This document shows positions 1 to 64,000 of a DNA stretch of 64,000 nt, in pieces. Below the pieces are notes generated by a model. The model made no database searches. It saw only the letters and a list, made by a program, of their open reading frames with translations, and was not told where the DNA came from. The translations under genes were made by a program, and so were the position numbers. The DNA comes from Saprospiraceae bacterium (GTDB lineage: Bacteria > Bacteroidota > Bacteroidia > Chitinophagales > Saprospiraceae), in contig JALHRR010000001.1 of assembly GCA_022841345.1 (NCBI GenBank), positions 62,001 to 126,000 of the forward strand. The letters run 5' to 3'. Within the stretch, counting starts at the first letter, position 1, and every line of letters begins with the position of its first letter.

Positions 1-2
1 TT

Positions 3-443
3 CCAGAATTAACGAGAATTAATTGGAAAATGCCTGATTCTCCTCTCTGGCTATTTATGGGTATCAAGTCAAGGATAGGTGTAATTCCTGACTCAACTGC
101 AGAATACAGAATCCATAAAGTTTCTGGATCTAAAATGGGGAATAATGAGTTACAATTTCTTTTCGTAGAAAAAGGGTATGAGATTCCTTTATACTTTGCC
201 GATAAATACAACTTGGGCATTCTTACTCGCCATCAGATATTAAGAAATAGGCAAAATTTTGTTTTTGAATATGCATTCTTTAAAGGCGACAAGGAATTAT
301 ATATAAAGCTAAAACACAAATACTACTACAAGGAAGGGATAAAAAATAATAGAGTTTTGCTCTTCGACTTTGGTTTTTTAAATAAATGGACTCATAAGTG
401 GGTTGTAAAACTCTTTGAATTTAAAAGAAGCACTAATCTTTAG
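3..443 (+). CDS. Glycosyltransferase family 2, C-terminal part (5' end outside window)
   Basis: The frame is open from base 3, so the true start lies upstream; the first Met in the window (base 30) is internal. The visible ~146 residues match the C-terminal third of a GT2 (GT-A fold) sugar transferase: a D-x-P-L-W segment, then K-x-x-I-G-x-I-P and the Y-R-I-H-x-x-S-G-S motif that follows the acceptor-binding region in many capsule/O-antigen GT2 enzymes. The donor-binding half (DxD) is not visible, so the sugar cannot be named. It ends 5 nt before the capE-like gene and is probably in the same operon. Confidence 0.75.
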   Translation, partial: PELTRINWKMPDSPLWLFMGIKSRIGVIPDSTAEYRIHKVSGSKMGNNELQFLFVEKGYEIPLYFADKYNLGILTRHQILRNRQNFVFEYAFFKGDKELYIKLKHKYYYKEGIKNNRVLLFDFGFLNKWTHKWVVKLFEFKRSTNL

Positions 444-448
444 TTAAT

Positions 449-1480
449 ATGAATACTGAATTATTAAAAGGTAAAACCATTCTTATCACTGGTGGAACCG
501 GATCATTTGGCAATGCTGTACTGAAAAAATTTCTAAATACAGGGATCCGAGAAATCCGTGTTTTTAGCAGAGATGAAAAGAAACAGGACGATATGAGGGT
601 TTTTTATAAAAATGATAAAATCAAATATTACATAGGTGATGTCAGGGATCCATTGAGTGTGCTCCATGCGTCTAATGGTGTAGATTTTATTTTTCATGCG
701 GCAGCTTTGAAGCAAGTGCCTTCATGTGAATTTTATCCGATGGAGGCAATCAAAACCAATGTTTTGGGTGCTGAAAACGTGCTGGATGCAGCATTAAGAA
801 ATGGGGTAAAGAAAGTTATTGTATTGAGTACCGACAAAGCAGTGTATCCCATTAATGCGATGGGTCAAACAAAAGCATTGATGGAGAAATTAATGGTAGC
901 AAAATCAAGGTTATTATCAAATACCGGTCAGGTTTTTTGCGCAACTAGATATGGAAACGTAATGGCTTCAAGAGGCTCAGTAATTCCATTGTTTATCAAA
1001 CAGATCAAGGAAGGAAAACCAATCACCATCACTGATCCTGAGATGACAAGGTTTATGATGTCTTTGGATGAATCTGTTACATTAGTTGAATTTGCATTTC
1101 AAAATGCCATGCCGGGAGATATTTTTGTTCAAAAAGCTCCGGCTGCTACTATTCACAATATTGCACTCGCACTCAAAGAGATTTTTAAATCCGACACAGA
1201 TATTCAAATTATAGGTACGCGTCACGGAGAGAAGCTTTACGAAACGCTTTGTACAAGAGAAGAGATGGCCGTTGCTAAAGAATATGATAACTTTTACTGT
1301 ATTCCAGCCGATAACAGAGACCTGAACTATGCAAAATACTTTGAAGAAGGGGATACCCAAAAATCTGAATTTGTAGATTATCATTCACACAATACTCAAA
1401 GATTGTCTCTGAAGGAGACAATTTCTTTATTAAGTAGCTTGGAATATGTTAATAAAGAATTGATTAATAGCCAATTGTAA
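449..1480 (+). CDS. capE: CapE/WbjB-type UDP-GlcNAc 4,6-dehydratase/5-epimerase
   Basis: Extended short-chain dehydrogenase of 343 aa, the usual length for CapE/WbjB/WbvB. The N-terminal nucleotide-binding loop is GGTGSFG (residues 15-21). The catalytic region STDKAVYPINAMGQTK (about 127-142) keeps Ser and Lys but has Met where most SDRs and the PseB/FlaA1 branch have Tyr. That Met is characteristic of the CapE branch, which couples 4,6-dehydration to C5 epimerisation and yields an L-configured sugar. Predicted reaction: UDP-GlcNAc to UDP-2-acetamido-2,6-dideoxy-beta-L-arabino-4-hexulose, in the cytoplasm. The next two genes supply the following steps, so the three form one nucleotide-sugar module. 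Confidence 0.9.
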   Translation: MNTELLKGKTILITGGTGSFGNAVLKKFLNTGIREIRVFSRDEKKQDDMRVFYKNDKIKYYIGDVRDPLSVLHASNGVDFIFHAAALKQVPSCEFYPMEAIKTNVLGAENVLDAALRNGVKKVIVLSTDKAVYPINAMGQTKALMEKLMVAKSRLLSNTGQVFCATRYGNVMASRGSVIPLFIKQIKEGKPITITDPEMTRFMMSLDESVTLVEFAFQNAMPGDIFVQKAPAATIHNIALALKEIFKSDTDIQIIGTRHGEKLYETLCTREEMAVAKEYDNFYCIPADNRDLNYAKYFEEGDTQKSEFVDYHSHNTQRLSLKETISLLSSLEYVNKELINSQL

Positions 1481-1484
1481 TTAA

Positions 1485-2612
1485 ATGAAAATTCTCACTA
1501 TAGTAGGAACAAGACCTGAACTCATTAAATTGTCGCGAGTCCTGAGTGTGTTGGAGTTATATTCTGAACATATTTTAGTCCATACAGGACAAAATTTTGA
1601 TTACGAATTAAATCAGGTATTTTTTGATCAGCTGATGATTAAAAAACCTGATTACTTTCTTAAAGCAGCTGGGAAAAATGCAGCCGAGTCTATTGCTAAC
1701 ATCATATCAAAATCTGATGAGGTTTTGGAAAAGGAACAACCGGATGCAGTTCTCATATATGGAGACACTAATAGTTGTCTTTCTGCTCTTTCTGCTAAGC
1801 GTCGTAAAATACCTGTCTTTCACATGGAAGCAGGAAATCGCTGTTTTGACTTAAGAGTTCCTGAGGAAATTAACCGCAAAATTATTGATCATCTCAGTGA
1901 TATCAATATGGTGATTTCTGAACAGGCAAGACATCATTTGATGCAAGAAGGTATCCGCCCCGAGACAATAGTTAAAACAGGTTCATCAATGAAGGAAGTC
2001 CTTGATTATCATGCGGAATCCATTAGTAATTCTAATGTACTAAAAGCTGAGAATTTATCAAAGGATTCTTATATACTGGTTAGCATTCACAGAGAAGAAA
2101 ATGTAGATGTTGATTTGCATTTTGACCAGTTATTGAATGTCTTGATATCAATGGCACAATATTTTAAAAAAAGAATCATTGTGTCAACCCATCCAAGAAC
2201 AAGAATTAAGTTGTCAACAATTAACTTCAAACCAGAAGAGGCTTCTATAGAATTCATGAAACCATTTGGATTTTTTGAATATATTCATCTTCAACAGAAT
2301 GCATTTTGTGTAGTCTCTGATAGTGGTACGATTACGGAAGAAGCATCTCTACTAAGATTTCCTGCAATCACTATTCGTCAGGCACATGAGCGCCCTGAAG
2401 GCATGGACGAAGGCACCGTTATCATGAGTGGTCTGGATACAGAGAATATATTGAATGCTATCAAGATAGTAACAGATTTCGCCCAGAAAAATATTCACCC
2501 TGAAATTGTAGCAGATTATAATGTTAACAATGTCTCCATGAAGGTTCTAAAAGTTATCATGTCATATACAGGCTATATAAATAGAACAGTCTGGAAAAAA
2601 AATGTCTTATGA
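1485..2612 (+). CDS. wecB: WecB/CapG-family UDP-sugar 2-epimerase (non-hydrolysing)
   Basis: GT-B-fold epimerase of 375 aa. It has the N-terminal VGTRPE motif, a GDTNS loop (about residues 91-95), and EAGNRCFDLRVPEEINRK (about 116-133), a form typical of the CapG/WbjD/WbvD branch rather than housekeeping WecB. In this setting it should invert C2 of the 6-deoxy-L-hexosamine nucleotide made by its neighbours. It starts 4 nt after the capE-like stop and its own stop overlaps the next start (ATGA), consistent with translational coupling. A general UDP-GlcNAc 2-epimerase role cannot be excluded from sequence alone. Confidence 0.85.
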   Translation: MKILTIVGTRPELIKLSRVLSVLELYSEHILVHTGQNFDYELNQVFFDQLMIKKPDYFLKAAGKNAAESIANIISKSDEVLEKEQPDAVLIYGDTNSCLSALSAKRRKIPVFHMEAGNRCFDLRVPEEINRKIIDHLSDINMVISEQARHHLMQEGIRPETIVKTGSSMKEVLDYHAESISNSNVLKAENLSKDSYILVSIHREENVDVDLHFDQLLNVLISMAQYFKKRIIVSTHPRTRIKLSTINFKPEEASIEFMKPFGFFEYIHLQQNAFCVVSDSGTITEEASLLRFPAITIRQAHERPEGMDEGTVIMSGLDTENILNAIKIVTDFAQKNIHPEIVADYNVNNVSMKVLKVIMSYTGYINRTVWKKNVL

Positions 2613-3463
2613 AACGGAAAAGAATATTGATACTTGGTGCAGCAGGAATGTTGGGACATATTACCTTCCAATATTTGTCAAAATCAGCTTCCAACGATGT
2701 TGTAGGAACTGTTTTTTCAAAAAAGATTAATCACAATGACATTATTTGCGATGTAAGAGACCTAATTCGCCTCAAGGAAGTAATTTCTGAAATTAGACCA
2801 GATGTAGTTATAAATTGTATTGGTGCTTTAATAAGGGAATCCAGAAAAGATGTTGCAAATACAATTTTTTTGAATGCATACTTTCCTCATGCTTTGTTTC
2901 AAATTTGTAATGACTTTTCTGCGAAATTAATCCATATTAGTACTGATTGTGTATTCTCTGGAAAAAATGGGCCTTATGCGGAAGATGCATTCAAAGATGC
3001 TGATGACATATATGGAAGAAGTAAGGCATTAGGAGAATTAGATGCTAAAAATGCTGCCACAATTAGAACTTCCATTATCGGCCCTGAATTGAAATTGGAA
3101 GGAGAAGGTCTCTTTCATTGGTTTGCAAATCAAACAGGTATTATTAACGGATACACTAGTGCATATTGGGGGGGAATTACAACTTTAGAATGTGCAAAAG
3201 CAATTGAAAAAATTCTTGAATCAGAATTGGATGGACTTTTTCAAGTTACTAATGGAGAGGCTATCTCTAAATTTGAACTTCTTTCTCTAATGAAAGAAAT
3301 ATGGTGCAGAGCAGACCTGGAAATAGTGTCCGATGGAAAATATAAGGTCAACAAATCACTGAATAAATCGGTAAAATTTAATTTTGAGATTCCTACTTTT
3401 AAAGCCATGCTTGTAGAGTTGAAAGATTGGATGGATCAAAATCCGGTATATACTTATAGATGA
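2609..3463 (+). CDS. RmlD-like SDR: nucleotide-sugar 4-keto reductase
   Basis: RmlD-superfamily reductase, 284 aa, with Rossmann loop GAAGMLG (residues 10-16), the STDCVFSG segment (111-118) and the catalytic pair Tyr135/Lys139 in IYGRSK. It lacks the C-terminal cupin domain that makes CapF/WbjC about 370 aa. It is therefore more like WbvR, the RmlD-like 4-reductase of the UDP-L-QuiNAc route, than CapF of the UDP-L-FucNAc route. Predicted role: NAD(P)H reduction of the 4-keto group left by the capE-like enzyme. It overlaps both neighbours by 4 nt (ATGA at each junction). Confidence 0.8.
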   Translation: MKRKRILILGAAGMLGHITFQYLSKSASNDVVGTVFSKKINHNDIICDVRDLIRLKEVISEIRPDVVINCIGALIRESRKDVANTIFLNAYFPHALFQICNDFSAKLIHISTDCVFSGKNGPYAEDAFKDADDIYGRSKALGELDAKNAATIRTSIIGPELKLEGEGLFHWFANQTGIINGYTSAYWGGITTLECAKAIEKILESELDGLFQVTNGEAISKFELLSLMKEIWCRADLEIVSDGKYKVNKSLNKSVKFNFEIPTFKAMLVELKDWMDQNPVYTYR

Positions 3464-4620
3464 ATTTGCTTGTTATATGTAATGAAATTGGTGACACAGC
3501 TTCTGGTAAGGTAATCGAAATCTTACTTGAAGAGCTGTTCTCCAGAAAGATTGAGCTTTCTGTCATTTGCCTCAAAAATAATAGCAAAAGCTTAAAGCAA
3601 GAAAGTATACATGAAGTCAGAGAACATGGATTGGATTATAGTAAATTATGGAAGTTAAATCTAATTTTTTCTAATAGGGATTCCGCCGGAGAGTCCTGGG
3701 CTAAAATCGCTTTTCAGAAAGCTAGTATTCTAATTGGCAAGAGCAGACCAGATTTTGTAATATGTATAGGCTCGGCTTATGCATTTCGTACCTATGCGTT
3801 AGGTAGAAAGATTTATAAAGAATTTGGTATTCCCTATCTCCTGCATGGCCTGGATCCAATACCTTCAACTAAAGGATGGGGTGAGCATTTTTTATTACGA
3901 TGGGCTTTAAAAAGGCATATCAAACCTTATTATAAAGAAGCTTCACTGATATCTTCTACAAATTCTGCTATGTTAGATTACCAAATTAATATTTTGAAAG
4001 TACCAGCTAAAACAAAGTCATTTGTTATGTACAATCCCGTTCATAATATTAAAGTTGAAGACGAGCCCGCCACAAATGATGGGTTTAATTTAGTTTATTT
4101 GGGAACGCTATATGCCAAAAGAAATCCTGCTGCGCTTATCAAAGCATTTGAAAAGTTTTTGAATGTTCACCCACATTCAAATCTTCAATTTGTCGGCAGA
4201 ATTCACAACCTTAATCTGGATATAAATAAACAGTTCTTAAAGTATATTCAATTTATTCCCTGGACTGATCATCCGGAACTCTATATTAGAAGCGCTCATG
4301 TGCTTGTAGATATTGATGCCGACTTGAAAAATGATGTTTTCTTATCTTCTAAAATTATTCAGTACTTTAATTATAATAAACTAATTCTGGCTATAACACC
4401 TGTAAATAGCCCGTCAAGGTTATTGCTTAAATCTTGTAAAAAAACAATGGTGTTTTCGGAAAATAAAGTGGATAATATTTACCAACAATTAAATCTGCTT
4501 TTCGAAAAGCAAAACCAAAGGGTTACATATGAAGAGAGAAGTCAGCTTAAAAAGGAATTTACTTCTGAAAGTATCATTAATTTATTATTAGAAAAGATAA
4601 ACCAGGTTAGTAATAATTGA
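3460..4620 (+). CDS. GT-B (GT4-like) glycosyltransferase
   Basis: 386 aa. The C-terminal half carries a recognisable GT-B donor-domain pattern: a NLVYLGTLYAKRNPAALI entry segment, an FVGR strand and a late loop with SSKIIQYFNYNKLILA in place of the usual E-x-x-P-x-x-x-x-E-A. The canonical EX7E motif is degenerate, so specificity is unknown. A soluble cytoplasmic or membrane-associated transferase adding one sugar to the lipid-linked repeat is the simplest role. The start overlaps the preceding stop by 4 nt, and the following TTG start overlaps this stop. Confidence 0.75.
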   Translation: MNLLVICNEIGDTASGKVIEILLEELFSRKIELSVICLKNNSKSLKQESIHEVREHGLDYSKLWKLNLIFSNRDSAGESWAKIAFQKASILIGKSRPDFVICIGSAYAFRTYALGRKIYKEFGIPYLLHGLDPIPSTKGWGEHFLLRWALKRHIKPYYKEASLISSTNSAMLDYQINILKVPAKTKSFVMYNPVHNIKVEDEPATNDGFNLVYLGTLYAKRNPAALIKAFEKFLNVHPHSNLQFVGRIHNLNLDINKQFLKYIQFIPWTDHPELYIRSAHVLVDIDADLKNDVFLSSKIIQYFNYNKLILAITPVNSPSRLLLKSCKKTMVFSENKVDNIYQQLNLLFEKQNQRVTYEERSQLKKEFTSESIINLLLEKINQVSNN

Positions 4621-5879
4621 AAACGCAGACTAGACTAGCTGATAATTTTCAATTGCAAAAACTAATACTTTTTGTAATATGGCCATTGATGAGTTTGATC
4701 TTAGCCATCAGAAATTATAGGTCTTCCTTCTCCTGGATTTTTGTTTGGATGTTTATAGGCTTCTATGGATTTACATTTACTTACGTTTCAGATGCATTTG
4801 ACGCAGAACGGATAGAAAGGCAGTTTAGTGATGCCAATTCAATGGGCTTCATAGAATATGTAGGATTTGACGGGGCATTTTGGGAAGGGAATACTCAAAT
4901 TGTTCAACCTGCGATATTGTATATTGTATCAATCTTTACTGGTGATACCCGCATTCTCTTCATGGTTCTGGCCTTATTTTTTGGTTATTTTTATACAAAG
5001 AATATTTTCCTGGTAAGGTCAATTCAAGCCAGAAAAGTAATTCCATTGGGTATTTTGTTATTTATTCTTTTCGCTTTTACAATTTCTATTTGGGAGATTA
5101 ATGGATGGAGAATGTGGACTGCTAGTCACGTATTTTTTTATGCTGTATCACAATATTTTCTTAATGATTCAAAGAAGTCAATATTTTGGATCCTAATAAC
5201 ACCTTTTATTCACTTTTCATTCCTTATTATTGTCCCCATAGCACTATTATTTTTCTTTACAAAACGATTGCCTCTCGGATTTTTTTTTATAGTCTTCTTT
5301 ATATTTGCTTCAATACAACAAATACAAATTGATATTACTCAAATAGCCATAGACTTGCCTACTTTTATAGATTCCAAAGTTGATTCTTATGGAAATGTGG
5401 ATTATTTAGAAGACAGGACAGACCATACTTCACAATTAAATTGGTATGCAGCAATTTATAGAAATGCACTATCTACATTTATCTTAATTTTTATTGCTAT
5501 ATTGTATTTGAAGATTTCAAAGTACAGTGAAGTGCTCCCGAAAAATATAAAACTCTTTTTGAAGTTTGTTTTATTTTTCTCTGCTTTTAGTTTCTTGATG
5601 GGATCATTTACATTTGGTGATAGTGGACGATTTATGCGAGTAGCTTATATGTTTCTCTTATTGTTTATTATTCTTCTTCAATCCTACTACCCTGTACTTT
5701 ACAAGTTTAAGTGGTTGAAGCCTATTCTGTTTATTCTGGGTATATTTTATCTTATAGTTGAATGGAGAGTCGGATTAGACAGAATGTCAATTGCTACTTT
5801 TTTAGCAAATCCTGTAACGGCATATTTCTTCGAAGCAACAGAACCAATAATCATATCAATAAAGGAACTATTAAGTTGA
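4617..5879 (+). CDS. EpsG/Wzy-like polysaccharide polymerase (multi-pass membrane protein)
   Basis: 420 aa with about 10 hydrophobic helices spread over the whole length. A charged loop after the second helix (residues about 55-90) and the AIRNYR segment near residue 30 fit the EpsG family of Wzy-type polymerases. Predicted job: joining lipid-linked repeat units at the periplasmic face. The start is TTG at 4617, overlapping the preceding stop; the next in-frame Met is at residue 25, inside the first helix, so TTG is preferred. It is the only polymerase-like gene in the cluster, and no flippase is visible in the window. Confidence 0.7.
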   Translation: MKTQTRLADNFQLQKLILFVIWPLMSLILAIRNYRSSFSWIFVWMFIGFYGFTFTYVSDAFDAERIERQFSDANSMGFIEYVGFDGAFWEGNTQIVQPAILYIVSIFTGDTRILFMVLALFFGYFYTKNIFLVRSIQARKVIPLGILLFILFAFTISIWEINGWRMWTASHVFFYAVSQYFLNDSKKSIFWILITPFIHFSFLIIVPIALLFFFTKRLPLGFFFIVFFIFASIQQIQIDITQIAIDLPTFIDSKVDSYGNVDYLEDRTDHTSQLNWYAAIYRNALSTFILIFIAILYLKISKYSEVLPKNIKLFLKFVLFFSAFSFLMGSFTFGDSGRFMRVAYMFLLLFIILLQSYYPVLYKFKWLKPILFILGIFYLIVEWRVGLDRMSIATFLANPVTAYFFEATEPIIISIKELLS

Positions 5880-6991
5880 TCAAAAGTATTCTCAAAAGTT
5901 TAGTTTATAAATTCCACCATAATTCAAGCAGAAAATTAGTGATTATCACCTCAGATGATTGGGGTAGTGTGAGATTATCTTCTGCACAGGGCAGGCAAGC
6001 TCTATTAAATAAAGGAATAATAAGTACTGATAACAGGTTTGATTGTTACGATACCCTGGAATCAAATCAAGATTTAGAGTACCTTTTTGAAGTTTTGATG
6101 AAATATAAAGATAAAAATGGTGCCCATCCAGTATTAACTGCTGTTACTAATGTAGCTAATCCTAATTTTGAAAAAATTAAGCATTCTAATTTTAAAGAAT
6201 TTCATTTCGAACCATTCACTGAAACATTGAACAGACAACCATCGAGTAACCGGGTGTTTGATTTATATTCCGAAGGTCAAAGGCTAAGAATTTTCAAGCC
6301 TGAGTCTCATGGGAGAGAGCACTTGAATGTTTTTTGGTGGTTAAATATGCTAAGTGATAAAAACTCGATTGCTCGTGAAGCATTTAATTTAAACTATTAT
6401 TATTTAACAAATGGCGACTGGGAAAATAAAGATGAATTGCATCTATCCGCTGCATTTGATTTATTCGAGACCAAAGAAATTGAAGAGCATAAGAAAATAG
6501 TGAAATCCTCTCTAAAATTATTTAAGGAGTTATTGAATTATGATGCGTGTTATTTTACTCCTCCCGCTCAGAAATATCATATTGATTTAGAGCCTACACT
6601 TAAGTCAAAAGGAATCAGATGGGTTGATGTTCCTTTGTGGCAAAAAATGCCCAAAGGAAGAGGAAAATATAAGCATAGATTTCATTATTTAGGGCAAAAA
6701 AGTACTGCCGGTCTCAGATACCTCGTTCGAAACTCGGTTTTTGAGCCAAATATGTATGGTGATTCTGATGGAGTAGATTCCTGTTTAGCTCAAATTGCTA
6801 TGGCATTTAGAAATAATGTTCCCGCAATTATCAGTAATCATAGAGCAGCTTTTGTTGGGGGTATAGATCCTTCAAACCGGGAAAAAGGACTGAAAGCACT
6901 TGATAGATTATTGAAAAGTATATTAAAGAACTGGCCGGATGCTGAATTTATTACTGTGAGTGATTTAGACTCTTTCCTGGATAATAATTAA
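5876..6991 (+). CDS. Divergent CE4-like polysaccharide deacetylase, paralogue 1
   Basis: 371 aa from a TTG at 5876 that overlaps the previous stop and has AAAGGA shortly upstream. An ATG at 5762 is in frame but lies inside the polymerase gene and adds unrelated residues, so it is rejected. Key motifs are SDDWGS (26-31), HGREHLN (145-151, giving H-x3-H), YLVRNSVFEP and ISNHRAAF. The Asp-Asp plus H-x3-H arrangement matches the metal triad of carbohydrate esterase 4 (TFDD and HSxxH), although the fold otherwise diverges. There is no signal peptide, so it probably acts in the cytoplasm on a nucleotide- or lipid-linked sugar. The next gene is its paralogue. Confidence 0.6.
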   Translation: MIKSILKSLVYKFHHNSSRKLVIITSDDWGSVRLSSAQGRQALLNKGIISTDNRFDCYDTLESNQDLEYLFEVLMKYKDKNGAHPVLTAVTNVANPNFEKIKHSNFKEFHFEPFTETLNRQPSSNRVFDLYSEGQRLRIFKPESHGREHLNVFWWLNMLSDKNSIAREAFNLNYYYLTNGDWENKDELHLSAAFDLFETKEIEEHKKIVKSSLKLFKELLNYDACYFTPPAQKYHIDLEPTLKSKGIRWVDVPLWQKMPKGRGKYKHRFHYLGQKSTAGLRYLVRNSVFEPNMYGDSDGVDSCLAQIAMAFRNNVPAIISNHRAAFVGGIDPSNREKGLKALDRLLKSILKNWPDAEFITVSDLDSFLDNN

Positions 6992-8112
6992 TGACAATGA
7001 CCTTAAGGGAAGGACTTTATTTTTTATCTCAAATTCCTGGAAGTAGAATTGGTAAAAAAATAGTGGTCATTGAATCTGATGATTGGGGCTCCATCCGTAT
7101 GCCTTCACTAAATGTAAGAGAAATCCTCAGGCAAGGAGGAATTCAGATTGACTCAAATCCATTTAATAAGCTGGATGCACTTGAACTCGACAAAGATTAC
7201 GTATATCTGATTCAGAATTTAGATTGCATTAAACAAAATTATGGAAAGACTCCTGTGATCACGGCCAATTATATAATGACTAATCCTCAATTTCAGGCTA
7301 TAGCAAGAGCTGGATTTGAATCATATAAGTATGAACTCTTTACTGATACTTATCAGAATAGAGATCAGGACAACAGAACAAATGTTGCGATGAATCTTGC
7401 TATAGATGGAGGTTACATCAGACCACAGTACCATGGAAGAGAGCACCTAAATGTCCCGGCTTGGTTATCATTATTAAAGAAAGACAATACTCAATTGACT
7501 TTAGCATTTAATAATGAAGCTTTTGGTATCGATTTTAAAGTCCCATCCGGGAGGAGTTCCAACCTCATGGCCGCTTTTGATTACGAAAATGAGAAAGACT
7601 TTCAATTTGTAAAAACAAGCATTATTGATGGGTATTCTAAGTTTGAGGATGTTTTTGGTTTTAAATCGAAGACAATTGTTGCCCCCTGTCATGTATGGGA
7701 TGAGAGACATGAAAAAATATTTAAAGAATTGGGAATTCAATTCATACAATCTTCGTTAGTACAACTTTTACCGGGACAAGACGGATATAAAAAGAAATAT
7801 AGATTTTTAGGCAGAAAAAATAGGTGGGGACAAAGATATTTAGTTCGGAATATTTTCTTTGAACCTGCTACTTTACCTTCCTATCCCTGGATTGAGAAAA
7901 CCTTAAGAAAAGCAAAACTGGCTTTTGCCGCACATAAACCACTGATCATCAGTATGCATAGAATCAATTTCAGCAGTGGAATTGAACGAAGCAACCGGGA
8001 TCAAAACATTGAATTGTTTATGGAGCTCATTGAAAACCTTATTCAGATGTATCCGGATATTGAATTCATGAGCTCTGATCAACTCGGATTACACTTACTA
8101 CAGAGTAATTAA
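6991..8112 (+). CDS. Divergent CE4-like polysaccharide deacetylase, paralogue 2
   Basis: 373 aa. It shares with the preceding gene SDDWGSIR (30-37), YHGREHLNV (His148 and His152), YLVRNIFFEP and ISMHRINF plus a G-I-E-R-S-N-R tail. The two have diverged well beyond recent duplication, with the middle third almost unrelated, so they probably act on different positions or sugars. The start ATG at 6991 shares one base with the upstream stop (TAATG); a second ATG at 6997 is equally possible. No signal peptide. The family is usually labelled polysaccharide (de)acetylase; direction and substrate are not shown by sequence. Confidence 0.6.
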   Translation: MTMTLREGLYFLSQIPGSRIGKKIVVIESDDWGSIRMPSLNVREILRQGGIQIDSNPFNKLDALELDKDYVYLIQNLDCIKQNYGKTPVITANYIMTNPQFQAIARAGFESYKYELFTDTYQNRDQDNRTNVAMNLAIDGGYIRPQYHGREHLNVPAWLSLLKKDNTQLTLAFNNEAFGIDFKVPSGRSSNLMAAFDYENEKDFQFVKTSIIDGYSKFEDVFGFKSKTIVAPCHVWDERHEKIFKELGIQFIQSSLVQLLPGQDGYKKKYRFLGRKNRWGQRYLVRNIFFEPATLPSYPWIEKTLRKAKLAFAAHKPLIISMHRINFSSGIERSNRDQNIELFMELIENLIQMYPDIEFMSSDQLGLHLLQSN

Positions 8113-8117
8113 TTTTT

Positions 8118-9997
8118 ATGTGCGGAATTCTTGGGTTTGTGGACTTCCACTGCGATAGCTCAGTGGCATTACTTGAAGCAATGACTGAATCATTGCACCA
8201 CAGAGGTCCTGATTATCAGGACTCTTTTCATTCAGATCAGGGCATCTTCATCCTGGGGCTGGGTCATACCAGATTAGCCATCCTTGACACTTCAGCTTCA
8301 GGCAACCAACCCATGCATTTTCAGAATTGGAGCATTGTTCTGAATGGTGAGATTTATAATTTCAGGGAGATCAGAGAAGAATTATTGATGCTTGGGCATC
8401 ATTTTGTGTCTGAATCTGATACAGAAGTGGTTTTAAAGTCTTTTGCATCCTGGGGAAAAGAATGTGTTGATCGTTTTATCGGGATGTTTGCTTTTGTAAT
8501 TTATGATCATAAGAAGCAAGAGTTATATGCTTGTCGGGACAGATTAGGGGTCAAACCTTTGTTTTATTATTTCGATGGTGATATTCTGATTTTTGGATCT
8601 GAGCTCAAACCGCTCATGAAGCATCCTTCATTCCGAAAGGAAATTAATTTCGATGCCATGCAGTTATATTTTCAGTATGGTTATGTACCAGGGCCCCTAT
8701 GTATATTTGAGCAAACTAATAAACTCGAACCGGGTACCTGGCTCACATTTTCGATTGAAACAAAAAAAATATCAATCTCGAAGTATTGGGAAATAACGGA
8801 TTACTACAGCAAACCAATACTAAACATTAGGTATGAAGATGCAGTAGATGAAGTTCATTACTTACTTCAATCTTCATGTAAGTATCGAATGGTTGCGGAT
8901 GTTCCGGTAGGTTTATTTTTAAGTGGAGGTTATGATAGTTCAACTGTAACAGCTATACTCCAAAAGGATGCTATTCAACCACTGAAAACATTTACTATCG
9001 GATTTCCGGACGGATTAGATGAATCACAGCATGCTCGTAAGGTTGCAGCCTATCTTGGGACTGATCATACTTCCTATGATTGTACAAAGGAAGATGCAAT
9101 ATCTATTATACCTACCCTTCCTTTTTATTTTGATGAACCAACTTCTGATATTTCTGCCATTCCAACGATTTTAGCTGCAAGACTGGCAAAAGAGCAAGTG
9201 ACTGTTGCATTATCTGCAGATGGCGGTGATGAAATCTTTGCAGGCTACGATGGGTATGTAACTATTCCCCAAAGATTTGAAAAATTAAAACAGATACCCT
9301 TTCAATCAGCTATGGCCACAGCAATCGGCCCATTAAATCAAATGGAATTTTTAGTGATAGCTTCAGACACAAATTAAATGGAGTATCCCGTGTATTTAAG
9401 GAGTCCCCTCATAATCAATTGGCGAGATTAATTGATAGATCCTGCATCATACCTGATTTCATCATGCAGGACCTATTTTCCAAAAATGAATTAGCAATAA
9501 ATCCGGTTTTTCAAAGTGACTATTCAATGCTGAATGATATTCGATCCACTCTTTTTGTTACAGATGTTAAAGGAGCTTTGAAAGACTCACTTTTAGTCAA
9601 AGTTGACCGGGCTACAATGTCTGTATCTCTCGAAGGAAGAGAGCCTTTATTGGATCACAGACTGATTGAATACGTGGCAACTTTGCCTTTTTGTTTTAAA
9701 CATGATGGTCAGACCAGTAAGAAAATTTTACGTGAAATAGCTCATAAGTATATTCCTGCTGACTTACTAAACAGGCCTAAAACGGGATTTGATCTTCCTA
9801 TTTATAAGTGGCTTAAAAAGGAATTATCCTATATGTTGGATGATCTAATGGATGACAATAAATTTTACCTGGAAAGTAAAATTAGTAAAAAAGCAGTTGT
9901 GAGATTAGTTGAAAAATTCAGAAATGGCCAATTAAAATATATAGACATTATTTGGAGATTGTTAATGTTTAGGCTATGGTTTAAATTGTGGAGTTAA
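8118..9997 (+). pseudogene. asnB: Asparagine synthase (AsnB-type amidotransferase), broken by a 1-nt deletion
   Basis: The 5' part (8118-9377) gives an intact N-terminal Ntn glutaminase with Cys2 (MCGI), an SGGYDSS pyrophosphate loop (269-275) and a SADGGDE segment, then stops. Homology resumes one frame back: reading 9353 onward in that frame gives SDSFRHKLNG and continues to a normal AsnB C-terminus ending at 9997. The switch point is a run of five T at 9348-9352; one extra T restores a single frame. The span is then 1881 nt (626 aa), exactly the length of the intact paralogue at 13813-15693. Either a recent mutation, a base-calling error in the homopolymer, or less likely a -1 recoding event (A TTT TTA). 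In surface-glycan loci such enzymes amidate uronic acids. Confidence 0.85.
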
Positions 9998-10026
9998 TTC
10001 TTTAATAAAATGAATAGGTAAATAGA

Positions 10027-10932
10027 TTGAACTTAAGATATAACAAGGCATTTAGACTTCCCCGTAAATTAGTAAAGTATATATTGGCTTTCGTTTATCC
10101 AATAATTATTAAAATTTGGCCTTTACCAAAAGTGAAATCAATAGATGAGACTTTAGATTTTTTACTTCAATCAAAAGTTTCAATATCTAGATTTGGTGAT
10201 GGTGAATTTTTGTATATTATCGACAAATTAAACTTGCCCTTCCAAAAACAAGATCAAAATCTAAGAAAAAAACTCATCAACATTTTATCTTCTAATGATT
10301 CAAAAATATTGATTGGACTACCTAGCGGGTATTATTCAATAAATGATTTAAAGTTAGAAAGTAGAATATTATGGAAGAGTCAAATTTCATGGATCTTTCC
10401 AAGATTAAGGAAGTATTTGAATCTAGACAAAACGTACTATAACTCGAGTTTTACAAGATTTTATTATGAAGTATCTGACAGGTCCAAATCGATTCATTAT
10501 TTGAATAAAATAAAGAAGATTTGGAATAATCAAACCATAGTTTTAATTGAGGGTGAAAAAAGCAGACTAGGGGTAGGAAATGATCTTTTTGATAATGTTG
10601 CATCAATATCAAGAATACTTTGCCCCAAACATCACGCCTATACGATGTATGAGCAAATTTTTGCGGAAGCTACAAAACAAGATAAAAGTAGTTTGATATT
10701 AATTGCACTTGGTCCAACAGCAACAGTGCTTGCATATGAGTTGGCTAAAGTTGGCTATCAAGCTCTTGATATTGGAAATATAGACATTGAATATGAATGG
10801 TTCCTAAATAATTCTACTTCAAAAACTAAGGTTGAAGGTAAGTATACCAGTGAAGCTTTGGGCGGTAGAGATGTCGATGATATTTATAACTCTGATTATG
10901 AAAACCAGATAATTGCAAAAATAATAAACTAA
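10027..10932 (+). CDS. GT-D fold glycosyltransferase (DUF1792-type)
   Basis: 301 aa. Motifs of the DUF1792/GT-D family are present: SISRFGDGEF (about 52-61), the I-G-L-P-S-G segment, GEKSRLGVGNDLFDN and a C-terminal LGPTATVLAYELAKVGYQAL followed by D-I-G-N-I-D-I-E-Y-E-W. Family members transfer glucose or related sugars onto glycans using a metal bound by the D-G-E motif. The start is TTG; no other plausible start exists before the conserved core. A hydrophobic stretch near residues 16-32 may anchor it to the membrane. It is the first gene of a visibly more AT-rich block (to about 13811). Confidence 0.8.
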   Translation: MNLRYNKAFRLPRKLVKYILAFVYPIIIKIWPLPKVKSIDETLDFLLQSKVSISRFGDGEFLYIIDKLNLPFQKQDQNLRKKLINILSSNDSKILIGLPSGYYSINDLKLESRILWKSQISWIFPRLRKYLNLDKTYYNSSFTRFYYEVSDRSKSIHYLNKIKKIWNNQTIVLIEGEKSRLGVGNDLFDNVASISRILCPKHHAYTMYEQIFAEATKQDKSSLILIALGPTATVLAYELAKVGYQALDIGNIDIEYEWFLNNSTSKTKVEGKYTSEALGGRDVDDIYNSDYENQIIAKIIN

Positions 10933-10936
10933 ATAA

Positions 10937-11653
10937 ATGGAGTCAAAATATTTGCATAAAACGGAATGGCATAACCACGATGCCCCCAATGAAATAGTAC
11001 CAATTATTATGGAGCTAATAAAACCTAAAACAGTGGTTGACGTAGGTTGTGGGATTGGGACTTTTACATCGACATTTAAAAAGCATGGAGCTAGAGTTTT
11101 AGGAATTGATGGTCCATGGGCTGATAAAAAATTATTGTTCAACAATTTGTCAACAGATGAGTTTGTTGAAATGGATCTTGAAAAGAGAATCAGTGTACCA
11201 TCGAAATTTGATTTGGTTGTTTGTCTAGAAGTAGCAGAACATTTAAGCAAAGAACGAGCTTCTACTTTCATAGAAGACCTAGTTAAATTAGGTGATGTTA
11301 TTCTTTTTTCTGCTGCGGTTCCAGGTCAAGGCGGAGAGAATCATCTTAATGAACAATGGCAAGACTATTGGCAATCTCATTTCGAAAATAATTCATTTAA
11401 CTTATTAGATATTATGCGACCATTAGTATGGGAGAATGAAAAAATATTCTGGTGGTACAGACAAAACATGGTTCTCTATATTAATAATCAACACGATCTC
11501 ATATCAACTAAGGAAGTTAAATACAATTATTTATCTGATCCCATTCATCCGGAAGTCCTAACAACATGGAACAATTATAAGGACAAGAATGCCATTAAGA
11601 GGCATTTGAAGATTTTGCTAAAAGCTATAAGGTTCAAAATAACAGGGAGCTGA
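10937..11653 (+). CDS. Class I SAM-dependent methyltransferase
   Basis: 238 aa with the SAM-binding motif I VVDVGCGIGTF (33-43), an acidic motif after strand 2 (GIDG) and motif IV DLVVCLEVAEHL around residue 92-103. This is a small-molecule/sugar methyltransferase pattern. In this locus it most likely O- or N-methylates a sugar residue or caps the chain; nothing in the sequence fixes the substrate. It starts 4 nt after the GT-D gene. The last ~25 residues are basic, which could bind membrane or nucleotide. Confidence 0.8.
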   Translation: MESKYLHKTEWHNHDAPNEIVPIIMELIKPKTVVDVGCGIGTFTSTFKKHGARVLGIDGPWADKKLLFNNLSTDEFVEMDLEKRISVPSKFDLVVCLEVAEHLSKERASTFIEDLVKLGDVILFSAAVPGQGGENHLNEQWQDYWQSHFENNSFNLLDIMRPLVWENEKIFWWYRQNMVLYINNQHDLISTKEVKYNYLSDPIHPEVLTTWNNYKDKNAIKRHLKILLKAIRFKITGS

Positions 11654-11665
11654 GTTACAAATAAA

Positions 11666-12748
11666 TTGAACCACCTTAAATCAATCTGCATTATTTCTCC
11701 CGCAATAAAATTGGGAGGCGTTGAAAGAGCATCTGTGAATTTGGCTAATGAATTGGCATCCAGAAACATTAAAGTGCTATTCATCTCCATTTTCAATCAA
11801 GAACACTTTTTTACCTTAGATACTAATATCCAATTTTGTGAACCGCAGGGCTTTAACACTTTTAAGCTAGAAATCCTTCAAACAATAAGATGGATTAGAA
11901 AAATTGTAAAAAACAATAAGCCTGACATAATTCTTGGTTTCGGTACTTTTTACTCATCAATTGCAAAGTTAGCTACTCTGGGGCTGAAAACACCACTTGT
12001 TTTTTCAGATCGATCAAGTCCTTTATTTAAATGGCCAATTCATATTCATCTTTTTGGAAGATTAACTTTTAAACTTTTCCCGCCTAATGGCGCAATTTCA
12101 CAAACTCAGATTGCAGCAGAGTATGCCAAAAAATGGTTACCTATGCATGTACCTATAGCTGTTGTTCCTAATCCTGTTAAGCAAATAGTACGTCATTCTG
12201 ATAAAATCAGGGGGAAATCAATATTAGCAATTGGGAGGTTAAATGACCATTTAAAAGGTTTTGACAGATTGATAGAGGTTTTTAGTCTCATTCACAATAA
12301 AGATTGGAAGCTTGTGTTTGCCGGCAGCGGATTGGACGATAGCGGACTTTTGAATATTGTAAACGATCTTGGACTGGAAGGGAGGGTCGAATTTCTTGGA
12401 AAAGTAAAAGACATAGATAGCTTAATGTCTCTGACCAGCATATTTGCAATTCCTTCCAGAAGTGAAGGATTTCCTAATGCTCTTTTAGAGGCAATGGCTG
12501 CAGGATTACCATGTATTAGTTTTAATTTTATCGCTGGGCCGAGTGATATTATAGATCACAATGTGAATGGAATAATCATAGAGGACGGGGATATTAAAGG
12601 ATTTGCTATAGCTCTTGATTATTTAATAGAAAATGAAGATGTGAGAATCAATTTAGGCCAAGAAGCACTCAAGTCAAGTCAAAGATACGGTGTAGATTCA
12701 ATTACAAATAAATATCTTGATTTTTTAACCCAATGTTCATCAAATTGA
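11666..12748 (+). CDS. GT4-family glycosyltransferase
   Basis: 360 aa GT-B enzyme. The N-terminal acceptor domain starts with a strand followed by IKLGGVERASVNLANEL. The C-terminal donor domain shows AIGRLNDHLKGFDRLIEVF, VFAGSG and the retaining-GT EX7E element in SRSEGFPNALLEAMAAGLP. The start is TTG at 11666; the next Met is past residue 160, so TTG (or an even less usual codon) must be used. Retaining GT4 enzymes use UDP- or GDP-sugars in the cytoplasm. The GVER loop is common in GT4 enzymes that act on N-acetylated sugars, but specificity is not determined. Confidence 0.88.
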   Translation: MNHLKSICIISPAIKLGGVERASVNLANELASRNIKVLFISIFNQEHFFTLDTNIQFCEPQGFNTFKLEILQTIRWIRKIVKNNKPDIILGFGTFYSSIAKLATLGLKTPLVFSDRSSPLFKWPIHIHLFGRLTFKLFPPNGAISQTQIAAEYAKKWLPMHVPIAVVPNPVKQIVRHSDKIRGKSILAIGRLNDHLKGFDRLIEVFSLIHNKDWKLVFAGSGLDDSGLLNIVNDLGLEGRVEFLGKVKDIDSLMSLTSIFAIPSRSEGFPNALLEAMAAGLPCISFNFIAGPSDIIDHNVNGIIIEDGDIKGFAIALDYLIENEDVRINLGQEALKSSQRYGVDSITNKYLDFLTQCSSN

Positions 12749-12758
12749 CAGCAACTTT

Positions 12759-13811
12759 TTGAAAAATCTTGTTAGTATTATTGTTCCTGTATTCAATGGA
12801 GAACACTATTTACAAAAATGCTTGAATAGTTTGAGTATACAAACATACCAGGAAATCGAAATTGTTATTGTAAATGATGGATCAACTGATAACTCAAATT
12901 TAATTATTGAGGAATTTGCAAGAAATAATTACAATGTTAAAATTGTTAATCAGAAGAATAGTGGCCTTTCAGCGGCACGAAATTCTGGTTTGGCACAAGC
13001 TAAAGGTAATTATATTTCCTTTGTGGATTCTGATGATTGGCTAGAGCCAAATGCAATAGAAAAAGGCATTGAATCCCTAAGAAATTATAATGCTGATTTA
13101 GTTTTCTGGCCAACGATTAACGAGTACACAGATTATTCATTGAATGTTCAAGGGGCATTCGGTAAGGACACAATTTTTTACGGCGACTCATTAAATCAAT
13201 TAAAAAGAAGAACTGTTGGCCCAATTCGTGATGAGTTAAAAAATCCATTACTAATAGACAGCTTTGCTTCAGCGTGGGGTAAGATTTACAAATCAGAAAT
13301 AATAAAAATTAATAATATTCAATTTGTTGACACAAAAATTATTGGGTCTGAAGATGTATTATTTAACATTAGATATTTCCATAGTTGCGAAAGGATTTTT
13401 TATTTACACCAGCATTTGATTCATTATCTAAAGATTAACTCTTCTTCTTTAACAAAAAATCATGGTTCAACACTCTTTCCTCGATTTAAAAATTTATTCA
13501 AGTATATCAATGAGTTTATCAATGCTTCTAAACTAGGGAATGAATACTATGAGGCATTAAATAACAGAATTTCAATTTCAATGATAAATATTGGACTTAG
13601 TATTTCAAGTCCAAGAAATACAAGATCCTTTAAGCAAAAAATAAACGACATTTCAATTTGTCTTAACGACCCACAGATTAGACATTCATACAAATTATTC
13701 AAGTTTAAGTACTTGGCTATACATTGGAAAATTTATTACTTGCTCTGCAAAGTAAGATTGCCTGGATTAGTCTATGTATGTTTGAAAATTATGAGAACAA
13801 AGATTAAATAG
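12759..13811 (+). CDS. GT2-family glycosyltransferase
   Basis: 350 aa GT-A transferase. The donor domain opens at once with SIIVPVFNGEHYLQKCL, then NDGSTDNS (38-45), a GLSAARNSGL segment and the metal-binding SFVDSDDWLEP (DSD/DxD). The later GSEDVLFNIRY motif is the conserved acceptor-side E-D. The start TTG is required because the GT2 core begins at residue 5 and no ATG occurs until far into the protein. The C-terminal 90 residues are poorly conserved and basic. Inverting transferase; sugar unknown. Codon use is AT-rich, like its three upstream neighbours. Confidence 0.88.
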   Translation: MKNLVSIIVPVFNGEHYLQKCLNSLSIQTYQEIEIVIVNDGSTDNSNLIIEEFARNNYNVKIVNQKNSGLSAARNSGLAQAKGNYISFVDSDDWLEPNAIEKGIESLRNYNADLVFWPTINEYTDYSLNVQGAFGKDTIFYGDSLNQLKRRTVGPIRDELKNPLLIDSFASAWGKIYKSEIIKINNIQFVDTKIIGSEDVLFNIRYFHSCERIFYLHQHLIHYLKINSSSLTKNHGSTLFPRFKNLFKYINEFINASKLGNEYYEALNNRISISMINIGLSISSPRNTRSFKQKINDISICLNDPQIRHSYKLFKFKYLAIHWKIYYLLCKVRLPGLVYVCLKIMRTKIK

Positions 13812-13812
13812 T

Positions 13813-15693
13813 ATGTGCGGAATTCAAGGCATCTTAGACCCTTTAGGAGGATTAGATAAATACCTTGCCGAGAGACATTTAAACTTCCTGACGAACAGAG
13901 GCCCTGACGCCTCAGGTACCTATTCAGACGATCATATTTTCTTGGGTCACCGTCGATTGTCAATTATAGATCTAAGTACTGGCGCACAACCGATGTATTC
14001 TGTGGACAAAATGCAGGTGATTGTATACAATGGCGAGATTTATAATTTCAAAAAACTCAGGCAGGAATTGCAAAATGCAGGCCGGGCTTTTAAAACTGAA
14101 AGTGATACTGAAGTTATTTTAGAAGGCTATCTCAAATGGGGCATGTCACTCATGCTGAGTAAACTGGAAGGCATGTTTGCTTTTGCATTATATGATAAAT
14201 CAATCGAAAAGCTATTCATTGCAAGGGACAGGTTTGGAGAAAAGCCTCTTTACTATTTGAGCACTGAGACCGGATTTTATTTTGCCTCAGAATTAAAGGC
14301 AATAACTCATGTGTTGGAAAAGAAGGAAATCGACATTACAGCATTGAATTTATATCTGACACTTACCTACATTCCTGCCCCTTATACAATTTATAAAGGA
14401 ATCAGTAAATTACTTCCGGGAGATTTTATCGAACTGGACAAAAATGCAGAAGTAAAAATTGACCGGTATTATTCATTAGAAGATCAAATAAATTCCGGAG
14501 TAAAATACAATAGTTACGAGGCTGCAAAGACTGATCTGCGATCATTACTTTTCGATTCTGTTAGGGATAGAATGATCTCTGATGTACCTCTGGGTTCTTT
14601 CCTCAGCGGAGGTATAGATTCAAGCATCGTGACAGCAATCATGGCTGAGATATCACCTGATCCGGTTCATACTTTCTCGATTGGATTCAAAGAGAAGGCT
14701 TATGATGAGAGTTCCAGAGCAAGCCTTGTTTCAAATCATTTGAAAACCAAACACAACTCCTTTATTGTTGATTATAAAGATCTCCTGGATTGTGCAGATG
14801 ATGCAGTTGATTACTTTGATGAACCATTCGCAGACTCATCTGCAATTCCTTCCTATCTCGTCGCAAAAATGGCCAGTGAGTACGTGAAAGTCGTACTAAC
14901 CGGAGATTGTGCAGATGAATTATTCGGAGGTTATGAAAAATATCTCGCACCTTATTATGCTGCGAAATATTCAATGCTTCCCGGTTTTATTAAAGCACCC
15001 GTTAAAGCACTTGTTGGTATTACGCCTCACAATTCTTACACAAATGTTCCTCTGAGGAAAATAAAAAAACTCATAAGAAATAGCAGTGAATCACCCTTTG
15101 ATTTGCACTATAATTTTATGAGTTTAGGATTCAATGAAACAATTAAATCATCTCTATTAAAACCTGATTTTCAATCTGAGACCAGACAATTGGTAAAATC
15201 CACCTTTGATACACTTGAAAAAAGTGGTGAAATGGATAAAGGATTCTATACAGATGTTAAATGGGTTTTGGAAGGAGATATGCTCACAAAAGTGGATAGA
15301 ATGTGCATGAGACATTCACTTGAAGCCAGAGTTCCTTTTCTTGATTCATCAATCGTAAATGCTTCATTCAGAATGCCCTGGCAGTACAAAATTCATGGAT
15401 CAAATAAGAAGAAAATCCTGAAAGAGACTTTTGCTGATTTGTTACCCAAAGAAGTTTTCTCATTCAAAAAGAAAGGTTTCGGTGTACCATTGACTTTGTG
15501 GTTTAGAAATGAATTAAAATCAGAATTATTGCAAGTCCTGAATTCCGAGAGCATTGAGAAACAGGGAATATTTAATTCAAACTATATTCAGTCTTTAATA
15601 AATGAACATATGAGCGGTAAGGAAAACCATGCTTCCCAACTGTGGGTGCTTTATGTCTTTCAAAAATGGTATTTAAAGAATTTTGAAGCCTAA
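13813..15693 (+). CDS. asnB: Asparagine synthase (glutamine-hydrolysing) type amidotransferase, intact
   Basis: 626 aa two-domain enzyme. The glutaminase domain has the Cys2 nucleophile (MCGI), NRGPDASG and YNGEIYNF; the synthetase domain has SGGIDSS (265-271) and LTGDCADELFGGY. It could make asparagine, but position inside a glycan operon, with a second diverged copy 3.8 kb upstream, suggests the WbpS/AsnB-like role of amidating a uronic-acid carboxylate. It starts 1 nt after the GT2 stop and its last 11 nt overlap the next gene. Similarity to the first copy is clear at motifs but low elsewhere, so this is not a recent duplication. Confidence 0.88.
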   Translation: MCGIQGILDPLGGLDKYLAERHLNFLTNRGPDASGTYSDDHIFLGHRRLSIIDLSTGAQPMYSVDKMQVIVYNGEIYNFKKLRQELQNAGRAFKTESDTEVILEGYLKWGMSLMLSKLEGMFAFALYDKSIEKLFIARDRFGEKPLYYLSTETGFYFASELKAITHVLEKKEIDITALNLYLTLTYIPAPYTIYKGISKLLPGDFIELDKNAEVKIDRYYSLEDQINSGVKYNSYEAAKTDLRSLLFDSVRDRMISDVPLGSFLSGGIDSSIVTAIMAEISPDPVHTFSIGFKEKAYDESSRASLVSNHLKTKHNSFIVDYKDLLDCADDAVDYFDEPFADSSAIPSYLVAKMASEYVKVVLTGDCADELFGGYEKYLAPYYAAKYSMLPGFIKAPVKALVGITPHNSYTNVPLRKIKKLIRNSSESPFDLHYNFMSLGFNETIKSSLLKPDFQSETRQLVKSTFDTLEKSGEMDKGFYTDVKWVLEGDMLTKVDRMCMRHSLEARVPFLDSSIVNASFRMPWQYKIHGSNKKKILKETFADLLPKEVFSFKKKGFGVPLTLWFRNELKSELLQVLNSESIEKQGIFNSNYIQSLINEHMSGKENHASQLWVLYVFQKWYLKNFEA

Positions 15694-16864
15694 GTTAGTT
15701 CGCATTACCACTGTTCCTATTTCCATGAATATCATACTGAAGGGTCAGTTGAAGTTCATGAATGAATGCTTCGAAGTGGTCGGTGTCACAGGGAATGATG
15801 GAAAGCATTTTAATGAAATTGCTGAGAGGGAAAGAGTCCGGATGTTTGAGCTTGAAATGAAGCGAACAATTTCACCACTAAAAGATTTTGTGGCATTGAT
15901 GAAGATGATACGATTTCTGCATCGGGAAAAACCTCACATAGTACATTCTCATACACCTAAAGCAGGACTTTTGGGAATGATGGCAGCTAAAATTTGCGGA
16001 GTACCTGTGCGATTACACACCGTAGCAGGTATGCCCCTTGTAGAAGCTCAGGGATTAAGAAAATGGATATTGAAGATTACTGAGAAGATTACCTACAAAT
16101 GCGCTACAGCAATTTTCCCCAATTCAACCGGACTGCTTGAAATCATTAAAAAAGAAAAACTAAATCCGGGAGTTCCCACCAAAGTCATTGCTCAGGGCAG
16201 TTCAAATGGAATTGACCTTGATCATTTTTCCCCCGAATCAATAGTCGATCCGGCTCATTCCAGAAAAGCGATTCGGGAAGAGCTTCATATTGATCCTCAG
16301 GCGCTGTTATTTTGCTTTGTCGGCAGGATTGCCAAAGAAAAGGGAATTGAAGAACTTGTAGAAGCATTTGAAGAGTTAAGTTCTGAACGGCAGGACATGC
16401 ATCTTTTGCTTATTGGCCCTCTTGAAAAAGATAATGGCCCGGTTTCTGAATCTACACTTGAAAAAATTCGGACACATAAAAATATAAGTGCTCCCGGCCG
16501 TACGGATGATGTAAGACCATATTTACATGCTTCTGATATCTTTGTTTTTCCTTCTTATCGGGAAGGATTTCCCAATGTACTAATCCAGGCCGGAGCAATG
16601 GGTCTGCCTTGCATTGCTTCGGATATTAATGGTTGTAATGAGATAATAATTGAAGCGCAGAATGGTCTCCTTGTGCCTGTTAAAAATGTTAAAATTCTAA
16701 AAGATGCCATGCACAAGCTTGCTTCAAGTCCAACTTTAAGGCTGAGTTTAGCTGCCCAATCACGGGAATTAATAAGTAGCAGATTTTCCCGGCAAACAGT
16801 TTGGAATGAATTGAAAGAGGTTTATAACATGGAACTCAGTAATTACTTGAATCAGTTTAAATAA
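15683..16864 (+). CDS. GT4-family glycosyltransferase (CapM/WbjE-like N-terminus)
   Basis: 393 aa retaining GT-B enzyme. The N-terminal half contains the HSHTPKAGLLGMMAAKICGV segment (about 93-112) typical of capsule GT4 proteins such as CapM. The C-terminal half has FVGRIAKEKGIEELV and PSYREGFPNVLIQAGAMGLP, where the second Glu of EX7E is replaced by Gln-Ala-Gly. The start is TTG at 15683, overlapping asnB by 11 nt; an ATG at 15725 would delete the conserved first strand (RITTVPISMN), so TTG is preferred. Last glycosyltransferase before the initiating-transferase end of the locus. Confidence 0.85.
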   Translation: MKPKLVRITTVPISMNIILKGQLKFMNECFEVVGVTGNDGKHFNEIAERERVRMFELEMKRTISPLKDFVALMKMIRFLHREKPHIVHSHTPKAGLLGMMAAKICGVPVRLHTVAGMPLVEAQGLRKWILKITEKITYKCATAIFPNSTGLLEIIKKEKLNPGVPTKVIAQGSSNGIDLDHFSPESIVDPAHSRKAIREELHIDPQALLFCFVGRIAKEKGIEELVEAFEELSSERQDMHLLLIGPLEKDNGPVSESTLEKIRTHKNISAPGRTDDVRPYLHASDIFVFPSYREGFPNVLIQAGAMGLPCIASDINGCNEIIIEAQNGLLVPVKNVKILKDAMHKLASSPTLRLSLAAQSRELISSRFSRQTVWNELKEVYNMELSNYLNQFK

Positions 16865-16984
16865 AATAAGATCCTGATTAGAAATCAAATCGTAAGCTTT
16901 CCAAAGCAATTGAATTCCCAAATTCACTATTAAATTTGGTTAGTTATCAATCCTGGCGAAGAAATATTATACCTCAAACAAGCG

Positions 16985-17152
16985 ATGCAAAAAGCTCGTA
17001 AAATAGCAGAAGCTCAGTTGCTAAAAAACAATCTTCCGAACATCATCGTAAGGAATAATGTACTGATCAGGATAGAAGGCGGAAATGAAACCATCATTGG
17101 CAAACCGGAATTTCCCACACGACTCAGAAATAAGAATATTCAGGAACATTAA
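16985..17152 (+). CDS. Small hypothetical protein (55 aa)
   Basis: A short frame from ATG 16985 to TAA 17152 lies between the GT4 and ATP-grasp genes, on the same strand and 9 nt before the next start. The predicted peptide is basic (MQKARKIAEAQLLKNN..., ending PTRLRNKNIQEH), with a helical N-terminus and a likely beta hairpin (IIVRNNVLIRIEGG). The same frame is open upstream to 16934, giving a coherent extension (NPGEEILYLKQA) but no standard start codon. It could be a small accessory protein of the cluster or the remnant of a longer gene. Function not recognised. Confidence 0.4.
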   Translation: MQKARKIAEAQLLKNNLPNIIVRNNVLIRIEGGNETIIGKPEFPTRLRNKNIQEH

Positions 17153-17161
17153 ATTTCAAAA

Positions 17162-18178
17162 TTGATCTCCCGACTCCTATACCTCGCTTACTACCTGAAA
17201 AAAATGAATTGGCCACTGCTCTCTAAATTCATGAGCTATGTCCAACATCAAACAGGAAAAAGCAAACTCAGTATCTGGATTGCAATGAAATCCAGCGTCT
17301 TGAAATACAATATTTCATTGCTCGAATATTTTCAATTTCACTTCTATAAACTGACTCACACTGAAAGGCTGGAATGGGCAGGAACCGGCTATATGTACGA
17401 ATTTCAAAAAATCATGAATCCAGTTAAAGAGAGATTCATTCTGGATGACAAGCGTATTTTTTTTAAAGAGTATCGCAAGTTTTTTCTGCACCAATCTTTG
17501 TCGAGAAAGCAGCTGGAAGAGGATATGCAGATGTTGCAAGATTTGCTCAAAGATCCTGAAAGGAAATTGGTGTTTAAATCAGCAGATGGCAATTGTGGTA
17601 TTGGCGTAGAAATTTATAAAGTAAAAGATCTGGATGGCAAATTCCTAATAAGCTTCATGGAAGAGAACAAGTTTGATCTGATAGAAGAGTTTGTTCACCA
17701 GCATCCTGATTTAAATTCGCTTTCTCCTTCTGCTGTCAATACGATAAGAATCTTTACTCAGCTGGATAAAGAAAATAAGGTGCACTTTCTGGGATGCCGC
17801 TTAAGAATTTCCATCAATAGCCCTGTAGATAATATGGCAGCGGGGAATATAGCCGCTCCTATTGACGAACAAACGGGAATCGTAAACGGCCCCGGTGTGT
17901 ACAGTGATATCACAAAAATCGATGAAGCGAAGCATCCGGTTACCGGAGTTCAAATTGTTGGTTTTCAAATTCCATTCTGGCAGGAGACTGTTGACATGAT
18001 TAAATCTGCCGCTATTTTGCACCCTCAAAATAAATCCATCGGCTGGGATATCGTGATTACGGATAAAGGTCCGGGACTAATTGAGGGTAATCATGACTGG
18101 TGCAAATTGCTTTGGCAATTACCTGTAAAAAAAGGGTTGAAACACCTGTTGGAGCCGTATAAAAAAATGTATGCTTAA
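17162..18178 (+). CDS. Sugar-transfer associated ATP-grasp protein
   Basis: 338 aa, matching the ATPgrasp_ST family found next to sugar transferases. Visible elements are a lysine strand (LVFKSADGNCGIGVEIY, about 138-154), a VNTIRIFT strand around 190, an asymmetric N-A-A-G-N-I-A-A loop, and a C-terminal G-W-D-I-V-I and I-E-G-N-H-D-W segment supplying Mg-ATP ligands. Such proteins are predicted to ligate an amino acid or other carboxylate onto a sugar, though few are characterised. TTG start. It overlaps the following PglC-like gene by 8 nt, the arrangement that gave the family its name. Confidence 0.8.
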   Translation: MISRLLYLAYYLKKMNWPLLSKFMSYVQHQTGKSKLSIWIAMKSSVLKYNISLLEYFQFHFYKLTHTERLEWAGTGYMYEFQKIMNPVKERFILDDKRIFFKEYRKFFLHQSLSRKQLEEDMQMLQDLLKDPERKLVFKSADGNCGIGVEIYKVKDLDGKFLISFMEENKFDLIEEFVHQHPDLNSLSPSAVNTIRIFTQLDKENKVHFLGCRLRISINSPVDNMAAGNIAAPIDEQTGIVNGPGVYSDITKIDEAKHPVTGVQIVGFQIPFWQETVDMIKSAAILHPQNKSIGWDIVITDKGPGLIEGNHDWCKLLWQLPVKKGLKHLLEPYKKMYA

Positions 18179-18776
18179 GCTCATCTTCGACAAGATTTCT
18201 GCCTTTGCTTTACTTGTGTTTTTGTCTCCCGTATTCATTGTTTTGATGATATTGATCAGAAGACGATTGGGAAGTCCGGTGTTTTTTACCCAAGTTCGAC
18301 CAGGATTGTATGCGAAGCCATTCCGGATGGTAAAATTTCGGACCATGACAAATGCGAAGGATGCTTCTGGAAATCTTTTGCCGAATGAACAAAGAATGAC
18401 CAAATTTGGAAACTTCCTGAGGTCTTCCAGTCTGGACGAAATTCCGGAATTGTGGAACGTATTGAAAGGAGAGATGAGCCTTGTAGGCCCCAGACCATTA
18501 TTGATGGATTATGTTAGTTTGTATTCCAGTGAACAAGCGAAGAGAATGAATGTGAGGCCGGGCATCACCGGTTGGGCGCAAGTTAATGGAAGGAATGCAA
18601 TTTCATGGGAGCAGAAATTTGCACTGGATATTTGGTATGTTAACAATCGGTCTTTCCTCCTGGACATCAAAATTTTATGGAAGACCTTACTTAAAGTTGT
18701 CAAAAGAGAAGGCATCCAAAACAGTAAAGATGTTTTCATGCCGCGATTTACCGGGACACCAAAATCAGAATCATGA
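18171..18776 (+). CDS. PglC-like initiating phosphoglycosyl transferase
   Basis: 201 aa, the minimal monotopic phosphoglycosyl transferase. It has an N-terminal re-entrant hydrophobic helix (about 9-29), then the conserved core: VRPGL, FRMVKFRTMT, SSLDEIPELWNVLKGEMSLV with the catalytic Asp-Glu pair, GPRPLL and RPGITGWAQVNGR. It transfers a phospho-sugar from a UDP-sugar to undecaprenyl phosphate, starting the repeat unit on the inner face of the cytoplasmic membrane. It overlaps the PglD-like gene by 4 nt. With PglD next to it, the first sugar may be a 2,4-diacetamido sugar such as bacillosamine. Confidence 0.92.
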   Translation: MLKLIFDKISAFALLVFLSPVFIVLMILIRRRLGSPVFFTQVRPGLYAKPFRMVKFRTMTNAKDASGNLLPNEQRMTKFGNFLRSSSLDEIPELWNVLKGEMSLVGPRPLLMDYVSLYSSEQAKRMNVRPGITGWAQVNGRNAISWEQKFALDIWYVNNRSFLLDIKILWKTLLKVVKREGIQNSKDVFMPRFTGTPKSES

Positions 18777-19402
18777 AGCGAAAAATTATCATTGTGGGGG
18801 CAGGGAGTGTCGGAGGGCATTTGGCATCCAATCCTGAAATTTACGGATTAGACGATCAGATATTCGGATTTGTGGATGATGATTTGAATAAACAAGGTCA
18901 AGAATTTTGTGGGTATAAAGTGATCGAAACTGTTGACTGGCTTTTGGATCAACAAGATTTTGACGTGATTATAGGGATTGCTTTTCCCAAAGTGAAGCAA
19001 GCGCTCATCAAGAAGTTATCAGTTAATTCTTCTATTTCTTACCCTTCTATCACCGCAAAAAATGCCTGGATTTCCAATGATTGCAGAATTGGAAAAGGAA
19101 GTATCATTTATCCCGGGACCAGCATTAATTATGGATCCACGATAGGCGATTTTGTCGTCATCAATATGAATTGCGCTTTGGGGCATCATTGTAATATTGG
19201 CTCATATTCCAGCTTAGCTCCCGGAGTCAACTTAGGAGGGCATACAAGTTCTGGAGAAGCCGTAGAATTTGGCATAGGCTCGACAACATTGCAAGGAATA
19301 GAGATCGGAAAAGAAGTAATTGTAGGTGGACAGAGTATGATTATTTCTAATATTCCGGATGGTAAAAAAGTAGCAGGAGTGCCGGGGAGAATAAAAGAGT
19401 AA
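18773..19402 (+). CDS. PglD/NeuD-like sugar O/N-acetyltransferase
   Basis: 209 aa. The N-terminal Rossmann-like PglD_N domain has GAGSVGGHL (9-17) and FVDDD; a left-handed beta-helix of hexapeptide repeats follows from about residue 95. NMNCALGHHCNIG holds the likely catalytic His (138 or 139). The end, NIPDGKKVAGVPGRIKE, is typical for acetyl-CoA-dependent sugar N-acetyltransferases. In PglC-PglD pairs this enzyme acetylates a UDP-4-amino sugar; the needed 4-aminotransferase (PglE-like) is not in the window. Last gene of the locus, followed by a terminator. Confidence 0.88.
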   Translation: MKRKIIIVGAGSVGGHLASNPEIYGLDDQIFGFVDDDLNKQGQEFCGYKVIETVDWLLDQQDFDVIIGIAFPKVKQALIKKLSVNSSISYPSITAKNAWISNDCRIGKGSIIYPGTSINYGSTIGDFVVINMNCALGHHCNIGSYSSLAPGVNLGGHTSSGEAVEFGIGSTTLQGIEIGKEVIVGGQSMIISNIPDGKKVAGVPGRIKE

Positions 19403-19451
19403 TTAAAACATAATATCGGGACGTAGGATTATGTAATCCATAACGTTTACA

Positions 19452-19488
19452 AAAAAGCCGCCAGAGCCCCCTGCTCCCGCGGCTTTTT
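19452..19488 (+). terminator. Rho-independent terminator closing the polysaccharide locus
   Basis: A 10-bp perfect stem, AAAAAGCCGC at 19452-19461 and GCGGCTTTTT at 19479-19488, with a 17-nt loop and a T run in the 3' arm. It lies 50 nt after the PglD-like stop and is A-rich on the other side, so it may act in both directions. Confidence 0.85.
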
Positions 19489-19602
19489 GCGTTTAAAAAA
19501 ATCAGGTATTTCTACGCTACCAAAATGCTGAAGCTCATAATACCTTTACAGCCATACAGTACGCATAAAGGGGCATCATTTTGAATAATATAAATTCATC
19601 CA

Positions 19603-21132
19603 ATGCACCCTTCTACCGAAATCCCCATAACCCCAAATGATGTTGAATGCTTTGAAACAAATGCTGAGCCCCTGCTCAAACAATTCAGGGATGAATTGCA
19701 AGATGAAAACAAGGAAATTTATATTTCTGATGTCAGGGATATATATCAAAATCAATACATCGATTTAGTTCAGAAAGGTGGTGGCGTTTGGGGAGTAGCG
19801 CTGATTGGTTTTACATATGTTTTGGAGAAAATGGGTATTCGTTTTTTGAGGATGGCCGGGACCAGTGCCGGAGCAATTAATACGGTACTCATGAGCGCTA
19901 TGGGTGATAAAAATGAGGAGAAATCCATCAGATTACTCAGGCTATTAGTCAGAAAAAATTTGTTTGACTTTGTAGATGGACACCTGATCGTAAAGACAAT
20001 GGTGAGGCTTCTTACTAAATGGAAGGACCCGTCCAGGATCATACGAATTTTTACTTTTGTCTATGCATTTATTTTGACCGTAAGTCTTATAGGCCTCACT
20101 TTCAATGGGTATTTTCATGAAAATGTAAAGCTAATCTCTTTTATCATTTGCTTTATATGTGTTTTAACAGGTATACTGGCAGCAGCTATGCTGATGATGC
20201 TTTGGAATAGATTCAAACAGGCAGGATTGGGCCTGAATCCCGGAGAGACATTTTTAATATGGATGAAACAAGTCCTGAAAGATTTTGATCCGGGGAAGAA
20301 GGAAATGACTACTGATGAATTGGAAAGAATCGCAGCTTATGTTGCTAATCTGGACCTGACAGTAGATCCTGTAAGATACCTTGGCAATTCCGGTAACAAT
20401 CCACCTTTGGAAGGAGCTGTGACAGTAATCACCTCGGAATTATGTACCGGAAATAAAATTGAATTACCCCGGATGAGGGAATTGTTTAATTGTCAAACAG
20501 GTAATCCTATGGATGACGCTGCCTCACTTGTCAGAGCTTCCATGGCCATTCCATTTTTCTTTGAATCGTTTTATGTGAAGGATATAAAATATGCTAATAA
20601 GAAGAACAACCCGGAGCCCTGGGACAATTTTTTTGGTATAAATCCTCCTACAGAGTGCCGGCTTGTTGACGGAGGAATACTGAGTAATTTCCCGGTGGAT
20701 ATCTATGTAGATGCAAATGTAAAATGTCCCCGATATCCTACAATTGGTATTGATTTGAATGATGGGTCAGAGGCACATTCCAATGGAAATGCCGACACAT
20801 GGAACCTGTTTGAATTCATAGGGAATATTTTTAATGCAGCCCGAAATCACTATGACAAAGCTTACATTCAGAAAAATAGGGTTCAGAAAAAGAATATAGC
20901 TTCAGTCAATGTAGGATTTATCAACTGGTTAAAATTCTCTATGTCTGAAAAAGAAAAAATACAATTGTTTATGAGTGGTGTAGTTGCAGCCATTGAATTT
21001 CTAAAAAGATTTAAAGCTGATAGTGCCGTCCTAAAGTCTCAAACTTATGTAAAATCTGAAAGCCAGTGGGACATCATGAAGGAGGAAAGAATGGATATGT
21101 ATGAAAAAATGAATATTCAATCAAACGCTTAA
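19603..21132 (+). CDS. Patatin-like phospholipase with an inserted membrane hairpin
   Basis: 509 aa. The patatin dyad is visible: oxyanion loop KGGGVWG (about 58-64), nucleophile Ser88 in GTSAG, and Asp356 in DGG. Two hydrophobic helices at about 147-169 and 178-203 are inserted between the Ser and Asp halves, which is unusual, since patatins are normally soluble or have terminal anchors. Predicted function: a lipid acyl hydrolase held on the cytoplasmic membrane. There is no signal peptide. The next gene (10 nt downstream) is a four-helix membrane protein and probably a partner. Substrate unknown. Confidence 0.85.
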   Translation: MHPSTEIPITPNDVECFETNAEPLLKQFRDELQDENKEIYISDVRDIYQNQYIDLVQKGGGVWGVALIGFTYVLEKMGIRFLRMAGTSAGAINTVLMSAMGDKNEEKSIRLLRLLVRKNLFDFVDGHLIVKTMVRLLTKWKDPSRIIRIFTFVYAFILTVSLIGLTFNGYFHENVKLISFIICFICVLTGILAAAMLMMLWNRFKQAGLGLNPGETFLIWMKQVLKDFDPGKKEMTTDELERIAAYVANLDLTVDPVRYLGNSGNNPPLEGAVTVITSELCTGNKIELPRMRELFNCQTGNPMDDAASLVRASMAIPFFFESFYVKDIKYANKKNNPEPWDNFFGINPPTECRLVDGGILSNFPVDIYVDANVKCPRYPTIGIDLNDGSEAHSNGNADTWNLFEFIGNIFNAARNHYDKAYIQKNRVQKKNIASVNVGFINWLKFSMSEKEKIQLFMSGVVAAIEFLKRFKADSAVLKSQTYVKSESQWDIMKEERMDMYEKMNIQSNA

Positions 21133-21142
21133 TTTTCCTGCC

Positions 21143-21925
21143 ATGTACCTACTTATAATCGATATGAAATTCAGCTTCCTTCTCTGTTTGTTTCTGATAA
21201 TAATTTTGACATTCTTTATGTCAAAAGCAGCAGCAAAAATGAAATATACACGATGGAGTACTGTCAGGAGCTTGTCTATTTTGGATATTGAATTTCCGAC
21301 AAGTGCCAGGTACTATGCTTATATAATGACCAGCATAGCAAGAGAATATGAAAACGCCAAAAAACCCAAGGGTAATGTGAAAAAAACAACCAATTATTAC
21401 CTGAGAACAAACCTATATCTGGATTTTGTTTTCATATTTCCCGCATACACTTCTGTCGCCATCATGTGCTGCCATGTGTCTTCTGATCTTGGTTTTTTAC
21501 CGGGAGCATTTAAAATCCTTGCATTTTTACAGATAGGAGCGCTCCTGCTGGATGCAGGTGAAAATTTTTTCATCCTTGCAACATTGAAAAAACCCAAGCT
21601 ATTTCTAAACACTGAGGATACATCGCATGATATGAAGGATGATGAGCTCACCCCAAACGGTGTATATACTGCTTATAAGCTGGTAGTATTTTTTAAATGG
21701 CTTTTTGTTGGTGTCGGATTGATTGCTTCTTTAATGGCAATTTTCTATCATTTCAGTATAGGATATTACAGTGATGAAAATGGTTTTATTCTTTCATTAG
21801 TCGGTATCCTTGCCCTTTGTGTGTTTTTTGTGGTAAACCCATGGAAAAAGAAACCGGAGAAGAAAGAATCAAGATTTGAGTTAGACATTACATATCCCTG
21901 TAAAGAGAATATTGAAAAGGCCTGA
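21143..21925 (+). CDS. Hypothetical membrane protein linked to patatin
   Basis: 260 aa with four hydrophobic segments (about 9-27, 94-137 as one or two helices, 180-205 and 212-233) and a charged cytoplasmic tail (KKKPEKKESR). No known domain recognised. It starts 10 nt after the patatin stop and is clearly in the same operon; a later ATG at 21164 would give a shorter N-terminus. A regulator or membrane anchor of the patatin is the natural guess, but it is inference from position only. Confidence 0.65.
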   Translation: MYLLIIDMKFSFLLCLFLIIILTFFMSKAAAKMKYTRWSTVRSLSILDIEFPTSARYYAYIMTSIAREYENAKKPKGNVKKTTNYYLRTNLYLDFVFIFPAYTSVAIMCCHVSSDLGFLPGAFKILAFLQIGALLLDAGENFFILATLKKPKLFLNTEDTSHDMKDDELTPNGVYTAYKLVVFFKWLFVGVGLIASLMAIFYHFSIGYYSDENGFILSLVGILALCVFFVVNPWKKKPEKKESRFELDITYPCKENIEKA

Positions 21926-21952
21926 CTTGCTTTATAAATCTGTTTGAAAAAT

Positions 21953-21986
21953 TGTGTAGGGGCGATTCATGAATCGCCCCTACACA
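21953..21986. repeat. 34-bp perfect palindrome, copy 1
   Basis: A perfect inverted repeat centred between 21969 and 21970; each arm reads TGTGTAGGGGCGATTCA from outside in. The same core recurs at 30526-30573. It sits 28 nt after the membrane-protein stop. There is no T run, so an intrinsic terminator role is doubtful. Together the two copies bracket the repeat-rich accessory island. Confidence 0.9.
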
Positions 21987-22042
21987 GTTGTTTCGGCTAA
22001 TCTCGCAGCTCGTGCATCTTTCAGGCTGTTTTCTTAAAGACC

Positions 22043-22217
22043 ATCAACTCACACCATCTGCAGAGTCTGAAGCAGCATTTTTCAATGCGTCCGGAGACAC
22101 CAGATTGTGGTGGGTGTAAGTACTGAACGCGAGTTTTTAATCCAGGTCAGGAGACCCTAACGAGCTTGTTGTAATTAGGAGGATTATGTAGTAAAGACGG
22201 TTACAGCTATTCCCGGA
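22043..22217 (+). repeat. Mosaic repeat, leader module, copy A
   Basis: It begins with CAACTCACACCATCTGCAG and contains a shared block reading AATGCGTC..GAGAC.CCAG and then TTGTGGTGGGTG, plus a GGAGACC element; it ends CAGCTATTCCCGG, where the hairpin array begins. Related copies lie at 26263-26437, 27428-27562 and, inverted, 49621-49700. No coding frame with family resemblance. Confidence 0.75.
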
Positions 22218-22420
22218 GATATAGTCGAAGCGAAGTGATACCGAGGTTCGCTTTGCTCACTACGGCACAAGTGTCTTTCTACACCTTCGGTTTGAAAGGT
22301 GATGTTTTTTCAAGGAACTAGCCTTGAAAAAGTGATATCTTTATATTTTCTACAGCTTCGCTTTGAAAATATAAAGGTGATGGCTGACGCGAAGACAAGT
22401 AGGCACCTTCTTCCGGCTTT
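22201..22420 (+). repeat. Hairpin array A (hairpins each followed by GTGAT)
   Basis: Three stem-loops with unrelated stems stand in a row: CACCTT/AAGGTG (22282-22301), TTTTTCAAGG/CCTTGAAAAA (22306-22331) and a 12-bp CTTTATATTTTC/GAAAATATAAAG (22339-22376). Each is followed by, or ends in, GTGAT. A first weaker stem AGCGAA/TTCGCT precedes them. Near-identical arrays are at about 24175-24440 and 27545-27845. Microsatellite-like AGCT/GAAGC sequence and a CCGGCTGTT motif follow. Confidence 0.8.
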
Positions 22421-22486
22421 TCAGCCAGGAGCCAGGAGCTAGCAGCTAGAAGCTGGCTGTTCTCTCTCTGCTCGCAGCTTCTTCAT

Positions 22487-22651
22487 CCCGGCTGTTGCCA
22501 CACACACCACTCACAATTCATCCCGTGAGCTAAGCGAACCACATCCCGCGAATTCGACGAAGGAGATTTCGCTCACACGAGCAAGCAAAGCGCAGCTCAC
22601 ACACGATCTCAACTCGTATCCCACAGCGCAGCCTACCTCAACCCGGCTGTT
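22487..22651 (-). repeat. Mosaic repeat, third module, inverted relative to 49391-49551
   Basis: Read on the minus strand it contains GGGATGTGGTTCGCT, CTCACGGGA, GAATTGTGAGTG and ends in GTGTGTG and AACAGCCGGG. The same order of blocks is found on the plus strand at 49391-49551. Between 22420 and 22746 there is otherwise only low-complexity AGCT-rich sequence. Confidence 0.7.
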
Positions 22652-22746
22652 AGACTGAAGCCTGAAGCTGATGTTTTGCAACTTCAGTTGAAATGCATAT
22701 CTTTGATATCGCAACCGCAGTTACTGTAACGCAGATTACTATAATT

Positions 22747-24060
22747 ATGAAAAAATTTTATAACCGCAAAAATGAGATGGCTCATTTGCACAAGATCCAG
22801 CAACGAGCTACACATACAGCTCAATTGACATTCGTTACTGGACGAAGAAGAATTGGCAAAACCAGCCTTTTAGTAAAAGCAAATGAGAAAAACACTTTTG
22901 TTTATTTTTTCATTGCTAAAAAGAATGAAGCATTACTTTGCAGCGAATTTGTGATGGAAGTGCAGCAAAAACTGAATGTTCCCATATTTGGTGATTTCAA
23001 GACTTTTAGGGCTTTGTTTGGTTTCATAATGGAATTGTCCAAAACACTCCATTTTACATTGATACTGGATGAATTTCAGGAGTTTTTATCGGTTAATCCC
23101 TCCGTTTATAGCGACATGCAACATATATGGGATAGTAATAAAGATCAAAGTAAGATAAATTTGATTGCTTGTGGATCTATGTATTCTATGATGACACGTA
23201 TTTTCGAAGATGCAAAAGAACCACTTTTTGGCAGAGCTACACAAAGAATGCATATTCAGGCTTTTGATATTCCAACTATTAAGGAAATTATGAGTGACCA
23301 CTTTCCTGCTTACTCAAATGAAGACTTACTTGCATTTTACATGGTAACAGGAGGGGTTGCAAAGTATGTGGAATGGCTTGTTCAGGCGGATGCACTCACG
23401 CTTTCTTCCATATTACGGGAAATCTTCTCAGAAAATTCACTTTTTCTGGATGAAGGGAAGAATGTTCTGATAGATGAATTTGGGAAGGACTATGGTAATT
23501 ACTTTTCTATCCTGACACTTATTGCATCCGGAAAAACCTCCAGAGTAGAAATTGAATCTATATTGAACATGCAAACCGGGGGATTTCTTGAGCGCCTGGA
23601 AAAAGAATTTGGCTTGGTAAAGAAAGTTCGTCCTGTGTTGGCCAAGCCTAATACCCGCGTTTTGAAATATCGGATTCATGACAATTTTTTGAATTTTTGG
23701 TTTCGATTTATCTACAAATACAGGACAGCTGCGGAAATTGGTAACCTCGATTATCTCCATGATTTGGTTCAACGGGAATATTCCACCTACAGCGGATATA
23801 TCCTGGAAAAATATTTTATCGATAAGCTCAAAGAGCAAATGCAATTCAATATAATTGGAACTTACTGGGAGCGAAACAATCAAAACGAGATAGATATTGT
23901 GGCAGTAAATGAGCATACAAAAAATGTCATGTTTGCAGAAGTAAAGCGGCAAAAGTCAAACATCAGCCTCCGGCAGCTCAAAGAAAAATCAGAAAATTTG
24001 CAAATGATGTTTCAGGGTTTTCAGTTTGAGTTCAGGGGTTTTTCTCTTGAAGATATGTGA
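22747..24060 (+). CDS. AAA ATPase with C-terminal DUF234/PD-(D/E)XK domain
   Basis: 437 aa from ATG 22747; an ATG 54 nt upstream adds residues unlike the family, whose members begin M-x-F-Y-x-R. Walker A is GRRRIGKT (32-39) and Walker B is LILDEF (106-111). A winged-helix-like middle follows, then a nuclease-like end with Asp383 (NEID) and Glu398-Val-Lys400 (AEVK), the PD-(D/E)XK signature. This is the archaeal-type ATPase family (ATPase_2 plus DUF234) common on mobile and accessory DNA; its function is unknown. It is flanked on both sides by mosaic repeats and has no co-oriented partner. Confidence 0.85.
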   Translation: MKKFYNRKNEMAHLHKIQQRATHTAQLTFVTGRRRIGKTSLLVKANEKNTFVYFFIAKKNEALLCSEFVMEVQQKLNVPIFGDFKTFRALFGFIMELSKTLHFTLILDEFQEFLSVNPSVYSDMQHIWDSNKDQSKINLIACGSMYSMMTRIFEDAKEPLFGRATQRMHIQAFDIPTIKEIMSDHFPAYSNEDLLAFYMVTGGVAKYVEWLVQADALTLSSILREIFSENSLFLDEGKNVLIDEFGKDYGNYFSILTLIASGKTSRVEIESILNMQTGGFLERLEKEFGLVKKVRPVLAKPNTRVLKYRIHDNFLNFWFRFIYKYRTAAEIGNLDYLHDLVQREYSTYSGYILEKYFIDKLKEQMQFNIIGTYWERNNQNEIDIVAVNEHTKNVMFAEVKRQKSNISLRQLKEKSENLQMMFQGFQFEFRGFSLEDM

Positions 24061-24600
24061 TCTGAAATCTTGACAGCGGCCCCCAAAAAGGTGGAGTATA
24101 TTCCCGGCTGTACACTTCCACCCTGCTTTACATAGCAGCTCATCCTGTGCTTTAGTTGCAGAGCGGGTGACAACTTGCAGCTATTCCCGGGGATATAGTC
24201 GAAGCGAAGTGATACCGAGGTTCGCTTTGCTCACTACGGCACAAGTGTCTTTCTACACCTTCGGTTTGAAAGGTGATGTTTTTTCAAGGAACTAGCCTTG
24301 AAAAAGTGATACCGAGGTCCTTAGATAGCGAGTGAACAACGTGAACCTCGCTATTCGTTCCTCACTCGCTACAAGTGTCTTTATATTTTCTGCAGCTTCG
24401 CTTTGAAAATATAAAGGTGATGGCTAACGCGAAGACAAGGAGGCAGTTTCTCCCGGCTGTTCCCTTGAGGCTTGAGGCTTGAAGCTTCTACCCGGCTGTT
24501 CCTCGAAGCTCGAAGCTCGAAGCTCATGGCTCGCAGCTTCTTCTTTCCGGCTGTTTTCTTATGCCTTACTCCTTATGCCTTATTACTTCTCCCCACTAAT
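24061..24600 (+). repeat. Mosaic repeat with hairpin array B
   Basis: Bases 24175-24440 repeat array A almost base for base. The difference is an added unit between the second and third hairpins, with stem ATAGCGAG/CTCGCTAT introduced by ACCGAGGTCCTTAG. Bases 24450-24560 are GAAGCTTGAAGC- and CTCGAAG-type simple repeats with three CCGGCTGTT motifs. From 24600 to the Kelch start at 24862 the sequence is AT-rich with no further feature seen. Confidence 0.8.
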
Positions 24601-24861
24601 TTTAAACTTGCTTTTCTGACATTCTTATAATATATTTGTCAAATAACACGCCTCAGCAATCGCAGGAACTCTAAGTAAATGGTTTTACTATCCACAGTAA
24701 CATCAGCGATTGCATAATTTCAGATTATAAATTTCAATTCAATTTTCGGGTATTGCTACACTCGTTAATCCTTATTGCAATCCGCTCTTTTATAATAGTA
24801 AATACCGACTTAGATACAAGTTGAATCTCAAATATTTTTTAATATTCAAAACTCAATATGT

Positions 24862-26157
24862 ATGTTAAAGCATTTACTATCCGTGATTTGTTTCTTTTTC
24901 TTGTCCACGTCCCTTAATGCACAGTGGACTCTTGATAGTCTTCCAATTGCCAGAAGTGGTCATAGTATTGCAACTGCAAATGGGAAAATTATTATTATTG
25001 GAGGAAATAGTGCAGGCATACCAGCAGATACCTTGAGAACAAGAGTGGACATTTATGATATTGCAAGCAAAACTTGGTCCATTGAAAAGCTATCAATAAT
25101 AAGAGAATACGTGTTTGCGGTTGGGGTAGGCAAAAAAATTTACTTCGCAGGTTACACTTCAGTGTCAGCACAAAATCAAAACAAGATTGAAGTTTATGAT
25201 ACAGAAAATGAAAGTTGGAGCATGCTAACCTTTCCAGATCTGGTAAGTGCATCCGATATGTGTTCATATGGAGATAAAATTTTCTTTAATCGCAATAGGT
25301 TTGTAGATATTTTTGATACTAAACTTGAATCCTGGGAGTCCACCTCTTTAATCTCAAATAAAATGTTCTCTAAGGGAATTGGCTGTAATGGGAAAGTACT
25401 TTTTATTGGTGGAGGAACACCTGGTGGAGGGCTAAAGAACACAGTAGATATTTATGATATTAATAATGGAACTTGGTCCGTGGACACCTTGCAGGAAGCA
25501 AAAAGTCAGGTCTATCCAGCTTGTATTAGTAACAAAGTTTTTGTTGTAGGAGGTACGATTGGGTTTTCCAAATATTCCAGTCTCATTGAAATATATGACA
25601 CAGAATCAGGGACTTGGTTAGAACATTCTTCAATGACAAGTAAAAAAACCGGATTCGGTCTTGCTGCAACAGATGAGACAATTTATATTGCTGGTGGATA
25701 TGATGAGGGGTCTTCAGGTTCGCTTTCAGAAGTAGAAATAATTAATGGAACCACAGGAGACGTGACGATTATAAATATGCCAACTTCACGAAGAGTAGTC
25801 TCAGCAATTGGAGTTGATAGGAAAGTTTATATCACAGGAGGATTTCAGACCGACATCGGTAAACATGTAAATACTATAGACATCTACAGCGAAGAAGAAA
25901 CTGTCTCAGTTCATGAAACCACCACCCACCATTTTAAGATATACCCCAATCCGTGCCGCGATGAAATTTATCTGATAGATAATCAACATTCAGTTACTGG
26001 CAGCCCCATTGTGTATCAAATTTTTAACCAATTAGGCGGACTTGTACTTTCGGGTATTTATGATGGCAAAATAGATACAGAAATACTCAGTACAGGAATC
26101 TATTTCTTGCGGTATAGCGGAGAAAGCATCGGATGTGGAAAGTTTATAAAGCATTAA
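24862..26157 (+). CDS. Secreted Kelch-repeat protein with T9SS sorting domain
   Basis: 431 aa. Signal peptide (1-21, LNAQ cleavage). Six or so Kelch-type blades follow, marked by IIIIGGNS, FIGGG, VVGGT, IAGGY and ITGGF, each with a following DIYD or EIYD strand and a W at the blade end (TWSIE, TWSVD, TWLEH). The last ~75 residues are a T9SS type A sorting domain: FKIYPNPCRDEIYLI, a middle strand, then GIYFLRYSG and a basic KFIKH tail. Expected to be exported through Sec and T9SS and attached to or released from the surface. Binding partner unknown. It stands alone between mosaic repeats. Confidence 0.85.
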   Translation: MLKHLLSVICFFFLSTSLNAQWTLDSLPIARSGHSIATANGKIIIIGGNSAGIPADTLRTRVDIYDIASKTWSIEKLSIIREYVFAVGVGKKIYFAGYTSVSAQNQNKIEVYDTENESWSMLTFPDLVSASDMCSYGDKIFFNRNRFVDIFDTKLESWESTSLISNKMFSKGIGCNGKVLFIGGGTPGGGLKNTVDIYDINNGTWSVDTLQEAKSQVYPACISNKVFVVGGTIGFSKYSSLIEIYDTESGTWLEHSSMTSKKTGFGLAATDETIYIAGGYDEGSSGSLSEVEIINGTTGDVTIINMPTSRRVVSAIGVDRKVYITGGFQTDIGKHVNTIDIYSEEETVSVHETTTHHFKIYPNPCRDEIYLIDNQHSVTGSPIVYQIFNQLGGLVLSGIYDGKIDTEILSTGIYFLRYSGESIGCGKFIKH

Positions 26158-26558
26158 GAAAGAGTTTTGCTTCTCACCTCAGCATAAAAGGGATGGGAAT
26201 GCAACTTTTTATGCTTGAGGCTCATGGCTTGAAGCTCGTTTTGCCGGCTCTCCTCGTTGGGCGATCGACTCACACCATCTGCAGAGTCGGCAGCGCCTTT
26301 TTTCAATGCGTCAAGAGACGCCAGCTTGTGGTGGGTGTGTGTATGGAGTGCGGGTTTTTGATCCTGGTAAGGAGACCCGGACCATCGTTGTGTTATGAAG
26401 GAGATATTGAGTAAGCAATGACAACTTCTATCTGGCTGTTCAACCAGTCCCCAAAGCTATGGTGATAACCAGCAACGGACCAATATATTTCGGAGCTGAT
26501 GAGCTTGTCCAAAAACCAAGCGGGGAGTTTCTTTCCAAAAAAAATTAGTAAAAAAACA
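26158..26558 (+). repeat. Mosaic repeat, leader module copy B and flanks
   Basis: The leader module (26263-26437) starts CGACTCACACCATCTGCAG and keeps AATGCGTCAAGAGACGCCAG and a GGTGGGTGTG block, but is not followed by a hairpin array; instead it ends near a CTGGCTGTTCAACC. An open frame of 93 codons over 26133-26414 is just this repeat and is not considered a gene. Confidence 0.7.
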
Positions 26559-26588
26559 TTTGATTAATTAACCTATAGCTTAATTTTG
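26559..26588 (+). promoter_or_regulatory. Bacteroidota-type promoter for the toxin-antitoxin-like pair
   Basis: TTTG at 26559-26562 and TAATTTTG at 26581-26588 with 18 nt between, close to the TTTG-N19/20-TAnnTTTG consensus. Transcription would start near 26595, which argues for the ATG at 26612 as the start of the downstream gene. Confidence 0.6.
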
Positions 26589-26611
26589 TGTTTAATAGAA
26601 GTGCTACCTTG

Positions 26612-27001
26612 ATGTATAGTTCTGACGATGGAAAGCGTAAAATATATATTGATGATAAGAATAGTGGGAAGATTCTTGCCTTTTTAAAAAGTGAAAAAGG
26701 CATGATGAAAAAATTTGAGCACATTGTTAAACTTCTATTGGAGCACCCTGCCGGAGCAACACGGGATTTATATGGACGGGAAAATATAGAAAAGGGCTGT
26801 GAATTTGTTACTGCAATGAAGCCATTTCCCGGAAGTATTCGAAATTCAAGGATTTATTGTCAGCATCATCATTGAAAGGACAATGAGCAAATCATCATAA
26901 CGGCTGAGCTTCTGGAAAAAAAGAAGAATCAAAAACTAACAATTTTGGAGAAGGAAATAATTCGACGAGTAGCATCCTATAATTATCAATTAAAAGACTG
27001 A
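26612..27001 (+). pseudogene. Toxin-like gene (RelE/HigB-type candidate) with in-frame TGA
   Basis: From ATG 26612 (or GTG 26588) the frame runs to a TGA at 26873-26875, right after RIYCQHHH. Reading on in the same frame gives another 41 residues (KDNEQIIITAELLEKKKNQK, then ending ASYNYQLKD) up to TGA at 27001, 2 nt before the HTH gene. The whole, about 130 aa, fits a small RelE/HigB-like toxin in which an F-x-G-x-x-N-x-R-I-Y strand is followed by a basic helix. The position directly upstream of an Xre-type regulator is the HigBA order. The family call is tentative. The stop is either a recent nonsense mutation, likely leaving the toxin inactive, or a sequencing error. Confidence 0.55.
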
Positions 27002-27003
27002 AG

Positions 27004-27360
27004 ATGAAAACTCACAATGGTTTCCAAGATTTTAACCACCAAACAAAAGCAGAAAAGCTGGAAAACAGAGCAAGCCTGCTGTCTTTAATTTTCATGTCCT
27101 GGATTGATAATGAGATGGAAAAGCAAAATATGTCAAAAAAGGAACTCGCCTTGAAAGTTGGTACCTCTGCTTCATACATCACCCAATTATTTCTTGGAGA
27201 CAAAAAACCAAATTGGAACATTTTGGCGAAAATGGAAGATGCCCTTGGAATTGAATTCTCAATTAATATAATATCAGCTACATCGCAAAAAGATAAAATT
27301 GATTTGCCGTCTTTTAAAAAAGTTTATAAAGCGGAGAGTATCGCGCCTGGGTCGAGTTAG
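27004..27360 (+). CDS. Xre-family HTH protein (putative antitoxin)
   Basis: 118 aa. A helix-turn-helix of the Xre/Cro type is clear at about 41-86: MSKKELALKVGTSASYITQL followed by P-N-W-N-I-L-A-K-M-E-D-A-L. The N-terminal ~38 residues (E-K-L-E-N-R-A-S-L-L-S-L-I-F) form a helix typical of antitoxin-type regulators, and the C-terminus is short and basic. It starts 2 nt after the extended toxin-like frame, so it should be co-transcribed and likely represses its own promoter at 26559-26588. Its intact state beside a broken toxin is the expected pattern of decay. Confidence 0.75.
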   Translation: MKTHNGFQDFNHQTKAEKLENRASLLSLIFMSWIDNEMEKQNMSKKELALKVGTSASYITQLFLGDKKPNWNILAKMEDALGIEFSINIISATSQKDKIDLPSFKKVYKAESIAPGSS

Positions 27361-27427
27361 AGGGTAGCAGACTGGTTGTTCGCCAATTAATTTGCAAATT
27401 TTCCTGTTGAGGCAGTACTCGATAAAC

Positions 27428-27562
27428 GATCAACTCACACCATCTACTGAGTGTGTAGCAACTTATGTCAATGCGTCAGGAGACGCCAGCTTGTCGTCGG
27501 AGACCTATGCGAGCTTGTTGTAATTAGGGCTTTAGCAGTAAAGGCGGTTGCAGCTATTTCCG
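27428..27562 (+). repeat. Mosaic repeat, leader module, copy C
   Basis: It opens CAACTCACACCATCTACTGAG, keeps AATGCGTCAGGAGACGCCAG and the CGAGCTTGTTGTAATTAGG block also found in copy A, and ends CAGCTATTTCCGG where array C begins. Shorter than copy A through loss of its middle. Confidence 0.75.
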
Positions 27563-27845
27563 GAAATATAGTCGATATGAAGTGATACCGAGGTTCGCTT
27601 TGCTCACTACGGCACAAGTGTCTTTCTACACCTTCGGTTTGAAAGGTGATGGTTCGATTCCTCACCACAAGTGTCTTTTCATGGAGCAAGCCATGAAAAG
27701 GTGATACCGAGGTCCTTAGATAGCGAGTGAACAACGTGAACCTCGCTATTCGTTTTACTCACTACGGCACAAGTGTCTTTATATTTTCAATTGCTTCGCT
27801 TTGAAAATATAAAGGTGATGGCTGACGCGCAGACAAGGAGGCAGC
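27545..27845 (+). repeat. Hairpin array C
   Basis: Same order as array B, but the second hairpin is replaced by a different one, CTTTTCATGG/CCATGAAAAG, still followed by GTGAT. The first stem (AGCGAA) is disrupted here. After the array come AGCTTGCAGC-type simple repeats, a small GGTGAC...GTCACC inverted repeat near 27877-27900, and CCGGCTGTT motifs up to 27990. Confidence 0.8.
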
Positions 27846-27990
27846 TTCTCCTGGCTGTTCCCTTGCAGCTTGCAGCGGTGACACTCATGCTTCGGTCACC
27901 ATCTACGACTTGAGGCTTGAAGCTTCTATCCGGCTGTTTTCTCGAAGCTCAAAGCTCGCGGCTCGAAGCTCATGGCTCGCAGCTTCCCCT

Positions 27991-28031
27991 AAAAAACAAA
28001 CGCCCCTCCCACCTGCGGGGGAAGAGCGTCC
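27991..28031 (-). terminator. Probable terminator of the TonB receptor gene
   Basis: On the minus strand an imperfect GC-rich stem (ACGC...CCCCC pairing with GGGAGGGGCGT around a GCAGGT loop) is followed by TTTGTTTTTT. It lies 36 nt after the receptor stop. Confidence 0.55.
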
Positions 28032-28066
28032 TTCAAAATAAAGCGATAAACCGAAAAGTATGTTCC

Positions 28067-30289
28067 TTAGAAATTGAAATCGGCTCCAATAGTCAGCAAT
28101 CTGGGCAGTCCAACTCTAATTCCCTGCGGCCTTCTGGAGGCAATGTATCTTTCGTCAGTGATGTTTTTAATCGCCACATGAAATCCCGTATTCCAGGCCG
28201 GAACTTTGTAAGAAATGGTCAGATCATGCACCCATCGGCTATCAATTAAGCCATTTCTGCCATCTGCTGAAGCAAGCGTACTGTTGATCTCATCCGTAAA
28301 TTGCTCCGCCATGAAATGTGAATTCCACTGAAATCCCAGACCAAATGCCCACTCAGCTCCTATACCGGCCCATAACAACCATTCAGGTGCATAAGGAAGC
28401 TGATTTCCCTTCACGTTTGTCAATTCTGACCCTACAAATCGGTCAGCTGAATAAGTAGATTGTACGTAAGTAAGGGCAGCCTCCAGGGTATAACTGTCCT
28501 TCAATTCCCACCATTTACCAAAATCAAAACGACCATTTAATTCCATTCCCTGATGTCTTGTGCGACCTCCATTGATCAGGCCTGTGGCATTGACATTTCC
28601 TGAAGATTGAGAGACAGGAATGATCTGGTTTTCAAAATCCATAAAGAATCCAGTGATGCCCAATTGATATATCTGAGCCTGTTCCCATCTGAATCCCAGT
28701 TCATAGTTGGTACTTAATTCTGCATCCAAATCCAGGGATGCTCCCTCACCTGTCAGGGCGTCTTTCACGCGAGGGGGTGCAAATCCACGATGCACTCCTG
28801 CAAATAATGTTACGTTTTCGGTTAGCGCATAATTGATTCCAGCTCCTGGAATTATAGCAACTGTCAGATCGGACGCGATGACACTGGTATCACGTGTCTG
28901 GTTGGAGCCATTAATGGCAAATCTACCTCTCAGGATATGTCTTTCATAATCAAACACCTCTAATCTGAGTCCGGCTGTAATAGAGAATTTCGGGCTGAGC
29001 TCCAGTTTGTCCTGAACAAATGCGGAATAGGCATATCCAGTACGGATTTCATTGTCTCTCATGTTTCCTGCTGCAGCATCCGCTTTGGCGCCAATGATAA
29101 ATTGTTCAAATGCACGCTCGTACATAAAGCGAAGTCCTGCGTCCAGGGTATTTTGTTTGCCTGCAAACTGTGTTTTCCAGGAAGATCTTGTTTCTAAACC
29201 TGCTACTTCAAATTGTCTGTTGCGATTGCCGGAGGTATTGAGCATATAGACAGCATCTCCCGGTATGTTCGGGTCGCCCCAGATTACTCCTGTTTGATTG
29301 GCAGCTGAAGGATTGGAGGAAAATTCTTGTCTCAGCCAGTTGCGTGTCGTGGTGTATGCAAATGCTGTGGTTTTTAATTTAAATGTATTGCTGACAGTCC
29401 AGTCATGAGTGAGAGAACTGTGATATCTTCTCACGGGCAGCTGATCGCCCGGCGCCATTCTCACAAAATCCTGGTCTCCGCTTTCGTACATGGATCGGGT
29501 AATACCAATATAAGTAGCATTGGATTGCTCGTCATACATTCCAATTTTCAATCCAATTCTGGATTTGTCATTCAATTCAACTTTGATTTTGGCACCGACA
29601 TCTGTTAGCTGGAAATCCATGGTACCCAGATCATTAGCCCGCTTGTGGAGACCATAGATCAAAAATCCTGTTTTTCCAATAGTGTTGCCATAGCTAACAT
29701 ATCCCGCGAATAACCCGCCTTGTCCACCTTTGATCCTCACCTGAGTTTGCTCCTGATCCGGTGGATCCTGAGTGATGAAGTTAATCACTCCTCCGGTGGT
29801 TTGTGGCCCGTAATAAATTTGACCACTTCCTTTCAATACTTCAATCCCCTGGATTTTATCGATAGTAGGAGAGAAATACATTTCCGGTTCACCATAAGGA
29901 TTCAGCGCCAGTGGGATTCCATCTTCCAGCATTAGTACATTCCTGCTGCGATCCGGATCCAGTCCGCGAATGCCAATATTGATGCGGAGACCTATGCCTT
30001 CTTCATCAGTGACATTCAGTCCCGGAGCCCGGCGAATGAGCTCATTCAGCGTGAATGGTTGCGTCTTTGCATTGTCTTTCGGTTGAATAAGGGTAAGCGA
30101 TCCGGGAATTTGCTTCAGCACACCGGGATAATTACCAACTACCATGATCTGCGGCATTTCAAAGGTTTTGATGGTATCTTCCTGATGCTCATTCAGCAGA
30201 TAGGCTGATGTATCCTGAGCGCTCAAAGGACTCAGGACGATCATCATCATGAAGTAAAATAATAAGGTTGGGCGTAAAATTGGGTCCAT
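28067..30289 (-). CDS. TonB-dependent outer-membrane receptor, FecA-like
   Basis: 740 aa. Signal peptide (to about 25, LSAQ), a TonB-box-like MPQIMVVGN segment near 45-53, then a plug domain with LNELIRRAPGLNV, I-G-I-R-G and G-x-G-Q-I-Y-Y-G-P-Q-T-T-G-G-V-I-N-F, then a 22-strand barrel with dense aromatic turns and a C-terminal F (GADFNF). It lacks the CarboxypepD_reg domain of SusC-type receptors and resembles ferric-citrate/siderophore receptors. Expected to import an iron chelate using TonB-ExbBD energy. Isolated: no FecR/sigma pair, lipoprotein or ABC genes nearby. Candidate regulatory elements lie upstream at 30306-30390. Confidence 0.9.
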   Translation of the reverse strand: MDPILRPTLLFYFMMMIVLSPLSAQDTSAYLLNEHQEDTIKTFEMPQIMVVGNYPGVLKQIPGSLTLIQPKDNAKTQPFTLNELIRRAPGLNVTDEEGIGLRINIGIRGLDPDRSRNVLMLEDGIPLALNPYGEPEMYFSPTIDKIQGIEVLKGSGQIYYGPQTTGGVINFITQDPPDQEQTQVRIKGGQGGLFAGYVSYGNTIGKTGFLIYGLHKRANDLGTMDFQLTDVGAKIKVELNDKSRIGLKIGMYDEQSNATYIGITRSMYESGDQDFVRMAPGDQLPVRRYHSSLTHDWTVSNTFKLKTTAFAYTTTRNWLRQEFSSNPSAANQTGVIWGDPNIPGDAVYMLNTSGNRNRQFEVAGLETRSSWKTQFAGKQNTLDAGLRFMYERAFEQFIIGAKADAAAGNMRDNEIRTGYAYSAFVQDKLELSPKFSITAGLRLEVFDYERHILRGRFAINGSNQTRDTSVIASDLTVAIIPGAGINYALTENVTLFAGVHRGFAPPRVKDALTGEGASLDLDAELSTNYELGFRWEQAQIYQLGITGFFMDFENQIIPVSQSSGNVNATGLINGGRTRHQGMELNGRFDFGKWWELKDSYTLEAALTYVQSTYSADRFVGSELTNVKGNQLPYAPEWLLWAGIGAEWAFGLGFQWNSHFMAEQFTDEINSTLASADGRNGLIDSRWVHDLTISYKVPAWNTGFHVAIKNITDERYIASRRPQGIRVGLPRLLTIGADFNF

Positions 30290-30305
30290 TTTGTTTGTTG
30301 TTTTT

Positions 30306-30390
30306 ATCTAAACTAATTCTAAATAACTATCGGCAAATGTAGTTTTGCTTCGGACATTCTCCAATTTATTTAGATTAATTCTTAATAAAC
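30306..30390 (-). promoter_or_regulatory. Promoter and candidate iron-responsive operators of the TonB receptor
   Basis: Minus-strand core promoter: ATTG (30362-30365) and TACATTTG (30334-30341) separated by 20 nt. Two similar AT-rich imperfect palindromes flank it, one upstream (around 30366-30388, TTAAGAATTAATCTAAAT) and one near the start site (around 30307-30328, TTTAGAATTAGTTTAGA). Both contain TTTAGA/TCTAAA half-sites in a spacing compatible with a dimeric repressor such as Fur. The promoter is seen; the regulator is inferred. Confidence 0.6.
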
Positions 30391-30525
30391 TTTACAAAAA
30401 ACAGACAAAAATGGATTGGCTTCTTTAGTTCAGCGACAAGGGATAATCGGAGTTAAATAGTTCATCACCTCAGTTTTCCAACCCTTTTTCACAGGCTTTC
30501 CTTGTAGCCGGTGTTTACAACAAGA

Positions 30526-30573
30526 AAACAGGAGTGCAGGGGCGATTCATGAATCGCCCCTACACTCCTGTTT
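30526..30573. repeat. 48-bp palindrome, copy 2
   Basis: Inverted repeat centred between 30549 and 30550 with a single mismatch; the inner 26 bp are the same as at 21953-21986, while outer arms differ (AAACAGGAGTG here). The rest of 30391-30737 holds one partial third-module-like segment (30645-30685), a CCGGCTGTT motif and GAAGCCA simple repeats. Confidence 0.9.
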
Positions 30574-30737
30574 CGACTGCTCACTCAACCCGAAGCTTCT
30601 TCTCCCGCCAGTTTCCTCTCCATTCTCAAGGTAAAGGCCGGGATAGGGTTCACACACCCACTCATAACTCCCACCCGGCTGTTCGCCAGAAGCCAGAAGC
30701 CAGAAGCTAAGTGTTCAACCAGCAACCAGCAATCTTT

Positions 30738-31811
30738 TCACGCCATAAAACTTCTCTGATCTATCACACCGACCAGTTTTCCATCCTTATAAACCGGAAG
30801 AATTCGGAAGTTATGGGCGAAAAATAGCTGGTATAGGTTCTTTAAAGGCATTTCTGCATCGATGGATTCGATGTTGGTAGATTTGTATTGTTGAATAAAA
30901 CTATCCATGTCAAGAGCTTGCATGGCTTTTTGTATACTTTGAACACTGAGATAACCCGATATATGACCTGAAACATCGGATACCAGAAAATAGGGTTCTA
31001 ATGTTCGTTTACTTCTGTCCCAGGCATAACTCATGGGATCGTATTCATACAGGACGGTAAACTGATCCCTATAAATATCTTCTGCTGTCTTATAACTTAG
31101 AAAATCATCCATTCTCACATGTTTCAGCTCATTGGCAGCAGAGAGAAAAATAAACACTCCAATGAAGGGCAATACATATTGTTCTACCCATAGCCCGCCT
31201 AATATGAATAATACAGCGAGCACCTGACCAATCCGGACGGCTATCAATGTAGATCTCACCCTGCTCCATCTCATCGAGAGTAAAGCTCTGAGGACTCTGC
31301 CTCCGTCCATAGGGAAGGCGGGAATCAGATTAAAAAAGAATAATACCACGTTCATTACTAACAACAATGGTAAAAAATCTCCCGGAAGTATGGTGACTTT
31401 TTCCCGTTCCTCTAGAAATTGTGAAAGATCAATTTGGAAGCCAAAAATGACCAATCCAACAATAATTGCTATCACCACATTGACCAATGGACCTGCTATG
31501 GCTATCAGAAATTCTTGCCTGGGATTGGATGGCAGATGAGTGAGTCTGGCAACTCCTCCAATAGGGGATAAGATAATATCCACCGTTTTTACATTAAATC
31601 TGCGGGCCATCAGCGCATGACCCAGTTCGTGTAATACCACACAAACAAATAAACTAATCACAAACAGTCCGTATAAGAGGGTTGATTGCCATGGCATTTC
31701 ATGCCTCAGCCCGATATATCCCACATACAAAAACAATAGGCCGAATGTCCAGTGAATTTTCACCGGTATTCCAAAAAGTGATATTACTCTGATCGCTCCA
31801 CCTTCAATCAT
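30738..31811 (-). CDS. Site-2-protease family (M50) membrane metalloprotease with CBS-like tail
   Basis: 357 aa. The zinc motif HELGH (61-65) lies in a membrane helix and the third ligand region is NLIPAFPMDGGR (161-172, Asp169). Five to six transmembrane helices fill residues 10-220. The C-terminal ~130 residues form a CBS-like regulatory pair (YFLVSDVSGHISGYLSVQS and FRILPVYKDGKLVGVIDQRS). This is the Rip/SpoIVFB-like branch with no PDZ domain. It would cleave a membrane-spanning substrate such as an anti-sigma factor or signal-peptide remnant. It is 21 nt downstream of the acyl-CoA dehydrogenase and co-oriented with it. Confidence 0.9.
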   Translation of the reverse strand: MIEGGAIRVISLFGIPVKIHWTFGLLFLYVGYIGLRHEMPWQSTLLYGLFVISLFVCVVLHELGHALMARRFNVKTVDIILSPIGGVARLTHLPSNPRQEFLIAIAGPLVNVVIAIIVGLVIFGFQIDLSQFLEEREKVTILPGDFLPLLLVMNVVLFFFNLIPAFPMDGGRVLRALLSMRWSRVRSTLIAVRIGQVLAVLFILGGLWVEQYVLPFIGVFIFLSAANELKHVRMDDFLSYKTAEDIYRDQFTVLYEYDPMSYAWDRSKRTLEPYFLVSDVSGHISGYLSVQSIQKAMQALDMDSFIQQYKSTNIESIDAEMPLKNLYQLFFAHNFRILPVYKDGKLVGVIDQRSFMA

Positions 31812-31832
31812 TTTTTTCCTGATTCTCAGATA

Positions 31833-32993
31833 TTAATATTCAGGATACAATTCACCATTCAGCACATTTCTGGAAATGACCAGCCTTTGGATTTCGGATG
31901 TTCCTTCGTAAATCTGTGTAATTTTGGCATCCCTCATGAGTCTTTCCACATGATATTCTTTCACGAAACCATATCCACCATGCACCTGCACAGCTTCCAC
32001 TGCGGAGCGCATGGCTACCTCTGAGGCAAATACTTTAGCCATAGAGGCTGCAGTAACATAGTCTTTGTTTTGATCTTTTAACCAGGCAGCTCTGTAAACT
32101 AATAATCGGGCGGCTTCAACTTCTGTTGCCATATCTGCCAGTTTAAATGCGATTGCCTGATGCTGGCTGATCGGCTTACCGAATGCTTCTCTTTCTTTTG
32201 AATATGCCACTGCAAGTTCCAGGGAACCGGCTCCAATACCGAGCGCTTGTGCAGCAATACCAATTCTTCCCCCTGATAATACTTTCATTGCAAATTTGAA
32301 TCCAAATCCATCTTCACCAATGCGATTTTCTTTGGGAACTTTAACATCATTATACATAATAGTATGTGTGTCTGATGCCCGGATACCCAGCTTATCTTCC
32401 TTAGCTCCGATGACAACGCCCGGCCAGCTGGTGTCTACGATAAAGGCATTAATGCCTCTGTGCCCTTTTTCCACATCGGTCTGTGCAATTACAAGATGTA
32501 TTCTGGAAGTTCCTCCGTTGGTAATCCAGTTTTTAGTTCCATTAATAATATAATGATCCCCCATGTCTACAGCCGTAGTGCGCTGAGAGGTGGCATCACT
32601 CCCTGCTTCCGGCTCGGAAAGACAGAATGCACCAATCCATTCACCGGTACATAGTTTTGTAAGATATTGTTCCTTTTGTGCACTGGTTCCATACTCTTCC
32701 AGACCCCAACACACAAGCGAATTATTGACAGACATGATGACGGAGCAGGAATTGTCGATTTTGGATATTTCTTCCATAGCTAAAACATAAGAAACGGTAT
32801 CCATTCCACCTCCTCCATATTCAGGAGAAACCATCATTCCCAGAAAACCAAGTTCAGCCATTTTTCTGACCTGTTCCTTAGGATAGCTCATAAGATTATC
32901 CCGCTCAATAGCACCGGGCTTCAATTCTTTTTGAGCAAATTCTCTGGCAGCTTCTTTCACAGCAAGTTGTTCTTCTGTAAGTTTAAAATCCAT
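31833..32993 (-). CDS. Acyl-CoA dehydrogenase (short-chain/butyryl-CoA type)
   Basis: 386 aa flavoprotein with the full family layout: N-terminal helical domain, FAD-binding strand CLSEPEAGSDA (about 127-137), a WITNGG loop, and a C-terminal domain with VQVHGGYGFVKEYHVERLMR and QIYEGTSEIQR. Glu363 is in the position of the catalytic base of butyryl-CoA dehydrogenases. Oxidises acyl-CoA to 2-enoyl-CoA and passes electrons to ETF. Conserved and ordinary; no other beta-oxidation genes are adjacent. The M50 protease gene follows on the same strand. Confidence 0.93.
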   Translation of the reverse strand: MDFKLTEEQLAVKEAAREFAQKELKPGAIERDNLMSYPKEQVRKMAELGFLGMMVSPEYGGGGMDTVSYVLAMEEISKIDNSCSVIMSVNNSLVCWGLEEYGTSAQKEQYLTKLCTGEWIGAFCLSEPEAGSDATSQRTTAVDMGDHYIINGTKNWITNGGTSRIHLVIAQTDVEKGHRGINAFIVDTSWPGVVIGAKEDKLGIRASDTHTIMYNDVKVPKENRIGEDGFGFKFAMKVLSGGRIGIAAQALGIGAGSLELAVAYSKEREAFGKPISQHQAIAFKLADMATEVEAARLLVYRAAWLKDQNKDYVTAASMAKVFASEVAMRSAVEAVQVHGGYGFVKEYHVERLMRDAKITQIYEGTSEIQRLVISRNVLNGELYPEY

Positions 32994-33251
32994 GCGGGTA
33001 TTTTTATTCAGTTAACAAACCAACCCCACAGAGGTTGAAATTGAGCGGCGAAGATACTAAAATCAATGAAGAGGCTTTTGCTTATTTAAAAATTACATTG
33101 GTAAAGATGGTGTCAGTTTTTAAAAATAGAAATAGGAGAAATTTTCATTTATTGCGACTTAACAGAGAATGAACTTTGAATATTAAGTAATATTGAGGCA
33201 TAAATTCCAGACTCCTTATCTGCATTAAATCTATCACCTAAAGAATTAAAA

Positions 33252-34652
33252 TTGAAATCAACTTCTGATTCAGGCTTGGTCAGATCCCTCGGATTGGGAT
33301 TTGTTGTTGTAGTGCTCATTTCCAATGTGATTGGATCGGGTGTTTACAAGAAAGTAGCACCTATGGCTGATCAACTGGGTTCTTCCGGCTGGGTACTGAT
33401 AGCCTGGGTCCTGGGAGGTCTGGTCACATTATTAGGGGCATTGAGCAATGCTGAAGTTGCCGGTCTTTTGGCAGATACAGGAGGTGAATTTGCTTATTTT
33501 AAGAAGATTTATAACCGGTTTGTCTCTTTCATGTATGGTTGGGCCAACTTTTCAGTGATTCAAACCGGAGCCATCGCCGCACTTTCATATGTCTTTGCGC
33601 AATCTCTTTTGTCAGTTGTTGATTTGCCGGATACACTTGTGTCCATGCAGGATTTTTCACTGGGTGGAGTTTTCTATCCTTTTCAGGATTTTACTACAAA
33701 ATTGGTAGCCATCGTACTCATTTTAACATTAACAATTTATAATACCAAAAGTATAAAATCCAGCGCCAATCTTAACAGAATCATACTGTGGCTGGTGGTG
33801 ACCGGGCTGAGTATTATCGTGATTGCCGGCATTACAAGTGGAAAAGCTGAATTTGCTCAGAGTTTTGATTTCTCTACTCCGGTCGATAAGCCGATCACAA
33901 TCAGTGCTATCTTCACTGCCATGCTGGCTGCTTTCTGGGCTTATCAGGGCTGGCCTTCCGTAGGCTTTTTGGGGGGAGAGATTAAAGAGCCACACAAAAA
34001 CCTTCCGAAGGGCATAATAATAGGAACTTTTACAATTATCGGAATCTATCTGATTGTCAATGTGACTTACCTTGCCATTTTGTCTATCGATCAGCTCAAT
34101 GCTGTCCATGCGGCAGGGAATCAGATTGCCGCAATTGAAGCGATCAGGATGATCTGGGGCAGAGGAGGCGTGATTTTCATCTCAGTGCTTATTTTGATCA
34201 CAACGCTGGGTTGTACGCATGCTACTATTTATGGCAGTGCCAGACCCTATTATGCGATGGCAAAAGAAGGATTGTTTTTTAAAAGCATGGCAACATTAAA
34301 CAGCTCCCATGTGCCCGGAAATGTAATGTGGTTTCAATGTATCTGGGCATGTCTGCTGGTTTTTTCGGGTACTTTTGATCAGCTTACTGATATGGCAGTA
34401 TTTGCAGTATTCATATTTTTTGGGGCAAGCGCTGTAGGGGTTTTTATACTGAGAAAGAAAATGCCCAATGCTCACCGACCATACAAAGCATGGGGATATC
34501 CGGTGGTTCCTGCCTTGTTTATTCTATTCTGTATTGGATTACTATTGAATACAATCATCACGCAGCCCCGGGAAGCATTTATGGGCATGATCCTGATGCT
34601 TTCAGGTGTACCGCTCTACCTCTATTTTAAGAAGAAAAATAAAGTGGAATAA
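33252..34652 (+). CDS. APC-superfamily amino acid permease
   Basis: 466 aa with 12 predicted membrane helices. Helix 1 carries the substrate-site motif SNVIGSGVYKKVAP (about 24-37), and the GWANF/AYQGWPSVGFLGGEIKEPHKNLPKG signature is intact in helix 6 and the following loop. This is the LAT/APA branch (amino acid/polyamine/organocation). The exact amino acid is not predictable. The start is TTG at 33252; the next Met candidates lie inside the first helix or beyond. Monocistronic as far as can be seen. Confidence 0.9.
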   Translation: MKSTSDSGLVRSLGLGFVVVVLISNVIGSGVYKKVAPMADQLGSSGWVLIAWVLGGLVTLLGALSNAEVAGLLADTGGEFAYFKKIYNRFVSFMYGWANFSVIQTGAIAALSYVFAQSLLSVVDLPDTLVSMQDFSLGGVFYPFQDFTTKLVAIVLILTLTIYNTKSIKSSANLNRIILWLVVTGLSIIVIAGITSGKAEFAQSFDFSTPVDKPITISAIFTAMLAAFWAYQGWPSVGFLGGEIKEPHKNLPKGIIIGTFTIIGIYLIVNVTYLAILSIDQLNAVHAAGNQIAAIEAIRMIWGRGGVIFISVLILITTLGCTHATIYGSARPYYAMAKEGLFFKSMATLNSSHVPGNVMWFQCIWACLLVFSGTFDQLTDMAVFAVFIFFGASAVGVFILRKKMPNAHRPYKAWGYPVVPALFILFCIGLLLNTIITQPREAFMGMILMLSGVPLYLYFKKKNKVE

Positions 34653-34764
34653 ATTCGGTTGTTTTACTTGAATATCTCTGGGAAAATAAGTCCCTAAATG
34701 ACATTTCTATCTGTAAATGAGGGCGAAAGATCTCATCATTTTATGCCACCGCCTTGTTACGATT

Positions 34765-34800
34765 AACCAAATAACCAAATAACCAAATAACCAAATAACC
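34765..34800. repeat. 8-bp tandem repeat (AACCAAAT x 4.5)
   Basis: Four exact copies of AACCAAAT and a half copy, ending in a GGTAAGCGGCTGTTT segment that carries the CGGCTGTT motif seen in the mosaic repeats. Located in the convergent gap between the permease and DUF4286 genes. Confidence 0.95.
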
Positions 34801-34821
34801 GGTAAGCGGCTGTTTGTGCTT

Positions 34822-35124
34822 TCACACATCTTCCATCAGCGATCTGAATCCTATAAAACGATCCCGAAACCGCTCCTGATGTTCAGATTGTAGCCCTGCC
34901 GCATAATTAGATTTGTAATGTTCATAAGTCTCCATGTCTTTACATTTGTATTGAATGGAGTAAGTGAGTCCTTGTTCCGGCTCTACGCTCAGTAATTTGC
35001 AAAAGTTGTGAGAAAGAAAACAACCGGTGGCCAACACCTCAGGAATATGCACATTTTTCATCCAGTTGATCCAGTCAGATTCAACTTCCGGATCAATGAT
35101 GATTGTCACATTGTAATATATCAT
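34822..35124 (-). CDS. DUF4286 family protein
   Basis: 100 aa, the normal size for this small Bacteroidota family. It begins MIYYNVTIIIDPEVESDWINW and has W-M-K-N-V-H-I-P-E-V and Y-S-I-Q-Y-K-C motifs, consistent with a ferredoxin-like (dimeric alpha-beta barrel) fold. Function unknown. Located 18 nt downstream of the TPR gene and on the same strand, so probably co-transcribed. Confidence 0.85.
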   Translation of the reverse strand: MIYYNVTIIIDPEVESDWINWMKNVHIPEVLATGCFLSHNFCKLLSVEPEQGLTYSIQYKCKDMETYEHYKSNYAAGLQSEHQERFRDRFIGFRSLMEDV

Positions 35125-35142
35125 TACGGTTAATACTTCAGG

Positions 35143-36945
35143 TTAAATGGAATCGCCCCTCAATAAACGGTAACGTTTTCTGGCATCAATTGCAAGCGTA
35201 GAGCTGTTGAATTCCATAAATAATCTTTCATAGTATTTCATAGCCTCTTCAGGTTGATTGAGATAGTTTTCATAGACTTCTCCCAGTGCAAACATGGCAT
35301 TGTCTGCTCTGATTTCTTCAGGGAATCTTTCAATGATGCTAAGATATTTTGCTATTGCAGCAGGGTAATCTCTTTGTTTAGTTAATAACTGCGCCTCCAG
35401 ATAAAGGATATCATCTTCCAGTTTGTGTTCCGGAAATTCTACCCGGATTTCATTGAGCAATGTCTGAGCTTCTGTAAATCGATTCTGAAAAATCAATAAA
35501 TCTGCTTCAGCATATTTTTTCAAAGGGACATCCGTAGAATCGAGTCCCAGATTGTCCATGATAAACACGGATAAATCCAGCGCATCATTTGCAATAAACT
35601 TGGAGGTAGCAGTTTTTAAAATGTTGAATTGCTGCTGAGCCCATTCAAAATCACCGACAAAATAGGATAATCTGGCATTCCTGAATCGTGCTTCCTGACC
35701 CAGAATTTCTTCTTCAAAGTCTTTGTCAACCTGAGAATACAATAATGTAGCTTCCCAGCGATCACCGCTGATCAGATGCAGATCTGCCAGATCCAGCTTC
35801 GCATTGGCAAGCACAAATCTATTGATGCCTTTGTATTGAACCAGATTGCTCAGGGTCATAATGGCCCTGCCTGTTTCTCCAATGTAGTACGCCTGTAATT
35901 CAGCCAGCTCTATGATGATGGGAGCTGTGAGGGAATTGCTGCCAAATTCTTCTAAAAATTGTACAAAATCTGCTTCCAACTCAAGTAATGCGGCTTTGTC
36001 GTAATTCGGATCGTCGGTAATTTTCTTTCTTTTGGTGGTAAGTACTCCCTTTTTTGCTTCTATGTAATAGCTTGAATTGCGGCCTTTCTCATCCACGATA
36101 TATTGAAAGCCGTCAATAGCGGTATCATATTCATCATCAAAAACTGCCTGATAAGCGAGATTAAACACCCTTTGGCCATTTTCATCCAGCTTCCTGTCCA
36201 GTGCTTTCAACTGTCTCATGGCGTTGCGATAATCTTTTTTGTTTAAGAATATCCATGCCAGTAATTCGGGATATAATTCACTGTTTTCATTAGCCTGCAT
36301 TCGGCTGTAAAGTTGTTCCTGCAAATAGCCATAATCATCTTCTGCCAGGAATCGCTGAAAAACTGTTTTAATAGATTCCAGTGAAGCCGGGTTTCCTTCA
36401 AGGCTGTTGAGATAATAGAAAACCATCTTATCAGTATTGCCCAGTCTGCGATAAATATCTGCCAAATTGTAAGCAAAGGCATTTTCACCGGGGAATAATT
36501 CTTCTCCTTTTTCAAATACCATTGCGGCCAGCTCCAGTTTGTTGACAGTGGTGAAGGCATTACCCAGTTTTATGATACCAAATTTGTCTGAATTGAGTGT
36601 TTTTACAGCCTTCTTATATTGTTCTTCTGCAGCATCAGTTTCTCCTATTTTATCGAGTATGTTTCCATACTGAACCATGAGCTGGGAATCAGTTGGTCTT
36701 TTTTTAATCTCAAGTTGGATCGCTTCCTTGGCCTGAGTAATTTGCTCCATTTGAAGGAGGCATTCCAGGTAATTATTGAAATAATAATCTGTACCGGGAC
36801 TTTTTTCATGGAGTTTTTTGAAAAGCTCTGCAGCCTTTTCCAATTCGCCATCCTGCTTATATTGAAAAGCAAGGCGGGGGTCTTGTGCCATAGCAGCAAA
36901 CCCAAGAAATCCAACCAATATGGTTAGTAATGTTTTTTGTATCAT
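35143..36945 (-). CDS. Secreted/periplasmic tetratricopeptide-repeat protein
   Basis: 600 aa from ATG 36945, chosen because it starts exactly at a signal peptide (MIQKTLLTILVGFLGFAAMA, cleaved before QDPR); an upstream ATG at 36987 would bury it. The rest is almost wholly helical TPR-like repeats (G-E-L-E-K-A-A-E-L-F; A-A-E-E-Q-Y-K-K-A; A-I-A-K-Y-L-S-I-I; A-M-K-Y-Y-E-R-L), with no catalytic domain. Probably a periplasmic or outer-membrane scaffold. Downstream of it on the same strand is DUF4286. Confidence 0.85.
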   Translation of the reverse strand: MIQKTLLTILVGFLGFAAMAQDPRLAFQYKQDGELEKAAELFKKLHEKSPGTDYYFNNYLECLLQMEQITQAKEAIQLEIKKRPTDSQLMVQYGNILDKIGETDAAEEQYKKAVKTLNSDKFGIIKLGNAFTTVNKLELAAMVFEKGEELFPGENAFAYNLADIYRRLGNTDKMVFYYLNSLEGNPASLESIKTVFQRFLAEDDYGYLQEQLYSRMQANENSELYPELLAWIFLNKKDYRNAMRQLKALDRKLDENGQRVFNLAYQAVFDDEYDTAIDGFQYIVDEKGRNSSYYIEAKKGVLTTKRKKITDDPNYDKAALLELEADFVQFLEEFGSNSLTAPIIIELAELQAYYIGETGRAIMTLSNLVQYKGINRFVLANAKLDLADLHLISGDRWEATLLYSQVDKDFEEEILGQEARFRNARLSYFVGDFEWAQQQFNILKTATSKFIANDALDLSVFIMDNLGLDSTDVPLKKYAEADLLIFQNRFTEAQTLLNEIRVEFPEHKLEDDILYLEAQLLTKQRDYPAAIAKYLSIIERFPEEIRADNAMFALGEVYENYLNQPEEAMKYYERLFMEFNSSTLAIDARKRYRLLRGDSI

Positions 36946-37001
36946 GCTCGTATCTTTCTTCACACTGGGAAAAACGAAAGAATCCATCTAAAAGTTGCAC
37001 A

Positions 37002-37400
37002 CTATGCAGCACTTGTCTTCCTAATGGAGGCAATGACTATGCCAAGAATTGCACCTGCGGCATTACTGATTATATCTTCCCATTCGAAACTTCTTCCTTT
37101 GACTATCAACTGTGCATACTCCATTAATACTCCGTACAAGCTTACAGCAATCACAATAATTCCCGACTGAGTCCTGGTAAAATTGCCTTTATTTAAAGTC
37201 TTAAACCAAAGAAATGCGAGCACTGCATACATACTTGCATGGACGATTTTGTCCAGATGCCGGAATTGAAATGCTTCGAAGGTACTAAGACTCTGTGGCG
37301 GTAAAGTTGACAATATAAATACACCAATACTGCAAATAATGGCAGCTATGAGGTAATAAATCCTTTCTTTATTCTTTTTTCCAATGATATCCTTACCCAA
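37002..37400 (-). CDS. VanZ-like membrane protein
   Basis: 132 aa with four membrane helices and the VanZ pattern: [19 protein letters not shown] (helix 2), then helix 3, and [18 protein letters not shown] before helix 4. VanZ-type proteins are of unclear biochemical role; the name comes from teicoplanin resistance, but small stand-alone copies are usually unrelated to resistance. It overlaps gcvH by 8 nt, so the two are translated from one message. Confidence 0.85.
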
Positions 37401-37782
37401 TCAGTTCTGCGTATTGTTCAGGGCTCAACAGATCTTCCAGCTCTGATTCATCTGAGATTTCAATTTTTACAATCCATCCTTTACCATATGGATCTTCATT
37501 GATAATCGCCGGATTATCCCCACCTTTTTCACTTAATTCATCATTGAATTCTATAACTTTTCCTGAAATAGGCATGAAGAGCTCTGAAGTAGTTTTTACT
37601 GCCTCTACTGTACCAAAAACATCATCTTTGGAAAGTTCTTCTCCTACTGAGTCAATTTCTATGTAAACCAGCTCACCCAGTTCACTTTGGGCAAAATCTG
37701 TAATACCAATCGTGCCAATATTACCTTCTACACGAACCCACTCGTGTTCTTTGCTGTATCTGAGGCCTTGGGGGATATTCAT
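37393..37782 (-). CDS. gcvH: Glycine cleavage system H protein
   Basis: 129 aa, usual length. Residues Y9-S10-K-E-H-E-W15 start the family, [18 protein letters not shown] follows, and Lys63 in [11 protein letters not shown] is the lipoylation site. It shuttles the aminomethyl group between P, T and L proteins of glycine cleavage. The other gcv genes are not in the window. It overlaps the VanZ gene by 8 nt at its 3' end. Confidence 0.96.
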
Positions 37783-37900
37783 TTGTTTGAGAATTTAGAG
37801 TTAAAAGAAATCCAAAAGAAATACATTTTTTTGATATCAGCAAACCTGAGTCAGAAGTGCAACATAAATAACGTGTTTTTGACAGTTTTCGGGACTCGTG

Positions 37901-37936
37901 GTTTTGTCATCCCCAAAGCTTTTGGGACGCCAAAAC
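37901..37936. repeat. Imperfect inverted repeat between gcvH and citrate synthase
   Basis: GTTTTG...CCCCAAA pairs with TTTGGG...CAAAAC around an AGCT centre, with three mismatches. It is downstream of the citrate synthase stop (minus strand), so it could end that transcript, but there is no T run. The rest of 37783-37994 shows no gene. Confidence 0.5.
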
Positions 37937-37994
37937 AATTGATCTATTACTGTCGGGATTTAGATTTTGACTTACCCCTCGAACTCACGTAAAT

Positions 37995-39311
37995 TTATGA
38001 ATTTTGCTGTCTGGCTATGTAGTCTTTGATCCATCCGGTGGTCAATGACTTAGGCCTTTCCAGCGATAATCCCAGTCCTCTGGACCAGCACAATTGCGCC
38101 AGGACACCCATAGCTCTGGACACTCCAAAGAGTACAGTATAAAAGTCGTACTCTTTCATATTATAATGTACCAATAATGCACCGGAATGCGCATCTACAT
38201 TGGGCCATGGATTGGCTACTTTACCCAGTCCCTGCAGTATTGGAGGCACCACTTCAAATACTTTCCACACAACCTGCACAATGGATGAATCAGGGATATT
38301 TTTTTCAGCAAATGATTTTTGAGCCATATACCTGGGATCCGGTTTTCTTAATACAGCATGACCATAACCGGGAATGACCTTTCCTTCAGAGAGGGTTCTC
38401 TCCACATATTCAGCGATCTGGGATTTGCTTGGCGTTTCTGTTCCGATATCCTCCAACATTTCAAAAATCCATTTAATAACCTCCTGATTGGCGAGTCCAT
38501 GCAGAGGTCCTGCCAGCGCATTCATACCGGCTCCCAGGGATAAGTAGGCATCACTCAGAGTGGATCCTACAAGATGGGTTGTATGAGCCGAGGCATTCCC
38601 GCCTTCATGGTCTGCGTGAATGGTTAGATAGATTCTCATCAGCTCCAAAAATCCAGGATCATTATTGCCCAACAAATGAGCAAAATTGCCACCCCAGTCC
38701 AGATTGGACTCAGATGTTTTGTGATCTCCATTGAAAAATGTTCTTCTATAAATGTAAGCTGCCAGTTCAGGGAGTTTGGCGAGAAGATTCATCGTATCCT
38801 CATAAGTCGCATCCCAATAGTCATCTTTGGACATGCCTTCAGCATAGCGGGCGGCGAAAATACTATCATTCTGAAGGGCCATGATGCCGATCGTAAACTG
38901 TGTCATCGGATGGGTACTGTCCGGAAGACAATCCAGTGTCTGTTTCAAATATTGCGGAAGGCCGGATCTCTTTCTCCATTCCGCGGTCAGCCATTGAACA
39001 TCGGAGTCGGAAGGCAGTTCGTCTACCAGCATCAGCCAAAAAATTCCTTCGGGCAATGGTTCATTTCCGCCCGGAGCTTTCGGAAGCAATTCCTGCAGTT
39101 CAGGTATGGAATAGCCTCTGAACCGGATACCTTCATTTGAATCCAGCAGGGAAGTTTCCCATATCATGCTTTTAATTCCTCTCATTCCACCATAGGCCTG
39201 TGAGATTTTAACCTCATCCAGCTTCATGTCACCATGCTCCTTCAGGAGATTTTTGATGTCACTTTTCAGCGTTTGGCACTTGTTATAAAATTTCTGTTTG
39301 AGTATGTCCAT
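37995..39311 (-). CDS. gltA: Citrate synthase, mitochondrial-like (type I) branch
   Basis: 438 aa. Catalytic residues are in place: His in AGPLHGLANQEV, His in GYGHAVLRKPDPRY and Asp in NVDAHSGALL. An HADHEGGNASAHT motif and a length near that of eukaryotic mitochondrial enzymes place it with the type I dimeric citrate synthases, not the NADH-regulated hexameric enzyme of enterobacteria. It condenses acetyl-CoA and oxaloacetate. A CAAAGGTA at 39376-39383 is a minus-strand TAnnTTTG box about 65 nt before the start; no good -33 partner is seen. Confidence 0.95.
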   Translation of the reverse strand: MDILKQKFYNKCQTLKSDIKNLLKEHGDMKLDEVKISQAYGGMRGIKSMIWETSLLDSNEGIRFRGYSIPELQELLPKAPGGNEPLPEGIFWLMLVDELPSDSDVQWLTAEWRKRSGLPQYLKQTLDCLPDSTHPMTQFTIGIMALQNDSIFAARYAEGMSKDDYWDATYEDTMNLLAKLPELAAYIYRRTFFNGDHKTSESNLDWGGNFAHLLGNNDPGFLELMRIYLTIHADHEGGNASAHTTHLVGSTLSDAYLSLGAGMNALAGPLHGLANQEVIKWIFEMLEDIGTETPSKSQIAEYVERTLSEGKVIPGYGHAVLRKPDPRYMAQKSFAEKNIPDSSIVQVVWKVFEVVPPILQGLGKVANPWPNVDAHSGALLVHYNMKEYDFYTVLFGVSRAMGVLAQLCWSRGLGLSLERPKSLTTGWIKDYIARQQNS

Positions 39312-39580
39312 TGGATATGTTGTATTTGGATCAAAGATTTGTATGCTTCCCTCTTTGAATATAAGCGTACATTTTCAAAGGTATAAAAACGAAAGCGTGA
39401 AAATGTTTAACAAAAAGTGTGATTTGCGCGGGCAAATGTATTGTCGGGATATAAGACGCAAAGGAATCCATTATTATTTTAATCGTGTGAATCAATTTGG
39501 GCACGCTAATATATTCCAATTTAGTAGCATAGGATAAATAGCCCTTGCATATTTTTATCTTTGCATTAAAATTTAGTTAA

Positions 39581-40171
39581 ATGCTGATCATTCAGGAGGT
39601 TTTAGTGAGTAATGATATTGTAGATGAGCACTTTGCCTGCGAGTTGATGAAATGTAAAGGTGCCTGCTGTGTGGAAGGAGATTTCGGAGCCCCTCTGGAT
39701 GATGAGGAATTGGAAATACTGGATGCCATTTACCCGGAAGTCAAACCTTATATTTCAGATGCGGGCAGAGAGGCCATCGAAAAGGATGGATTATACAAGC
39801 TGTACAGAGACGGGCATGTCTTCATGGGAACAGCACTTCAAAGGGATGGGGCTTGCGCATTTGTTGCTTATGATGAGCTCGGTGTAGCATGGTGCGGTAT
39901 CGAGAAAGCATGGATGGATAAAAAAATTGAATTCAGGAAACCCATGTCCTGTCAGCTCTATCCGATCCGTCTGACTGAATTGCCTGAAGATAATTTTACG
40001 GCCCTTAATTATGACAGATGGGAAATTTGCAGCCCTGCCTGCGAAAAAGGAGCAGCCAGCGGAACACCTTTATATGTTTTTTTGAAGGAAGCGATTATAC
40101 GCAAATTTGGGCCGGAATTCTACGATGAGCTAGACGCAGCCGCACAATTCATTAAAAATAAAGAACAATGA
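39581..40171 (+). CDS. DUF3109 family Cys-rich protein
   Basis: 196 aa. Cys20, Cys25, Cys29 and Cys30 (H-F-A-C-x4-C-x3-C-C) with later cysteines in D-G-A-C, W-C-G-I, M-S-C-Q-L-Y-P-I and E-I-C-S-P-A-C fit DUF3109, a YkgJ-like presumed metal- or Fe-S-binding family common in Bacteroidota. Function unknown; cytoplasmic. A TATCTTTG box at 39557-39564 precedes the ATG closely. Single gene between citrate synthase and ppiD. Confidence 0.88.
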   Translation: MLIIQEVLVSNDIVDEHFACELMKCKGACCVEGDFGAPLDDEELEILDAIYPEVKPYISDAGREAIEKDGLYKLYRDGHVFMGTALQRDGACAFVAYDELGVAWCGIEKAWMDKKIEFRKPMSCQLYPIRLTELPEDNFTALNYDRWEICSPACEKGAASGTPLYVFLKEAIIRKFGPEFYDELDAAAQFIKNKEQ

Positions 40172-40213
40172 TTGAATGTAAAATTCAATCATTGAATGAT
40201 ATTCTATATAAAG

Positions 40214-40245
40214 TTTGAAATATCAATACTGAAAACTTACTTTTG
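40214..40245 (+). promoter_or_regulatory. Promoter of the PpiD-like gene
   Basis: TTTG (40214-40217), 20-nt spacer, TACTTTTG (40238-40245): a near-perfect Bacteroidota promoter. The 5' leader would be about 60 nt. Confidence 0.75.
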
Positions 40246-40314
40246 CATCGTTTTTCCCCAAACCTAAGCGAAGCGGGTATATTAAAAACACTTAATTGTA
40301 AAACAGATCATTAG

Positions 40315-42426
40315 ATGGCAATCATTTCGGATATCAGAAAACGTGGCGGCATCATCATAGGATTGATCGCTTTAGCACTTGCTGGATTCTTACTCATGGA
40401 TATGACTTCCGGAAATCAGAGTCTCTTTGGAGGCAACGATTTTACAGTAGGGAAAGTAGCAGGTCAAAAAATTGACTGGAAAGAATTTTTACAAACTGAA
40501 GAAATCTTGTATCAGGGATCTACGGCAGATGTGTATAGTCGCAGAGCTTACCTGTGGAGCTACTTTATTGAAAAGGCAATCATAGAGAAGGAAGCTAAGA
40601 CACTTGGTTTGAGTGTAAGCATTCCTGAATTAAAGGAATTGCAATTTGGCTCTAATCTGAGTCCGGTGATTTCTTCACGTTTTGTCAATCAGGGTACCGG
40701 ACAGGTGGATCGTGAAAACCTGAACAGAATTCAGGAGCAGATTAATTCCAATACAATGGAAGCCAATTTGAGACCTTACTGGGCAACTCAGGAAAAGGAA
40801 ATTATCAAAGACAGACTGCAATCCAAACTGGGTAATATGGTAAGCAAAGCCATGTATTCACCAAAATGGTTGGCAGAAGAAGACTTTAAAGAAAACAACG
40901 CCACCTTCAATTTCAAGTTTGTATTAGTGCCTTATACAGCTATTCCTGATGCTGAAGCTGAAGTGAAGGATAGTGATATCGAAGCCTACATCAAAGAAAA
41001 TGCAGGCCAGTTCAAACAAACAGTTGCTACCCGCAAAATTGATTATATAGCGTTTAATGTTATTCCAACCGCGGCTGATTCAGCTTTGATAATGAATGAA
41101 TTAGATGCATTGATCGATCCTTTCATGAAGGCGGAAAATGACACTACTTTTGTGGAATCCAATTTGGGTGAAATGGATGGCACCTATAAAAAGAAAGCTG
41201 ACCTCACCGGTGATTTTGCAGAATCATTATTTGGACTTCAAAATGGTGATGTTCTGGGTCCATATGTAGAAGGCGGTTTCTATAAAATAACAAAAGTTCT
41301 GGACAGACAGATTATTCCGGATTCAGTAAAATCAAGACATATTTTGCTTCCGGCTGCGAATGTGGACGAAGCTATGGCAGCTCAAATGAGATTGGATAGT
41401 TTCAAAACAGAGATTGAAGCAGGCCGTGCTACTTTTGAAGCGCTTGCCCAGCAATTTAGCCAGGATGGATCTGCTCAGAGTGGTGGAGATCTTGGATATG
41501 TTGGTTTAAATGGAATGGTAAAGAATTTCAATGATATGATCTTTTACAGAGCCAAAATGAATGAACTGAATACAGTATTTACTGAGTTTGGTGTTCACCT
41601 GGTAGAAGTGACGGACAGAAAATATATCACAAGAGAGCCGGGTATCTCAATAGCAACTATCTCCAGAGAAATTGCTCCGTCGGATGCTACCCAAAATGAA
41701 GTGTACGATAAAGCATTTGATTTGGTCTCCAAACACAAAACAACTGCTCAGCTTAAAGAAGCAATAAAGGATATGCCGGGTCTGATCCTTGCTACTTCTG
41801 AACCATTGAAGGAAAATGATTATTTGATTGCTGGTATTTCTCCAACAACAGAAGTAAGAGAAATCGTTAGATGGGCTTATTCAGATGATCGCGAAGCAGG
41901 AGATTTATCAGGTGAAGTATATGCCATCTCCAATAAAGATGCTTTTTATAATTCAAAATATGTGATCGCGGGTCTGAACAGCATCAGTCCAAAAGGATTG
42001 CCTTCTGCGAAAGATAAAAGACAGGAATTGGAAGCAATTGTTCGCAACAGGGTAAAAGCGAAACTGATTTCTGAGAAAATTCAGGGTAAATCTGCAGCTG
42101 AAGTTGCTACCATGTACAACGCTGTACTTCAACCTGTTCAGGAAGGATCTTTCAATAATACAAACCTGGGTGAGATAGGAGAAGAGCCTAATGTTGTAGC
42201 TACTGCAATTGGTTTGGGAACCGGTAAAACATCGAAACCTATCCGCGGTAATGCAGGTGTGTTCGTTGTAACGGAAGTAACCGCCAATGAAGTCAATGAC
42301 ATGATGGATGATAATATGTTCAGAAACTCTACTCAGAGTTTTGCAAGAAGAAATTACGTCAACAATTTTATGCTGAAGTTGGCTGAGAAGTATGATGTGA
42401 AAGATAAGAGATACAAATTCTTTTAG
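40315..42426 (+). CDS. PpiD/SurA-like peptidyl-prolyl isomerase chaperone
   Basis: 703 aa. One N-terminal membrane helix (about 12-29) anchors a large periplasmic part. A SurA_N-like helical domain follows, then a parvulin domain at about 338-440 with SRHILLPAA, F-E-A-L-A-Q-Q-F-S-Q-D-G-S-A-Q-S-G-G-D-L-G-Y and FGVHLVEVTDR. This is the PpiD architecture. It assists folding of secreted and outer-membrane proteins near the Sec translocon. It has its own promoter and a strong terminator, so it is a single-gene unit. Confidence 0.9.
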   Translation: MAIISDIRKRGGIIIGLIALALAGFLLMDMTSGNQSLFGGNDFTVGKVAGQKIDWKEFLQTEEILYQGSTADVYSRRAYLWSYFIEKAIIEKEAKTLGLSVSIPELKELQFGSNLSPVISSRFVNQGTGQVDRENLNRIQEQINSNTMEANLRPYWATQEKEIIKDRLQSKLGNMVSKAMYSPKWLAEEDFKENNATFNFKFVLVPYTAIPDAEAEVKDSDIEAYIKENAGQFKQTVATRKIDYIAFNVIPTAADSALIMNELDALIDPFMKAENDTTFVESNLGEMDGTYKKKADLTGDFAESLFGLQNGDVLGPYVEGGFYKITKVLDRQIIPDSVKSRHILLPAANVDEAMAAQMRLDSFKTEIEAGRATFEALAQQFSQDGSAQSGGDLGYVGLNGMVKNFNDMIFYRAKMNELNTVFTEFGVHLVEVTDRKYITREPGISIATISREIAPSDATQNEVYDKAFDLVSKHKTTAQLKEAIKDMPGLILATSEPLKENDYLIAGISPTTEVREIVRWAYSDDREAGDLSGEVYAISNKDAFYNSKYVIAGLNSISPKGLPSAKDKRQELEAIVRNRVKAKLISEKIQGKSAAEVATMYNAVLQPVQEGSFNNTNLGEIGEEPNVVATAIGLGTGKTSKPIRGNAGVFVVTEVTANEVNDMMDDNMFRNSTQSFARRNYVNNFMLKLAEKYDVKDKRYKFF

Positions 42427-42448
42427 TAGAATGATTCATAGATATAGC

Positions 42449-42477
42449 AAAAGCCCGGCCTTACAACCGGGCTTTTT
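42449..42477 (+). terminator. Rho-independent terminator after the PpiD-like gene
   Basis: A 10-bp perfect stem AAAAGCCCGG/CCGGGCTTTT (42449-42458 and 42467-42476) with an 8-nt loop and T run, 22 nt after the stop. The remaining gap to 42746 shows no gene. Confidence 0.9.
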
Positions 42478-42746
42478 GCATTTATAGTACCCGATTCAAA
42501 ACTTATCCTCAACATTTTTGGTGGATTGGACGGATATTTATACTTTCGGTGCAAATGCAGTCCTGCCTTTAAGAAAAGGGACAACCTTCATCCAATTAGC
42601 AAGTTCTTCACAGGTCAGGATATTATTCATTCCTGTCTTGAAGAGATTTCTTTATTTTGCTGAACAAATAAGTCAATTTTGATCAAAAAGAACTTCTCAG
42701 TTTGATCCTGGATGACAGAGGTTATAAACATTAATACAGATATCGC

Positions 42747-44303
42747 ATGTTCGTAAAAACATTTGCCAGTGCAGTTGAGGGGGTTGACGCCCGTACTATT
42801 ACCGTCGAGGTCAATGCCGGAGGTGAAGTACTGGCCGGGAAATTGGGGTATTATCTGGTGGGTTTGCCGGACAATGCGGTCAAGGAGGGTTATCAGAGAA
42901 TTGAGGCAGCCATTAAAAATGCCGGATTGAGAATGCCCCGGATCAAGCTCATCATCAATCTGGCTCCTGCAGATATTCGCAAAGAGGGATCTTCATATGA
43001 TCTTCCGATTGCGCTTTCAATCCTCGGAGCGACCGGTGTGATTCAGTCGGACAAATGGGAAGATTATGTCATTATGGGTGAGCTGTCGCTGGATGGCAAA
43101 TTAAGACCTATCAAAGGCGCTTTACCGATAGCGATTCAAGCCAGAAAAGAAAAATTTAAAGGAATAATTCTCCCAAAGCAAAATGCCAGGGAAGCAGCTA
43201 TTGTGAATGATTTGGATGTATTCGGAGTAGAAACACTATCTGAAGCTATTGGATTGTTGACCGGTACTTCTGAGCTGGTTCCGGTAACGATGGATACCCG
43301 GGAAGAGTTTAATAACAATGTAAACAAGTATGAAATAGATTTTTCTGATGTGAAAGGTCAGGAGAATATCAAAAGAGCACTCGAACTAGCTGCTTCCGGA
43401 GGGCACAATGTCATTCTGATAGGACCTCCCGGTGCAGGAAAAACAATGCTTGCCCGACGATTACCAACAATCTTGCCTCCTCTGGCGCTGAAGGAAGCGC
43501 TGGAGACTACCAAAATACACTCTGTAGCGGGTTTTCTGGGTACGGATGGCGGATTGGTTACTAACAGACCCTTCAGGTCTCCACATCATACCATAAGTGA
43601 TGTGGCTCTGGTCGGTGGAGGTTCCAATCCTATGCCCGGAGAAATTTCGCTGGCCCACAATGGAGTTTTGTTTCTGGATGAATTGCCTGAATTTAAAAGA
43701 ACGGTACTGGAAGTCATGAGACAACCGATGGAGGAAAGAAGAGTCACCATTTCCAGAGCAAAAATATCTGTGGATTATCCATCCAGTTTTATTTTGATTG
43801 CTTCGATGAATCCATGTCCCTGCGGATTCTATAATCACCCGGAGAAAGAATGTGTTTGCCCGCCGGGCACGGTCAAAAAATACCTCAATAAAATATCAGG
43901 GCCGTTACTGGATCGGATAGACCTGCATGTAGAAGTAACTCCGGTCTCAGTAGATGAGCTTTCTTCCGGAAAACCATCAGGTGAGAGTTCTCAGATCATA
44001 GCCGAAAGAGTGCTTCAGGCCAGAGCCATTCAGGAAGAGCGCTTCAAAGAACTGAATGGGATTTATTACAATGCTCAGATGCCCGGCAAAATGGTCAAGG
44101 AAGTATGTCAACTGGATAATCCATGTCAGTTACTGTTGAGCACTGCAATGAAAAAATTACAATTATCAGCCAGAGCATATGACCGCATTCTGAAAGTAGC
44201 GCGAACAGCAGCCGATCTTGCAGCATCAAAGGACATCAAAGTAGAGCATCTGGCAGAAGCTATTCAGTATAGAGATCTGGATCGGGAGAGCTGGGGAGGG
44301 TAG
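42747..44303 (+). CDS. comM: ComM/YifB family Mg-chelatase-like AAA+ ATPase
   Basis: 518 aa, full length. N-terminal Lon-like (ChlI) domain to about residue 190; Walker A GPPGAGKT (226-233); Walker B LFLDELPEF; a Zn-type C-P-C-G-F-Y...C-V-C-P motif near 355-372; and a C-terminal Mg_chelatase_C. Homologues are hexameric helicases that promote branch migration during natural transformation and recombination. No competence genes adjoin it here. Convergent with the next gene, 42 nt apart. Confidence 0.92.
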   Translation: MFVKTFASAVEGVDARTITVEVNAGGEVLAGKLGYYLVGLPDNAVKEGYQRIEAAIKNAGLRMPRIKLIINLAPADIRKEGSSYDLPIALSILGATGVIQSDKWEDYVIMGELSLDGKLRPIKGALPIAIQARKEKFKGIILPKQNAREAAIVNDLDVFGVETLSEAIGLLTGTSELVPVTMDTREEFNNNVNKYEIDFSDVKGQENIKRALELAASGGHNVILIGPPGAGKTMLARRLPTILPPLALKEALETTKIHSVAGFLGTDGGLVTNRPFRSPHHTISDVALVGGGSNPMPGEISLAHNGVLFLDELPEFKRTVLEVMRQPMEERRVTISRAKISVDYPSSFILIASMNPCPCGFYNHPEKECVCPPGTVKKYLNKISGPLLDRIDLHVEVTPVSVDELSSGKPSGESSQIIAERVLQARAIQEERFKELNGIYYNAQMPGKMVKEVCQLDNPCQLLLSTAMKKLQLSARAYDRILKVARTAADLAASKDIKVEHLAEAIQYRDLDRESWGG

Positions 44304-44345
44304 GATTGAAAAAATATCTCCCTGAAATTCAGTAACCCGGTTTAA

Positions 44346-46856
44346 TCATCGTTTCACGAATTTACCGGAACGGTATAGTGAATTGTCTGGCAAATAGCCG
44401 CAAATAATATAAACACCGGGCAACAAATCTTTAATAATCAAATCCGTCAATCCGGCAGAAGCTTCAGATATTTCTTGCTTCAAAAGTACCTTCCCATTAA
44501 TATCCATAACACTAATACTTCGCAGACCGCAATCGTCACACTGTACAGTAATGCGATCGGAGGATGGGTTTGGAAAAATTTTAAAATCTACTTTGTTGCT
44601 GTCTGCCTGCTCAGGAACCAATGGTGGACTTGAAGTGACCCAGGGTCTGGCTTGTTTGATACTCAGCTTATTACTGCTGGTAATTTTATACTCTATATCC
44701 ATTGCAAAGTCTTCATCGTCCTGCGCATTGTATAATACCTTGAACTCATCATGAATGACAGACAAATAAGTTCTCATCTCATCCAGAAAGGGCTCCTGCA
44801 TCAATAGTGAATCATCAGGGGCAAGACTGGATCGTTGAATGATAATATAATCGTTATTGCTTTGAGAATACCGGTCCAGCAAGATTTCTTCCGGCAAGGC
44901 AGAGTTGACAGGATTGGTAATGAGCTCTTCGCCTAATTGTGAATTTAAATAAAATGTATTATCGGTATTGTATAATGGATCAGTGCTTACGCCTACACCA
45001 TTTACTTTTTCATCTGAGAAGTTTGGATGACACAATACTCCCATAGCAGCGAGCATATGGTTGACTCTGTAAAAATCTCTTTCTTCAAATGCTCTCAAAT
45101 TCCAAAGACTGGAATATACTTGCTTGATAGATTTTGAGATATGGCCTTCACCGGGATGCTGAGTCTTGGAATCATAGAGGCCGGCTCCATTAAAATTGGG
45201 CAGATCCTCATTGTTGGTACTGGATCTGCATCTGATAGGTGTGCCTGAAGGAAATGATTGTTGTAAGGTTGTCAAATCGTCCAGCATCCATGATGGCATG
45301 GATGCATCTTTGATTTTTTTTCTGAAATCTTTTAGTTTGTCATCGCGTACATTCCTGTCAGATTGAAAGGCTGGATTAGCCATCATTTGTTCTGCTTCCC
45401 TGTACAAATCATTGTGCTTCATGAATTCCACATAATAGTAGAAAGGAATACCAAATCCATCCGGAATCACGCCCTCCGGAAATCCAAAAGTGCGCATTGT
45501 GGCCATGTTGGCGCATTTGGCACCAAATGCATCAGACATTGAAAATGAAATCTCAGATAATGGCAGGATGTCTGTGTACTCTAGATTGAGTGCAGGTTGC
45601 TGTTCCTCCACCGGTCTGATGGATTCAAACCAGTCATTCACTTCTTGCAAAGTGGCTTCTCTGATAAAATATTTGTCCTGCTCCACTTTGAAATAAATAT
45701 AATGATCTACCAAATCAGCAATGGAGTCAATCTCAAGAGGTTCGCGTATAAATGCATTTGGAATGTTGTTCTGAATGGCGCGCAGGTTGACATGCGACAG
45801 GGGAGTTTGAATGACGGAGGTTATTATCCCTCCTACCCTTGGTAAGGCATTGGGTAATCCTTCATACAATACAATGTCTCTGGCACCCGGAACTTCTTCT
45901 AATCCCATAACTCTAAAAAACCCAAATCCTTCCGCCGGATGAAGACCCCAATAATCCACTTCTGCATATACATCTGCTTCAAAAAGAACAGGAACTCTGG
46001 AGTTTTGAAACAATATCTCATCTTCAAAATATTGCTCCTCGTTTCTCTCAGTGATGAAGTATGACAAGTTGTTTTTCAGGAACGGCATATTGGAAGCCAG
46101 CAATTCGTGTGTTCTTTGTACTACTTCAAAACTTTGTCCATGTCCATTACTATAATTGAAGGCAAAGGTGCCCAGTGTACCATTGTTGGAAATACTGGTT
46201 GGGTGAAAAATGACCTGTCCTTTTTTAACATCATCACCCGCAAACGGGATACCCACGGCCCGTGCAAAGTCTTCATGGAGATCAAAGCTCTCACTTTTGA
46301 TAAAATATATAATGGGTGATTGGGCATAAAAATCCGTAATAATATATTTCACATATCCCATTCCATTGAGAAATTCGGACCATTGTACCTGATCCTTTTT
46401 GATGGACATTTTTTTGAATGTTGCAAAATTATCAATGACAGCCAGTCCATTATCATGAGCCACCGGGGTTGCACTATTGAAGGGACTTTGTCTGGGAATA
46501 TTCAAGTATTCAGTCATGTCATCTATACCATCCCCATCCGTATCGAAAGGAGTCTGGATGGGATATTCCAGTACCTGATAATGTTCTGTAGGATAATGGC
46601 CTAATTGCTCAGAAATAAACAATTCTCCCTGGGTACCCAGCGTCATGGAAACAGGGATTTCAAATGCAGAGGCAGTATTATGTCTTATTTTCAATACATA
46701 ATACCGGTCTGACCGGGACTGGATTTTCAAAACCGCTTGTCCGTTGGCGTCAATATTATAATCAAGAATGGGTACTGTCTGAGAGGTAGATATTCCGGCA
46801 GAGAATCCCAGAAAGAGGTACAGTAAAATTGAAATGATTTCTATTGGATTTTTCAT
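44346..46856 (-). CDS. Predicted secreted PEP/pyruvate-binding (PPDK-like) protein with T9SS tail
   Basis: 836 aa from ATG 46856, chosen because it starts at a signal peptide (MKNPIEIISILLYLFLGFSA); an ATG at 46904 is rejected. In order: signal peptide, beta-rich region, a Ca-binding-type loop D-T-D-G-D-G-I-D-D, a swivelling phosphohistidine-like domain with QTPLSHVNLRA (His355), then a PPDK_N ATP-grasp domain (FGAKCANMA; IRCRSSTNNEDLPNFNGAGL; DIEYKI...IKQARPW), and a T9SS type A sorting domain (FKIFPNPSSDRITV...GVYIICGY...GKFVKR). Key nucleotide-binding residues look intact, which is odd for an exported protein. Role unknown. Confidence 0.8.
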   Translation of the reverse strand: MKNPIEIISILLYLFLGFSAGISTSQTVPILDYNIDANGQAVLKIQSRSDRYYVLKIRHNTASAFEIPVSMTLGTQGELFISEQLGHYPTEHYQVLEYPIQTPFDTDGDGIDDMTEYLNIPRQSPFNSATPVAHDNGLAVIDNFATFKKMSIKKDQVQWSEFLNGMGYVKYIITDFYAQSPIIYFIKSESFDLHEDFARAVGIPFAGDDVKKGQVIFHPTSISNNGTLGTFAFNYSNGHGQSFEVVQRTHELLASNMPFLKNNLSYFITERNEEQYFEDEILFQNSRVPVLFEADVYAEVDYWGLHPAEGFGFFRVMGLEEVPGARDIVLYEGLPNALPRVGGIITSVIQTPLSHVNLRAIQNNIPNAFIREPLEIDSIADLVDHYIYFKVEQDKYFIREATLQEVNDWFESIRPVEEQQPALNLEYTDILPLSEISFSMSDAFGAKCANMATMRTFGFPEGVIPDGFGIPFYYYVEFMKHNDLYREAEQMMANPAFQSDRNVRDDKLKDFRKKIKDASMPSWMLDDLTTLQQSFPSGTPIRCRSSTNNEDLPNFNGAGLYDSKTQHPGEGHISKSIKQVYSSLWNLRAFEERDFYRVNHMLAAMGVLCHPNFSDEKVNGVGVSTDPLYNTDNTFYLNSQLGEELITNPVNSALPEEILLDRYSQSNNDYIIIQRSSLAPDDSLLMQEPFLDEMRTYLSVIHDEFKVLYNAQDDEDFAMDIEYKITSSNKLSIKQARPWVTSSPPLVPEQADSNKVDFKIFPNPSSDRITVQCDDCGLRSISVMDINGKVLLKQEISEASAGLTDLIIKDLLPGVYIICGYLPDNSLYRSGKFVKR

Positions 46857-47147
46857 AATAATTTCGGATTTCACATTTTCACAAAAGCTATTCAGGACCG
46901 GCAAAACCTGTCCCGATTTTCTACTCTACCTCTCCGCTGAAATTAAATCTCAAACCCTGTACGGATAAAAATCCATCGCTAATATGGAATTGTGGATAAA
47001 AATAATACGGAAAAAGGGTTGATCCAAATGAATTGGAGCGATTACCTGTTTTTATTGGTTATTAACTTTTGCAAAAAATGGTAGTAAAAGGTGGACAAAG
47101 GGTTTGCCTGGAGATCTGGGTGGGAAGATCTGGGATGGTAAATTACT

Positions 47148-47207
47148 AAAGTGTAAAGTGAAATGCTCTAAAAGTGTAAAATGAAATGCTCTAAAAGTGT
47201 AAAGTGC
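47148..47207. repeat. 23-bp tandem repeat, 2.6 copies
   Basis: Units at 47148-47170 and 47171-47193 (AAAGTGTAAAGTGAAATGCT then CTA, one mismatch between copies) and a partial third to 47207. Each unit contains two AAAGTG-like half repeats. The gap 46857-47258 otherwise has no gene; the region downstream of the hydrolase (minus strand) starts here. Confidence 0.9.
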
Positions 47208-47258
47208 TTTTCACTTAGACCGTGTTTCCTGTGGAAGAGCGGGGAGATAAGCAGATAT

Positions 47259-48200
47259 TTAATTCGCCAATATCTCTTCCTCTTCCTCATTTTTTTGATA
47301 GTCATACTTACCGGCGATATACTCTTTGCCTGAGATAATATCAAACATTTCGAGTATGCTGGTAGCCAGCAAATCTTTCTGCGGAATAGCCAGGAAATGG
47401 GGTTGCTCAGGTATCATCAGGATTTTAAGAAAAGGCACTCTATTGGCCTTTTTTTCTATGTATTTGGCATTAGTAGTATAGACCAGCTCATCCTTTTCTC
47501 CCTGAATATAGATAATAGGTTTGCGCAATTTTGCCCAAATATCCTGCATGCCTTCAAGCTCTTTTCTATGGCTGAATTTTTCTGCTGTAGCAACACAGAG
47601 TACTTTTGGAAAGATCCAGCTGGTAACACTGTATCTCATGAGATGTGAAATCAGATATACCTTTTCTTCTCCCGGCGCTATGGCCGGAGCACCCAGAACC
47701 AATCCATCAACAAGATCCGGATAATCTGCAGCCAATCTCGCCGCTATCGGTCCGCCGTATGAAACGCCCAGAACAATGACCTGATTTCTGCAACTGCGAA
47801 GACTGTCCAGAATGGGCCGGATCATGTCTGATTGCTGTTGAATGGAGGTCACCGGATCACCAAAACCAGAATACCCATATCCCGGACGATCCATCACAAA
47901 TATTTGAAATTTATTGGCAAGATGCTTATGCGTCATCAGCTGATTGAATACACTCATAGAACTGGGTGCACCATGGATCAACAATAAGGTTGGCAAGCTA
48001 TCTGCTCCTGTTGATGCATATCTGATTTTGCGACCATGGGATTCATAGTATCCGATCTTGATTTCCTGATCCTTCTCTTTAAAAAAGGCAGAAATATCTT
48101 CATCCTGACTTCTAAATTGAAGTGTAGCACAACCATTCGAAAAAATGGCCAGCGCTATAATATAAAATATCCACATAAAAGGTTTTTGAATCATTGTCAC
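47259..48200 (-). CDS. Alpha/beta-hydrolase, predicted lipoprotein
   Basis: 313 aa. N-terminal helix then a lipobox-like SNGC, giving lipid-modified Cys24. Hydrolase core: LLIHGAPSS oxyanion loop, nucleophile Ser147 in GVSYGG, Asp237 in GEKDEL and His268 in EQPHFL complete the triad. The C-terminal ~20 residues are very acidic (EEEEE). Substrate unknown. It lies 72 nt after the nitronate monooxygenase gene on the same strand and may be co-transcribed. Confidence 0.85.
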   Translation of the reverse strand: MTMIQKPFMWIFYIIALAIFSNGCATLQFRSQDEDISAFFKEKDQEIKIGYYESHGRKIRYASTGADSLPTLLLIHGAPSSMSVFNQLMTHKHLANKFQIFVMDRPGYGYSGFGDPVTSIQQQSDMIRPILDSLRSCRNQVIVLGVSYGGPIAARLAADYPDLVDGLVLGAPAIAPGEEKVYLISHLMRYSVTSWIFPKVLCVATAEKFSHRKELEGMQDIWAKLRKPIIYIQGEKDELVYTTNAKYIEKKANRVPFLKILMIPEQPHFLAIPQKDLLATSILEMFDIISGKEYIAGKYDYQKNEEEEEILAN

Positions 48201-48272
48201 AGAAGAACTTGCTGGTATTTAAAGACTTGAATACCCATAAATGTTCAAAGGACCTTTTTTATTTTACAAAAC

Positions 48273-49286
48273 TTAACTTAATATTTTATCCAGCTGCCCC
48301 TTAGCCTGTTGCAATTCACTCAACATTTTTTGCACTATTTCCCGGCAACTCAGGATTTCATTTACGGCATCAGATGACTGACCTGCCGCCCAGAGACTAT
48401 TATAGTTACCGGGTTTAATGGCTTTCTCCAGCTTATTGACTCCCCTTAATTGTACCAGCATTTTAAAATACTTCTTAGTCCTGGGATTTTTGTTGAGAAA
48501 TCTTTCCATAAAATTCTGCTTGTAGCCCAGCTTTTTGGCATAGGGGGTATTAATGATGCTGCATGGAGTGCCCGAAATTCTGGTTGTCAAAACTATGTCT
48601 TCCAGACCTGCATCCACTATGGCATCCTTGTATTCCTGACTGACAGTTGCTTCATGTGTTGCTATAAACCTGGTCCCAACTGATACTGCTTCTGCACCAA
48701 TCGCCAGCATTGATAACATCGACTGCCCATCTGCAACGCCTCCGGCAGCCACCACAGGCTTGCCCGGGAAGGCTCTCATCAAAGCCGGAATAAGGTTATT
48801 CAACGGGTATGGGCCGGCATGCCCCCCCGCCCCTGCTCCCACGGCTATAAATCCGTCACAGCCAGCATCATAGACTTTTTTTGCATGTTTCAAATTAATA
48901 ACGTCGCAATACACAACTCCCCCATAAGTATGTGCCTCATCGATTACTTCTTTTGGAAAACCAAGGGAAGTAATATAGAAGGGCACTTTGAGGCGAACAC
49001 ATATCTCCAGATGTTTTTTGTACATCGGATTGGTATTCTGGGCAATGATATTCACGCCAAAACTTCCGCCTCCTTCAGGGTGAGTATTTTTGTATTCATG
49101 CAGTCTTTCTATGAGAGACTCCAACTCTCCTTCCTTTCTAAAATTCAAACTTGGAAATACGCCTACAATTCCGTTGTCTATTGCCGCCTGCATCATAGTT
49201 TCATTGGAAACCAGGAACATAGGAGCCATGATGATGGGATAGCGAATATTCAATTGTCGCGTGAATGTATTTTGGATCTCTTTCAT
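48273..49286 (-). CDS. Nitronate monooxygenase family flavoprotein
   Basis: 337 aa FMN-binding TIM barrel: YPIIMAPMFLVSN at the N-terminus, GFIAVGAGAGGHAGPYPLNN (about 144-163, FMN phosphate and catalytic His region), VAAGGVADGQ and AVSVGTRFIATHEA. This matches the NMO/2-nitropropane dioxygenase family, which oxidises nitronates such as propionate-3-nitronate; FabK-like enoyl reductases are related but differ in the His motif. Cytoplasmic detoxification enzyme. Its 5' side faces the second block of mosaic repeats. Confidence 0.9.
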   Translation of the reverse strand: MKEIQNTFTRQLNIRYPIIMAPMFLVSNETMMQAAIDNGIVGVFPSLNFRKEGELESLIERLHEYKNTHPEGGGSFGVNIIAQNTNPMYKKHLEICVRLKVPFYITSLGFPKEVIDEAHTYGGVVYCDVINLKHAKKVYDAGCDGFIAVGAGAGGHAGPYPLNNLIPALMRAFPGKPVVAAGGVADGQSMLSMLAIGAEAVSVGTRFIATHEATVSQEYKDAIVDAGLEDIVLTTRISGTPCSIINTPYAKKLGYKQNFMERFLNKNPRTKKYFKMLVQLRGVNKLEKAIKPGNYNSLWAAGQSSDAVNEILSCREIVQKMLSELQQAKGQLDKILS

Positions 49287-49390
49287 ACTAGTGTCATGAT
49301 AATATTGCCTTAAAGCTAAGAAAGGTATATAAACATTGTAGTTCAGACAAAGTTAATTGTTGAAATCCTTAATTGCCGAATTATTGAATG

Positions 49391-49551
49391 AAACAGCCCG
49401 GGTAGAGGTAGGCTGCGCCTGCGGAATTTGAGTAGATAGCGTGTGTCGGGCTGCGCCCGGTGTGTGCAAGTTGCATCTGCAACGCGGGATGTGGTTCGCT
49501 ACGCTCACGGGACGAATTGTGAGTGGGGAGTGTGTGTAAGGAAACAGCCGA
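49391..49551 (+). repeat. Mosaic repeat, third module (plus orientation)
   Basis: AAACAGCCCGGG, TAGGCTGCGCCT, a CGGGCTGCGCCCGG hairpin, GTTGCATCTGCAAC hairpin, GGGATGTGGTTCGCT, GCTCACGGGA, GAATTGTGAGTG and AACAGCCG, the same order as the minus strand of 22487-22651. Short open frames here are by-products. Confidence 0.7.
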
Positions 49552-49620
49552 CTAAGCGGGGGCAAACTGCCGGAAAGGAGTTGCAGTTATTTACTATGAA
49601 TTCCCTTTATAAGTCACAGA

Positions 49621-49700
49621 TGGTCCGGGTCTCCAGACCCGGATCAAAAACTCAAACACTGAACCAACACCCTTCACAAGCTGGCGTCTCCTGACGCCTA
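49621..49700 (-). repeat. Mosaic repeat, leader module (inverted)
   Basis: On the minus strand: GGCGTCAGGAGACGCCAG and CTTGTG, then GAGTTTTTGATCC and a CCGGGTCTGGAGACCCGG hairpin, which are the blocks found in the leader modules at 22043, 26263 and 27428. Confidence 0.7.
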
Positions 49701-49784
49701 AGGGCAAAGTTTCGCTTCACTCAAATGCTGAAATGAGTTTGCTAATCCTATCAGCATTAAATCACAGTGAAAAGTTGTGCCGAT

Positions 49785-49905
49785 CCTGTAAGCAAAAGCG
49801 TCACCTTTGGCAGCGTAGCTGGCAAAGATGTCACCTTTTTGCGTCAGCAAACAGGCGTCACCCCTTCACAGGCGCAGCCTGGAAGGGGCGTCACCATCCT
49901 ACGAC
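49785..49905 (-). repeat. Mosaic repeat, hairpins followed by GTGAC (inverted)
   Basis: Two stem-loops (49805-49827, CTTTGGCAGC arm; 49861-49888, CCCCTTC arm) read on the minus strand are each followed by GGTGAC. This is the same layout as the GTGAT arrays at 22.2, 24.2 and 27.6 kb, but with other stems. Confidence 0.65.
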
Positions 49906-49984
49906 AAATGCCCCTTAAAAAATTCTTGCACGATATTTGAAGGTGAATACCTTAGTGCGCTCAAAATCGCATTTGAATCCATTC

Positions 49985-50983
49985 ATGAAAGCCATTATCC
50001 CTGTTGCCGGAGCCGGTACCAATCTGAGACCTCACACATATACCCAACCCAAGCCACTGATTCCTGTGGCCGGTAAACCCATTTTGTCCTTCATCATTGA
50101 TCGGTTGATTCAAAGTGGCGTAAACGATTTTATTTTTGTAATCGGTTATCTGGGAGAGAAAATTCGACTTTTTGTAGAGCAAAAATATCCGGGAATCAGA
50201 AAAGAATTTATCTATCAGGAACCCCGGCTAGGGTCTGCTCATGCCATACGATTGGCTGTGGAGTATTTGAAAAAATCAGAAGAAATCGTCATACAATTCG
50301 GGGATACTATTGTCGATCTGGACATGAAGAAATTTTTATCTTCCGAAAATTCCGCCATAGCCGTAAAAAGAATAGAACATCCCCAATCATTTGGTGTGGC
50401 AGAAATGAATAAAGAAAGACTCATTCTCAAAATCATTGAAAAACCAAAGATTCCCAAATCAAACTGGGCCTTAGTAGGGCTGTATAAGATAAATGATCTG
50501 GAAGCTTTTATTAAAGCGCTGGAGTTTATTATCTCCCATGATATAAAAACATATTCTGAGTTTCAGTTGACTGATGCTTTGATGCATTTGATCGAACAAG
50601 GGCAAAAATTTTATGGATTTGAAGTGGATAACTGGTGGGACTGTGGACAGAAAGATCAATTGCTCCAAACAAATGCACTTCTACTGGATAAGGAAGCCAT
50701 CAGGGAAAATCCCGGGGTGAAACTGGAACGCACTATCCTGATTCCACCGGTGAGTATTGGGGCGCATTGTCATATCACAGATTCCATTATCGGACCTCAT
50801 GTGACTATTGGAGAATCCAGCAGGATTCAAAAATCAGTTATTTGGAATTCCATCATTGGAAATTTCAGCAAACTGGATGAGGCTGTCCTGAAAAAATCTG
50901 TCATTGGAAATGATGTCATCATAAAAGGATTTTCTCAAAGCCTCAATATTGGGGATAATGCTGATATAGATCTGAGTCTGTAA
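49985..50983 (+). CDS. Sugar-1-phosphate nucleotidyltransferase with left-handed beta-helix tail
   Basis: 332 aa from ATG 49985, which places the family start MKAIIPVAGAG at the N-terminus; an in-frame ATG at 49937 adds 16 unrelated residues. Signature GAGTNLRPHTYTQPKPL (9-25) with activating Lys23, then a D-T-I-V-D metal site (FGDTIVD) and WWDCGQ. The C-terminal ~90 residues are hexapeptide repeats (IIGPHVTIG, VIGNDVIIKG). RmlA/GCD1-like; makes an NDP-sugar from a hexose-1-phosphate. Base and sugar are not certain. Not adjacent to the polysaccharide locus. Confidence 0.88.
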   Translation: MKAIIPVAGAGTNLRPHTYTQPKPLIPVAGKPILSFIIDRLIQSGVNDFIFVIGYLGEKIRLFVEQKYPGIRKEFIYQEPRLGSAHAIRLAVEYLKKSEEIVIQFGDTIVDLDMKKFLSSENSAIAVKRIEHPQSFGVAEMNKERLILKIIEKPKIPKSNWALVGLYKINDLEAFIKALEFIISHDIKTYSEFQLTDALMHLIEQGQKFYGFEVDNWWDCGQKDQLLQTNALLLDKEAIRENPGVKLERTILIPPVSIGAHCHITDSIIGPHVTIGESSRIQKSVIWNSIIGNFSKLDEAVLKKSVIGNDVIIKGFSQSLNIGDNADIDLSL

Positions 50984-51240
50984 TTAAGTGTTATTGCTCA
51001 ATTTGGCCTGATCTTTGATAATTCTTTGAAAATGATCGATTTGATTTAATAGAGAGATATGAACGCGTCATTATATATTTATAATTATAATGTATAAATA
51101 TTTATAATCGCTTTCTTACTTTTGTGGCGGATAGGATTCATACGGAAAATCTGGAAATGGTATTGCAAACCATATTATGCTTTTACAAGTATGTATGCCT
51201 GTCATATATTTAGTTTACCCTTCTGAATTGAGAAGCACCG
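50984..51240 (+). promoter_or_regulatory. AT-rich upstream region with -7 box for the SprB-repeat protein
   Basis: TACTTTTG at 51117-51124 fits the TAnnTTTG -7 element; the spacing to a -33 TTTG is not convincing. Just upstream (51072-51108) lies a TATAAT/ATTATA-rich run. The leader would be about 110 nt long. No gene seen in the gap. Confidence 0.4.
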
Positions 51241-54200
51241 ATGAAAGCAGCAATACACGTACTGGCAATCCTGACACTATTTGGATCCACCTTCCTATAT
51301 TCCCAACAAGGTGTTCAGTCACAACTTGAAGACAAAATTTCCAAACAAAAGCCGCCTGGCGCCATTGCCCGGGAAGTGGCTAAAAGAAAAGATCAATTTG
51401 CCAATATTCAGAAAGAATCTGTTTTCAGGACCATTCATTCTCAGGATGTAAGGAGAGACCTGAGACAAAGTATTCCCACAGCATTATTACTGGAGCCTGA
51501 TTTTGAAAAAATAAAACCCTCCCTTCGTAGCAAACCGGAAGTTTTATTGCTTGAACTGCCATTTGCAAATAATCAGACAATTACACTGGAATTATATGCC
51601 CAAAGCCCATTCACTTCAGAATACAAACTGAAGACCTCTGATGGAAGAATTTTCAGCGCTCCGAATCAGATTCATTACAGGGGAATAGTCAAAGGCCATA
51701 CCGGTTCATTAGCCGGTATTTCTATCTCAGGCAATGAAATTTCCGGAATTATTTCAACTCAGGAGAATGGTTCCTGGGTACTTGGGCGCGTGGAGGATGA
51801 AGAGACCTTGCACGTATTGTTTCCCGGGGATGATATTCCACTGGCACCCGGATTTGAATGTCATGCTCCTGAAACGAAGCTTGCGATACTGCCGGAAGAC
51901 CTGGAACCAACCAGTAGCCGAGCCCTTACAGATTGCATCGGACTTTATCTGGAAGTAGATTTTAATATGTATGTAAATCGCTCCAGCAATGTCAACAATG
52001 TGAATACCTGGATAAATTCTGTATTTAACAATGTCGGTATTATTTATGCCAACGAACAAATTAATCTTCAGATCAATGAAGTATTTGTTTGGACAACACC
52101 TGATTCTTACAGTACCAATACCGAAACTGCACTTAATCAATTTGGAGCGGCTACTCCAACATTTGATGGCAATTTGGCCCATTTAATCCAATTGGCAAAT
52201 GGTACTTTGGCGGGAATTGCCTGGGTGGATATATTATGTGGCCCCCAGCAGTTTAAATACGGGGTGAGCAGGGTACAAAGCAACTTTCAAAACTATCCTA
52301 CATACAACTGGACAGTGTTGGTGCTAACACATGAGTTGGGGCATAATATTGGTTCTCCTCATACACATTCCTGTACCTGGCCCGGAGGAGCGATAGATAA
52401 TTGTTTTCAGGTAGAAGGCAATTGCAGTCCCGGACCTGCTCCGGGGCCGGGAGGTGGTACTATTATGAGCTATTGTCATTTATCAGGAGGTCCCGGCATT
52501 AATTTCGCAAATGGTTTCGGAACCTTGCCGGGAAATCGAATCCGGAATCGAGTTTCAAATGGTAATTGCCTGGAAGAATGCGGAGCCGGCGATCCATGCA
52601 CAGGATTAAGCGCTGCTTCCACACCCACGGGGACATCATGTGGTCAAAATAATGGCAGTATATCCATTTCTCCCAGCGGTGGAACTGCCCCCTATACAAC
52701 CAGTATCGGAGGAAGCTTCTCCAGTCAGACCGTGTATAATAATCTAAGTTCAGGAAATTACACAGTCACTGTCAGAGATGCCAATAGTTGCGAAACCTCT
52801 TCAAGTGTAGTAGTCGCAGCATCCAGTGGTATCAATCTTAATCTGAATATTCAGGCAACTACTTGCGGGTTAAATAATGGAAGCATTCAAGTCTCGCCTT
52901 CAGGAGGACAAGCACCTTATTCATACAATATTGGTTTTGGAAATGTTACGAATAATTTTTTCTCAAATTTGAGCAGCGGTTCCTATACAGTCACAGTAAC
53001 ATCCAATAATGGTTGCACTGCAACCGCAAATGCAGTAGTCAATAGTTCAAATGCCATCTCAGCTTCTGCTGTTGCCCAGCCTACTACTTGCGGACTCAGC
53101 AATGGAAGTATCAGCATAACGCCGTCAGGTGGGGGAACACCCTATCTATATGATATCGGAAATGGCCCGGGAGGAAGTGCAACTTTCAATAACCTGGCAT
53201 CAGGTACCTATACGGTCACGGTCACAAATGTAAATGCATGCACCACCACAGCTTCTGCTACAGTGGCTGCTTCCCAGGCGATTACTTTGACAACAAATAT
53301 CACGCATACAACCTGCAATCTGAGCAATGGATCCATTACAATTAATGCATCAAATACTACGGGTGCTGTGCAGTATTCGGTCAATGGAAACACCCAAAGC
53401 ACTAATGTTTTTTCTAACCTGAGCTCAGGAAACTATAACGTGATGGTAACTGATGCTGCAGGCTGCACCAAGACCAATGTAAGTGTGGTAAATGCCTCAA
53501 CTGCTTTAAATATTTCAACACAAACTACCAATGCCAATTGCGGACTCAATCAGGGAACTATCACTGTTAACGTATCCTCCGGGACCGCACCTTACTCTTA
53601 TAATTTTGGTACAGGCAACCAGGCCAGCAATACAAAAACCAATCTGGCTGCAGGAACTTATACGATAACAGTAACTGATGCTTCATCCTGCACCAAGACA
53701 GCGCAGGCAGTCGTACAAAGTACACCTGCTGTCAGTTTTACCGCTCAAACTACAGCGGCATTCTGTGGGTCTAATAACGGAACAATCACAATAAATGCTA
53801 CCGGAGGAAATGGAATCTTTACCTACAGCATTGGGGGTTCCTTTGTTTCAACCTCTATATTTAACAATTTGGCGGCCTCAACCTATACGGTTACTGTTCA
53901 GGATAGCAATGGGTGTACCATTTCTCAGTCAGTTTTAGTCAGTTTAGTCAGTAATTTATCCGGCACAATTGCAGTTACAGGCAATATTACTTGCCCCGGT
54001 GGAAGTAATGGAGCGCTTCAGGTGAATATTTCAGGAGGCTTACCGACATACAATATAACATGGTCCAACGGCCAGACAAGTGCCTCCATCACTAATCTCA
54101 GTGCCGGAACTTATACGGTTACAGTTACAGATGCTTTAGGTTGCCAAAAAACTTCATCTCAAACTATATCGCAACCACCACCTTTTTCAATCAATCCAGC

Positions 54201-57200
54201 TTCCAGCCCTGCTTCCTGTTTTGGATCATCTACTGGCTCAGTTACTGTAAATGTAACCGGTGCCACGCCGCCTTATCAGTATTCATTAAATGGAGGCAAC
54301 TTCCAAACATCCAACCAATTTTCTAACCTAAGTGCAGGTACATATTCTGTTACCGTCAGAGATGCTTCACAGTGTACATCCTCAGCTTCAGTGGTCGTTT
54401 CTCAAAATGCTGCTATAACAGCCAGTACTCAAGCCACAAATGTGTTATGTTTCGGACAGTCCAATGGAAGTATTTCTGTTACAGCTTCTGGTGGTGTTTC
54501 GCCATATCAGTATGCAATTAATAGTGGAAGTTTCCAGGGAAGCAACACATTCCTGGGCTTGCCGGTTGGAACCTATCAGATTACAGTAAAAGATGCCAAT
54601 AATTGTACTTTGAATGTTTCGCAAGCTATTTCCCAACCGTCTGCTATTTCTGCAACAGCTTCAACCCAGTCAGTAGTTTGTTTTGGTCAGGCCAATGGAT
54701 CCATCACGATTAATGCTTCCGGCGGTACTGCCCCTCTCCAATATAATTTAAATGGTGGGGTATTTCAAAGCCAGAATTCATTCAATAACCTGAGCGCAGG
54801 TAATTATAATGTTATTGTTAAAGATGCCAATAATTGTCAGTTTCCTCTGTCTGTGACAGTAACACAACCAACAGCGATCCAAGTAAATGCTCAATCCGTT
54901 CCCACTTCCTGCTCCAGTTCATCCAACGGAAGCATTACCCTTCTTGCCACAGGAGGAAATGGGCCATATCAATACAGCATCAATGGAGGTACGCCAAATT
55001 CAAGCGGAGTTTTTCCGGGCCTCAGTTCGGGAGTTTACACTTATCTGGTAACCGGAGCTAATCAGTGCAGTGCTTCAGGTAATGTTACAGTCAGCAGCCC
55101 TGCAGTTTTGAATATCCAGTTGACCGGCAATAACGTAAGTTGCTTCGGCGGAAATAATGGAGTGATCAACGCCAGTGCCAGTGGTGGAACAGCTCCCTAC
55201 CAATATGCCATTAATAGTGGAAATTTTGGAAGCTCAGCCAATTTTACAGGTCTCAGCGCCGGCACCTACAATTTGCAAATACAGGATGTGAATGGATGTC
55301 TTGCTTCCAACACTTATACAATTACACAGCCTGCAGCAATTAGTCTCAATGTAAATGCTACAAATGTCACTTGCTTCGCTCAGTCCAATGGTTCGGTGAA
55401 TGCTCAGGCCCAGGGGGGATCATCAGGCTTCCAATATATCTGGTCAAATGGTGCTTCAGGATCTTCTGTTCCAAATGTCTCTGCAGGAACATACTCAGTA
55501 ACTGCAACAGATTCGAATGGATGCAGCGCTACAGCAGTAGTTGCCGTGACGCAACCGGCAGCACTAATAGTAAGTGTTCAATCTACTCCTTTAGGTGGCT
55601 TGGGTGCTTCAGACGGCACAGCTACTGCTACTGTCACAGGCGGAACTTCCGGATACAATTACATGTGGTCCAATGGTCAGATCTCTTCTTCGATTCAAAA
55701 TCTGCCTGCAGGCACTTATAATGTTACGGTTACTGATGCAAATAATTGCACGGCGAGTGGATCCGTTATAATTGCTCCTTTCAACTGTATTCTGACAGCT
55801 GCGGCCCAGAATATAGTCCCGGTTTCATGTTTTGGATTGCAAAACGGAGGAGCGACAATCGTCCCTTCCAATGGGCAATCACCATATACTTTCTTATGGC
55901 CGGGTGGACAATCAACAGCTACCGTAAATAATCTTGCTGCTGGAAACTATGCAGTTACAGTAAGTGATGCTGCTTCCTGCCAGCAAGTTGTAAATATTTC
56001 TATTTCGCAACCTCAGCAATTGGAAATAGCACTGGCTGCAACTGATGTGAGTTGTTTTGGTGGAAATAATGGAACAATAAATGCCCTTGCCTCCGGTGGA
56101 ACAGCTCCATATACCTACAGTATCAATGGTACAGACTTTCAGACTTCAGGAGCATTCACAGGACTTTTGGCGGGTAACTATACTGTAACTATCAAAGATG
56201 CAGGATTATGTAGCAGGACTTTTGCTGCAAGCATTGGATCACCCGTCGCTTTGGCCATGCAATTGCAATCAGACACGATTCTTTGCCATGGAGCCTCAAC
56301 TGGTAACGCTGTATCAGTGGTTACCGGCGGTCTGGCACCGTATTCCTATGTCTGGTCAAATGGCAGTCAGGCAGCCAATCTTCAGAGTGTAAATGCAAAT
56401 TCCTATGGACTGACTGTAACTGATTCTAAAGGATGTACAATCACTTCTTCAGTGACCATTACCCAGAATGATTCCTTGTATCTCGTAACTCAAATCACCC
56501 AACCTACTGCAGAGATTCTTAACAATGGCAGAATAGAAATCAATCCTCTGGGGGGTAATGGTCCATATTCTATTCTTTGGAATAATCAAAGCACAGAAAA
56601 AATTCTTACAGATCTGTTACCGGGAACCTATCAGGTAATTGTAACTGATGCAAATGGCTGCACCCTGATCAATAATATTGTCCTTACTGATCCCACCTGT
56701 GCTTTGAATGTAGAATTACTGGACTCTTCTCAAATTACTTGTCACGGTGGTTCTGATGGCAGCATTGAAATTGAGGTAGAAGGAACCTCAGTTCCTTATG
56801 ACATTATGTGGTCCAATGGAATGCAAACATCCAGTTTAGAAGGCTTGAGCGCAGGGATATATATAATTTCAGTGGAGGACGCGCGGGGCTGCATAGACAC
56901 ACTAAGCATAGCCTTGACCCAACCAGATCCTATTGCGCTGGAAGCTATTGAAGGTCCTGAGGAAGCAGTAACCCAAAATCAGGTTATCTACAGCACTAAT
57001 TTACTTAGCGGACTAACTTATGAATGGACTTGTTCAAACGGACAAATATTCACAGGTACCCAGCCAAATGAAATTACAGTGGTTTGGGTACAGGCCGGTG
57101 AGCAGACAATTGGTGTTAAAGTTACGGATGACAATGGATGTACTGCGACTCAGACTATGGAAGTTTTTGTAGGTACTAACTCGACTCATTATGAAGAGAT

Positions 57201-57426
57201 GATTTCAGGAATTAAAGTCTTCCCAAATCCTTTTACAGCCACCCTTTGGATACAATCTGAGTTTTCATTAACCAGACCAATATCCATTCATTTGATGGAC
57301 CTCCATGGGAAAGTGCTTTGTACCGGCGTGCTGACGGATCATGCAGAATGGAATTTGGAGCATCTTCCTTCAGGAATGTACCTGCTGAAAGCTGAAGACA
57401 GATATTTCAAAATTGTGAAACAGTAA
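51241..57426 (+). CDS. Giant secreted metalloprotease with 19 SprB-type repeats and T9SS tail
   Basis: 2061 aa. Order: signal peptide (1-22, FLYSQQ), a propeptide-like region to about 220, a reprolysin-like (M12) zinc protease with HELGHNIGSPH (364-374, HExxHxxGxxH) and disulfide-rich loops after it, then about residues 455-1890 as a string of ~60-80-residue SprB repeats. By eye I count 19, each with C-x-G-x-x-N-G-x-I, G-G-x-x-P-Y-x-Y, N-L-x-x-G-x-Y-x-V-x-V-x-D and a late Cys. A PKD-like domain (about 1910-1985) and a T9SS type A sorting domain (IKVFPNPFTATLWI...GMYLLKAEDR) end it. Probably a surface adhesin-protease, possibly in gliding or prey/host contact. Confidence 0.9.
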   Translation: MKAAIHVLAILTLFGSTFLYSQQGVQSQLEDKISKQKPPGAIAREVAKRKDQFANIQKESVFRTIHSQDVRRDLRQSIPTALLLEPDFEKIKPSLRSKPEVLLLELPFANNQTITLELYAQSPFTSEYKLKTSDGRIFSAPNQIHYRGIVKGHTGSLAGISISGNEISGIISTQENGSWVLGRVEDEETLHVLFPGDDIPLAPGFECHAPETKLAILPEDLEPTSSRALTDCIGLYLEVDFNMYVNRSSNVNNVNTWINSVFNNVGIIYANEQINLQINEVFVWTTPDSYSTNTETALNQFGAATPTFDGNLAHLIQLANGTLAGIAWVDILCGPQQFKYGVSRVQSNFQNYPTYNWTVLVLTHELGHNIGSPHTHSCTWPGGAIDNCFQVEGNCSPGPAPGPGGGTIMSYCHLSGGPGINFANGFGTLPGNRIRNRVSNGNCLEECGAGDPCTGLSAASTPTGTSCGQNNGSISISPSGGTAPYTTSIGGSFSSQTVYNNLSSGNYTVTVRDANSCETSSSVVVAASSGINLNLNIQATTCGLNNGSIQVSPSGGQAPYSYNIGFGNVTNNFFSNLSSGSYTVTVTSNNGCTATANAVVNSSNAISASAVAQPTTCGLSNGSISITPSGGGTPYLYDIGNGPGGSATFNNLASGTYTVTVTNVNACTTTASATVAASQAITLTTNITHTTCNLSNGSITINASNTTGAVQYSVNGNTQSTNVFSNLSSGNYNVMVTDAAGCTKTNVSVVNASTALNISTQTTNANCGLNQGTITVNVSSGTAPYSYNFGTGNQASNTKTNLAAGTYTITVTDASSCTKTAQAVVQSTPAVSFTAQTTAAFCGSNNGTITINATGGNGIFTYSIGGSFVSTSIFNNLAASTYTVTVQDSNGCTISQSVLVSLVSNLSGTIAVTGNITCPGGSNGALQVNISGGLPTYNITWSNGQTSASITNLSAGTYTVTVTDALGCQKTSSQTISQPPPFSINPASSPASCFGSSTGSVTVNVTGATPPYQYSLNGGNFQTSNQFSNLSAGTYSVTVRDASQCTSSASVVVSQNAAITASTQATNVLCFGQSNGSISVTASGGVSPYQYAINSGSFQGSNTFLGLPVGTYQITVKDANNCTLNVSQAISQPSAISATASTQSVVCFGQANGSITINASGGTAPLQYNLNGGVFQSQNSFNNLSAGNYNVIVKDANNCQFPLSVTVTQPTAIQVNAQSVPTSCSSSSNGSITLLATGGNGPYQYSINGGTPNSSGVFPGLSSGVYTYLVTGANQCSASGNVTVSSPAVLNIQLTGNNVSCFGGNNGVINASASGGTAPYQYAINSGNFGSSANFTGLSAGTYNLQIQDVNGCLASNTYTITQPAAISLNVNATNVTCFAQSNGSVNAQAQGGSSGFQYIWSNGASGSSVPNVSAGTYSVTATDSNGCSATAVVAVTQPAALIVSVQSTPLGGLGASDGTATATVTGGTSGYNYMWSNGQISSSIQNLPAGTYNVTVTDANNCTASGSVIIAPFNCILTAAAQNIVPVSCFGLQNGGATIVPSNGQSPYTFLWPGGQSTATVNNLAAGNYAVTVSDAASCQQVVNISISQPQQLEIALAATDVSCFGGNNGTINALASGGTAPYTYSINGTDFQTSGAFTGLLAGNYTVTIKDAGLCSRTFAASIGSPVALAMQLQSDTILCHGASTGNAVSVVTGGLAPYSYVWSNGSQAANLQSVNANSYGLTVTDSKGCTITSSVTITQNDSLYLVTQITQPTAEILNNGRIEINPLGGNGPYSILWNNQSTEKILTDLLPGTYQVIVTDANGCTLINNIVLTDPTCALNVELLDSSQITCHGGSDGSIEIEVEGTSVPYDIMWSNGMQTSSLEGLSAGIYIISVEDARGCIDTLSIALTQPDPIALEAIEGPEEAVTQNQVIYSTNLLSGLTYEWTCSNGQIFTGTQPNEITVVWVQAGEQTIGVKVTDDNGCTATQTMEVFVGTNSTHYEEMISGIKVFPNPFTATLWIQSEFSLTRPISIHLMDLHGKVLCTGVLTDHAEWNLEHLPSGMYLLKAEDRYFKIVKQ

Positions 57427-57439
57427 ATGATACTTGCAT

Positions 57440-58936
57440 TCAGCCTTTTTTAATGGATAAAGCTTTTAAAAAAGAAATGGTAGCAACCATGTCCGGATGC
57501 AGTATTCTATCCTCATCCAAAGCTGGAACAATTTGCCTGTAATCCTTTAAAATCTTTTCAAGAGCAGGAGATGTTTCCAGAGGTCTTCTTAAATGGAGTG
57601 CCTGAGCAGCCACCATCCATTCAATAGCAAGAACTTTCCACACATTTTCTACAACCTGATAACACTTAGTGGCGGCATTTGCTGCCATACTCACATGATC
57701 TTCCTGACCAGCACTGGAGACTATGGAATCTACGGATGCAGGCGTGCATAGCTGTTTATTTTGACTAACAATCGAAGCAGCCGTGTACTGAGGAATCATA
57801 AATCCTGAATTCAAGCCCGGATTATTACTGAGAAAAGGAGGTAATCTTCTCAATCCCGAAATGAGCTGAAATGTTCGGCGCTCAGAAATGCTGGCCAGCT
57901 CTGAGATAGCTATTGCCAGAAAATCAAGTGCATAAGCGATGGGTTGAGCATGAAAATTTCCCCCTGATAAAATAAGGTCATCTTCTTCAAATATATTGGG
58001 ATTATCTGTCACCGCATTCATTTCAGTTTCCACGGTATTTTGAACAAAGCGAATAACATCCCAGCTGGCTCCATGGACTTGTGGCACGCATCGGAAAGAA
58101 TATGGATCCTGCACATTGTTTTTTTGCATTTTCTGCAGAGGGCTTCCTTCCAGCCAATTTCTGACTGAGGCTGCAGCATTTATCTGACCTTCGTGACCTC
58201 TGATCTCATGTAATTTATGATGAAAAGGCAGCTCCGTGGCATCAAACGCATCAACAGACAAAGCAGCGATCATATTGGCAATCTCCATTAGCTGTCCCGA
58301 TTGCCCTGCACACCAGGCCGCATAGGCTGTAGAAAATTGTGTACCATTGAGTAAGGCTAAACCCTCTTTAGCCCTGAGCGGAATGCTTTCCCAATTTAAC
58401 TCATGATAGACTTCAGCTGTAGTTTTGATGGATTCATTATACCTCACTTCTCCAAGTCCCAAAATTGGTAAACTTAAATGTGCCAGTGGTGCCAAATCTC
58501 CGGATGCACCCAGCGACCCCTGCTGGTAAATGACAGGTAGTATTTTGTGATTAAACATGTCCACAAGCCGATCCACAATCTGCTCCCTTACCCCGGATTT
58601 ACCGGGCAAAAGATTTTTTATTTTTAACAGAAGGATAATCCGTACAATTTCTTCCGGGACTTCATCGCCCAGTCCGCATGCATGGGATTGCACTATATTA
58701 CTCTGAAGTTTTTCTATATCTTCCTCTGAAATCCGGATATTGCACAATGAGCCAAATCCTGTGTTGATACCGTAATAAAGCAATCCTCCGGCTTTCATTT
58801 TATCCTCAAGATAAGCCCTGCAACTTTTGACTTTCTCTCTGCTTTCAGCATCAATTGAGATGGGAATATCTGATTGTATAATTTCAAATAAAGTGTTGAT
58901 ATCTATATGCTTCTGGCCTAATTCTGTTGTAATCAC
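57440..58936 (-). CDS. hutH: Histidine ammonia-lyase
   Basis: 498 aa. Ala144-Ser145-Gly146 in GSLGASGDLAPLAH forms the MIO electrophile, and an N-terminal YGINTGFG, G-G-N-F-H-A-Q-P and late S-S-A-G-Q-E-D-H-V motifs complete the active site. It deaminates L-histidine to urocanate. No hutU, hutI or hutG nearby, so either the pathway is scattered or the enzyme feeds another route; a tyrosine 2,3-aminomutase/TAL role is less likely given the histidine-type motifs. Convergent with the preceding gene, 13 nt apart. Confidence 0.9.
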   Translation of the reverse strand: MITTELGQKHIDINTLFEIIQSDIPISIDAESREKVKSCRAYLEDKMKAGGLLYYGINTGFGSLCNIRISEEDIEKLQSNIVQSHACGLGDEVPEEIVRIILLLKIKNLLPGKSGVREQIVDRLVDMFNHKILPVIYQQGSLGASGDLAPLAHLSLPILGLGEVRYNESIKTTAEVYHELNWESIPLRAKEGLALLNGTQFSTAYAAWCAGQSGQLMEIANMIAALSVDAFDATELPFHHKLHEIRGHEGQINAAASVRNWLEGSPLQKMQKNNVQDPYSFRCVPQVHGASWDVIRFVQNTVETEMNAVTDNPNIFEEDDLILSGGNFHAQPIAYALDFLAIAISELASISERRTFQLISGLRRLPPFLSNNPGLNSGFMIPQYTAASIVSQNKQLCTPASVDSIVSSAGQEDHVSMAANAATKCYQVVENVWKVLAIEWMVAAQALHLRRPLETSPALEKILKDYRQIVPALDEDRILHPDMVATISFLKALSIKKG

Positions 58937-59340
58937 CCTGTTTTTTGCCCCAAAAATACAATTACTTTGTATAGTCTGTTCGGATACTTCTGAGATTGCA
59001 TTTATTTTGACGATTCAAAAGGAAATAAACAGGCTTATAATTCAAACTTGAATTTCCTGCCCGAACCTGCTTTGTGGAGGTTCCCTTTATTCAAAAAGTT
59101 AAGGTTACCTCTTCAGAGAATAAATTTTGTTATCAAAACATTAAACTGCCGGCATTATAAAAATCATTTGTACTCAAGATTGCAGGTAGATCGTTGTTCT
59201 TTCAAGCTGTCGGAAAATTGTACATTTGTACTGTTTTTTAAAAAAGGCCTAAAGGAATCTGACAAAGGAAGCTAAGAGTTCAGTTCAAATTAAACAGACG
59301 TAGGAACAAACATTTCACAACATACACTAAACAAGTTAAT
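58937..59340. other. Divergent intergenic region
   Basis: About 400 nt between hutH (minus) and ompH (plus). A TACATTTG at 59221-59228 is a possible -7 element for ompH, with TTG at 59194-59196 as a rather distant partner (24 nt). Short open frames are present but show no family resemblance. Nothing else recognised. Confidence 0.4.
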
Positions 59341-59856
59341 ATGAAAAATCTATTGATAGCCCTGTTAATGACCACATTTTGCGGTATCCAGGTGCAAGCC
59401 CAAAAAATTGCAGTTGTTGACCTGAATCTGGTATTGGAATCTATGCCGGATTATCGGAAAGCTCAGGAGAATCTTGACAAATTAGCTGCAGAATGGCGCC
59501 AGCAAATTGCGAATGAATATGATAAAATCACCAGTATGTATAATAAGTATCAAAGCGAACAAGTACTGATGAGTGATGAGATGAAACGCAGTAAAGAAGA
59601 AGAAATAGTGAACAAGGAGAAAGAAGTCCGTGATATGCAAAAGAACCGTTTCGGACCAGATGGAGATTTGTTTAAGAAAAGACAGGAACTGGTGCAACCT
59701 ATCCAGGAGAAAGTTTACGCAGCTATTCAGGACTATGCCAGAGAGCGCGCATTTGATGTGATTCTTGACAAAGAAGCATCAGTAGGAATTTTGTTTGTGA
59801 CAGATGCCCTTGACAGGACTGATGATGTCATGAAAAAATTAAACATCAAGAAATAA
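59341..59856 (+). CDS. OmpH/Skp family periplasmic chaperone, copy 1
   Basis: 171 aa. Signal peptide (1-20, VQAQ), a short beta core (KIAVVDLNLVLESMPDY), then a long charged coiled coil at about 45-110 and a return strand (VILDKEASVGILFV). This is the trimeric jellyfish-shaped Skp fold that holds unfolded outer-membrane proteins in the periplasm. It sits 32 nt before a second copy and then murI, an order common in Bacteroidota, usually downstream of bamA. Confidence 0.93.
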   Translation: MKNLLIALLMTTFCGIQVQAQKIAVVDLNLVLESMPDYRKAQENLDKLAAEWRQQIANEYDKITSMYNKYQSEQVLMSDEMKRSKEEEIVNKEKEVRDMQKNRFGPDGDLFKKRQELVQPIQEKVYAAIQDYARERAFDVILDKEASVGILFVTDALDRTDDVMKKLNIKK

Positions 59857-59888
59857 TTTTTACATTTGCACCCTCAAATCAAAACAAT

Positions 59889-60395
59889 ATGACGATCAAG
59901 CAATTATTCCCGGTTTTATTCCTGCTGTTTAGTTTCGCATCAGTTCAGGCACAGAAAGTAGGACATCTGAACTCGCAGACGCTTTTGGCGGAAATGCCTG
60001 AAGTAAAACAAGCAGAATCCAACCTTAAGGCATTCCAGACTCAATTAGAGAAAAAAGGACAGCAAATGGTGGAGACTCTTCAAAAAGCTTACCAGGAAGT
60101 TTCCAGAAAAGAGCAACAGGGTGAGATTTCTCCAAAACAATTGGAGGAGGAAGGTAAAAAACTGAAAGCTGAGGAAGAAAAAATCCAGGCTTATGAGGCA
60201 GATATGCAAGCCCAGATGGTAACAAAGAGAGAAGAGCTTTTGCAACCTATCCTCGACAGAGTTAATACGGCTATCGCTGACATCTGCAGCGTGAAAGGCT
60301 ATCAGTACATTATAGACCTTAGTTCAGGTGTGCTTTTGTTTGCATCTGAAGAGCATGATATCACTGCGGAAGTTAAAACGAAACTTGGCCTTTAA
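59889..60395 (+). CDS. OmpH/Skp family periplasmic chaperone, copy 2
   Basis: 168 aa. Signal peptide (to VQAQ), core KVGHLNSQTLLAEMPEV, coiled coil about 45-110 rich in Glu/Gln/Lys, and the return strand YQYIIDLSSGVLLFAS. Paralogue of the preceding gene with modest identity. A TACATTTG (59861-59868) just before it may be a second promoter. Its stop shares a base with the murI start (TAATG). Confidence 0.93.
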   Translation: MTIKQLFPVLFLLFSFASVQAQKVGHLNSQTLLAEMPEVKQAESNLKAFQTQLEKKGQQMVETLQKAYQEVSRKEQQGEISPKQLEEEGKKLKAEEEKIQAYEADMQAQMVTKREELLQPILDRVNTAIADICSVKGYQYIIDLSSGVLLFASEEHDITAEVKTKLGL

Positions 60396-61204
60396 TGTCT
60401 GCGGACAGTAATCAGGCAATTGGAATATTTGATTCCGGCATTGGCGGCCTTACGGTCGCCAATGCTATTATACAGCGTCTCCCTCAGGAGAGAATTATTT
60501 ATTTTGGAGATACCGCACATCTTCCATACGGTGATAAATCCCCTGACGCCATCCGGTATTACAGTCTTGGAATCGGTAAATTTTTGCTGGATCAGGGTGT
60601 AAAAATGATTGTGATCGCGTGCAATTCTGCTTCTTCCGCCGCCTACCATGTCTTGCTGGAATTTTTCAAAGGGCAATGTCTCTTTGTGAATGTTGTGGAC
60701 CCTCTGGTTCAGTATACAGTAAAACAATCTTATAAAAAGGTGGGTGTAATTGCCACAAAAGCTACTATCGGCTCCCGCATGTATGAGCAAAAGCTGAAAG
60801 AGCAACAACCGGGTCTGGAAGTGTTTTCAATGGCAACTCCTCTTTTGGTTCCGATGATTGAAGAAGGCTTTTTTAAAAATGACATGAGTCATAATATCAT
60901 CAAAACTTATCTGGATCATCCCGGATTTCAGAATATTGATGCTCTGCTTCTTGCTTGTACCCACTATCCACTCATTAAGAATGAGATCAAGGATATCCTT
61001 GGACCTTCAGTGGATGTCATAGATTCTATAGAAGCTGCAAGCGCTGAAGTGGAGAGGCAATTAAGTGTCAATCATTTGCTGAGCCTCCAGCCAAATACCC
61101 CTGATCATAGGTTTATTGTCTCTGATTATACTCCTTCCTTCGAAGCTACTACTCAACTGTTTTATCAAAAGGATTTACAATTGGAGCATTATTCCATTTG
61201 GTAA
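60395..61204 (+). CDS. murI: Glutamate racemase
   Basis: 269 aa. FDSGIGGLTV (12-21) with the conserved Asp-Ser, first catalytic Cys76 in ACNSAS and second Cys188 in LLACTHYPLI. Interconverts L- and D-glutamate for peptidoglycan. Cytoplasmic. The start overlaps the ompH stop by one base, so translation is coupled, although the products work in different compartments. Confidence 0.96.
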   Translation: MSADSNQAIGIFDSGIGGLTVANAIIQRLPQERIIYFGDTAHLPYGDKSPDAIRYYSLGIGKFLLDQGVKMIVIACNSASSAAYHVLLEFFKGQCLFVNVVDPLVQYTVKQSYKKVGVIATKATIGSRMYEQKLKEQQPGLEVFSMATPLLVPMIEEGFFKNDMSHNIIKTYLDHPGFQNIDALLLACTHYPLIKNEIKDILGPSVDVIDSIEAASAEVERQLSVNHLLSLQPNTPDHRFIVSDYTPSFEATTQLFYQKDLQLEHYSIW

Positions 61205-61323
61205 TTTTTTTATAGAATCCAATAAGGCAATCCTTGCTGATTTGAGCCTGTTGTTGACGCATTTATCCTTTTTAAATATATTCTTTTTAATTTTGTCCAT
61301 TTACCGGACAAAGCAATACTACA

Positions 61324-63594
61324 ATGACGCTAGATTACCTGAATGGATTGAATCCTGTACAATACGCTGCAGTCACGACAACAGACGGCCCCGTAATGGT
61401 CATAGCAGGACCCGGATCAGGTAAAACAAGGGTGCTTACTTTCCGGATCGCCTATCTCATAGATAGTAATATTCCCCCTTATAAAATTTTGGCTTTGACT
61501 TTTACGAATAAAGCAGCCAAAGAAATGAAAGAGCGGATTGCCAGTGTAGTTGGCGCCAAAGGTAATCAGGTATGGGCAGGAACTTTTCACTCTATATTTG
61601 CCCGGATACTCAGAATTGAATCTGAAAAAATTGGCTTCCCCTCCAATTTTACCATTTATGATTCTGATGACACTAAGAATCTGATTAATTCTCTCATCAA
61701 AGAATCCGGACTGGACACTAATGTCTACAATGCAAATACAATAAAGAACCGCATTTCACAGGCTAAGTCAAATCTGATTACTCCCAAAGCATACGCAGAT
61801 AATCCTGAAATTCAGGCAAAAGATCGCATGAATGCTATACCCCAGGCAGGAATGTTGTATGCCAAATATGTGGCCAGATGTCAGCGGGCGGGGGCAATGG
61901 ATTTTGATGATTTGCTGTATCAGACTTTTCGCTTATTTCATCAGAACCCGGATAATATTCTGGAAAAGTACCAGCAAAAGTTTACACATGTGCTGGTAGA
62001 TGAGTTTCAGGATACCAATTTTCTGCAATATGCCATCATCAAAAAACTATGCATGTATGAGGGAAGTCCGCGCAATATCTGTATTGTCGGGGATGATGCG
62101 CAGAGTATTTATGCATTTCGTGGAGCCACAATTGAAAATATATTGGATTTTGAAAGAGATTTCCACGGATTGCAAACTTTCAAGCTGGAACAGAATTATC
62201 GTTCAACCCCTCATATAGTTCAGGCCGCCAATGATGTCATCACTTACAACAAAAGACAAATCAAAAAGGAAATCTGGACAGAAAAGCCAAAAGGTGAACC
62301 TATTCGTCTGATTAAAGCTATTACAGATTCTGAAGAGGGGAAAAGAGTTTCTGATAGTATTTTGGAACTCAAGCACCGATATCACCTTTCAAACAGTGAA
62401 ATAGCCATCCTATACCGCACAAATGCGCAATCGAGAATATTTGAGGAGTTTCTTCGCAAGTATAATCTTTCTTATAGGGTGTTTGGTGGTCTATCCTTCT
62501 ATCAAAGGAAGGAAGTTAAGGATTTACTGGCATACCTTCGATTGACAGCGAATAAGAGAGATGATGAGGCACTCAGACGTATCATCAATTATCCGCGCAG
62601 AGGCGTGGGCAACACCTCGATGGAGAAAATAACGACCTGGGCCAATGCGCATGATATTTCACTTTGGGAAGCCACGCTGGTGTTTGCTGCTAATTCCAAA
62701 GGAAAGGGAGGATTGGAAGCTTTTGTTACGCTGATGAATTCTTTTTCAGCGAAAATGCAAACCCTGAACGTGTTTGATCTCGCTGTATATGTTGCCAATA
62801 AATCAGGAATTGTGCAGGATCTCAAAGGGGACAATACACAGGACGGACTAAACAGACTGGAAAATATTCAGGCATTGCTGGACAGTATCAAGGAGTTTTC
62901 CGAAAATGATGAGTTGATTGATGAAGCAACCATGCCTGATAAATCATTACAAAGTTATTTACAAAATATAGCCCTGATCTCTGACATGGATCAGGCAGAT
63001 CAAAATCCGGATTATATCACGCTCATGTCAGTGCATGCAGCCAAAGGCCTTGAATTCAGAGCGGTTTTCGTGGTAGGGCTTGAAGAAAATTTATTTCCTT
63101 CCTTTCAGTCCTCAGAGACGATAGAGAATATTGATGAAGAAAGAAGATTATTCTATGTAGCCATCACAAGGGCACAGGAGTTTTTATCCTTAAGCTTTGC
63201 AAAAAGCAGATATCGCTACGGTCAGATCAGGTATAATGAACCATCAAGGTTCCTGCAGGAAATAGATCCTGCGCGTCTGGATATGCCGGCTGTAGAATCT
63301 ATTCAAAATATAATGACGCAGCAGCGTTCAGGAGTAAGTGGTTTTCTCAATAAGAAACCTGTTATAGTGGCACCCTCATTCAAGAATACAGAAATTCTGA
63401 ATTTCAAAGCCAGTCCTTCCTCTCAGATCATGAAAGGTATGAATGTGTTGCACATGAGATTTGGTAAAGGCACGGTAGTTAATATTGATGGAAATAATGA
63501 CAGCAAGGTAGCTACTATCAGATTTGAAGCCACAGGTGAAGAGGAAAAGCGCATTATGCTGAAATTTGCAAAGCTTCAAATCCTGGAATCTTGA
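61324..63594 (+). CDS. UvrD/PcrA-type superfamily 1 DNA helicase
   Basis: 756 aa. All SF1A motifs are visible: N-P-V-Q-Y-A-A Q motif, Walker A AGPGSGKTR (29-37), TFTNKAAKEMKERI (Ia), VDEFQDTN (II), GDDAQSIYAFRGA (III), QNYRS (IV), VMSVHAAKGLEF-like MSVHAAKGLEF (V) and VAITRAQ (VI). The tail has a tudor-like MRFGKGTVVNIDG domain as in PcrA. 3'-5' helicase in repair and restart. A TAATTTTG box at 61288-61295 precedes it. Confidence 0.93.
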   Translation: MTLDYLNGLNPVQYAAVTTTDGPVMVIAGPGSGKTRVLTFRIAYLIDSNIPPYKILALTFTNKAAKEMKERIASVVGAKGNQVWAGTFHSIFARILRIESEKIGFPSNFTIYDSDDTKNLINSLIKESGLDTNVYNANTIKNRISQAKSNLITPKAYADNPEIQAKDRMNAIPQAGMLYAKYVARCQRAGAMDFDDLLYQTFRLFHQNPDNILEKYQQKFTHVLVDEFQDTNFLQYAIIKKLCMYEGSPRNICIVGDDAQSIYAFRGATIENILDFERDFHGLQTFKLEQNYRSTPHIVQAANDVITYNKRQIKKEIWTEKPKGEPIRLIKAITDSEEGKRVSDSILELKHRYHLSNSEIAILYRTNAQSRIFEEFLRKYNLSYRVFGGLSFYQRKEVKDLLAYLRLTANKRDDEALRRIINYPRRGVGNTSMEKITTWANAHDISLWEATLVFAANSKGKGGLEAFVTLMNSFSAKMQTLNVFDLAVYVANKSGIVQDLKGDNTQDGLNRLENIQALLDSIKEFSENDELIDEATMPDKSLQSYLQNIALISDMDQADQNPDYITLMSVHAAKGLEFRAVFVVGLEENLFPSFQSSETIENIDEERRLFYVAITRAQEFLSLSFAKSRYRYGQIRYNEPSRFLQEIDPARLDMPAVESIQNIMTQQRSGVSGFLNKKPVIVAPSFKNTEILNFKASPSSQIMKGMNVLHMRFGKGTVVNIDGNNDSKVATIRFEATGEEEKRIMLKFAKLQILES

Positions 63595-63917
63595 AATTAA
63601 TGTTAATTTAATACAGGTCTTCCCCGTATATTGGATGGATAATGTTTTTTTTGACCCAATTAAAGGCGCGTAAGCTCAGGGTTTGTGTATATTGAACAAT
63701 ATTTCATTGGCACAAGGGTAAATAATGCGCACGCTTTTTTTGAAATGAAAACAATTTATTTTAAACTTGCCACTCCTTAGCAATTCTAATATTCAATTAT
63801 CAACATTTGGAAGAAGTTTTGCTAGACGGGGGACAAAGTAATTGAAATAATATTTTGTCGTTAATAACCTAAATTTGAAACTTTACTTTAATTGTTACAA
63901 CTCAAAACTAAAAGTGT
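63595..63917. other. Intergenic region after the helicase gene
   Basis: About 320 nt of AT-rich sequence with no open frame of note. TAAATTTG at 63870-63877 could be a -7 element for the next gene; no matching -33 TTTG at the usual distance. No terminator hairpin recognised. Confidence 0.4.
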
Positions 63918-64000
63918 ATGAGCAAAGCTAAAACGAAAGATCTGAATGAACCTAAAAGATCTGGCTTCTTTTCCGGAATAGCTATTCTGGCGTGTCTGGT
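63918..64000 (+). CDS. Start of a membrane protein, possibly MotA/TolQ/ExbB (3' end outside window)
   Basis: Only 27 codons are visible: a Lys-rich start (MSKAKTKDLNEPKRSG) followed by a hydrophobic segment (FFSGIAILACL). Bacteroidota ExbB/TolQ proteins often begin this way, which is the only basis for the suggestion. Confidence 0.3.
   Translation, partial: MSKAKTKDLNEPKRSGFFSGIAILACL

Follow-up and report, generated by a model that had tools for sequence, protein, structure and literature searches.

Phosphohistidine-swivel dikinases have been described from ATP-rich places (cytosol, plastid). The question raised by this locus of a Saprospiraceae bacterium is what a protein with the ATP-grasp and swivel domains of such an enzyme would do once it has left the cell. 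The window, i.e. the whole stretch of 64,000 nucleotides that was analysed, encodes the protein on the minus strand, a detail not given in the first-pass annotation, with an ATG start codon at 46856 and a TGA stop codon at 44348-44346 (Table 1). Homology searches found relatives that make up a conserved family around the 836-aa open reading frame (ORF), which is therefore not a chance ORF.

Table 1. Position in the window of the coding sequence and of the domains, motifs and residues assigned to the predicted protein (residue numbers in brackets).
Feature	Position	Strand	Basis or remark
Complete coding sequence, predicted exported phosphohistidine dikinase-like protein	44346..46856	minus	836 aa
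Predicted signal peptide (about residues 1-26)	46779..46856	minus	inspection and hydropathy only; hydrophobic core follows Lys2
N-terminal beta-rich module (27-100)	46557..46778	minus	model secondary structure and alignment
DTDGDGIDDMTE, Ca-binding-like DxDxDG motif (105-116)	46509..46544	minus	sequence
Family-specific domain (137-298), candidate acceptor-binding	45963..46448	minus	family alignment
Swivelling phosphohistidine domain (299-401)	45654..45962	minus	VIA-align and hhalign
His355, predicted phosphohistidine	45792..45794	minus	conserved in 40/40; aligned on PEPS/PPDK catalytic His
PPDK_N ATP-grasp domain (426-741)	44634..45581	minus	Pfam and VIA-align
Lys447, equivalent of RPH/PPDK Lys22	45516..45518	minus	alignment to 2ols/5hv6; 40/40
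Arg544, equivalent of RPH Arg117	45225..45227	minus	alignment; 40/40
Glu722, Gln735, Arg737, Mg2+/ATP motif E...QxR	44646..44693	minus	alignment
T9SS type A sorting domain (760-836)	44349..44579	minus	PF18962 E 3.3e-7; TIGR04183 above cut-off

The signal peptide and T9SS sorting domain proposed earlier for the two ends of the protein are both found. The N-terminus reads MKNPIEIISILLYLFLGFSAGISTSQ, recognised as a signal peptide by hydropathy only, and the Por_Secre_tail match covers residues 760-818. SprA (2321 bits), the translocon protein of the T9SS, is encoded in the same genome along with further T9SS-tailed ORFs, so that the signal peptide, the C-terminal sorting domain and the secretion system expected for a T9SS cargo are present together. 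Across four domain layouts, all intact full-length Bacteroidota members possess a hydrophobic N-terminal segment or a lipobox. Hydropathy alone is weak, as 47% of the neighbouring ORFs longer than 200 aa also pass this crude cut; the case for predicted export is the consistency of the N-terminal signals across members together with the T9SS tails. The tail itself is the predicted address of one clade, with other branches predicted to be exported without it. The route through T9SS proposed earlier is thus predicted for this clade and not for the family in general.

The PPDK_N domain was matched at residues 443-743 with an E-value of 1.1e-22, over the Pfam cut-off, and was found in 40 of 40 family members; the only other PPDK_N protein of the genome is a normal 906-aa PPDK-type frame. 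We modelled residues 25-746 with AlphaFold2 from 40 sequences (pLDDT 88.7, pTM 0.78; model residue n is protein residue n+24), replacing an earlier model from 12 sequences with a pLDDT of 76.5. In VIA-align, model residues 402-717 align with rifampin phosphotransferase (RPH) 5hv1 (Z 28.3, rmsd 2.6, 292 residues) and with PEP synthase 2ols (Z 28.3, rmsd 2.4, 290 residues). Model residues 275-377 align with residues 754-867 of RPH 5fbu (Z 10.4, rmsd 2.7, 97 residues), a region which includes the RPH swivel domain at 764-863 (PMC4844700), and the same domain, 299-401 of the protein, aligns with PTS enzyme I with a Z of 9.3. His355 is located at the start of a helix in the model. Fold matches to the model in BFVD were weak or covered only part of it.

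By sequence the swivel domain is below the Pfam cut-offs, with GWD1_pHisD at an E-value of 0.087 and 12.9 bits against a cut-off of 27. This is the sole Pfam swivel model that responds in the family, weakly in 14 of 40 members and with a best E-value of 0.012. Comparing the family swivel with a PEPS/PPDK swivel set in hhalign gave an E-value of 0.0016 and a probability of 16% in a single comparison, and in this alignment His355 falls on the PEPS/PPDK catalytic His. Three near-identical PEPS sequences gave no match to the swivel profile; it was the broader PEPS/PPDK set that gave one. Furthermore, one intermediate ORF (G024:C29) is matched by both PF00391 (E-value 5.1e-4) and the family swivel profile (E-value 4.0e-7), and this bridge strengthens the swivel identity. 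Fold, profile and intermediate sequence all point to residues 299-401 as a swivel domain with a predicted catalytic His, placed before the PPDK_N ATP-grasp domain as the first-pass annotation had it. Together with the Mg-ATP residues, these domains place the predicted protein in the ATP-grasp/phosphohistidine dikinase superfamily (PPDK, PEPS, RPH, GWD). The order had also been called reversed with respect to PEP synthase, which is correct, but it is not unusual in the superfamily, being shared by plant GWD and by Streptomyces homologues.

The motifs S-S-T-N-x-E-D, Q-A-R-P and TPLSH, named before, are all present in the ORF. The alignment to 2ols and RPH further pairs Glu722 with Glu297 and assigns Gln735 and Arg737 to the QxR motif. 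These three residues are kept in 39 of 39 covered rows of the 40-member family, and His355, Lys447 and Arg544 in every member. The loss of the ATP-binding Lys, Arg or Glu would have spoken against the PPDK-like reading; they are retained in the family alignment. Invariant columns number 56 among the 581 well-filled ones. In RPH, the K22A substitution abolishes activity, R117A and T136V abolish rifampin phosphorylation, and Glu297 coordinates Mg2+, with E297A still active (PMC4844700). RPH Thr136, an alpha-phosphate contact, is replaced conservatively by the invariant Ser563. The catalytic His and the Mg-ATP residues persist even in members with only about 25% identity, and the ATP-grasp site varies no more than the swivel domain does. 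As the catalytic residues are present wherever covered in the 40 members, decay to a binding protein appears unlikely, which weakens the earlier option of a structural or binding protein. Judged from the sequences and the model, predicted export and an intact catalytic anatomy both have strong support.

On the N-terminal side, the beta-rich module is seen only in the T9SS clade, its Planctomycetota member included. Within this clade the DxDxDG motif hardly varies; it may bind calcium. Domain 137-298 is common to both main exported subfamilies and to cytosolic Streptomyces homologues, with Lys170, His194 and Phe197 invariant. A Pfam search with 137-298 alone gave no match, and no standalone copy was found in 298 genomes. 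Its conservation and its invariable fusion to the swivel/ATP-grasp pair make this domain the likely acceptor-binding part. The VIA-align list was dominated by the ATP-grasp domain, and for this reason we make no claim of a new fold.

Several known identities were tried for the protein. Outside the ATP-grasp domain and the tail there was no Pfam or NCBIfam match to a PEP/pyruvate-binding barrel, and nothing follows the T9SS tail in the chain. Lacking this barrel, the protein is no PEP synthase; its NCBIfam PEPS score is 65, where the cut-off is 598. Nothing ties it to PEP either, which had been named before as a normal need of enzymes with this chemistry. Rifampin phosphotransferase was rejected as well: RIF_Ptrans_rph scored 40.9 bits against 999, on the ATP-grasp part only, the domain order differs, and Pfam and NCBIfam searches of the protein found no rifampin-binding domain. 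The label glucan water dikinase was not given because the GWD1_pHisD match is below the cut-off; moreover, no CBM45 or CBM20 was found in the Pfam search of the protein.

At the thresholds used, protein and profile searches detected the gene in 6 of 60 relatives; for the order the count was 46 of 348 genomes and for the phylum 14 of 395, the latter including some plain PEP synthases (family f43). It is absent from the other congeneric genome searched (n = 1), and the distribution is patchy. Homologues are located on contigs of Saprospiraceae, Chitinophagales, Flavobacteriales and Planctomycetota, and no relatives were found among viral contigs. The survey for the same architecture and its neighbours, suggested earlier, returned four exported layouts and no gene neighbour conserved across the family. 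Proteins of layout (a), with 830-1570 aa, combine the N-terminal beta module, the DxDxDG motif, the core and the T9SS tail, and some of them carry CARDB, SprB or LTD domains between core and tail. Layout (b) proteins, 625-670 aa long, carry a signal peptide or lipobox; they are tail-less and terminate at QAR(P). In layout (c), of about 813 aa, a CarboxypepD_reg-like module (below cut-off) is found at the N-terminus. Layout (d) is a distant family whose proteins, of 960-1000 aa, have a different N-terminal region and the same swivel-then-ATP-grasp order, its motifs being VSHVQLLARNLGIPNAV in the swivel followed by RSDTNMEDL and QVRP in the ATP-grasp domain. All its members (L152-L155, L157, L032 and L034) have a hydrophobic N-terminal export signal, and they come from the same bacterial family as well as from a second one in the phylum.

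In the tree, whose deep branches are in part long and uncertain, the T9SS members form one clade with support 100/99, a nested Planctomycetota member included. This tail-less protein, L019, branches beside L079 with support 98/96, which suggests a transfer with loss of the T9SS tail. Another Planctomycetota ORF, L020, has 317 aa, is missing the swivel along with most of the ATP-grasp domain, and resembles a decayed copy. Two tandem T9SS-type paralogues are found in genome G673 (L071:5504-10641), with a third copy elsewhere in that genome.

We inspected 3-4 genes on each side in about 48 relatives and saw neither a partner gene conserved across the family nor a conserved nucleotidase neighbour; shared synteny was seen only within close relatives. 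At two loci only (L014:2994-3533 and L017:7280-7828), an exported His_Phos_1 protein of the histidine-phosphatase superfamily is encoded directly upstream. In the window, the co-directional upstream gene, 402 bases away, encodes an alpha/beta hydrolase whose N-terminus is lipobox-like. The intergenic sequence upstream of the gene contains three tandem copies of the 23-base unit AAAGTGTAAAGTGAAATGCTCTA at 47148-47216. The window also encodes, at 51241-57426 (+), a T9SS-tailed M12/reprolysin-like metalloprotease of 2061 aa with about 18 SprB repeats.

It seems to us an even call, from sequences and model, that the protein is an exported dikinase active on a specific surface or extracellular acceptor. 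It would cross the inner membrane via Sec, fold in the periplasm and pass outside through the T9SS, to be surface-attached or secreted. There the ATP-grasp domain would bind Mg-ATP, the swivel would dock and the beta-phosphate would pass to His355, with release of AMP and Pi. The swivel would then turn to domain 137-298 holding the acceptor, which would become phosphorylated as rifampin is by RPH and glucan by GWD, for a net reaction of ATP + acceptor + water -> phospho-acceptor + AMP + Pi. We infer that the exported protein is catalytically active and that its acceptor is outside the cell, presumably a glycan, a surface protein or a small molecule. The difficulty is the supply of ATP. Extracellular ATP is 10-30 nM per OD in most cultures and up to 255 (PMC3882102), scarce beside the 8.4 uM Km of RPH for ATP (PMC4844700), which makes the systematic export of an ATP-dependent enzyme strange. 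Local sources such as lysis, prey or surface-bound debris could raise this level, and the enzyme would use released or prey/lysate ATP. Further points against an exported dikinase are the swivel under the Pfam cut-off, the patchy occurrence in the order and a gene neighbourhood that gives no conserved pointer to the acceptor.

There are also other readings of the protein. Unlikely, although first among these alternatives, is an exported nucleotide scavenger that uses water as final acceptor (ATP -> AMP + 2 Pi) to supply phosphate and nucleosides for uptake, making no specific phospho-product. It would agree with the retention of all ATP and His residues, with the depletion of extracellular ATP by bacteria (PMC3882102) and with the lack of a conserved acceptor-linked neighbour, but a two-step swivel machine with the conserved domain 137-298 would be costly for mere hydrolysis, and a nucleotidase neighbour is not conserved. 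We rank next, and also as improbable, an action in the periplasm or during secretion, for example the modification of an envelope polymer, the T9SS tail then being the final anchor. Since sister branches with a lipobox or signal peptide are tail-less, the work need not take place outside the outer membrane; against this, one clade keeps the tail throughout, and the periplasm is not known to be rich in ATP either.

Behind both we place a surface protein, adhesive or nucleotide-binding, that is built on a dikinase scaffold but is catalytically dead. The CARDB, SprB and LTD domains inserted by relatives between enzyme and tail are typical of surface adhesins, and ATP is scarce outside cells, but against this doubtful reading every member, distant ones included, keeps the catalytic His together with each of the Mg-ATP residues. 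Least probable is a reverse dikinase, or a phosphotransferase between extracellular phospho-compounds, with a main donor other than ATP. HpeH without its ATP-grasp partner moves phosphate from 4-phosphoacetophenone to acetovanillone (PMC12167813), and thus a His domain can work without ATP; the exported phosphatase at L014 and L017 would also fit, but it neighbours these two loci only, and the ATP-grasp site is no less strictly conserved than the swivel.

Returning to the exported dikinase, the systematic export of a family that is conserved and catalytically intact would mean that bacteria carry out ATP-dependent phosphorylation at their cell surface or beyond it. The extracellular kinases Fam20C and CotH illustrate that such a reaction can be of importance away from the cytosol; an exported dikinase, if true, would differ from them in fold and mechanism. 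We found no papers on a T9SS-exported or secreted dikinase in the subset of open-access literature that was searched. Members of the family probably go by the annotation 'PEP/pyruvate-binding' alone, like the Streptomyces homologues, and are thereby hidden. Tentatively, and with the balance somewhat against it, Bacteroidota and some Planctomycetota might possess an undescribed class of extracellular phosphohistidine dikinases, an outside counterpart of GWD and RPH that uses environmental or prey ATP on acceptors beyond the cell and that emerged or spread in at least two exported families.

Among the known dikinases, PEP synthase and PPDK (2OLS, 1KBL) share the ATP-grasp fold (Z 28.3 and 20.0) and the active-site residues, whereas the protein here is without the PEP/pyruvate barrel, has its His before the ATP-grasp domain and is predicted to be exported. 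RPH (5FBS/5HV1) is the best fold match for both ATP-grasp and swivel, and equivalents of its Lys22, Arg117, Glu297 and His are kept; unlike the protein here it is cytosolic, with the order ATP-grasp, rifampin-binding and swivel. HpeHI and phenylphosphate synthase also act on a non-pyruvate acceptor, and the ATP-grasp domain of HpeI (9GOJ) aligns with a Z of 22.1 and an rmsd of 5.4, but they are two split, cytosolic proteins with phenolic acceptors.

GWD and PWD resemble the protein in combining an N-terminal acceptor-binding part with a catalytic His and a C-terminal PPDK_N-like dikinase domain, and its GAGLYDS and LSHVNLRA may resemble plant GWD motifs. They differ in being plastid enzymes with N-terminal starch-binding domains, CBM45 among them and CBM20 in some, whereas the protein here is predicted to be exported and has a different N-terminal domain. 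In potato GWD the essential His992 is in the phosphohistidine domain (PMC12892837) and in plant GWD the dikinase domains are at the C-terminus (PMC6805951); the His domain here likewise precedes a C-terminal ATP-grasp domain. The same order of a 137-298-like domain, swivel (PLSH) and ATP-grasp is found in two plasmid-encoded Streptomyces proteins (WP_331760287.1 and WP_142270066.1; E-value 5e-53 against the family profile), labelled 'PEP/pyruvate-binding domain-containing protein'. No signal peptide was seen in them, so the three-domain architecture is not tied to export. In a Streptomyces plasmid cassette conserved in two strains (L118:6658-11338 and L119:6241-11068), the dikinase homologue is encoded between an ATP-grasp ligase and an MFS transporter, and the cassette looks like a small-molecule pathway.
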